Shown: positions 1-64,000 of the stretch, in pieces
Position numbering within the stretch: position 1 is the stretch's first letter
How the letters are laid out: every line of letters starts with the position of its first letter
NCBI RefSeq assembly: GCF_032854445.1
Contig: NC_088295.1
Span: 52,371,249-52,435,248, forward strand
Length of the DNA: 64,000 bases
Direction of reading: 5' to 3'
Source of the DNA: Liolophura sinensis
Taxonomy: Eukaryota > Mollusca > Polyplacophora > Chitonida > Chitonidae
The notes under the pieces: generated by a model
The model's database searches: none
What the model was told of the DNA's origin: nothing
What the model saw: the letters and a program-made list of their open reading frames with translations, nothing else
Position numbers and translations under genes: made by a program

Positions 1-1100
1 AGGAACTCAGTTATACTGAGTATCTTTTAATTCTGACCACATATCCTTAACTTGGGACATTGTTGTTGAAAGGTGTATTATTAAATTTCCAAAAATTGAT
101 GATCTTGATGTATTTTTAAGGTAGAAATAGCAGAATATCAACTTATGATCACTTTTTGTACTGGGTTTCATTCTTATATAGTTTTTACAAATTTTGAAAG
201 TTACAATGATACAAGCCAAAAGTCAGTCCTTGACTAAGTGCTATTATTTTTCCGCCAGTGTAAATGACACAGTGTGTGAATTTTTCCCTCTCTATAGCAA
301 CTACACTTAACTCCCTTATTAGGTCATGCAAAGCTGAGCTGGTCTTGAGTGTTAGATAAGCTTTTTCTATCAATGTATGGACTGACCAGTGTATTACAGT
401 CGTCTCTAAGAATTAAATCGGAGCAATCAAAAATGTTTAATAAAATGGTAGTTACTAGACGGAAAAAGTTTTCTCTCAGTTAAAGAGATTGGGGCATATA
501 TGTTTGCTAAGGTGTATATATGACCACATTGCTCATTTTCAAGAAATGTATATCGATCTTCTAAGTCTTTCACCTGCTTCATTATTTTTTACAGGTTTAT
601 GAAATAAGGCTGATAGTCACCTAGACACATTGTTTCCACGGGAAAACTCTATCTGATCCCCCCATTCATTCATCCAAATTTTTCCTCGGATACTGAGCTG
701 TGCACTTCATGAAGGAAAAAAAATAGCTTTTTGACTTTTCAAATATAGAAACATTTCTGTTCTCTTATTTTTGTCCCTTATACCTCTTACATTTAATCAT
801 ATAACACATACCATAGTGAAAAAGTAAGAGCAGGCCTGTCATTTATTAAAATATTCAAATATCCTTTAAAATGTAAAGGAGTACTAGATTGAAAAAAAAA
901 ACTAACTCACTGGCTAAAGTGAGACTAACTTCTGCTACTGAGACTGCCTGAATGAAACAATTTAGATTTCCACTAATACAGACATATTAGGCCTACATGA
1001 TTTGTATTTATTTAACATAACAAATCAACACACGTGATATCTAGCATGTCATGAAGGGGCTCGCAACGAATGATGCTCGTCAGTCTGACTGTGTAAGAGT
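1..1100. other. AT-rich non-coding stretch upstream of RPL13A
   Basis: No exon-like reading frame, RNA gene or complete mobile element was recognised. Open frames are short, lie in unrelated phases and lack any familiar motif. It is probably intergenic DNA upstream of the RPL13A promoter. Confidence 0.5.
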
Positions 1101-1119
1101 TATCTCCCATAGCGGCGCT

Positions 1120-1185
1120 AGCTTCTTCCGGTTGGCCACCGTGATTTAGCCACGTGCAACCCGCGATCCTGCCTTTTTCACCGAC
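1120..1185 (+). promoter_or_regulatory. RPL13A: RPL13A promoter and TOP-type 5' UTR
   Basis: Directly before the inferred start codon there is a pyrimidine run, cctttttc (1172-1179), which fits the 5'-terminal oligopyrimidine tract of ribosomal protein mRNAs. Transcription would then begin at about C1172, leaving a 5' UTR of about 14 bases, typical for this class. Upstream are an E-box palindrome CACGTG (1151-1156) and an ETS-like TTCCGG (near 1125). TOP tracts couple translation to growth signalling through mTOR and LARP1 in animals. The exact start site is inferred. Confidence 0.6.
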
Positions 1186-4100
1186 ATGGGTTTCCAGAAT
1201 AAGGTAGTTCGCGAAGCACAATACATTTAATGCTCTTGTTAGCAGTAACGGTCCGTTTGGTGTACATGAAACATTTATATGTGTCATTCAAATAAAGGCC
1301 TTTTGATTGTAAGGATGATTTTCCTGATGGCATGCGTTACTTTAAGTTATAACTTGATATTTTGTCTCGTCTTTTCTTTACAACAACAACAACAAGTATA
1401 ATTCAGTGACCTGAGTGATCTTCTTCCTTCTTAAATATTCTGGCATTGACCTCGTTGAATTTAACGTTGTCGAATTACAACAGATACCATTCTTTCGGCT
1501 TTTCATCACTGAAACGAAACTGCAGAGAACGTTGTTATGATATTGGTTGAGAAATACCCACCGCAAGGGTGTCTTCGCGAAATATTTCGCTTGGGAGGAG
1601 CCATAAACTCTTTTAAACGGATTTGTATAGTTCAAGCATTCCAGTCCCTCGCAAGGAGCGAAGGAGGAGGGAATAAGTAACATGGAGCTAACTAGAGGGA
1701 ATTCTGATTTTTGTCGAGTGCTCAAGTTGAAAATACTAAAGCACATGGGAACTATCCTATGTGAAGGCTACATGCATACTGGTTACTTTGCCAGAAAGAA
1801 TTTCCTTATCTGAAAGATATATTTTCATTTTCCATGCAAAATTTTTCATTGCGTATCTCACCTGGGTAAATTTGCTTTATTTTCACCTCCAGTACTCCTA
1901 GTCATGTGACCCAGTCCTGTCAACGTGTTTGGATGAGTGACCAAAAGTTCCCCTTAATTCAGGTTGTCGAGCTATGTCTCCTGTAAAAATTGCTCCCCTA
2001 GTTTCTTACTGGAAGTGCTAGATATTGATCATCCCAAGTGAGGAGTTTGTTACAACATGTAAAGTGTATGAAGATTTCTAATTTACTGAACAAATTCACT
2101 TGGATTTGTTCTGTGGGCAACATTTCTGACAGGCTACCAACATATAACTGTATCTGATGGTGTCAACATGTCAAAATCGAAATTATTTATTAAAACTCAA
2201 CGTGACATTTTGATATTTCACACCCAGATGCTATGAAAGAAGTTGTAACATATATAAATATTAAATAAGCCTGGACTAAGGTTTCTTCAGTTTTCTGTGA
2301 TGATTTGTTATCCACCAAGATTTGACCTGTTTTCATGAAAACAGCTCAACATGCACTACCATCTGAGATAACTGAAATAATTTGGAACACTTCAAGTCCT
2401 ACTCCAGGGAAGTTAGAGGTCCTAAAAACTGAAAGCAAGATGTATGTTCAGTGTGAATGGATCAAAAAGTTGATTTTGTTTCTATTTTGAGGTTTTTTTT
2501 AACTGCTTTGTCAGTTTGTGGATTCACATTTCATAGAAACTATTTTAATTAATGTATAATTTGAAGTTATTTCAACCTGTTTAAAAAAGGAATGTACATT
2601 GATGAAATCTGTGTATGAACTTTCATTGCTGTTCATCTCACTTGACCCGATAGAATGCACCATTGGCTCTATCTTGTTGTATGGTTGTCTTTGTCTTCAT
2701 AGCCAGTATCTCAAATGATCACCTCCATGTCATCCGCTCTACCGCCATGTTTATTCATGTCAAACACATGGTTACAATGAAGTGCTCCAAAATGCGCAAA
2801 TTCCTCATTAAATTATATCATATAATGTTAAATTGCTTCATAAAGATGAGGACTATAAACCAAGTACAGTGTCAACAGCTCGCACATATTTACTCTATCT
2901 CCTCTGAAATTTGGGACACCTGGTCCGTTCATTTTAGCCAATGTATAAGTAATTCTAGCAAGTATATTGAGTTTCTTTTTTCTTACATGGTTAGATCATC
3001 TAATGAACAACATGCTCGTATCTTTACTGTTCCAAAAGGCCGGTAAAGAGATGTAATATTCTACTTTCAACACTGGTAATACCGAAATTTTAAAGAATTA
3101 GGGTAGCAGCAGTTTCTTTGGCAGGCGTTTTGGTGAATGTGCGTTTTTGAATAAGCACTTAGCAGTCCACAACACTTCCTCTGAGGTAAAAACGGCTTTT
3201 TAGGTGATCGTGCATGAAGTGAAATATTTAAGTAAGGCATTTAACTCCCATTAGTGTTGACCAGGCGTGTTGCCACATGTATGTAGAGTTCTGCTATCTG
3301 TAACACCCAGGGTCTGCAGCTGTTCCATAGTCTTTTTTTTTTTTTATTATTGTTTGAATGTCTTCTGGCATTCACTAAACAGGCAATAACAATGGCATTC
3401 ATTCAGACCAGTACACGTTGGTTATTGTGGTCATCTTGCTGAAAGTCACTCCTAATGGCTTTGATAGCAGTAGCCTGGTTTCAGTGCGTTTTTTCTAGTA
3501 CTTGGTATAACAAGCAGCATTGTTTCCTCATGGCTGTCCGAGTACCTGATTTCCTCAGGTGAAAACTGGCTTCTGGTCCAGTAGAGGTAAACATTCTTGT
3601 GTATCATTAAATTCAAATACCTGTGAAAAATAGTGTCAGTTATTTCTCCAGTTATCTGTGATGATTTGTTATCCACCAAGATTTGACCTGTTATGAAAAC
3701 AGCTCAACATGCACTACCATCTGAGATAACAGAAATAATTTGGAACACTTAACATCTGATTTTTCTAGACTACTTGAAATAATGCTAGTGTGGTTAATAT
3801 TTTCAGCCCATTATCATTGACGGCAGAGGACATCTGTTGGGTCGTCTGGCTGCAGTTGTGGCCAAGACCATCCTCCAAGGTAAGTAGCTGTACCTACCTC
3901 ATTTTTTATACATTACGAGTTGTACCAGTGTGTTGAGTGCGTATATGGCCTTTTTATCTTTTGCTGAGGAGATCAGTAGTTTCATGCGCTCAGATCACAA
4001 GAGGAAATATTTATCTTCAAGATTTCTCTCACAATGAAAAGCATTAAGGGCAAGTTCGATAAGTACCGTTACTTTAGTCAATGCATGCTGTTATTTCACG

Positions 4101-7100
4101 CTGGCAAAGACGAAGGTCATAATGGACATCACAAATCACACGCGAAGAAGAGCACAAGGTTTGGCTTAGTTGAGCAGAGAGAAAATACTTGCCTTATGTG
4201 AACTGCTAGATAGTCATTTTTCGATTTCGTTAGTAAGGGTGTGCAATTTAACTGTTTCAAAACAAAGTTACAAGAAGTTTTTCCACCTGTTACATTGTCA
4301 GCAATCTTTACTGTGGTCCGGGACAGTGACTATGTACAGAAAATACATCCACTTGAGACTGTATTCCTCATTAGGTCAGCCCAAGTGGTAACTTTTCGAA
4401 AGTGGTGTGACCAATCAGAAGCCTAGAATTTTCTCTGAATTGTTATAATTAATGTCTTAATTGACAGTAATGGTTGATACATATAGTGACACAGATTTCA
4501 GACCATCTTGGGTGGCACATAAACCAGTTTAGCTTACTGGCAAAATGACCCGTGTACCTTTATATCAAGGTGATTATTCCTTAGCTTATTAAGCTGGAAA
4601 TTTTGAACAGTTTGCTGAACAACAACAACAGGAAGTTTGGTACAGCATGCATTCAACTCACAAGACACCTCGCAGCTCAGAGCAAATAGAATAAAATTAC
4701 TTCTCAGCACTGCAGGTGGCCAAAACAATGTGTGAAAACTTAACTAGAACAATCCCTTTCTCAAATTTAAACGAAACAAAGGCTTTCCCCATGGTTTAAA
4801 AAAAGTGTACACGCTGTCCGCTTCAACTGCTGTACACCTCAATAAAGATTCTGAAGTTAAAAATAATCTTGATGTGTGGCCTGAAAGCCTGCTCTAATGT
4901 TAGTAAGCTAATTCTCTGGATTAAATAAAGAACACAAGTTCTAGACAAATGTTGAAATTACCTCCTCATATATACTATTACTACTAACTTTCCAAAAATG
5001 GATGAAAGTGACAAACTGTCTAAACAAACTCAGAATTTTTGAGTTGGTTCTGCTAAATACAAAAATGAATTGCATTTGACTCCTCCTGGTCTTATATTTT
5101 CTGAAAGTTGTCGAGGGAATCATATGGTCCAAACTATCAGCTGTACAAGATAACATGCAAATGAGGCAGCGCAAAGATTCTCTTATGCAACGTTTGCTCG
5201 TGGATCGCACATGCATATCGCCCTCTCGGATTGCAGAAATAACGTGTGTCGGATTCTTTAAAGGAAAAGACCTCTAAAACGCGAAGATAGATCACTTAAA
5301 ATTATGCACAAATGTACTTGCATTTTTTTTTTTTGAGAAGAGAGTTAAAGGCTTTCAAACATTTGAATTCCAAGGTGGGCTTTATGGACCATATTACCAG
5401 ATTTTAGGAACTCTGGATGTCACAGGAAGTTTTTCCAACTTTCTCATGACACTGAATGTTGTACATGTAATAACTTTTTTCACCCATGAGTAAAAGATTA
5501 CTGAAATAACGCTCCCAAAAATTCCTTCCTTCTCGTGATTATCAGGAAAAAAGATGGTGTTCCTAGATACTGTCAGTATGGCTCATAAAGGCTACCATAG
5601 AATTCAAATATTTGAATGCCTTTAAATGTGATGTTTAAAAGTGAGTATATTATGTATATTCTCAAAGCCTAAAGTCTAAAGTGTGTAACTTGCACTTTCA
5701 CTGGATTAGACTTCTTTGTTGTTAGGATTTTGATTCAGGATGCTGTTTGTTTCTCTGCAGGACAAAGAGTTGTTGTTGTGCGATGTGAGGGCATCAACAT
5801 TTCTGGAAACTTCTACAGAAACAAATGTGAGTTGGGTTGTATGTCTAATGTTCTTCCACTGCTGGTCACTGGAGTATGGCTTAAAACAATCAAGCAAAAA
5901 AAAAAAAAAAACTAAGATAGACATTAAGTATTTGATACTTGAAGCAAAGCCTCTGATTTACAAATCATAATTAATACATGGGCTGATGTGATTGTGATAA
6001 ATTGGAAGAAATTTGATCTATTTTAATTTAGTATTGAACCCAAGCCTGGAAATATGATGAAAAGCATTTCCTTACCTACTCTGATGTATAATGAAGGAAA
6101 TGATTAAGCTGAGATTAGGCTGTTATAGCTGTAGGGCAGGCAGAGGTTGGGTTGATCTGGTTGGTACTAAACCTGCAACTATTCATTTCAGTGAAGTACC
6201 TGAACTACCTGAGGAAGAGGTGTAATGTAAACCCAGCTCGTGGCTCCTTCCACTTCCGTGCCCCCAGCAAAGTCTTCTTCAAGGCTGTCAAGGGTAAATC
6301 TCAGTTACAGACAAACTGTTAGATATCTAAGATACCTACAGATATCCCGAGAATGGCTATGTTTAATTTCACAAATTATTAGGTCTTCGTTTCTTGGGAA
6401 TACTTATTCCTTATTGTTTGTCTTAATTACTCCTTGGAAAGTTAACAAAGGAAACCAATGGGTTCTAATGAATTTTCATGAACTGTCAGATACTTTTGGG
6501 ACTACTTGCGCACGTGGAGTTCGGATTGGGGTGTTATCTGAATTACATTTCAGAATTATGATAAATTGGAGTGGGATTCGTGGCTGGAAGACGCAAGTTC
6601 AGGGTCTCTAAAAATACCACTCTTCCTCATGAATGCATTCAGTGAGTTGGTGGGCTCGCAAAGTCACAGACGTTGACATTGTAGAAACAAATGGCTGCCA
6701 AGAATCCCAAGATAGAAATTGAATTTGAAGCTTTTTCCCCCAGTCCTGCTGGAATCCTGTGGCGATGATGATTATTTTTCTTACCTACATTGGTTGATAT
6801 CATCATGATAGGAATTATAAATCTGATGCCACTAGTCAGACTCCTGTCTGGAATGACTTGTGTCCTCTTGATGGTCCCTGTCAACAGTTTTCTGTTTTTC
6901 ATGAGAATTTTGGAAAATTTTATGTACATATGTTTTTACCCATGTCGTACTGTATTAAATGGTGGACATTTGTGTTGAACAAGTTATAAGATAATGTGCA
7001 ATATGACAGGGTTTAATGTGTTACATTACATTGCTTTGCCAGCAACTTGCGGATGATTGTGGGTTTCCCCCGGGCTCTGCCCGGTTTCCACCCACCATAA

Positions 7101-10100
7101 TGCTGGTCGCCATCTTATAAGTGAAATATTCTTGAGTAGGCCGTAAAACACCAATCAAATAAATAAATAAATATAAAGCTCAAAACATGCACTGAGGCGA
7201 TGTATAGGTCTTACAATCGAGAAATTGTAGCTGGATCTAGAGGCACTTAAAGATCTTTAAGTTACATTGCCTGAACAGGGTCTTTGGTGTGCAATTATAA
7301 TCTCCTCCCAAAGTAATCGTGACCATTTAATCAAAAATTTAAACAATACTGACCTGTAAGTTTGATTGTGATTCTACCTAAACATATGTCAGGAACCGAA
7401 AAATTACGTGAGATTGTGCTCGTGAGTTTTGCATCAGTATGTAGAGCTGAGCAAGTGAAAACATTGGATTACTGGGGGGGATATTTTCAGGAGGCACATA
7501 ATTCCTCTGACTGACCTATCACTGTAGAATCACAATGAATCTACAACGTAAGTCTCTTGTCAAGGGTTTTTTTCACTTTGAAACCACGTGAGGTTTTGAA
7601 GCCAGTGGCCACTTAATGTGTGCTTATAGTGATTCATGTATTGTATATAGACATGGATATTACTAAGGAAATACAGCAAAGTATTAGTAAAAACACCAGG
7701 AATTTTTTTTTATATCACTTGATGGCTGGCTGGCTGGCTTTAAACAGGTCAATGCTAAAGGGACATTATAATATTATAATTAAATTTTTATCTAGCACAG
7801 TCCAGTAAGTGACTTCCAAAATTGGCCTTTGCAAGTAACGTATCATAAAATGAGTGAAGGTCGTTAAAGATGACCACCTTGCACTGAACAGGATCAGGTT
7901 TATTGGGGTATTTCTACTTTTAGCTTTAGAAACAGAAGCTGCTTGTGCCTTGTGAGCATGAAACAGATTTGCGTCAACTCCTGCCAGCTGGAGTAACAAT
8001 TTTATTCACACTGCAACCAATCTCTGGATGATGTGGTTGCAGGAAACAAAGAGTTACCTCCCCCTATACCTTTTCTTTCAGCATACTTTTTCAAATAGTG
8101 AGTGAGTGCTTAGGGTTTAACGTCGTACTCAACAATTTTTCAGTCATATGACGACGAAGGAATCCATAGGGTGCATGTACGTGTAATGTGCCTCCTTGTT
8201 GCAGGACGGATTTCCACCGCTCTTTTATTTAGTGCTGCTTCACTGAGACAACTTACCGAAGGCAAGTAAGCCGCCCCGCCCGAGCCATTATACTGATACG
8301 GGTCAACCAGTCGTTGCACTATCCCCTTCATGCTGAACGTCAAGCGAGGAAGTTACAACTTCCTCTTTTAAAGTCTTAGGTGTGACTCGATCAAGGATTG
8401 ATCCTGGATATACCGGTCCCGAAGCGGACGCTCTACCACCTGTGCTATCCGGGCCAGTCTTTTTCAAATAGTGAAGAAAGCAAATCATAACGCATTAAAT
8501 CAGTCGGTTTAAGGTGCCTACCAGGTTTGCTAATTTTCACCAAAGATGTAACAACGATCACAAACTTTGATTATGTGAGCTCCATGTCATTGACATCAAA
8601 TAACTGAAGGAGTCTGGTACCTTTGCGCAGTATGTAAAGATAACAGAACAGTAACTTTAAACGTTAAGTGATTTAAAGTCAAACTTTTAAGGGGTGATGG
8701 CATCCTCAAATACTAAAACACAGCACCAAGGTTCCAGTTGTTCACATATCGTGGATACGATGGCTTTCTTTCAAAAACAACTTTGATTAAACCACGCTGT
8801 GAGTTCAAGCCCAGCTCATGCTTGCTTCCACTCCGGCTGGACGTGGGAAGGTCTGCCAGCAAGCTGCAGATGGTCATGGGTTTCCTCCCGGCTCTGCCTG
8901 GTTTCCACCCACCATAATGCTGGCTGCCGTGGTATAAGTGAAATATTCTTGAGTACGGTGTAAAACACCAATCAAATTAATAGATCAATTAAACCATTTC
9001 ACTATTAGATGACTACCAGATCAGGTAGCACTGTTTCTCGCGAGCCAACAGTGGACACTATATCTTGTTCTGTATCTGCATTTGGTGGGGTATTGCTGCT
9101 CCAAAAAAAGGGTCCTTTTCCCTTCCTTTGTAACGGGACTTAGTAATCTGATTTCATTTTCCAAGAGGCATCAGGGATATGTTTTTTGACCCTGGCATCT
9201 AGCATTACAGCCAGTCTGATATGCTTTCTTGGATTCTTTTAGTTGCTGAGGCAAATTGTTGCCGAAGAGTAACTCAGTTGCCCGGATGTCATGGGTATAG
9301 ATACTGACGTACTCTTTAGTCAGTGCATCTATTGCCATGGGAACTACCGTGTTAAAGTTCATTGGAGTTGGGGCTTTGTTGCAAATCAACAAAATAGCAG
9401 TGAGTTGTGCAACAGCCAACTTCATCTTAAGCATAGTGTTCTGGATGTTAGAAAGTAGATCAACATGCTTGTCCAATACACTCCCGTCACCAGGATTCTC
9501 TCTGAATCGGCAGATTCCAACATTTATCTGCATCCACTGTTCAGGGAGGCCTTGGCACTAACCACCATTGTATAGTACAGCTTTCAAATCCAGCCAATCA
9601 ATCAGTCCAAGTGTAGTGAACATTTTACTTCACCAGAACTTGTTTAATTTGTTTTCTCAGTTGAGCCATTCGACATTCGCAAGATGTGTTTAATGTGAAT
9701 ATTTGTGATGTTGAAAACATCAATCACATAAATAAAATCTGCACAAAAGTGTAATTGTGGCTTGACAGATGTGCACGTGTACACCTGTAGGCATCCTTTT
9801 CAATGTATTCCCAGAAGGGGTAGCCGAAAGTCCTGTTTTATGAAAATCCAGAATTTTTGTTACCTTGCAGATAGTTTTACACTGTATGCCACAGTGTTAA
9901 GTACAGGTTTAATAAATAACCTTGTAATCCTTCTGGAAGGGACAAGAACGTCATCTGGGGTGTTTTGTTCGTTTTGGTTGTGCACTACTGGAGTTGTGAT
10001 CATTTCACCCGTGATGAATTGTAACTTTTTACTTGGATTGGTTGAATTACCGTGATATGATCAATTACCGTGATATGATCAGTTACCGTGATATGATCAG

Positions 10101-10432
10101 TTACCGTGATATGATCAATCTCCTGAAACCCCACATCTGTCAAGTTATCACAGAACAAGAATGTTCTGTTATTCTTTAATCTTTTCGCATGTTTGCAATG
10201 TGTTATTTTCAAGCCAATTCTGAGGGCATTATTCTGTGTATAGTTATAAACCTATACTTTTTGAGAAGCCCTGAAATTTGCCAATCCAACCAGAATCATT
10301 TTGTCTCTAAATACAAATTAAAAACATCCATAAATTTTACGGAAATTTGTGCTTTCACCTGTGAAAAGGCTTAGGAATTGTATGTTGTACTTATGATCTG
10401 TATGTGTTACTAAAGATGCAAGCTTCATATAA

Positions 10433-10475
<43 letters not shown>

Positions 10476-12444
10476 TGTAAGTATAGTATCTACATCCCAT
10501 AGTTCTCTCAAAATGTTTCAAAATATTGGAAACACAGAGTTGAAAGGTTGAAGAATAGAGTGCAGTGAAATATTCTTGAACATGGCATGCAAACTTAACA
10601 TTGTAGTAAGGTATCGACCGGTGTAATGGGATTGAAAAGATGAGATTAGCCTGTGCAGGGTTTTGGTAAAAGTTTTGTTCTTCACCCTGGATTGTGCACT
10701 AATCAGTCACATTTATATTAATGTAATTTAGGTATGGTGCCACACAAACTATTCAGAGGAAAGGAAGCGTTGGCTAGACTGAAGGTGTTTGAAGGAATCC
10801 CGGCACCTTATGATAAACAGAAGCGCCTTGTGGTACCATCAGCCCTGAGAGTTATCCGGCTCGATCCCTGCAGGAAGGTACAAATAGATAGTCCATAGAA
10901 AAATCAACCCCAGAATTTGTCTGGGTACGTTGTAATACAGCAGTGTCCATGGCACTGCACCTTGCCAGCTAAGATGACATTTCTAGAGTTTAAAGGGAAT
11001 TTTCATGGCAGATGGCTTAACATTAGAAATGATAAAGCAAATAGCTGTCCTGTGTGACTTATCAATACATAGGCAGCGAATGGGATGCACATAGGATATA
11101 CACAAGAATGGGGTCATTTATTGCTATTTGTTTAACATCAGAGGCTTCAGGAACTGCACACAATTCAGCTCTTGTTTTTGTATGTGTTTTAAGTGTGTTT
11201 TTTGCATTTGTTTTTAAACTACTAAGTAAAGCTTAACGTTGTCACCATTGAAGTCAGAACTCATCAGTGTGCATATTAATTACTGTAAATTACAAAATTC
11301 ACGATTTCAGTTATTTATGTCGTATTGAGCTGAAGTTTTGCATGCATGTGTCTCCTACATGCAAGTTCTTCAGTAGCCTTGCTACCAGATCTAGTTTCTT
11401 GCTCTTTGTAACTTCTGACTTACAACGATGAAGCTTATAGCGAGATAAAACGCTACTGGTGCTTCCGTTACAGTACTGTACTCTGAACAGACTTTCTCAT
11501 GAGGTGGGATGGAAATACCAGAAAGTAATTGGCACTTTGGAAGAAAGACGGAAGGTGAAATCAAAGCGTTTCTATGAAAGGAAGAAACAGGAACTGGTAA
11601 GATGTTGCATGATAATGACCTTGGCTAACATAGTTATGCAGACTGTTGCAGTTCACAGCTTCACCATTCGAGGTCACATGTTCAAATCTAGACCCAGCCA
11701 TCTTGTGCGAGGCTGACGATTTTCTTCTGAACATGATTTTGTCAAGTCTGCATATTTATGAAATTGAAGAGAATTTTAAAGTTAACAAGCCTTCCACCAG
11801 TAAGGAATACACATTTAAGTTTCTCCTCAGTGTGTGCATCTCACATGTAGAGAAAATCTGTTTATAGTTGCTTGAGCATAATTAGGTGAATCAGTATGTA
11901 TAAGCTGTTGCAATGTGACTGTAATGTGTGAGTAGGGAATGAGCCGGAATAAAAATTATTGAAAACAGTTCAGATAACTTTGGTTACATACTTTCACTTT
12001 AAAATTTGAATTTAGCTGATGTGCGGAAAACAACAAGCATTGACACTTAGCTGAACTCTTCAGTTTCTGTGAACATGTGACCATTATTCTATTGAAACAC
12101 ACTTGTGTATACACACTTAAAATTGATTCAGTCCTGTTTTGTAGTGTACAATTTTCATGGGTTTGGCTGGTTTTGCCCAACCATAATACTTTCCAATAGC
12201 TGTCAGTGATGATTTGTTTTCCACCACGAGTTGATCGTTCATGAAAACAGCTCAGCATGCACTACCATCTGAGACAGACAAAATGGCTCAGATTGAATGT
12301 TATTGTCGCACATTCTTGTACAGATAATGTTGAGTTTTGTTTTTCACTTTCTATTTTCAGCACCTTCGTCAACAGGCAAAGGAGAATGCACAGCCCAAAA
12401 TCGCTGAGTTCCAGAAAGTTATCGAGGGCTATGGTTACAGTTAA
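1186..12444 (+). CDS. RPL13A: 60S ribosomal protein L13a (uL13), seven exons
   Basis: Structural protein of the large cytosolic ribosomal subunit. Exons joined by splice sites and phase: 1186-1203, 3807-3879, 5761-5826, 6192-6293, 10732-10877, 11474-11596 and 12361-12444. They total 612 bases and encode 203 residues plus a stop, the same length as human RPL13A. The product begins MGFQNK, then [20 protein letters not shown], then [15 protein letters not shown], the uL13 signature. Later segments, such as EGIPAPYDK and HEVGWKYQ, also match the family; the tail ends in YGYS. Exon 1 codes for only six residues. It was chosen because it follows a TOP tract, carries a good donor and is in phase with exon 2. 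All introns are GT-AG. Introns 1, 3, 4 and 6 hold box C/D snoRNAs or candidates. Intron 4 is 4.4 kb, long for this gene type. Identification is very sure; exon 1 is slightly less so. Confidence 0.95.
2291..2372 (+). ncRNA. SNORD33: Box C/D snoRNA U33 (SNORD33) homologue, copy 1
   Basis: Lies in RPL13A intron 1. Box C GTGATGA is at 2297-2303 and box D CTGA at 2363-2366. The guide directly before box D reads atgcactaccat, as in vertebrate U33, which directs 2'-O-methylation of 18S rRNA (U1326, human numbering). The guide pairs with the conserved 18S stretch containing GGTGGTGCATG, with one G-U pair. Unlike copy 2, the 5' flank (ttttct) cannot pair well with the 3' flank (gataac), so the closing stem is weak. 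The copy may be poorly expressed or inactive. Confidence 0.72.
3651..3730 (+). ncRNA. SNORD33: Box C/D snoRNA U33 (SNORD33) homologue, copy 2
   Basis: Lies near the 3' end of RPL13A intron 1, about 76 bases before exon 2, a usual distance for intron-processed snoRNAs. Flanks GTTATC (3651-3656) and GATAAC (3725-3730) form a perfect six-pair terminal stem enclosing box C GTGATGA and box D CTGA (3721-3724). The guide before box D is the U33 sequence, identical to copy 1. The identity with copy 1 continues about 20 bases past the stem, so the two arose by duplication. This is the best-formed of the three U33 copies. Confidence 0.87.
6043..6121 (+). ncRNA. Candidate second U34-like box C/D snoRNA
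   Basis: Lies in RPL13A intron 3. Box C TGATGA (6055-6060), internal D' CTGA (6081-6084) and box D CTGA (6109-6112) are flanked by AGCCT (6043-6047) and AGGCT (6117-6121), which can pair as an external stem. Before D' is cttacctact, sharing TTACCTAC with the U34 guide in the next intron. The stem is set 4-7 bases away from the boxes and C' is unclear. It could be a diverged U34 paralogue or a chance match. Confidence 0.42.
6759..6832 (+). ncRNA. SNORD34: Box C/D snoRNA U34 (SNORD34) homologue
   Basis: Lies in RPL13A intron 4. A perfect terminal stem GTGGC (6759-6763) / GCCAC (6828-6832) encloses box C ATGATGA (6765-6771), D' TTGA (6794-6797), a C'-like CATGATA and box D CTGA (6823-6826). The guide before D' reads ttacctacattg, the same as vertebrate U34, which targets 28S rRNA (U2824, human numbering). 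Mammalian U34 also resides in an RPL13A intron. It lies about 470 bases from the upstream exon and far from the downstream one. Confidence 0.88.
7037..7174 (+). mobile_element. SINE family A, 5'-truncated copy
   Basis: In RPL13A intron 4. It matches the body of the window's main SINE family (full copies at 25689 and 59336) from the 'gcggatg' segment to the tail 'gtataagtgaaatattc', ending in AAATA repeats. The tRNA-like head is missing. Confidence 0.75.
8098..8456 (-). mobile_element. SINE family B, tRNA-derived, full-length-like
   Basis: Read on the - strand, a tRNA-like head begins near 8456. It has an A-box-like segment (tagcacaggtggtagagcg) and a B-box-like one (tgatcgagtcac). The body ends in a distinctive tail containing cgttaaaccctaagcactc with repeated CACT. 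Tails of this kind are common in molluscan SINEs. A + strand fragment of the same tail is at 14020-14077. Confidence 0.7.
8793..8990 (+). mobile_element. SINE family A, partial copy
   Basis: Begins at the B-box-like gtgagttcaagcccagctc and runs through the conserved body to the tail and A-rich end. It lacks the first part of the tRNA-like head. In RPL13A intron 4. Confidence 0.75.
9171..9560 (-). pseudogene. Fragment resembling a DIRS-type retrotransposon gag-like region
   Basis: A 120-codon open stretch on the - strand inside RPL13A intron 4. Its end reads [18 protein letters not shown], similar to the 'LFGDDLPKxLKE' segment found near the end of the first ORF product of DIRS-like retroelements in invertebrates. 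A region of alternating hydrophobic residues comes before it, as in those proteins. No tyrosine recombinase, reverse transcriptase or split repeat was found nearby, so it is a relic. The family assignment rests on remembered motif similarity and is tentative. Confidence 0.4.
10047..10118. repeat. 18-bp tandem repeat, four copies
   Basis: Four near-perfect copies of ttaccgtgatatgatcag in RPL13A intron 4. The unit includes the palindromic core TGATCA. Confidence 0.9.
10435..10472. repeat. (AT)n microsatellite
   Basis: About 19 uninterrupted AT dinucleotides in RPL13A intron 4. Confidence 0.97.
11250..11410. repeat. Copy of an unclassified dispersed repeat
   Basis: In RPL13A intron 5. The segment with ttgagctgaagttttg, followed by a 'catgtgt.tcctaca' stretch and 'gctaccaatct'-type end, recurs at about 45640-45750. 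A shorter related piece is at 44880-44945. No coding content was seen. Confidence 0.55.
12200..12277 (+). ncRNA. SNORD33: Box C/D snoRNA U33 (SNORD33) homologue, copy 3
   Basis: Lies in the last RPL13A intron, about 84 bases before exon 7. Box C GTGATGA is at 12206-12212 and box D CTGA at 12269-12272. Flanks CTGTC (12200-12204) and GACAG (12273-12277) form a stem. The guide gcatgcactaccat is the U33 sequence shared with copies 1 and 2. The central part differs (ttgatcgttcatgaaaac), so this copy is older than the split of copies 1 and 2. All hallmarks are intact. Confidence 0.86.
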
Positions 12445-12949
12445 ACATTTCCTGTAAAGACTCACACAATCTGAATGAAGAAAAAAAAATCATGCAATCT
12501 CAAAGTGTTATGTTTCATTTACACTCTTTTTTTAGCCGTCTACTTTTTCATGCTTTCACGTGTATAAGACCACTGAGAGTGCAGTTCTAGACACTTGCTA
12601 ATTGAGACGCTGAAAGTAACCTGGTAGATTACAGACATCTCCCGCGAAACACTCACGGCGGGTGCTATCGGAATGCCAGCTGAAGTATAGGCCTACCCTA
12701 ACCTATAAAGCCAGCTTTTCCCAACAGCTTATACACGGTAACTCATGATGTCATTTTAAGTATACACGCTTGTTAAACAAGTACAGAAAAACAAGACAAA
12801 AACATTGATGCCGGAACATCAACCCAATGAAAATCTCTCTCTGCCCAAAACACTTGTCATGCCGTTTTCCTGGCTGTGTTTTACAAAGTATGCTATCCTA
12901 TGTCAAAAATCATGTGGCATTATTTACAGGGGAACATTCAACACCCCAG

Positions 12950-13192
12950 TGGGGCCTCTGAGCCCAGGTGATAAGCACGCCAGCGCGGCTCAATGACCCA
13001 GGAACCTACCACCAATGCTGTCCAGCTCATGCTATGTTCCTCCCTGGCCGTACATGGGAAGGTCTGCAAGCAATCGGCGGATGGCCACGCGTTTCCAATG
13101 GGCTTTGCCCGGTTTTCTCACGCCATAATGCTGGCTGCCATGGTATAAGTGAAATATTCTTGAGTAGGGCGTGAAATACACATCAAATAAAT
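12950..13192 (+). mobile_element. SINE family A, diverged copy
   Basis: Contains the degenerate head (gcacgccagcgcggctcaat), the body and the tail tataagtgaaatattcttg, ending in AAATAAAT. It is more diverged than the copies at 25689 and 59336 and part of the B-box region is deleted. Confidence 0.72.
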
Positions 13193-14019
13193 CCACACCC
13201 CACCGCAGCAGGATTCTCGTAGATCTGCCGACCTCGTCTTCCTCCCCCACGGTGTGTTAGGGGCCGATATAATAATGGAACATGGATGATTGCGGTTTGA
13301 TCATTGGATTAACGATGTTGCTTTACATATGTATATGGAAACCAGCTGATATTATGGGCAAAATAAATGAAATGGCCCACAGAATGCCGATGTTATAACT
13401 AAAATTTCTGACCTGAATACTGCAATATTATACCAACGGAGCAAGTGAAAGTTTCATGACAAATGCCACCTGTTGTAACTTGAAATGAATGAATACCGGT
13501 ACACAATATTCTCAACTGCAAGCATTCAGAGGAATTGTTTTTTTTTTTTTTGCGAAAGTGGGTAATGTCTTCCTGGCAGACCTGGGCATCTCCTCAAACT
13601 GGATGTCACACGGTAACTTAGCAGCAACTGTTTTCTTTTGACCAGTCCACCGAGTGTATACATACAGATATAACTGAAGACTGGGGAATGATGTAAGCCT
13701 ACGCTTATTACTTCGGGCTGCTTGTGAAATCTGCCAAGCATAAGTTACAGCCTTTGTGGTTAACACATTAAAAAAAGTGATCATGGTCTAGCCTACATTA
13801 CGAAATGGAGAATTCAGCGTGCATGTTAATATCAGGACATGAGATATACCATGTAAAATGTAGCGGTATTGGGACTTTTGTGAAATGGGTGTATGATTAG
13901 ATGGTGATTGACATAAATATTTATATTTACCCCCCCCCCCCTGCCAACACATCCAGATTTATAAGAAGGCTCTACCTGTTGGCCCCTCTGCATGGTGATG
14001 TTTTCATAGCCTACCTCGC

Positions 14020-14077
14020 CGTCATATGACTGAAAAATTGCTGAGTACGACGTTAAACCCCAAGCACTCACTCACTC
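14020..14077 (+). mobile_element. SINE family B tail fragment
   Basis: Carries gtcatatgactgaaaaattg and cgacgttaaaccccaagc followed by CACT repeats. This is the reverse complement of the end of the 8098-8456 element. Confidence 0.65.
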
Positions 14078-15008
14078 ATAGCCTACCTGTTGAGTTTGAC
14101 ATATCCGTTCAACGACATGTATTCCCACCGACAATTCCTTCTGAAAACCATTTGCCATACCGAAAAGACTGGTATTGTATTTGTACTCTTTCTATTCATT
14201 TGACGTGTTTCTTGCCAAGGTTTCCTACCTGTTACAGGTGATGGACAGAAAGGAGATGAAGTGTGCTGCATACATACTATATTTAGCTAAAAATCTATGT
14301 ATGAGATCTAGCCTAAGTTCAGTTAATGCTGTTTCCAGTAACTTAGTAAATGACTTCTCCTCTGTCCTATAAAGTCACATTTCCTTACCTGCCTCCCCGA
14401 ATACATGTATATGATCACCTATATATGCAATGTGTAGGTTCAAGCAGAGGTATTTTCAAGTCTGGGAAACCACCACAGCCAAAACCTGCAGTACAATGCT
14501 CTTCTCAGATATCTGTGCCACCCTCTATTTACGCCTATCGAACAGCGTATGTTTCCGAGATAAAGGTACAAACACGGCTTATATAATAAATGATTAATAA
14601 CTAAAGGTGGTGGGGAGCATTCTTCATCCAAATGTGGCTTTGTTCAACATGTTTGATTGGTTTTTATGGTTGCTTAGTTTTTCATTTGTTCAGCTAAAGA
14701 TTTCCTATTGACCACATTTAAGTCAAACTATACTATAAACAAAACACTCGGGTTAAAATAAAAAAAAAACAATTCTTCATAAACTAACTACATGTATAGG
14801 GTACACACGCGATGAAGTTAATGTGAGTACATCATCACATTAACTAGAGAGACTGACAGACGGACATGCAGTCCGACTGGAGGAACAGATATCTGTAGGG
14901 AAGCTTCTCTGGCATTAGACCAATAATTCTAATGCAAATCTGGACAAATTCCAATCGTATTAGGCTACTACAAAGACACGAAAATTAGTACTTTTGATTT
15001 ATCTTCAA

Positions 15009-15117
15009 ACACTTGTGGTGCGCAGCAATGCAAACACTATTGTGGTGCGCAGCAATGCAAACCCTATTGTGGTGCATAGCAATGCAAACACTTGTGGTGC
15101 GTAGCAATGCAAACATG
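15009..15117. repeat. About 33-bp tandem repeat, four units
   Basis: Four units built on tgtggtgcgcagcaatgcaa, each followed by a short variable spacer (acac/acccta). Confidence 0.88.
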
Positions 15118-15617
15118 TTTACTGAGAGTATTTAATATCATTTTACACTGCGCGAATGAGTGAAGGTAAATGCATATATATAGTCATATATGCTGCGTGT
15201 CTCAATGGAAACAAAATATTTGGCGGTTGGCCAACTTATTTTCACTGTGGTGGAAATGTTTTTCATGTGAAAAAAAAAACAATTTCCTCTGTCAATAATA
15301 TAATTACCTCGTAAAAATGTTTTCCTATGTGAAAAAATCGACTACTTTTGTGAAAACTAATTTTCTTAACTAAAAGGTAATTTTTTTAGGTAAACCAATC
15401 GACTAACTTTACTGACAGTTTGATAAGCCACCTAACTAGCAAGTATATAGGCCCAAAGAAAACTGCCAAAAAAAATCAAAATGAAATTGCGAAGCACTAA
15501 TATGCCACCAGAGATTATATAACAACTGATTAATAACTAAATGAGATTTATAACTTGAATGGCGTTTACGGGAACAAAATTGATAGCAATGGCGAGAGAA
15601 TGTCCTGAATAAATGTT

Positions 15618-15631
15618 GGTCTCGCGAGACC
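15618..15631. promoter_or_regulatory. Perfect palindrome containing TCTCGCGAGA
   Basis: GGTCTCGCGAGACC is a 14-base perfect palindrome. Its core TCTCGCGAGA is the motif bound by BANP at CpG-rich promoters in vertebrates. It lies about 800 bases before the UBE2J1 start codon in a locally CpG-richer segment. Whether it serves UBE2J1 or another start is unknown. Confidence 0.45.
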
Positions 15632-16017
15632 GTCAATAGAACCTGAGGCGGAGCTTCTATGTGCAAGCTACTTAATATTCGTGAACTACCCTGTCGCCCT
15701 TACATCACTGCCACCATTGCCCATTTTTTGTACAGAAATCTTGAACAACGCCGAGGTCACTGGGCTCACGGTGATGTAACAGAAGGTGATGTCAGAAAAC
15801 ACAATCCGTCCCATCCATTGTCTCTGATAAAAGTACTTTATAGACATGTTTCGCTTTATCTAGAGAATGTAGGCGTACAACGTAATTGTAACCAAAACTT
15901 AAAACAATTTTATTGATGAGGCTTAGCGTAAACAAGCCTACGTGCGTCTCACCGGCTCCAATGGTCAATCTTGTCCATTAGTAACAGGCCGTGATATAAA
16001 GCGAAAGGACGAGAGCG

Positions 16018-16064
16018 ACGCATGCGCCTTAATGTAAAGCGAACTGTAGGAGCGACGCATGCGC
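16018..16064. promoter_or_regulatory. UBE2J1: Two NRF1-like sites upstream of UBE2J1
   Basis: ACGCATGCGC occurs at 16018-16027 and again at 16055-16064, each preceded by a related aaagcgaa..gagcg context, so the site is tandemly duplicated. The sequence matches the NRF1 consensus typical of housekeeping promoters. It lies about 370-410 bases before the UBE2J1 start codon and probably marks its core promoter. Confidence 0.55.
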
Positions 16065-16428
16065 TGTAAGGATTATGGTGGGTGATGCTATATCCGGTGT
16101 AAGAAATTATTTCAAGATCTCCTGTTATGCATTTTCTCAATATACAGTAATTGATTTGTTGTTTTGCTTTACTTATTTACATCAAAGCAAACTCTTTCAC
16201 AAGGAGGTCGTGAATTTGCATTTAAACAGTAGCTTTGCTCATCGTGACAGCATGAGAGTGTGAGAGAGTGGCTGTAAGAGTATGGGTCTGCACAGGACAT
16301 CTAGGCCTATATCCAGTATTTATACTCCACGTGTCAGTGAACTGTCAGTGACAAGTCAGAGGCTAGAATTAGACATATATCTGCTAGACTGAGACAAGAC
16401 AACTCCAAGCGGGGAAACCAAGAGCAAG

Positions 16429-19400
16429 ATGCAGAGACAGTACAATCTGAGGAATCCAGGTTTGTATGATTGCTACTCCGTGTAGGCATACACAACAGAG
16501 TTGTAAGGGTTGACATTAACATTTAATCTGTAATTTTCTTGTTGAACTGCACGCCTACATTGTAGATAGTGGAATTCGGTTGAATTAAGACAGCCACTAT
16601 GTGGACCCACTAGCCTACATATATGCTGTGAATATAAACCGAAATCATTCCTTAAATACGAGTCGTTAGATATTAACATGTGTTACATATGAACATGTAA
16701 AAAAGTATGTTGACCTGTGATTATTTGTCTTCGTATCCATGTCATAGAGGGAACATGTTCAGCTGGTGGGAACTGGCCATCAGTGTGCATGTATGTTCTC
16801 TGCAGGTAAGTGATGAATTCTTGCAGACAAGCCGGGATACATGTTAATCAGCTTGGTACGGTAGTTGCATGAGCTTTTATATGACATAAATGGAAACTGT
16901 ATTTCAAGTGAAATTTGGAACCAGTATATTGAAATGCATTTTTAAAAAAATAAAAGGTACTTTTTGCTGCTTCTCTTAGTGCTTAGCACTGAGAGGTTAG
17001 AGCAAGAAAACAGGACTGGTTGGCCCAGGGTCAGTATAATGTGACTGAGTAGGGTGTCAAGTCTGGTGTCTTCGGCATGACTCTTAAGTGGCAGCACTTC
17101 AGCAACATAGACTTGCCATACCACAAGAAGGCACATTAATTATATGTACACACACCTAACGACTCCTTGTTGCCACTGGACTGAAAAATTGTGAAGTACA
17201 ACATAATACCCTAAGCAAACATACAACATACAACCACAGGCTTTTGTTTGCAAATAGGTCGTTCATAAATTCATAAATTTCTTGAATATTCTGTTGCCTC
17301 AATTGGCAAACAATCTAAAAGTACTTGGACGAACCTCTGTAACTACATGTAAGTTTCCCCCAGTCATATTGATAAAGCTGATTAGGAATTCATTTTATTC
17401 ACATTCAGTCTAAGCATTTGGTGGCCAGACAGGCACTGTGCTATTAAATTTTGGTAGCCTGAAGAAAAAATTGGGTTCTCCTGGGTCACCAGGCTGTCAA
17501 TTTTGCATGGACTCGTCCTACCACAAGAAGACACAGTATATGTACGCACAACTAATGGGTCCTCGTCATCATATTGTAAAGTATACATCCATACATACTG
17601 CAAACTTATTAGATTCCCTATTCTGTAAACATACCAAAACCTTGAACATTAAAAGCGATTGTGAGCAATGTGTCCTTAAAGAGAAAAGCTTTCAAAGCTG
17701 TCGTTGACGTCATGAAAGCTGGGATAGTTCCATTTCTCTTGTTAAAAGAGGAGATGTAGGTTGTGTTGCCAGAATGTCTGCTTTGTTCAGAATCTTACGG
17801 TTTTGGCATATTTCCAGAGTGAAGCAGCTGATTCCAGTGTAAAGAAAATGAGAGAGGCTAGTTTCTGACTGATACATATTTGATTTTGGTTTTAAAACTG
17901 TACTTTTTAGCAGATTTTAAAGTGTATTTGGGTTTTAACTTTTTTTCTTCATTGGTTGTTAAATTGCTTTTCATGTTCTATTAATAGCGGTTAAGCGGCT
18001 AATGAAAGAGGCTCAGGAGTTAAGAGAACCAACGGAGCAGTACCATGCCCAGCCCCTGGAGGTCAGCACACCTACTCATTACAACCATTCTTGAGAACGT
18101 CCCGCTCAGGTGCCATCTCTCCACCTGTCACTTATACCCCGTTTACATGGGCAGAGTTAAGCTGGTTTAAATAGGAAAGTGGCTTTGAGCCAGTTTGACG
18201 GCACACGTGTGAGGGCAGAGCAGGAGCATTTAATGCGGTTTATTTGCCCCTGCTAGCAACGTGACCTTAATCTAGTTTCAGGTCTTGAGTTGGTTTGTGT
18301 GTGTTGTGTGAACAGTGACTGGATTAACCCCGGGTATGTTGAGGTTAGGATGCCGTTACAATTACAAAACCAGCTTATGTGTGACCCTTTGAATGGACAA
18401 ATGCCTGAACGGGCTCAAAACCGGGCTTGGGCACATGGTTATGTGAACACACGCATTTGTACAACAAGCTTCGACTTCTGAAGCTTCTGAAACCGGTTCA
18501 GATCCAGATCAAATTTTAGCTGTGTGAATGGGGTATTGGATATATGCCTACCTGAGGCCAACTCTCCCCACACCTACCACATGGTCTCATCCCCACACAT
18601 GAACACATCCTCCTAATCTACAGAACCACTGTACACACCATCCTGCTCAGGCCTCATCCCCACACCTGTCACATAGCCTCATCCCCACCTGAGGTCAACA
18701 CATCCTCCTACTCTACAGAACCACTGTACACACCATCCCACTTAGGCCTCATCCCCACACCTATCACATAGCCTTATCCCCACCTGAGGTCAACACACCT
18801 ACTATTCTACAGAACCACTGTACACACCATCCTACTCAGGCCTCATCCCCACACCTATCACATAGCCTCATCCCCACCTGAGGTCAACACATCCTCCTAT
18901 TCTACAAAACCACTGTACACACCATCCTGCTCAGGCCTCATCCCCACATCTACCACACAGCCTCATCCCCACCTGAGGTCAACACATCCTCCTATTCTAC
19001 AGAACCACTGTACACACCATCCTACTCAGGCCTCATCCCCACACCTACCACATAGCCTCATCCCCACCTGAGGTCAACACATCCTCCTATTCTACAGAAC
19101 CACTGTACACACCATCCTACTCAGGCCTCATCCCCACACCTATAGCATAGCCTCATCCCCACCTGAGGTCAACACATCCTCCTATTCTACAGAACTACTG
19201 TACACACCATCCTGCTCAGGCCTCATCCCCACACCTATAGCATAGCCTCATCCCCACCTGAGGTCAACACATCCTCCTATTCTACAGAACTACTGTACAC
19301 ACCATCCCACTCAGGCCTCATCCCCACACCTATCACATAGCCTGATCCCCAGCTGAGATCAACACATCCTCCTACTCTGCAGAACCACTGTACACACCAT

Positions 19401-19769
19401 CCTACTCAGGCCTCATCCCCACACCTATCACATAGCATGATCCCCACCTGAGGTCAACACATCCTCCTATTCCACACAACCACTGTATACCCCATCCTTG
19501 TCAGACCCCTTACTTCCAACGAAAGGGGCAGGATGGCACTTTTACTTATCTTAGCAGGAATAATAGCTGTAAAGGACTCTACCGTCTGCTTGTGTCATTA
19601 ATAATGAATGTGAGTAATAAATGTTCTAAAGATGTTCAGAAGTAAAAAACAAAAGGTCAACTCAGCACTCAACTATGCATTTGTATACTGTAATCTTAAT
19701 TTTCAGCACATATTAATTAGAAGTCCTTGGAGCAGAAAATTGCAATTCTCAGTTTTTTGGAAAAGTGAA

Positions 19770-19822
<53 letters not shown>

Positions 19823-22800
19823 GAACAAACAAATAATCTATAAAACTAATGATCATTACAGGGGCATTATGTAGAGCTTGGGAAAAGTAACTAATAAAAA
19901 CAGCTTTACCTCTGATTTTAAATTTAAGACATTAGTTACAGGTGCTAGTTGTAGTATGTGACTAAATAAGATAACTTCGAAATTGTCAATAAAATATTAC
20001 GCCTGTTTGCTGTTATGTCTGTGTGTATGCATACGAACTTGAGAATTTTTTATAAAAACAAAGCAACTCTTATTATCCACATGGGGCACTTTTTCCTGTG
20101 GAAGTTTTGTTTGGAGACACTGTACAGCAGTGGAAAAATACTGAAATATATTAAAGGTCATCTTTCTAGCTAACTGTGCAAAGTGATTACAAAAATCATA
20201 AAATGGCTGAGTACACATATGCACCTATCCCCAATCCATCAATGCCCGTCTGGCTGGCGTGAAAACAGAAATCAGATGGAGAAAAAGCAAAATATGATCC
20301 ATTTGTGTATTTTTCGGTCTCAAAACACTGCGTATTCCAGTAATATGTTTGTATCAGGTCTTGGAAGTAAAAACAAGAGTAATTTGTATGTTTATATGTT
20401 TCTCAATGAAAAAGTGAATCAAAACAAACAAAATTGGCACTAGGTGCGGTCAGTCCTTCAGCTGTAAAACCGTTAACAGCTGAGCTTAAACAATTCAACA
20501 GATTAAAAATACACTAACTTGCCTAATCTTAATGGTTTGTAGAAATCTTCAGTTTGTTCTAGTCTTAATTTTAAACAAAAAAATGAGCACACAAGTGTTT
20601 TATTATCTGACTGAGGACCAATTTGACTCGGTGGACGGCATGGAAAAATGAAAGTAATGAAAATGAGGCTGTGGTGGATGTGCATTTCTAACAGGTCTAC
20701 CCATTGGTTTAACTGAGGCAATTGTCCAATGAGCATTGCCGTTTCAATTCTATCTACCAAACAAAAATGGTGGATATTTTTGACACCTACTGACCGCCAA
20801 GCCTGAAAAGATTTGATAATAAATTTACGGTGGCCAGAACTAGATCCCTTGATGAGCTTAAAACACACATGCAGTCAGTAAACTGAACCGATGCTTGATT
20901 ACAGACAGTTGTGTCGCGAATTTTGAGTACAGGGTACAGTTGACAACAGACAGATAGGATTACTACAATCGAGCTGGACATGGGCTGCTGGTGAGTGGAG
21001 CTCATCAGCCCTATCTCGGCTGCCAGACGGATATTTATGGCCCTGTAGAGGTGGCAGGGGTCTGCTTTTACTCAGGCCTCATCCCCACACCTATCACATA
21101 GCCCCATCCACAGCTGAGGCCAACACATTCTCTCTCAACACCATCCTTGTACTCAGCCACCATTACCAGACCCATCACATAGATCCATCCCCGCCAGAGA
21201 TCGGCACACAATCAGTCTACACACCATCCTGCTTAGCCACCATCTCTAACCCGTCGCATAGCTCCATTCCAACCGAAAGTTGGCACACAACCACTCAACA
21301 TACCATCCTACTCTGTCACCATCTCTAAACCTGTCACATGGCTACATCCCCGCCAGAAGTTGGCACACAACCACTCTATACACCATCCTACTCAGCCACC
21401 ATCCCTGAACCAGTCACATAGCTCCATCCCCTCTGAGGCTTACTTCACACAGTATTGCATTCTGTTTACTCTAAATGACCTAAAATTTCGTCCTTGCCAG
21501 TTGCTCATTTTTCCAGATTCTGAGAGTATTACTGATTTTAGAAAAGTGCTTTGAGAGGTGTTTGGAAGGTAGCATGATATCCCCGTGAGAAAGTGTAAAT
21601 TTTAGCTTCAGAAATAATATCTCATCACATTTACATGTATTTGCCTTCAAAAATGCTCTTTTGTGGTTGAATTTGTAGGTCAGTGCAATGTAGAAAGTGC
21701 AAGAGAAGGCTCCTGTTTTTATGTACATGTAAAAGCGTTAGCTGCTAAGTCCGTTGAAAACTGTAGAAATGTGTTAATCCAAATTACTGCAGTTCAACTT
21801 CATCTGTTTCCTTTCTATGACAGGATAACTTGTTTGAGTGGCACTTCACCATCCGTGGTCCAGGTGACTCAGAGTTTGAGGGAGGTCTCTACCATGGCCG
21901 CATTGTGCTCCCCCCAGACTACCCCATGAAACCCCCAAGTATCATTCTCTTGACAGTGAGTGTTTCAGCATTTCAGCTTAAATAATATGGTTATTAGGCC
22001 TCCGAGCTAAAAGCTGAAAGCCTATTTATTTTGCTACGTTTAACTGCTTTTTGTAATTTTGCGAGAAAACTGCTTAGCACAGCTGTCAACTGTTTACACA
22101 GTTCATCATCAAATGGCTTGGGCATCCTGCTATTGTAGCCGTCTTGTACAAGAAGTATGGAAGTCTAAAAAAAAAAAAAACTTCTTCCCCAGATCCGCTA
22201 ATCCGATTGCGGGGTTTGAGATAACTGCTGGGCTGGGTATAGTGAAATCTTTGCTGGGCTGGCAGGTGTTAGGATAAGAAAGTCTGGCGGGCTAAATTAA
22301 TTATAATAGCAGGGAGAACAAATTAGGGTTTATATATATGTATGATATATCTATACAACAAAATTAATTTTGGGCATGGTGGGCAATCAAAACAGGAGTT
22401 CAGTCATCTTTATTTTTTTTTTAATGTTTGGTATGCCGGTGAAAGTGAAAGGAAAGTACATGTAGATACCAACACGTGCTGGCTTCCAATGATCAGGGCT
22501 TGAAATAAGACCCCACACCAGTAAGCTATTTGTAGGTTACAACACTATTGAACAGCCTGAAATCCTATTATATGGGGGTATGTATTATGCAGTGATACAG
22601 TGATAGCATTTATTCTCTGTCCTGTATTCTCGATGTTAAACACCAAGTAATTACATAAGTTAGAAATTATTTTCTCAGATCAAAATTATTTGACTTTTTT
22701 AGTTTTTTTAATTTTAGAACAGTGTTAATTTATTGTGATGTAAGTATGATTTATTTCATGTTATGTTTATATCTGTACCAGGAAACCATAAAATATGAAG

Positions 22801-25800
22801 TTATATTTCCTGCAGGTGTAAAGGTTTTATGAGGTAATGACGTAAAAATCTGTCGTTTAACTTAAAAACTTGGCATTGTGTCATTTTAATTAGCTCCAAT
22901 GATTTCTGAACGTGGCTGTCATTTAAATTTTTGTTGTAAAGAATTTAATAGAGGTCACGGTGGCTCAGTCAGTGCCCAACTTCTGTACACCCTTAGAGCG
23001 ATGCACTGTGTGCTGGTAAATGCATGTATATACATACATATAGATAACATTAATCTAGTTGCCTGACCATGCGTTAGAAGTGTATCATATCATTAGCCTC
23101 ACGCACCCCACTCACACTCCAGGAGCCGCATAGTCCCCGGGGGCTCCACAACCTTAGATTTCCATAGATGTATTCTTGAGCAGACATTCACTGTTGGCGC
23201 ATAAAGACATAGGGTGTAAAAGAGTACAAGTCCGCAAAGAAAAGTGACCAAAAAATATTGAAAGTTTGAGTTTGACATTGGGGACCTGACTTTTATACAT
23301 GACGTCAACAGATGAGCGTCTGGCAAGTCTTGTGAAATTTTTTTACTGCTCTGTGTAAAAGGCTTTGTAAAAGAGCCTTATTAATTAATTTAAAAAAATC
23401 AAATTCTTCATGTTACTTGTGAATACCAGACAGCTTCAGTGGCCTAATGGTTAGAGCGTCCGCCTCAAAGTCAGGGGACCTGGCAAGTGTTCAGATTACT
23501 TTGGATCAATTTGACATGATCAACTTGGGCACACCAGAGCCACTTTAATTTGGGCACACCAGAGCCACTTTAATTTGGGCACACCAGAGCCACTTTAATT
23601 TGGGGTCGCCAGAGCCAAGTGCAGGGTGATGATGAGAGGGGTTTCAGCAAGCAGTAAACACTTACGTATTCGAAGCCAATAATGTACTACTATATATAAT
23701 TTATTGAAAAAAAATGAGAAAGTTTGATGCTTTTTTTATATATATATTATTAACATTACCATTTATAGATTCCACCAAACAAAAGTTGTGAAAGTATGAT
23801 ATGCTGCAGACAGTAACTCAGAGTATTTTCTGTCAAAGAACAATTATTGCAGTTGTGAATTATGTATTTATTTACATGTTTATAGTTTGATTTTTTTAAA
23901 TGAGATGTTCATAATAAAGGAACCCCATCTGTCACATACTTGAGTGTGATTTTATATCCAATCACATACACAGTACTCAAAAAATCTTAAATACATTACA
24001 GAATCAGGACAGAAAAAAATAAAGTGATGGTGCCAATATGTAATCCACACATCTAGCCGCCTACTGTTATAAACATTTAAACAGCACAGCTATTTTCCCA
24101 AGATAATATTTCCCTTACAAGATTTACCCTTAAGTAAATCAGGGTACTGTATAAATGGCCTGTAGGTAAATATATGTAGATGTTCTCATGTACATGTATG
24201 TGAAGGCTCAAACACAAGCCCATTGATGCTGACACTTTCATCTGGTGACTGGCCAGAGTGAAGTTTAATATACCACACCAATTGCACATTTCCTTTGATT
24301 TCCTTCTGGATCCATGGCGAGCTCTGAGTCACTCTCGATCATAGACAGGGAACCCAGGGCCTGAAGCTCAACCGAAAGAGGTATCAGTATCTGAGTGCAA
24401 GGCTATTTAGGCAGCCATTTGAAATACACAGAAATGGATTTCTGCCAGGTACCCTGCATGTGTCCCCTGGGCCCCCTTTTAAAGGACCCGTAAAATGGGT
24501 CTATCTTAAACATTGGAGGTACATGTCACAACCTCTTTTTGATATAGAGCGCATATGCAAGATTAAAATGAAGCCATACTCCATGTAACCACTGCAATAG
24601 GTCTCCCACACGCCCATAAAGGGACCTATGATTTCGGCTAGCTCAAATATTGGAGGTACCAGATAAAACTAGGTTGAAATTGTAGAGCTCTGTTCGCGGA
24701 ATGTAAATGACCCTTGTCAGACATTTTATCCACTGCTTTGATCATGCTCTCAGTCGGTTAGCGCAGCGTAATGACCCAGAAGCCTCTCACCAATGCGGTC
24801 GCTGTGAGTTCAAGTCCAGCTTATGCTGGCTTCCTCTCCGGCCGTAAGTGGGAAGGTCTGGCAAAAACCTGCGGATGGTCGTGGGTTTCCCGCGGGCTGT
24901 GCCCGGTTTCCTCCCACCATAATGCTGGCCGCCATCGTATAAGTGAAATATTCTTGAGTACGGTGTAAAACACCAATCAAATAAATAAATAAATAAATTT
25001 GATCCTGCTAGATGCTTTAAACTAGTTGCTACAAAGTCCCCTGTAACAATTAGACTAGCTCAAACATTGGATATACTGTAATAGATCTAATTTCATGTCC
25101 AGACTTCAATTCCAGTTGGTTTGCGTGTGCAGTTTTAATTTTAACATTTGTCCATTGATATGATTGATGAGCTAACTATATTGCCGTTTTCCCTGTATGC
25201 ACCATATAGATAGGTATGACCTCGTTTCTGGACTTCAACTTCAGATGTTCTACATGCACAGCATTGTATATATATTTCATGTAGCTAGCACAAACTAAGA
25301 TGGTTAGCTCGTGCTAACAACTGAAAAACGTTTCTTTCCAAACTGGTTTTCAGTTTACTATTTAACACAAAACTCATCAACACCCAAGCGGTAGTTTCCC
25401 TCAAAGTACATACAAGTGAGAAGAGTAGCTTGAGTCCTATATATGACATATAGGCCATGGTGAAAATTTTTTGAGCAGGATGTAATCTAGATGTAATATA
25501 GTCTGTAAACAACTGGCCATTAAAGGTTTTCTGAAGTCTCCAGTCGTATGTGCGTCACTTGGTGTAGTTACCCAATATCTTGATACAATATGACAAACAA
25601 ATGATTAAACCTTCCAAAATATTGATTTAATTCCTGTCATTTAATTGGTACGCTGACACATTGTATGGCCTGATCAGTATCATTATGAGGGGCCTCCGTG
25701 GCTCAGTTAGTTAGCGCGCTAGCGCAGCGTAATAACCCAGGAGTCCCTCACCAATGTGGTCGCTGTGAGTTCAAGTCCAGCTCATGCTGGCTTCCTCTCC

Positions 25801-28800
25801 GGCCATACGTGGGAAGGTCTGCAAGCAACCTGCGGATGGTCGTGGGTTTCCTCGGTTTTGCTCGGTTTCCTCCCACTATAATGCTGGTCGTCGTCGTATA
25901 AGTGAAATATCCTTGAACACGGCGTAAAACACCAATGAAATAAATAAATAAATACACAGTATCATAATGCCCAGATAAGTTTTCATGGGCATATCTATTA
26001 ATTCTTAAACCTTAATTCTTCAACCTTTTCAACAGTGCATTAGTGGTGGAAAGGGTCGAATATTTACAGTAGGGATAAGTACAGGTACCTTAAATGGCGT
26101 CTTAGATGTGTTGTTATAATTCTAGGGAGGCAGTGGATCCTCAGCTCTGTGTGCAGCAGTTTTATTTGACTGTGTATATAAAATCAATACAAGCATTAAT
26201 ATATCAAGTATATTAAGAGGTGTGGGTGGGTCATATTCTACAGTTTCATTGCTATTGTGCAGGAAGTGCATGTAGGAAAGTCAGCAGTAAAACTGTGGGG
26301 CTAAGGAAGCTTTTCTCACCTAAATAAAACTATGTCGGGCATCCCCTTGACAGGTCATTTCTCACCACTGATTTGAACAGTTTATCTGCTATAATATCCG
26401 TGATCATGCCTAGCATGTATCACCTTCTGCTTCTCCGTGTTTATGTCTCACTTTTCAACTGAACGATGCATCTGTTAACATTTCCCCTTGTATGTCCCGG
26501 TATCATCATCTGCATCTCTGTATTTATGTCTCATAAATTATCTCTCAGTTCTCAACTGAACAATACATCTGTTAACATATCCCCTTGTATGTACCGGTAT
26601 CATCATCTGCATCTCTGTGTTCATGTGTCATAAATTATCTCTCACTTCTCAACTGCACAAAACATCTGTTAACATATCCCCTTGTATGTACCGGTATCAT
26701 CGTCTGCATCTCTGTGTTCATGTCTCATAAATTATCTCTCACTTCTCAACTGAACAATACATCTGTTAACATATCCCCTTGTATGTACCGGTATCATCAT
26801 CTGCATCTCTGTGTTCATGTCTCATAAATTATCTCTCACTTCTCAACTGAACAATACATCTGTTAACATATCCCCTTGTATGTACCGGTATCATCATCTG
26901 CATCTCTGTGTTTATGTCTGATAAATTATCTCTCAGTTCTCAACTGAACAATACATCTGTTAACATATCCCCTTGTATGTACCGGTATCATCATCTGCTT
27001 CTCTGTGTTTATGTCTGATAAATTATCTCTCAGTTCTCAACTGAACAATACATCTGTTAACATATCCCCTTGTATGTACTGGTATCATCATCTGCATCTC
27101 TGTGTTCATGTCTCAAAAATTATCTCTCAATTCTCAACTGAACAATACATCTGTTAACATATCCCCTTGTATGTACTGGTATCATCATCTGCATCTCTGT
27201 GTTCATGTTTCATAAATTATCTCTTAGTTCTCAACTGAACAATACATCTGTTAACATATCCTCTTGTATGTACTGGTATCATCATCTGCATCTCTGTGTT
27301 CATGTTTCATAAATTATCTCTCAGTTCTCAACTGAACAATGCATCTGTTAACATATCCTCTTGTATGTACCAGTATCATCATCTGCATCTCTGTGTTCAT
27401 GTCTCTTAAATTTTCTCTCACTTCTCAACTGAACAATGCATCTGTTAACATATCCTCATTTATGTACTGGTATCATTATCTGCATCTCTGTGTTCATGTC
27501 TTGCGAGTTATCTTTCACCTCTTATTTAAAGAATATATCTGCAATAGTATCGCCAAATACATTTACATGCATGTAGCCACTCCTGCAGCTTCATGCTGAC
27601 ATACTTAGTATTTTATTGCAGCCTAATGGGAGGTTTGAGGTGAACAAGAAGATTTGTCTGAGCATCTCTGGCTATCACCCAGAATCCTGGCAGCCATCTT
27701 GGTCCAGTAAGTTCTGTCCTCTTTTTAATAATTCATGTTTACAAACTCAATAGACTTTGTTTACACCATCATTACAAAGAATGTAATGGTACACATTTTA
27801 GGTCATGAGATGACCACAGGCAACTCAAAGCTGATCAGCGGTAGATGATGTTTTGTTTTGGTTGTATTATAGCACCTTCAGCACGGAGCCACCTCGTGGC
27901 ATGATTAACAGTTGCATTGTCGCCACAATTGACACCCTATCTCACTGAAACATAATGACATCCAGCCTAGTCATGGCCATCACTTGCAACTTCTCAAGAG
28001 TGCGAAGTGAAATTTTTTAAGACTTTTGTATTCAACAAAACATAGTTTGAGAGAACTAATACCCAGTTACAAAAGGAGTCCTGTAGTCCCCTTGAAGTCC
28101 CTCAGTGAAGCACCCACTTGTAGAGGACTTCCAATTGTGGAGTGCTAGGCCAGTGTGAACCATTATTTGGAAGTCCCTCTGAAATTCGTCTGAAAATCCA
28201 AAAAGCCCCCTAGAAGCACCCCAGAAGTCACTTACAAATGCCACCTGAAGTCCCTTAGAAGCCCTCTCTCAATAATCACTCCAGGTCCATCATAGTAAAC
28301 TTAGTGGAAAGCAGGTGTTCTGTACATGGTTCAATTTGTAGAGTAAAGCTACTTCACTGCAGGGAGTAAGCCCCTCTAAGACCCTTGGTTTATGCAACTA
28401 AGTTAGTCCCTCGGAAGTACCCATGGACTTCAGGGAAGCCCTGTTGAAGCTCCTATTCTCTTGAAGGTGTTTAAGAAGTCCTTCTGAAGTCCCTTTGAAG
28501 CAGAGGACTTCTGTGCAGTAGGCACTCCATTTGTAGCTGGGTAGAGCAGGAATGCTTTTGTGTAGATTTTTCCCTATGAACACGTGCAACAGAGTTGTTG
28601 CCCCATGGTTGTGTCTTTTCTTGGAAAGTTTTAAAAGTTCAGAGAGACAAACTTTGTACCCAGAGGCAAAGTTCGAATGTAGGTTGAACTGTAAAGTTGT
28701 ACAAAATGTTGGTTGAGTTGTGTACTGCAGTGAGCATATGTTGTATCCACAGAGTTTGGGTAAGTAGATCTTTGCATTCCTCTTGTACAGAATAAAACAA

Positions 28801-31800
28801 AATTGCCATTGAAATCATCCGAAATACTGAAGGCCAAGGCAGGGCGAATGGAACAATTTGTAGGAGATTGTTGACAGTGAGATCTGAAAGACAACAGAAG
28901 GAAAATAACGCACATTGCACTCAATGCAGTTTCCAATCTTAAGGATTTTTAATATGTAGAAGCAGATTGCAAATCATTGTTCTTTCAGTCTTCTGTTTGC
29001 GTTACTCCTCACTGATTCTGCAACTTGAAGCACATGATTGTGTTAGATTATGTTACGCTTCACAACAGGCAAACTTATTTATCCATCATTTGCATTGGTT
29101 TCAGTTCGCACAGCATTACTTGCTATTATAGGCTTCATGCCTACCCATGGAGCAGGTGCTATAGGTTCTCTGGACTACACTGCCCAGGAGAGAAAAAGCC
29201 TTGCCAAAAAGTAAGTCTACAATGTATCATGTAGATTATTTAATAAGTGAAGAATATTTCACTTATACGAAATTCTGGTGGGTGGAAACCCACGACCATC
29301 CGCAGGTTGATGACAGACCTTCCCACGTATGTCCGGAGAGAAAGCCAGCATGAGCTGGACTTGAACACACAGAGCGACCGCATTGGTGAGAGACTGCTGG
29401 GTCATCACACTGTGCTAGCGCACTAACCAACTGAGCCACGGAGGCCCCTCATGTAGATTAACTAAGAGTCAAAAGCTGAATTGAGCTAAGGACTGCTAGA
29501 GCAAACTGCTAGAGCAAATGTAAATTCCTCCTACAAGTAGATTGGTTGTAGGCTACTTGAAATGATAGCAGTCTTAATAGCTCGTACTATGGCAGTGCTG
29601 CTGGCTTAATTCCTATAATTAGGGGATTGGCCCTGTGACGTGGTGGCCATATTGGATTTATATGAAAACCTCTTAAGAATCTTTGATCGATCGTTTCCAG
29701 AACCACCAAACTGATTGACATGAAACTTAGTGCACATGACTGTTGGGTGCCAATCAAAACTTATTAATTCTTTCTGTATGTAAATTAGGCTTGGGCTGGC
29801 CAATGAAAATAGCACAAAAGCACATGTACATTTAGGTCAGCTGTGAAAACTGCATGCTTAGATAAAAGAAAAACATTTCTTAGACCTCCTCAACCTCAGG
29901 ATTACATGAATTTCCACAAATTATTCCTGTTCAAGTTGTAGTGTTCATGTAATTGGCAAAAAAACTTTAACATGCTGGTTTTACACAAGAGTGCAGGACA
30001 TTTATGCAAATTTTGTTACAGCTAATAGTGGTAGTAAATTTGATCTGATTTTAATGAAATTTTGGCATTTGATAGGGTATGCGTAGGAGCAGTCACACAT
30101 AAATATTGGGGAAAGTTGGTCACATGGTTTGGTGGCCATTTTGGATTTTATGAAACTTACAAATTTTTCTCAATGTCTTTATCTCAACAACTAACAAAAA
30201 GATTGTTCTAAAATTCCATATCCTTGTATACTGACCCTAGGTACATAAAATTTGAGAACTGCGCCTAATTCATTCGCTCGAGATTGGTTGAAAGTTTTGA
30301 ATTTTGATATAACCTTGAGGTATTCTGGTGCATTTGAGACTGCTGATTGCCATTCTGCTCTGTGTTTTCCCCTGTGCTGTGTAGTTTTCGTGAAATTAGC
30401 AACAGGACAAAATTTTTCAAAGCTGTTTCAAAGTCTCTTATGTACTTAACATGGGGCTTAGTACAAGATTGCAATACAATTATTGCAAGTTACCATGGGA
30501 ACGAGCATCAGGTTTGCAACATTGTGTTCTTTCTAGGCTTGCCATTTATTCTTGGCTATGAGCAAAAGTTCAAAGCCACAGCATGTGTATGCTGGTTCTA
30601 GTACTAGACCTATTGTATGTGATACCTGGAAGTCTTGGTTCAAATCCAGTATATTCCTTGTTTTAATTTTGGTGCAGTTTTTCTTCTTTTGATCATAGCT
30701 ATCATTACCAGTATATCGTTACCAGTATAATTTATACAGAGCATACAGAGCTGTTCCCCAGAATCGCTGTGCTCGACAGATATATTTATGGTTGTTTTTG
30801 TTCTGTAATCAACCTCGACAGCTGTATTTAAGGTTGTTTTTGTTTTGTAATCATCCTCGACAGCTATATTTATGGTTGTTTTGTTCTGTGATCATCCTCG
30901 ACAGCTATATTTATGGTTGTTTTGTTCTGTGATCATCCTCGACAGCTATATTTATGGTTGTTTTGTTCTGTGATCGTCCTCAACAGCTATATTTATGGTT
31001 GTTTTGTTCTGTGATCGTCCTCGACGGCTATATTTATGGTTGTTTTGTTCTGTGATCATCCTTGACAGCTATATTTATGGTTGTTTTGTTCTGTAATCGT
31101 CCTTGACAGCTATATTTATGGTTGTTTTGTTCTGTGATCAGCCTCAACAGCTATATTTATAGTTGTTTTGTTCTGTGATCGTCCTCGACATCTATATTTA
31201 TGGTTGTTTTGTTCTGTGATCGTCCTCAACAGCTATATTTATGGTTGTTTTGTTCTGTGATCGTCCTCGACAGCTATATTTATGGTTGTTTTGTTCTGTG
31301 ATCGTCCTCGACAGCTATCTTTATGGTGGTTTTGTTCTGTGATCGTCCTCAACAGCTGTCTTTATGATTGTTTTGTTCTGTGATCATCCTCGACAGCTAT
31401 ATTTATGGTTGTTTTGTTCTGTGATCATCCTCGACAGCTATATTTATGGTTGTTTTGTTCTGTGATCATCCTCGACAGCTATATTTATGGTTGTTTTGTT
31501 CTGTAATCGTCCTTGACAGCTATATTTATGGTTGTTTTGTTCTGTGATCATCCTTGACAGCTATATTTATGGTTGTTTTGTTCTGTGATCGTCCTCAACA
31601 GCTATATTTATGGTTGTTTTGTTCTGTGATCGTCCTCGACGGCTATATTTATGGTTGTTTTGTTCTGTGATCATCCTTGACAGCTATATTTATGGTTGTT
31701 TTGTTCTGTAATCGTCCTTGACAGCTATATTTATGGTTGTTTTGTTCTGTGATCAGCCTCAACAGCTATATTTATAGTTGTTTTGTTCTGTGATCGTCCT

Positions 31801-34800
31801 CGACATCTATATTTATGGTTGTTTTGTTCTGTGATCGTCCTCAACAGCTATATTTATGGTTGTTTTGTTCTGTGATCGTCCTCGACAGCTATATTTATGG
31901 TTGTTTTGTTCTGTGATCGTCCTCGACAGCTATCTTTATGGTGGTTTTGTTCTGTGATCGTCCTCAACAGCTGTCTTTATGATTGTTTTGTTCTGTGATC
32001 ATCCTCGACAGCTATATTTATGGTTGTTTTGTTCTGTGATCATCCTCGACAGCTATATTTATGGTTGTTTTGTTCTGTGATCATCCTCGACAGCTATATT
32101 TATGGTTGTTTTGTTCTGTAATCGTCCTTGACAGCTATATTTATGGTTGTTTTGTTCTGTGATCATCCTCGACAGCTATATTTATGGTTGTTTTGTTCTG
32201 TAATCGTCCTTGACAGCTATATTTATGGTTGTTTTGTTCTGTGATCGTCCTCGACAGCTGTCCTTTATGGTTGTTTTGTTCTGTGATCATCCTCGACAGC
32301 TATATTTATGGTTGTTTTGTTCTGTGATCATCCTCGACAGCTATATTTATGGTTGTTTTGTTCTGTGATCATCCTCGACAGCTATATTTATGGTTGTTTT
32401 GTTCTGTAATCAGTCTCGACAGCTATATTTATGGTTGTTTTGTTCTGTGATCGTCCTCGACAGCTATATTTATGGTTGTTTTGTTCTGTGATCATCCTCG
32501 ACAGCTATATTTATGGTTGTTTTGTTCTGTAATCGTCCTTGACAGCTATATTTATGGTTGTTTTGTTCTGTGATCGTCCTCGACAGCTATATTTATGGTT
32601 GTTTTGTTCGGTGATCATCATCGACAGCTATATTTATGGTTGCTTTTGTTCTGTAATCAGTCTCGACAGCTATATTTATGGTTGTTTTGTTCTGTAATCA
32701 ACCTCGACAGCTATATTTATGATCGTTTTTGTTCTGTAATCAACCTCAACAGCTATATTTTATCGTTGTTTTGGTTCCCATCAACCCCGACATACATGTG
32801 GCTATTATTTTGTAGACACAAACTGGTAAGAACTACATATTTTGAAAACAACTGTACTATATCATTCATGTCACTTGTTATTCTTAGGTGTTAGGAATGA
32901 CCTCTGATGGAATGAGTTGCTGTTTTCAGATCTCAGAGTTGGCAGTGCCCATCTTGTGGAGACATAAGCAATGTCCTACCCCAGGTCACAGAGGCATCCA
33001 AAGAAACCAGCAAAGAGGCCAAACATCTCGCTTCCCAGATCAGCTTTCAGGTAAAGACAAAATGTGATTCCAAGTGTAATGAGTGCCTTAAATAGTTGAC
33101 TGGCAGTCAGTATGAGGCATAGAGATTGCAGGGAAGAATTTCCGGTACAACAGGTATGCCCAGGTATAGCTTCACATACCACTACACCTTCACTAACACC
33201 AAGGGGTAGACCTACACAGTATTCCATTTGATGTTCGTGGAGTAGTGCCAGAGTTCTGCCAACTCACACCTCAGGCACTTTTCTCATGTCTCCTGCGAAA
33301 GTGTAGACCAACACAAATATGCAAGCTACAATTTCGACGGCCTCACCTTCTTTCCTTAGAAGATTGCAGGCCTGGAAGATGATTGCCCCACATTAAAATG
33401 AAAGCAGCCTGTAATTGCAACCAGTGGCTAAGCAATGACTAGTGACTTTCGTAGCATTTGGCCCCATTAAAATTTTGCAGAATTGAATTAGAGCTTTGAC
33501 CGCACAGGTAGACCAGTTTTTTTGGCTAGTAGTTCTCATCCGTGTCAGTGAAATATTGCAACAGTGGTAGGCTTCAAAATGAACTAAAGTTATGTTCAGG
33601 CGGCTTCAGTGGGAACTCTTCACACACGCGAGGCAACATTGTTTATACTCACCATGGCCATCATGAGGGATGGGTTTCACATTAACATGAGGCGATGATC
33701 ATCAAGGCCGGCCATCTCCTGGGGAATGAAGGTGAGGCCGCCAAAATTGTAGCGTGCATATTTGTCTGGGTCTGTACTTTCACAGGAGACATGAAAAAAG
33801 TGCTTAAGGTGTGAGTTGGCAGAACTCTGGCACTACTACAAGAAAATGAAATAGAATGTTGTGTAGCGCTACTCGGTAGTATTAGTGAAAGTGTAGCAGT
33901 ACATGAAGTTAGCTTAGGTATAACATCTGTGGCCTATGGCTGAGTCAATTGACTTTTCACTGCCAATCAGCACATGTACAAGTGATTAGCCTATCTTTTT
34001 ATCAATCCTGCTGTATTTGTCTGACCAGCTTTCCGAAAACATCACTATTTTAATGTTGAAATTTTTCATTAATCTCTTTCACAGTTTTGTTGTCTTGGCT
34101 TGTATGGAGTCAATCATATTTTTAGATCACATGATGTAAATCAACCAGTAATATTTTGTGTGTGGATTTTCACTGTCTCCGTGGTATTTTGGCTATTTGA
34201 TTGGCTAACTGGCTGGTAATTGGGCCAAGTGGCTGTTTTAACAGAGAATTGAGCTGTATTTATCTGCGGGTTTACACAATATTAAAAAGCGACATGTCAC
34301 AGGCCGCTGATAGTATGAGCACAGGTACATGGTGATGCACCATGCTTTCCTGCCAGGCCACAAAATGGGCCAGTCAACGTACCAGTATTTGCAAATCCTG
34401 ATGCTTGGGGAAATCCAGTTGTTTGTGTGTCATAAAGCTGACTGATTTCAGATATGTGATATATCTCCTTGAGCATGGTGTAAACCATCAATCAAGTAAA
34501 TAGATGAAATTCCAGGACTAAAATTGTGTAGCATTATTACAACACAGGAGTAAAATCCAAATGCCGTTGATTTTCACCTCATTAATTTTGTGTGTGGATG
34601 GACATGTAGTTAACGAAGCACTTGAATTCCTTCTTCTGCATTCTTCAATCATTAACTTTTTTCAGTTAAATTGTGCAAGCCCGGTGATGTGGTGGTGTAG
34701 TATTTGTAGAAATTTTCTTAAGATCACCAATGGAAGTTCAGAGTTTTAAGTTTATTAGGAATAAAAATTTAGAACACTTTGTGGATATGATTGACAGGCT

Positions 34801-35216
34801 GAGAAAGAGAAGAAATCCTCAGAGTGCAGTAGTGGAGGAGTTGAGAGCAGTGCTCAGCCTGTTGACGCACCACCACCACCAGCTGTCTCCAGTGAACAGG
34901 CAGAAGCCAGTAGTCTCTCCCCAACCCACACCCAGTCCTTGGCCACTTCACCCCTAACCCATAGCTTCCTGTTTCCCCCTCCACCAAACCTAGCTGATCA
35001 CTGGCACAACAGTTCTCACCCTACAGCTACAACAACTACAGGGCCAAACTTCCCCCTGCCCTTTGTGGCCCCTCCATTCAGACCTTTATTCCCTCCCCTT
35101 CATTTGCTTCCTCGACATCCAGCTGTGTTCCCGCCAGCATGGCATCCACCTGGACTCTCTCCACACTATCCAACCAGGTCGTCTGCCTTCAGCCCCACAG
35201 CCCAGCCAGCATCAGC
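16429..35216 (+). CDS. UBE2J1: Ubiquitin-conjugating enzyme E2 J1, 3' end lost in gap
   Basis: ER-membrane, tail-anchored E2 (Ubc6 family) that passes ubiquitin to ERAD substrates. Exons: 16429-16459, 17988-18061, 21824-21955, 27622-27706, 29105-29210, 32930-33050 and 34798-35216 (runs into Ns). About 322 residues are visible, in phase throughout. The start MQRQYNLRNPAVKRLMKEA matches the family N-terminus. DNLFEWHFTIRGP and YPMKPPSIILLT form the UBC fold, and KKICLSISGYHPESWQPSW carries the catalytic Cys91, the same number as in human UBE2J1. IRTALLAIIGFMPT and GAIGSLDYT follow. After residue 184 the chain becomes a Pro/Ser/Thr-rich linker with long proline and histidine stretches. The C-terminal membrane helix expected in this family is not seen before the gap, nor in the sequence after it. 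Identification is very sure; the 3' end is missing. Confidence 0.93.
17000..17225 (+). mobile_element. SINE-like element (family C), copy 1
   Basis: The stretch from 'ggactggttggccc' through 'cttcggcatgactctta' and 'tacacacacctaacgactc' to the tail 'gactgaaaaattgtgaag' recurs at 36320-36555. The tail resembles that of SINE family B. In UBE2J1 intron 1. A shorter related piece occurs at about 17510-17600. Confidence 0.55.
18134..18536. mobile_element. Candidate short inverted-repeat (MITE-like) element
   Basis: Ends are ATACCCCGTTTACA (from 18134) and, on the other strand, ATACCCCATTCACA (ending 18536), an imperfect 14-base inverted repeat. The interior has no coding potential. It interrupts the first, intron-derived unit of the 95-bp repeat in UBE2J1 intron 2. 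The target duplication is not clear, so the class is not assigned. Confidence 0.42.
18545..19505. repeat. 95-bp minisatellite in UBE2J1 intron 2
   Basis: About ten head-to-tail copies of a roughly 95-bp unit containing cctcatccccacacctatca, cacctgaggtcaacac and gaaccactgtacacaccatc. Spacing measured between gtacacacc words is 94-95. The unit resembles the first 70 bases of this intron (18062-18133). More decayed copies occur at 21060-21440. Confidence 0.92.
19773..19819. repeat. (AT)n microsatellite
   Basis: About 23 AT dinucleotides in UBE2J1 intron 2. Confidence 0.97.
21060..21440. repeat. Diverged outlying copies of the 95-bp repeat
   Basis: About four degenerate units with 'actcagcc.catc', 'cacatagctccatccc' and 'ggcacacaaccactc' words. 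They are clearly related to the 18545-19505 array but shorter and mutated. They lie nearer the 3' end of the same intron, about 380 bases before exon 3. Confidence 0.75.
23427..23480 (+). mobile_element. tRNA-like SINE head fragment
   Basis: Contains tggcctaatggttagagcg followed by tccgcctcaaagtcagggg, an A-box and anticodon-arm-like stretch. No good B box or acceptor closure follows, so it is not an intact tRNA. A 25-bp tandem repeat (three to four copies of ttgggcacaccagagccac plus spacer) follows at 23524-23614. Confidence 0.4.
23524..23614. repeat. 25-bp tandem repeat, about 3.5 copies
   Basis: Unit is tttgggcacaccagagccac plus tttaa. It lies in UBE2J1 intron 3. Confidence 0.9.
24746..24999 (+). 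mobile_element. SINE family A, near full length
   Basis: tRNA-like head (ctcagtcggttagcgcagcg ... B box gagttcaagtcc), conserved body and tail tataagtgaaatattcttg with an AAATA-repeat end. The first bases of the head are degenerate. In UBE2J1 intron 3. Confidence 0.85.
25689..25956 (+). mobile_element. SINE family A, full length with target duplication
   Basis: A complete copy starting ggggcctccgtggctcag and ending in AAATA repeats. The A box is tggctcagttagttagcg and the B box gagttcaagtcc. Flanks cagtatcattatg (25675-25687) and cagtatcataatg (25957-25969) are the target-site duplication with one difference. This defines the unit: tRNA-derived head, middle domain with tgggtttcct..cggtttcctccca, tail, A-rich end. 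Confidence 0.9.
26455..27530. repeat. 97-bp minisatellite in UBE2J1 intron 3
   Basis: About eleven tandem copies of a 97-bp unit containing cccttgtatgtaccggtatc, atcatctgcatctctgtg and ctcaactgaacaatacatct. The period was measured at 26584, 26681 and 26778. End copies are more diverged. Because 97 is not a multiple of three, the open frames across it are accidental. Confidence 0.95.
28060..28543. mobile_element. MITE-like element with TACCCAG inverted ends
   Basis: In UBE2J1 intron 4. The left end is tacccagttacaaaaggagt and the right end, on the opposite strand, tacccagctacaaatggagt (18 of 20 match). The interior is full of short variants of gaagtccct in both orientations and codes for nothing recognisable. 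No clear target duplication was seen. Confidence 0.6.
29240..29448 (-). mobile_element. SINE family A, antisense, with target duplication
   Basis: The reversed family A element lies between direct repeats tcatgtagatta (29228-29239 and 29449-29460). The insertion starts only 29 bases after the exon 5 donor of UBE2J1. Its tail lacks long A repeats and the body has a small deletion. Confidence 0.9.
30015..30260. repeat. Copy of an unclassified dispersed repeat
   Basis: The segment containing gtggtagtaaattt, a 'ggccattttggattttatga' stretch and 'actgaccctaggtacat' recurs at 44623-44880 with many substitutions. No coding content was seen. In UBE2J1 intron 5. Confidence 0.55.
30770..32800. repeat. 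41-bp minisatellite (about 2 kb) in UBE2J1 intron 5
   Basis: Nearly 50 head-to-tail copies of a 41-bp unit containing cctcgacagctatatttatg and gttgttttgttctgtgatc. Unit variants recur in the same order: 'aacagctgtctttatgattg' at 31351 returns at 31966, exactly 615 bases (15 units) later, which shows a higher-order block duplication. Outer units are more diverged. Confidence 0.97.
33243..33835. mobile_element. Non-autonomous DNA element with about 113-bp inverted ends
   Basis: The left end begins tagtgccagagttctgcc and the right end is its reverse complement. The inverted match continues for roughly 113 bases at about 88% identity (33243-33355 and 33723-33835). The interior of about 370 bases is non-coding. 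A related copy lies at 39541-40089. It is inserted in UBE2J1 intron 6. The superfamily is not identified; the flanks are compatible with a TA target. Confidence 0.8.
34455..34505 (+). mobile_element. SINE family A tail fragment
   Basis: Contains tccttgagcatggtgtaaac followed by catcaatcaagtaaat, a diverged family A tail. Upstream sequence from about 34300 may be a highly decayed body. Confidence 0.5.
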
Positions 35217-35416
35217 NNNNNNNNNNNNNNNNNNNNNNNNNNNNNNNNNNNNNNNNNNNNNNNNNNNNNNNNNNNNNNNNNNNNNNNNNNNNNNNNNNNN
35301 NNNNNNNNNNNNNNNNNNNNNNNNNNNNNNNNNNNNNNNNNNNNNNNNNNNNNNNNNNNNNNNNNNNNNNNNNNNNNNNNNNNNNNNNNNNNNNNNNNNN
35401 NNNNNNNNNNNNNNNN
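35217..35416. other. Assembly gap (200 N)
   Basis: Exactly 200 undetermined bases, a conventional placeholder, so the true length is unknown. The gap cuts UBE2J1 exon 7 on its left and a SINE family A copy on its right (only the tail gagtatggcgttaacc... remains at 35417-35458). Confidence 0.99.
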
Positions 35417-35559
35417 GAGTATGGCGTTAACCACCAATCAAATAAATAGAAAATAAATACATTTGCCAACAGTCAATTTACAACACAATTGAACACAGAT
35501 TAAGAAGAATTCTCATTTCAAAATATTCTGGTCATAATACTTTACGCCAAAGTTTTTGG

Positions 35560-36227
35560 TTTGAAAGGAGAAGGGATTGGACAAATTCCTCATTTCGATA
35601 AATCCTTTGAATGCATGGAGGGCCTTTTGTGGACCAAAAGGCCGAAATCACACCGCTGTTTATCAGCCACCCCAAGCTGAAACTGCTCTTGATCATAATG
35701 CTCATGTTTTTCTTTCAAGATGAATTTCCCTTGACCTGATATTTTGAAACAAGAGCCTTGTACGGCTTTTCCTGCACTTCACCTGACTCAACTGCCTGGC
35801 TTAACTCATGTGGTGCTACTGTCTGAAAAATCTTTAAAACTTTTATTTCTAAGAGCCCATATGAGTTTTGAAAGGTATCATAGACAAGGCCGTCCCAGCT
35901 GCATGTAAGCTCTGGCATGATTCACCCACAACACGATCTTCTAGTTCTTCACAGAAAAGCCAGTATGTTCATCATAATCCGATCCAGCCTCATCCTCTTT
36001 ACCCAGCCCAAGTTTCATACAAAGAACTGTAATGGCGTTTAATCCCCATAATTTCGAACCAAAAAGGTTTTTAATCTAAGTTTCACTGACACAGAATCAT
36101 GGGCGTCATTTTCTGTTAAATTGCATACAGCTGCCGCCTGTTTAGATGTCCTAGCTGTCATACGACAGTACTTCTTTAACAGCCATGTAGGTCCCACGGC
36201 CTGATCCTTAGTGCCATCGATCACACA
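35560..36227 (-). pseudogene. Broken YqaJ-like nuclease gene fragment
   Basis: Three open segments on the - strand, in different frames, line up in order with a YqaJ/lambda-exonuclease-type domain. The first (36224-36039) has RMTARTSKQAAAVCNLTEN, like the 'RITASK' start of the domain. The second (35918-35715) has WDGLVYD and YGLLEIKVL, like 'PDGLVYD...GLLEIKCP', which carries the metal-binding Asp and the E-x-K pair. The third (about 35685-35560) has HYDQEQFQLGV and CDFGLLV, like 'YYxQVQGQLxV...CDFVV'. Frameshifts and stops separate them. Such genes spread with mobile elements in invertebrates. The assignment is from motif recognition only. Confidence 0.55.
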
Positions 36228-36319
36228 AGCTATCCCATTTCCATAAACTTTAAGATTTTTGCCATAATAACTTAATATGTTCTTGAAGAGTATCTATGTT
36301 AACATCAGATTGATCATAA

Positions 36320-36555
36320 TCAGGGTCGGGTCATAGAGCAAGGAAACGTTACTGGTTGGCCCGGTGTCAGTATAATGTCACTCGGTGGGCTGTCTTCGGT
36401 GTTTTCGCCATGAGACTTCAGTGGCAGTAGCACTTAGGCGGCATGGACTTCCACGATACAAGATACAATATATGCACACACACCTAATGACTCATCGTCG
36501 TCATATGGCTGAAAAAATGTCATATTTTACGGCGTTAAATCCCAAGCATGCATAC
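36320..36555 (+). mobile_element. SINE-like element (family C), copy 2
   Basis: Repeats the 17000-17225 element: ctggttggcccggtgtcag, cttcggtgttttcgccatga, cacacacctaatgactc, then a family B-like tail gtcgtcatatggctgaaaaa and cggcgttaaatcccaagc. Confidence 0.6.
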
Positions 36556-36984
36556 ATATATTCTTCGTGCCATGAGACGTCAACCCCAGAATGTTGGTGC
36601 AGCAATACCGCAAGTTGCCTATAATGCTGTTTTCAAGGGTGTTAGACACCTTGTTCAAATATGGGTATATTTGGAACATAAAGTAACACATGTGAAGTTT
36701 CAGTTTTTATTCAGGGTACATCATTTGCCAATATAAGTATCATTCATCGAGGCATGAGAGACCACTTCATCAAATTTCGTCGATTTGCTCACTGGGTATA
36801 TTCCCACGACTTTCGAAGTTGTTTAAAGAAAATCTAACCATTACACACATAAAACCAGTTATTTGTTTGCCATTTGAAGAAATGTGCTACTCACATTTTC
36901 TTTTTGTGAGAAACCTAATAATGGCTAAATACACAAAAACAACTGATTTGCTGCCCTAACCGATCTCCAGCCGGTCTCAGCAGG

Positions 36985-36992
36985 TGACGTCA
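36985..36992. promoter_or_regulatory. CRE palindrome TGACGTCA
   Basis: A perfect cAMP-response-element palindrome 72 bases before the first ATG of the P2X7-like exon. It could be a promoter relic of that gene. Functional state unknown. Confidence 0.35.
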
Positions 36993-37063
36993 CAGATGAC
37001 CAACCCAAGCCTATTTGGCCTAAATAACCTGAGAATTTGTATCAAAACGATGTCATCTATGAG

Positions 37064-37236
37064 ATGGCTGCTAGCTACACATAAGAAAATATACAGCCTT
37101 ATCAATTTGAACCCAATGTGGAAGACTTTGAAGTTCCGACTTATGACATCTCTGGCCAGACTTCATATTCCGAGTTTTCAGACGCTGAATTTGATCTTTG
37201 TCCAGGCACTTTCAACAGCATTAGCAATACGGACAG
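37064..37236 (+). pseudogene. First exon of a 'P2X7-like' protein with in-frame stop
   Basis: From the ATG at 37064 the frame reads MAASYT, then TAA, then ENIQPYQFEPNVEDFEVPTY and further acidic/serine-rich sequence up to ...NTDR, followed by a donor gtaagg at 37237. 'IQPYxFEP' followed by an acidic stretch is how the many invertebrate proteins annotated as P2X purinoceptor 7-like begin (they share the P2X7 C-terminal zinc domain, not the channel). The following cysteine-rich exon (WCxCGxC type) was not found downstream. The early stop makes this a likely pseudogene, unless translation starts elsewhere. Confidence 0.45.
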
Positions 37237-37920
37237 GTAAGGTATAGCTTTTTATCTTAAAATTTAATATTTATATAGTATTCTTTCCCTTTGTCCGGTT
37301 CACAATAAATATCATTCTCGTTATCTTACAACTAGGCCTTACTGGACGATAGCGAAGTGGCGTAAAGTGGCCTTTTTCTCAATGATTTAACATTATGCAT
37401 TCCTTTTGTTTTAGACGCGACAGGGTGGTCACGTGACCTTCAACTGCCTACCCATCTTACAGAATGGGTTGAGAGTCCTCTTTAATGTAACCTTTAATGC
37501 AAACAGATCCGCAAAACTCAGGTTTTAAGAAAAATGCATTATGCTCGATCATATTTATGATCTGCAACATAGTTCCATAATTCCCGTATATTTTCAAACG
37601 TCTCGTGTGAGACCAGCGATAACAGGTCATCAATGTGCATATAATATTGGATATGATGGACATGTAGTATTGACTTTACTCAGACTCATATCGCCACGTG
37701 TTTTATTCCTGGTCGAAAAACTACCTACCTCTCAACAACAACAACATACGCTATGAAAGGCCGAGATGTATTTTTGGCGGTTCTCGTCTTCCGTAAATCT
37801 TTCCATTTTTAACCTCCGTCTACGGCGACGGCGCGATTTGTACCCGGAAGTGGCGTTTACTTATAGAGCTGACGAGATGTGGAGGTGTCTCGACAGGCTC
37901 ATTGCTGGCTGCTCAGGAGA

Positions 37921-55764
<17,844 letters not shown>

Positions 55765-58660
55765 ACTGGCATCCAGCCAAGTTCCTGGGGCCCGGCCTAA
55801 AGTTATGAATTTTAGGAGAATCTAGAGTTCATATGGCCTGAAGTGTCATGGAGACAAATGTGGCAGACCTGGTTGCAGGACAACACCTAGTCTCTGATAT
55901 AGTAATAGCACATTGCTATTTTACTTCATGTATATACATGCACATGTTGACCATGTATAAGTTTTGTTTAAAAGTACACTGAGCTTTCCATCTGTACATA
56001 TGTAAAATTCTATGAGAAGGAAATATAGTTATATTTTATATAGGTCTATTGGTGACTATGACCAGATGCATTTTGTATGGTATTCAAAAGTGTGATAGAA
56101 ATTGTGGAAAAAGTTTCACAAAAGCAGTCAGTGTTTGCCTGCTTGTCATAGTTTTCTCTTCATTTTTCTCAATATTCCTTTGTATTCAATATCTGATAAA
56201 TAAGTAACTTTTAGGTTCACGCTTTTCTCATTTTAACCCTTGAAATGCTGTTGAATGTGTCAGCCCTATTTTCAGGATTGATGGTCACATTAAAAAATAT
56301 CAGTTTCGAAGGCCTATGTGTTTATTCTAGTGGCCAGTATTACCTTAGAAACATTATATGTACTTGAGCTGCTGACTAGAATGGCATTTTGAGGTTATTG
56401 AGTTTAAGGCAATATTTTCAGGGGCCCTTCTTATACATCTTCCTGTCAGCAAGGTTGATACTTGCTATAGGCTTCATAATCAACCTTCATGGTCATATGA
56501 TTGTTAAGTACACGTACAACATTGAACTATGAACATACATACATACATACACAATCACCCTTGCTGTACCAAGGTATTTTCAGCCAATTATTGGTTGTCC
56601 CATGTAAATGTGTATTTCCTTGTTTCAAAGCAAAGACAAGTACTTGTGCTTTTGGGTCAGATTTATTCCTTGACACAGCATGATACAACAATAAGCTGTA
56701 CTATGAATGGTGATTGATAATATGGTTCAGGAAATCAAGGTAGATGATGACAGTCATCGCTGTAAGCTTGATGACATGAAGATGATCGTACTCAGCAGTC
56801 ATATCATGTGCCTAGCATAACGTACATGGCAACATATATCAAAGAGAATAGGAAAATGACCTTGACATTGCATTTGCACAGTTTTCTACCATGGGTAGAC
56901 TTTAAGTCACTGTTTTTCCACCAAAGACAGAAATCATTTGGTGTGCTCTTGATATGGTGCAATTAAATTTAATGTACATGATGTTCTTAGATTCAGTAGA
57001 TCTATACGTAAGCCCAGGGCCTATGTTTACTGTGATATAACAATAAAATGTTACAAAAGTATTTTATTAACAAATCTGTAATATAATTTTTCTCTTGTCC
57101 TAGCCTTTAGCTTGCTGTTACAAAGTAAGGTGGCATACATTTTGTGAGAATGGGGGAAGTGGTGCTGGTGTACCAATGAGTGAAGACCTTTCAATTATGA
57201 GATTAACAGCGTACATGAAAGGTTGGTTTTTTTTTTTTTCAAATTTTCCAGGTTTTGGAATTTATAGTCAGTTTCAATGCCTGTGGTGCCAGAGTTAGAT
57301 TTTCTGTGTGGGTCATTTAATCTCACAGTTTTCACTACATCTTCAGGATACATAATGGACATGATGCATATGATATCTTAATTTTAGTAGTAATAGAGAT
57401 TTTTAATTTCTTCAAATATTTCCTCCAAATTTATCACATTGTAGACAAAATGAAATAATATATCATTTTTTTTTTCTAAAATAGCAGCTTTGGTCTTCTG
57501 TTGTGTTAATCTTGAACCAGTTGAGTACCGGTATACAAAGGAGTATATGTCGCCACACAGTCAAGTGTCCAGCCAATTTAGGCTACCGTTTTATTATCTC
57601 GCCTGTACGAAATAAGGGGAGGTATTGTGAGAGGGTGATCAGATGCTGGTGGTGGCACTGGCAGTGTCGGTGTCGAGTTTAGTTAATGTTTTTGGCCCGT
57701 CAAAGGTTTGCAGTGGACACCCATAGTGCACAGTCAACCAATCATCGGCATCAATATACATATGAAAGACCAAGAGAGTTTTTTTAGCACATAGTTCAAC
57801 ATTTCCTCAGTTACCCATAGTAGTTTGTGCACAAACTCCCCACAGTATCTTTTACTACCGCTATGATTTAACATAATTTAATTACAACAATGACTTGAAC
57901 ATTATGCAGTTTTACAAACTGCTCAGTGAGGTGAGCTACCAGTATTCTCTGAAGGACTTGTTTAAACTGAAGCACTAAATTTGATATTTGTGCTGTATCT
58001 AAACATAATTTTGTGCCATTTATCTTGGAGAAACAGTTGAGTGTGTAAATTATTGTTTTTGTGTGTTTTATATATGAAAAACTGGGTTTAGAACATGTAT
58101 ATATATATATATGTAGACTTGTATTTCAGTTAGTAACAAAAAAGAAAGGAAAAAAAAGACAGGTGGAGTTTGGGAAATATTTTCATATACCAGCACATTC
58201 TTATATTGTCATATCAATTTTTTTTAAAAAAGTGTTGTTTCTGTCAGTGCCTAAATGTTATATACATAAATGATTCTGTTGATTCATTAAGATTTGTGCT
58301 GGCAAAATCCAGATTCCTTAAAAAGACTGCAAACTGATCAGTAATTAATTGCTGACTGGTTCTTAACATACGCAGAGGTATGATCTCTTTGATATTTAGT
58401 ATTAGTATATAAAAGAAACATCATTGGTTTGTGTACAGATTTCTCAACAGTGCTAAAATTGTATTAACAAAGAATATTCTGTATAGAGCGGCAATGAGCT
58501 GTGCCATGTAGTGGATATTATGTATGTAGTGGAATGTGAAAGACAAGCGCCTAAGAATGTGTGGTGCAGTGATGTTTCGATTTATTGTTACTCCTAGAAT
58601 AAAAGGTTCTGTAACATGTATTGTGGAATTGTGGACAATGTTTAGTTCAAATAAAGTGCT
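55765..58660 (+). other. 3' UTR of the Regnase-like gene and downstream DNA
   Basis: AT-rich sequence without coding signal after the stop. AATAAA signals occur at 57042-57047 and 58649-58654; the transcript may end after either. A CATA repeat is at about 56536-56552. Confidence 0.5.
57042..57047 (+). terminator. Polyadenylation signal AATAAA
   Basis: First canonical AATAAA downstream of the Regnase-like stop codon (about 1.28 kb). Use is inferred; a later one lies at 58649. Confidence 0.45.
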
Positions 58661-59044
58661 ATTTTATTGGTGCTACATCTACATATTTGTGGCAGGCGTT
58701 AAGAATTCGTTTGATTTAACATCTAAATACAGTGGCGTCGGAAGCAGTATGGCTGGTATGGCCATGGCCGTATCAAAGGTGGAACCAATTTTACGGCGAC
58801 AAACAAAATGAAGGCACATGCACATACATGTGGATTGTTGTCTGTTAAGCACCTAAAATTACAATGGATCTATGTGGAGAATAAGAACCCCGTAAAAGGA
58901 TTTCAGGACGTCTTCAATCGTCTAGCATCCCAATTCCGGGGCTTTGGCAGACCCTGGGCCCTCGCCTTTTGTGCTCGGATAGTCGGCCGATGGCCACACC
59001 ACTTTCAAATTGTTTCCAACGCCCCTGAAATGTACAAGTATAAC

Positions 59045-59325
59045 CATGACAGTGATGAGACACACCTTGGTATTACATTACATCAATAACCATGATGCTA
59101 GCTCAGCATGGCACTCATGGGGTGCTTTTTTGTTTTGCATTAATAACCATGGTGCTAGCATAGCATGCCACTCACGAGGTACTTTTTGGTTTTGCATCAG
59201 TAACCATGGTGGTCAGCATGACACTCATGAGGTGCTTTTTGGTTTTGCATTCATAACCATGGTGCTCAGCTCAGCATGACACTCATGAGGTACGTTTTGG
59301 TTTTGTATCAATAACCACTGCACTT
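59045..59325. repeat. About 57-bp tandem repeat, five units
   Basis: Units contain 'ataaccatggtgctcagc', 'cagcatgacactcatgagg' and 'tgctttttggttttgcat'. A SINE inserts 11 bases downstream, and similar words (atcaataatcatgacactca) reappear at about 59670 on its far side. Confidence 0.85.
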
Positions 59326-59335
59326 AGTAGTAAGC

Positions 59336-59600
59336 GGGGCGTCCGTGGTTCAGTCCGTAAGCGCGCTAGCGCAGCGTTATGACCCAGGAGCCTCTCACCA
59401 ATGTGGTCGCTGTGAGTTCAAGTCCAGCTCATGCTGGCTTCCTCTCCGGCCGTAAGTGGGAAGGTCTGTCAGCAATCTGCGGATGGTCGTGGGTTTCCCC
59501 CGGGCTGTGCCCGGTTTCCACCCACCATAATGCTGGCCGCCGTCGTATAAGTGAAATATTCTTGAGTACGGCGTAAAACACCAATCAAATAAATAAATAG
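59336..59600 (+). mobile_element. SINE family A, full length
   Basis: Head ggggcgtccgtggttcag, A-box stretch gtaagcgcgctagcgcag, B box gagttcaagtcc, complete middle domain (gtgggtttcccccgggctgt, cggtttccacccacc) and tail tataagtgaaatattcttg, AAATA end. It is among the least diverged copies. Confidence 0.9.
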
Positions 59601-60719
59601 TAGTAATCACTTTGGTGTTACATTACATAAGTGACCATAGACTTTCACCAAGAACGTCTTGGTATTACATCAATAATCATGACACTCATGAGGAACCCAT
59701 GCTGCTCACTTCTCATAGATAACAATTGAGAAATGAAACGTAGTGTGCCATACCCAAATCACCAAGATACGCACAGCAGAGTTGCCCACTGTTTAAGAAC
59801 GAGGGGCCACTGGTCTCCCGAGTGGCAAACTACGTTTTATTTCTATTCGAACATATCATTATGAAATAATGGAGACATTAGAGGGAAAAAATAACACTTA
59901 AAACAACCATTCTCCCTTTTCTGGTAATATGTAGCGGTTTAGGTTATTTTGTTAGGATTTTGGACATGTCCAACGATATGGGTGGGAAACAAATCATCCA
60001 ATCAGAGCGTGGCACATGCCAGCTATTAACCAATAACTGCACATTTAGTAGGTGATTCGACGGCGTTTCGATTGTAGCGCCCATGGAGTCAGATGGTGTG
60101 AATTTTGGTATCGTGTGAAAGAGGATCAGTAGTGATGAACATTGTGTAACATAGGAAACATACGATTTTATGCCAAAACGTCACGACGACCGGCTTTCCG
60201 TCTGCATAACCTAACCACAATAAAAGTTAACAAATTTTATGTTTGGCATGGGGACTCATAATCAGGTGAACTTGGTTAAATTTCGATCGATTTTCTGTTA
60301 TCCATGACAAGAGAGTGAAAATGGCCAGTTTTAACAACATGAACACAACACAGTTCATGTGCTTTCACACAGTGATTCCATTTTTGGTATACTGACTTGT
60401 AAATTGTAAAGTTTTAATTGATTTGGTGAAACACTGTCAACCCAAGTCAACATAGCTCAACGCCAGATGATAAAAAAGTTATCCTTCACACGTCATTTTG
60501 AATCTGTCTTAAATGTTTAGTGTTGAAATTTCTTAACTTGACGGCTAAATATCACCGCTACAGCTACACATGTATAGCTATAGTATTAACAACTGAGGAA
60601 AGTAAGTGATATAGCATATCATAGTTCATATCATAACACATCATTTCATCATTAAATACTCATATACTTTACATAGCTTATGCATGATTTGCACAAAAAT
60701 GGCACAGGGCGATCAAATA

Positions 60720-61852
60720 CTGAACCGCTTTAAAAACGCACCAACATGAATTCGGGAAAACATCATCATAGTTTAAGAATAACAACGGAAATATCCATGA
60801 TTAGGAGTTAGGGCAGCTTCAAAGATGTTGTCAGGCCATTATAAGAGTTGTTTCAAAACCCAACAGGAAGAGGACTGATAAAGACGCTTTCACTCCTCAA
60901 AATCACGAAATAAATGTTCAAAGGCTATTCGCATAATCGCTGTAGCCGCGGGATAGCACTGAGGACACCTAAGGAACAGGAGCGCGCCATTGCCTTGACT
61001 GAAGTTGGTCTTGCTACAAGGGTCATAGCACCAAGGTTCGAATGTCAGCACGGTACCATCACAAGATTAAATCAGCGACTTCAGCACACGGGACGACCCA
61101 GAGCGACCACACCAGAGCAGCCACCAGTGACGACAGCGAGGAAAGATCGACAAATTGCGCGGGCTCATCTGCGTGATCGAACACTCCGACGTCTGGAACA
61201 GCAGGTTCCATCTTAGGTCGACTGTACGGCGGCGACTTCGCGCCTTTGGTTTGCGTGCCCGTCGTCCTGACGAAGGCCCGATTTTGACCCGATTTCCCGA
61301 AATGCACGTCTACAATGGTTACTTCGACGCTGACATGGTATTCTCTTCTCTGACGAATCCAGATTTCACCTCAGAAACACCGACGGACGTATTCGTATCT
61401 GGTGTCGCCGTGGTGAACCGTTATCACTGTGATTGTGTTGTGCAGACTGAACGATGGGGCGGCGGAGAAGTGATGGTTTTGGTTTTTCCATCACAGAACA
61501 CTGGACCATGAGACTGCACGTCGACCCCAAATCGTCCACGTTAGAGATCTCCCACTTGTCCACAGCTTGAGAGGAATAGGATACCACAAGCAGTTATCCA
61601 AAGACTGAGTGTTCATGAGAAAGCGTTGTGTGACATGCATTGCAAAAAGGAGTGGTCCTACCCTTTGGAGCTCTTGCGTGTTTCATGTAATCCACATTGA
61701 AATTTAATTCTTTCCAATGCCATTTGTCACTATGACACTAATGCGTAACTGACTTATCTGAGTGTGAATGTAACACACAACCAACACCAAATCAAATTTG
61801 TTTTAGCGTCAATTCCACTTTTAACCTCTGGTGCGTTTTTAATGCGTCTCAG
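60720..61852 (+). mobile_element. Decayed Tc1/mariner transposon with both inverted ends
   Basis: The left end CTGAACCGC...TTAAAAACGCACCA (60720-60743) and the right end (61829-61852) are inverted copies, identical over TTAAAAACGCACCA. TA dinucleotides flank both (60718-60719, 61853-61854), as Tc1/mariner insertion requires. Inside, + strand frames carry broken Tc1-type transposase: a helix-turn-helix part (IALTEVGLATRVIAPRFEC) near 60990, RRLRAFGLRARRP near 61230, the catalytic-region motif FSDESRF near 61346, and RWGGGEVMV near 61450. The pieces lie in different frames and the third acidic part is unclear. At 1.13 kb it is short, with deletions. It cannot encode an intact enzyme. Confidence 0.85.
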
Positions 61853-61854
61853 TA

Positions 61855-64000
61855 TATTATTTAATGTAACTTTCACCTTTGAACGGTAAGATTTAATGCA
61901 ACGCTGTTTGACGCTCATTCAGCCCGCCTAATTGCATAGCAGGCCATTGTTATACTTACTTCTTATGCGGGCGTAACCGCCATTCTCGTGGTGCCTGTCC
62001 CGCCCTTTACCAGTGATTCGAACACAGTTTCCGCTGAAAGGTAACTGGCGATGTTCAGTGGTTTTCTCCAGGCTGTGTCCTGTTTCTTCTGCCCTGTTTC
62101 TCCTGTCCTGTTCCTGTCCTGTTTTTTCTGTCCTGTTTTTTTCTGTTCTGTTCTCCTCTCCTGTTTCTACTGTCCTGTTCCTTCTGTCTTGTTCTCGTGT
62201 CCTGTTTCTCGTGTCCTGTTTCTTCTGCCCTGTTCTCCTGTCCTATTTCTCCTGTCCTATTCTCCTGTCCTGTTTCTCCTGTCCTGTTTCTTCTGTCCTG
62301 TTTCTTCTGTCCTGTTCTCGTGTCCTGTTTCTTCTGTCCGGTTCTCGTGTCCTGTTTCTCCTGCCCTGTTTCTCCTGTCCTGTTTCTTCTGTCCTGTTCT
62401 GTTTCTCCTGTCCTGTTTCTTCCACTAATACACCTGATCGCGGTCACATTAGTAAAATATTTTTTGTACCGCGCTAATACACAGTCAAATAAGTAAATAC
62501 TTACTAGATCCCGTGTCATATTTCACCTTGAATGTTTAAAAGGACACTGACTTTTGTATCCCCGCAGTGGTTGTCTCTGGATAGGTTGTATCAGGGAATG
62601 TTGAGGGTCGGGACTCAAATGAGGCCTGCACAGTTTTACAAACTTCTGAACACCCGTTGAAATGGAAAGGAATGATGGTCGTCAAAATAATTTAGACTGT
62701 GATGTGAATTATGAAACGTTGAACATGTTCAAGAGCCATGGTTTGTGTAGGGTCCAGCTGATAAGCTGCTTACTCTATCCCGCGGTTAGTTGCGGGCCGT
62801 GTGCTAATTATTGAATAGAGATGACCTTTCAGATGACCTTTCAAACAACATTTAGTGTGTCACGCAAAACACCGGCCGGTACGTTTACACCCCACACCCC
62901 ACCTCCCCGAGTAGTATGAGTTCATACTGTCTATGTCTACAAATAGAAGAACTTGAGTCTACTTGTTAGATTTGCTTTTTATGATTTATATAAAAGTGAA
63001 CTATCGAAATTTCCTTCTGATATAAACCTGTTACTTCGCACAGTATAAAGATATCTCTTATGTTTTTACATTTGTGATATTTTACATCCAGACGCCTTGA
63101 CGTGGGAAAAGAAACACTTGCTTCAGTCTCATCGGTATGACGCCATAATACGTGTGTAGTAAAGTGTTACATTTCTATGTCACGCAACAATGAGAGACGA
63201 CGTTATACATACGCAGCTTTGAAATATCTAGGTCAACTGCAACGGCCTAAGCTTGTCGTTGATTGGTGTAAAGTGCGTGACCTCTGTGGGGGGAGGGAAA
63301 AGGAACGGTAACATGAAATATGCCGTTTTGTGCTCCAGTTTCTTAATTTTTTTTTCGAACCTTGTCAAATCTGACTCGGCAACAAGGTTAAGCGGCATCG
63401 GGTTACACAACAAACACCGCTACCGAGGTGTTAAACCCTTAAGCAGTGTCGGAAATAGGTCGATGCCAGACGCTGGAACAGTCCTTTCCAACGTTGCTTG
63501 AAACTGCTGTAAGTACCAGTGTGCTGTATGTTTCTTAATCAGAGTAGATGCCGCAAGAGCGTATACGCTCGCGATGGCTATTGAACCGTTCGAATAGAAA
63601 TAAAGCTCGCGCAGGGTCCGTTTGTATGGTTACACCTTTAACACGCCATCTGAGGTAAAGGATCCTTTGCAACTAGATTGGAAATCGTTCAGCAGTGAGG
63701 GCACGATTTAGAGCAATAGTGAAGTGTAATTTGTGTCATGCCGAAAAACAAGTAAAACTTACCGAAATATGAAGCACAATTACTGAAGAACATGTGTGTG
63801 AAAAATTGGAGTTGTGCGATTTATACTTTTTGTTTTGTCAAAAGACAAGTAGGGTCAAAAGCAGATTTTGATGTTTTAAGGCGTTTTCCTGCGGGAATTC
63901 TCTTCAAAATAAAAATGCGATTACGTGAATCAAATCATTTCCACATATTTGATGTCTAGTAAGAGAGTAAGCTATAACGAAGTATCGTGTTGGTTCACCC
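61855..64000. other. Distal intergenic stretch
   Basis: Apart from the SINE-embedded minisatellite at 62030-62500, no gene, RNA or complete element was recognised. Open frames near 63250 have no recognisable motif. Confidence 0.45.
62030..62500 (+). repeat. Pyrimidine-rich minisatellite inside a decayed SINE
   Basis: About 370 bases (62060-62430) of irregular 9-12-bp units built from tcctgtttct, ctgtcctgtt and ctcgtgtcctg. The left flank, ctggcgatgttcagtggttt tctccaggctgtg, resembles the SINE family A middle domain. The right flank, gtaaaatattttttgtaccg followed by cacagtcaaataagtaaata, is a decayed SINE tail. The long open frames on both strands are by-products of the repeat. Confidence 0.8.

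Follow-up and report, generated by a model that had tools for sequence, protein, structure and literature searches.

Introns of RPL13A in the chiton Liolophura sinensis hold box C/D snoRNAs of the U33 and U34 types, and we consider it probable that these are ordinary intron-encoded C/D snoRNAs, three U33 and one U34, whose tie to RPL13A has been inherited while the occupied introns have changed. The DNA analysed, referred to here as the window, is a single stretch of 64 kb, and an Rfam search of its whole length at gathering thresholds returned three matches, all of them to SNORD33 (RF00133), all in RPL13A and all on the sense strand. The sequences, their family assignment by Rfam score (weaker for U34), the gene model and the complementarity to conserved rRNA are supported directly. 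The U33 and U34 RNAs would be released from spliced RPL13A introns, and each would be expected to assemble a C/D RNP and to guide 2'-O-methylation, with the D guide of U33 directing it to the uridine of 18S that corresponds to human U1326, and the D' guide of U34 to the uridine of 28S that corresponds to human U2824.

The host gene and its U33-type snoRNAs

RPL13A (uL13) is an intact gene of seven exons with AG/GT borders and an uninterrupted frame of 203 amino acids, its coding sequence running from 1186 to 12444 on the forward strand, exactly as an earlier sequence-only reading of this DNA had given it. Splice borders and reading frame place the exons at 1186-1203, 3807-3879, 5761-5826, 6192-6293, 10732-10877, 11474-11596 and 12361-12444 (+), with lengths of 18, 73, 66, 102, 146, 123 and 84 nt, and the introns between them (2603, 1881, 365, 4438, 596 and 764 nt) are in phases 0, 1, 1, 1, 0 and 0. 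The protein matches the Pfam family Ribosomal_L13 (PF00572), and uL13/L13a chains in the PDB align with it over almost its full length. When it was used as a query against the assembly (609 Mb, 632 contigs), all six of the matches fell in its own locus, and therefore no second copy is reported. A pyrimidine tract, CCTTTTTC, lies just upstream of the start codon (1172-1179, +); it resembles a 5'TOP start and is a putative start of transcription.

The three U33-type RNAs that the same reading had placed in RPL13A introns are borne out, two in intron 1 and one in intron 6, with RF00133 scores that exceed the cut-off of 44 bits and so place them in the SNORD33 family, and with E-values of 1e-8 to 1.1e-7. 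U33a (2290-2372, +, 56.2 bits) has its C box at 2297-2303 and its guide and D box at 2350-2366, and is followed in the same intron by U33b (3651-3730, +, 59.8 bits); U33c (12199-12278, +, 60.4 bits) is the copy in intron 6. Positions 2290 to 3730 hold two U33 copies within one intron. U33b ends 76 nt and U33c 82 nt ahead of the 3' splice site, which is the range optimal for C/D processing, and the corresponding distance for U33a is 1434 nt. In a genome search with RF00133, the three RPL13A copies are the only ones above the cut-off among the matches listed, and the fourth row, on C8 (L012), scores 26.6 bits with an E-value of 4.6. The genome searches with RF00133 and with the SNORD34 model, RF00147, scored the best first-look candidates alone (59 and 68), and therefore absence elsewhere in the genome is not proven.

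Of the 83 aligned columns of U33a and U33b, 79 are identical. Their similarity continues past the snoRNA for about 8 nt at the 5' end and about 20 nt at the 3' end, giving a duplicated unit of about 110 nt at a spacing of about 1360 nt; this is a dispersed duplication rather than a tandem one. U33c agrees with U33a in 69 of 83 columns, boxes and guide being without difference. Over 24 box-and-guide columns that we picked, with gaps counted as differences, U33a and U33c differ at none, as against 14 of 59 other columns (Fisher 0.008); the corresponding figures are 0/24 against 13/59 (Fisher 0.016) for U33b and U33c, and 0/24 against 4/59 (Fisher 0.32) for U33a and U33b. The terminal stem has six pairs in U33b, five of which are present in U33c, whereas U33a has one U.U mismatch, yet an extended outer stem in the fold. 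Two of the six pairs are changed on both sides among the three copies, a figure equalled by 47 of 500 shuffles and by none of the slid controls. Fold energies compared with 200 shuffles give z values of -2.10 for U33a and -2.37 for U33b, and U33c with its flanks has no advantage over shuffled sequence (z -0.46, 61/200 as good).

U34, the guides and a candidate in intron 3

The identity of the U34-type RNA that had been reported in intron 4 (6758-6833, +) is supported, although its RF00147 score, 31.8 bits with an E-value of 0.0085 over the 14 kb searched, is below the gathering threshold of 38; the locus nevertheless tops the matches listed in the genome search, the runner-up having 29.3 bits. 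A check of the introns with Rfam models, as the earlier reading had advised, succeeds for all three SNORD33 copies and falls short for SNORD34, and on its sequence we regard 6758-6833 as U34-type and not as a certified SNORD34 member. Its D' box (TTGA) is at 6794-6797 and its D box at 6823-6826; within intron 4 the 5' splice site is 464 nt away and the 3' splice site 3898 nt. A terminal stem of six pairs, including one GU, can be drawn, and this stem is not formed in the minimum-energy fold with flanks; the fold energy has a z of -1.63 relative to 200 shuffles. Guides, boxes and terminal stems had all been described as visible, and all are, with the reservations that the stem of U33a contains the U.U mismatch and that of U34 is not part of the minimum-energy fold.

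Weaker SNORD34 matches elsewhere in the genome include two loci that were inspected by eye (L004 and L005), and at a third (L006, RF00147 27.1 bits) the U34 core TTACCTACATTG is present, with CTGT where the D box is expected. Within intron 4 itself, a U34-like match at 10003-10078 (21.3 bits, E 4.6) was rejected as a guide, its best run to the conserved U34 stretch being 6 bp and the beginning of an 18-bp tandem repeat falling inside it; the array of 18-bp units spans 10045-10119 (4.2 copies), and a TA run comes after it, at 10436-10472. A dispersed repeat was noted by eye at about 7030-7175, 8810-8990 and 13010-13195, with a tail like AATCAAATAAATAAA and with similar stretches in L004 and L006, and it looks like a SINE.

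Guide pairing was scored against rRNA stretches taken to be conserved. The organism's own 18S and 28S rRNA or rDNA was not found in the genome searches, and therefore the U33 and U34 targets rest on sequence assumed to be conserved. Each of the three U33 copies pairs with this 18S over a run of 13 bp (11 WC, 2 GU) that reaches the D box, and all three place a U of that sequence opposite position -5, at the site equivalent to human U1326. The D' guide of U34, upstream of its D' box, forms a 19-bp run (16 WC, 3 GU) with the conserved 28S, with a U opposite -5, at what is presumably human 28S U2824; across the whole window, on both strands and with at most one GU allowed, no TTGA besides its D' box pairs with the U34 stretch in a run of at least 11. 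A published listing gives U33 with Um1326 (PMC3511168). Three of the 1431 CTGA or TTGA boxes in the window reach a run of at least 13 against 1.1 kb of conserved rRNA, and two of these are taken, from their scores, to be U34 and the intron 3 candidate described below. A 10-bp run of the U33a and U33b D' guide to a conserved 28S stretch, GATCTTGGTGG, is not claimed as a target, as 36 of the 1431 boxes reach at least 10, and the D' guide of U33c reaches only 6 bp.

A putative fifth C/D snoRNA is located in intron 3 (6043-6121, +), with TGATGA at 6055-6060, a D' box (CTGA) at 6081-6084 and a D box (CTGA) at 6109-6112. A 7 bp stem (6043-6049/6115-6121, two GU) is formed in its minimum-energy fold (z -1.86, 8/200 shuffles folding equally well). 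The weak Rfam match, to RF00440 (SNORD37), covers 6050-6114 and ends 77 nt ahead of the 3' splice site; its score of 21.2 bits (E 3.4) compares with a gathering threshold of 45, and a SNORD37 identity was dropped. The D' guide makes a 13-bp run (12 WC, 1 GU) with the conserved U34 region of 28S, with a G opposite -5, and the D' box is the only CTGA on either strand of the window with a run of at least 10 to the U34 stretch, although because this target was picked on resemblance to the U34 sequence the test is not fully blind. The D guide reaches only 7 bp, and a strict box-and-stem census missed the candidate. On its sequence, a possible undescribed C/D snoRNA at 6043-6121 is plausible.

Hosts and introns compared with vertebrates

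The earlier description of the arrangement as being that of mammals holds for the host gene and fails for the introns, human borders being assumed. Human RPL13A exon lengths are taken to be 15, 73, 66, 102, 86, 60 and 123 nt followed by the rest, and on these borders, judged by exon lengths and phases, the exons of the two genes map one to one, save that mollusc exon 5 corresponds to human exons 5 and 6, such that the introns here are equivalent to human introns 1, 2, 3, 4, 6 and 7 and human intron 5 is absent. By the same assumed borders, the U33 copies are in the equivalents of human introns 1, 1 and 7, and U34 is in that of intron 4; we take mammalian U34 to be in intron 5. None of the four snoRNAs is in its mammalian intron on these borders; a shared intron does not define the SNORD33 family, but positional orthology with mammalian U33 would require it. 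In mammalian RPL13A, U32a, U33 and U35a are given as residing in introns 2, 4 and 6 (PMC11308251), and U34 as residing in an intron adjacent to that of U33 (PMC4234469). The partnership seems to follow the host gene and not the individual intron; from the sequences, the host association looks old and the intron occupancy looks reshuffled.

Mammalian SNORD33 (RF00133, clan CL00054, RPL13A intron 4) and the RNAs found here are alike in C/D boxes and D guide, which follow the Rfam consensus, in length and in host, but the mollusc has U33 in triplicate, twice in intron 1 and once in intron 6, and the U32 partner was not found in the window. Mammalian SNORD34 (RF00147) is likewise matched in its three boxes (C, D' and D), in the D' guide TTACCTACATTG and in the RPL13A host, but here the score is below gathering and, on the assumed borders, the RNA is in the human intron 4 equivalent with human intron 5 absent. 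Gene group ENSG00000142541 is, we assume, RPL13A. For this group RF00133 is tabulated in mammals and an H/ACA snoRNA in Drosophila (PMC3511168, Table 2), and a figure legend has H/ACA snoRNAs in introns of sponge RPL13A (PMC3412847, Figure 5); both speak against an ancestral association with this host. SNORD33 has been reported in a tunicate (PMC5006418). The presence of two C/D snoRNAs per RPL13A intron, as in the stated prerequisite for the mouse RPL13A sno-lncRNA (PMC4234469), is found here also, although as two U33 copies in intron 1 and not as U33 and U34 joined by alternative splicing. Among the titles and openings of abstracts listed, none describes a molluscan RPL13A with either snoRNA; subscription journals were mostly outside this scope, and the observation may have been published.

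The earlier reading had looked in vain for U35 and U32 guides in the gene. For U35, there is no RF00211 match within window positions 1-14000 up to an E-value of 5, and the absence applies to RPL13A and is not a loss from the genome. The best U35 genome match among those listed is in an intron of ribophorin I, which is not known as a U35 host, with 37.4 bits, above the cut-off of 36 (L007 1501-1586). A second is in the sense orientation in the last intron of RPS11, with 32.7 bits, below 36 (L008 1501-1574, minus strand). The distance from it to the 3' splice site is about 530 nt, and its guide pairs with conserved 28S over 12 bp, placing a C opposite -5; the remaining five of the seven RF00211 rows have 28.4 bits or less. 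A more decayed U35-like element was seen by eye one RPS11 intron upstream (L008, around 2640-2740). Vertebrate U35A is in RPL13A, and U35B in RPS11. The RPS11 match of 32.7 bits is like SNORD35 (RF00211), and in chicken the U35 host is also RPS11 (intron 4; PMC2653536), whereas RPL13A here lacks an RF00211 match and the ribophorin I match is extra and higher-scoring. Given that U35 is in RPS11 both here and in chicken, with none found in the mollusc RPL13A, the vertebrate U35A in RPL13A may be a derived copy.

As to U32, whose D guide targets human 18S G1328, RF00133 gives no match in the window beyond the three U33-type copies, in agreement with the earlier reading. A U32-type pattern has one genome match (L009) and none for the reversed control, with about 0.5 expected by our own estimate, and L009 is not convincing as U32, with no Rfam match there and no host gene noticed. 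The best SNORD100 match is in the last intron of RPS12, with 39.5 bits, below the cut-off of 58 (L010 1501-1581, minus strand), and that strand carries another weak match at a distance of about 3.9 kb. RPS12 is described as a SNORD100 host from sponges to vertebrates (PMC3412847).

Probable inheritance and the alternative of independent entry

The tie of U33 and U34 to RPL13A most likely goes back to an ancestor shared by molluscs and vertebrates, with the occupied intron changing inside the gene through cis-duplication and loss. The ancestral bilaterian arrangement that the sequence-only reading had argued for is thereby retained at the level of the host, where it is the more economical account because two families share one gene and because U35-RPS11 and SNORD100-RPS12 are also shared, and it is given up at the level of the intron; one mollusc is compared with vertebrates, and repeated colonisation is conceivable. 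Absence from the mammalian introns also fits recolonisation, and since snoRNAs favour ribosomal-protein genes with high expression, U33 and U34 could have entered RPL13A independently in the two lines, the shared host being convergence. We regard this as unlikely. It gains from the finding that no snoRNA here (0/4, human borders assumed) is in its mammalian intron, from reports that 14% of shared snoRNAs have kept their positions between birds and mammals and that snoRNAs in 22 LECA introns show no homology (both PMC3511168), and from the H/ACA snoRNAs of sponge RPL13A (PMC3412847), but it requires two families to pick the same gene from dozens of ribosomal-protein genes. It must also accommodate U35-RPS11 (PMC2653536) and SNORD100-RPS12 (PMC3412847) as pairings common with vertebrates: all four families that we chose to search in the genome (SNORD33, SNORD34, SNORD35 and SNORD100) have a match in a vertebrate-used host, RF00133 alone being above its cut-off there.

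That the matches arise by chance, short C/D boxes being expected anyway in an intron-rich window, has next to no probability and is already contradicted. C and D boxes are degenerate and weak Rfam matches near an E-value of 1 are common, but the U33 copies have E-values of 1e-8 to 1.1e-7, and strict boxes combined with a stem of 4 bp or more are seen on the sense strand just once in each of introns 1, 4 and 6 (U33b, U34 and U33c; the rule misses U33a and the intron 3 candidate), and are absent from the antisense of the six introns and from both strands of 13001-35000. It is rather unlikely, in our estimate, that only U33b and U33c are functional, with U33a and possibly U34 being copies that are not expressed. 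The stem mismatch of U33a and its 1434 nt distance from the 3' splice site would be in keeping with this, as would the below-cut-off score of U34 and its 3898 nt; against it, both retain intact boxes and guides, the fold of U33a includes the extended outer stem, the U34 guide run is the longest of all, and no better SNORD34 is among the genome matches listed.

A bolder form of the inherited association, which we hold only tentatively and think somewhat doubtful, is that RPL13A has been a captive host since the bilaterian ancestor, with U33 and U34 hopping between its introns and a fifth guide bred from U34. If so, the intron 3 guide, shifted 4 nt relative to U34, would methylate a new guanosine, and the U33 twins could form the two ends of a sno-lncRNA some 1.4 kb long (2290-3730). 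Published comparisons stress snoRNA mobility (PMC3511168), whereas this mollusc keeps the hosts while the RPL13A introns differ; host fidelity is separable from intron fidelity, and the distinction is testable on existing genomes.

Elsewhere in the window, open reading frames at 41817-42662, 52301-52576, 53053-53466 and 54658-55764 (within 41817-55764) look by eye like exons of a ZC3H12/N4BP1-like RNase gene. One contig of the genome carries eight Haemocyan_bet_s units in tandem, all above the cut-off, which marks the genome as molluscan, this domain being that of molluscan haemocyanin.
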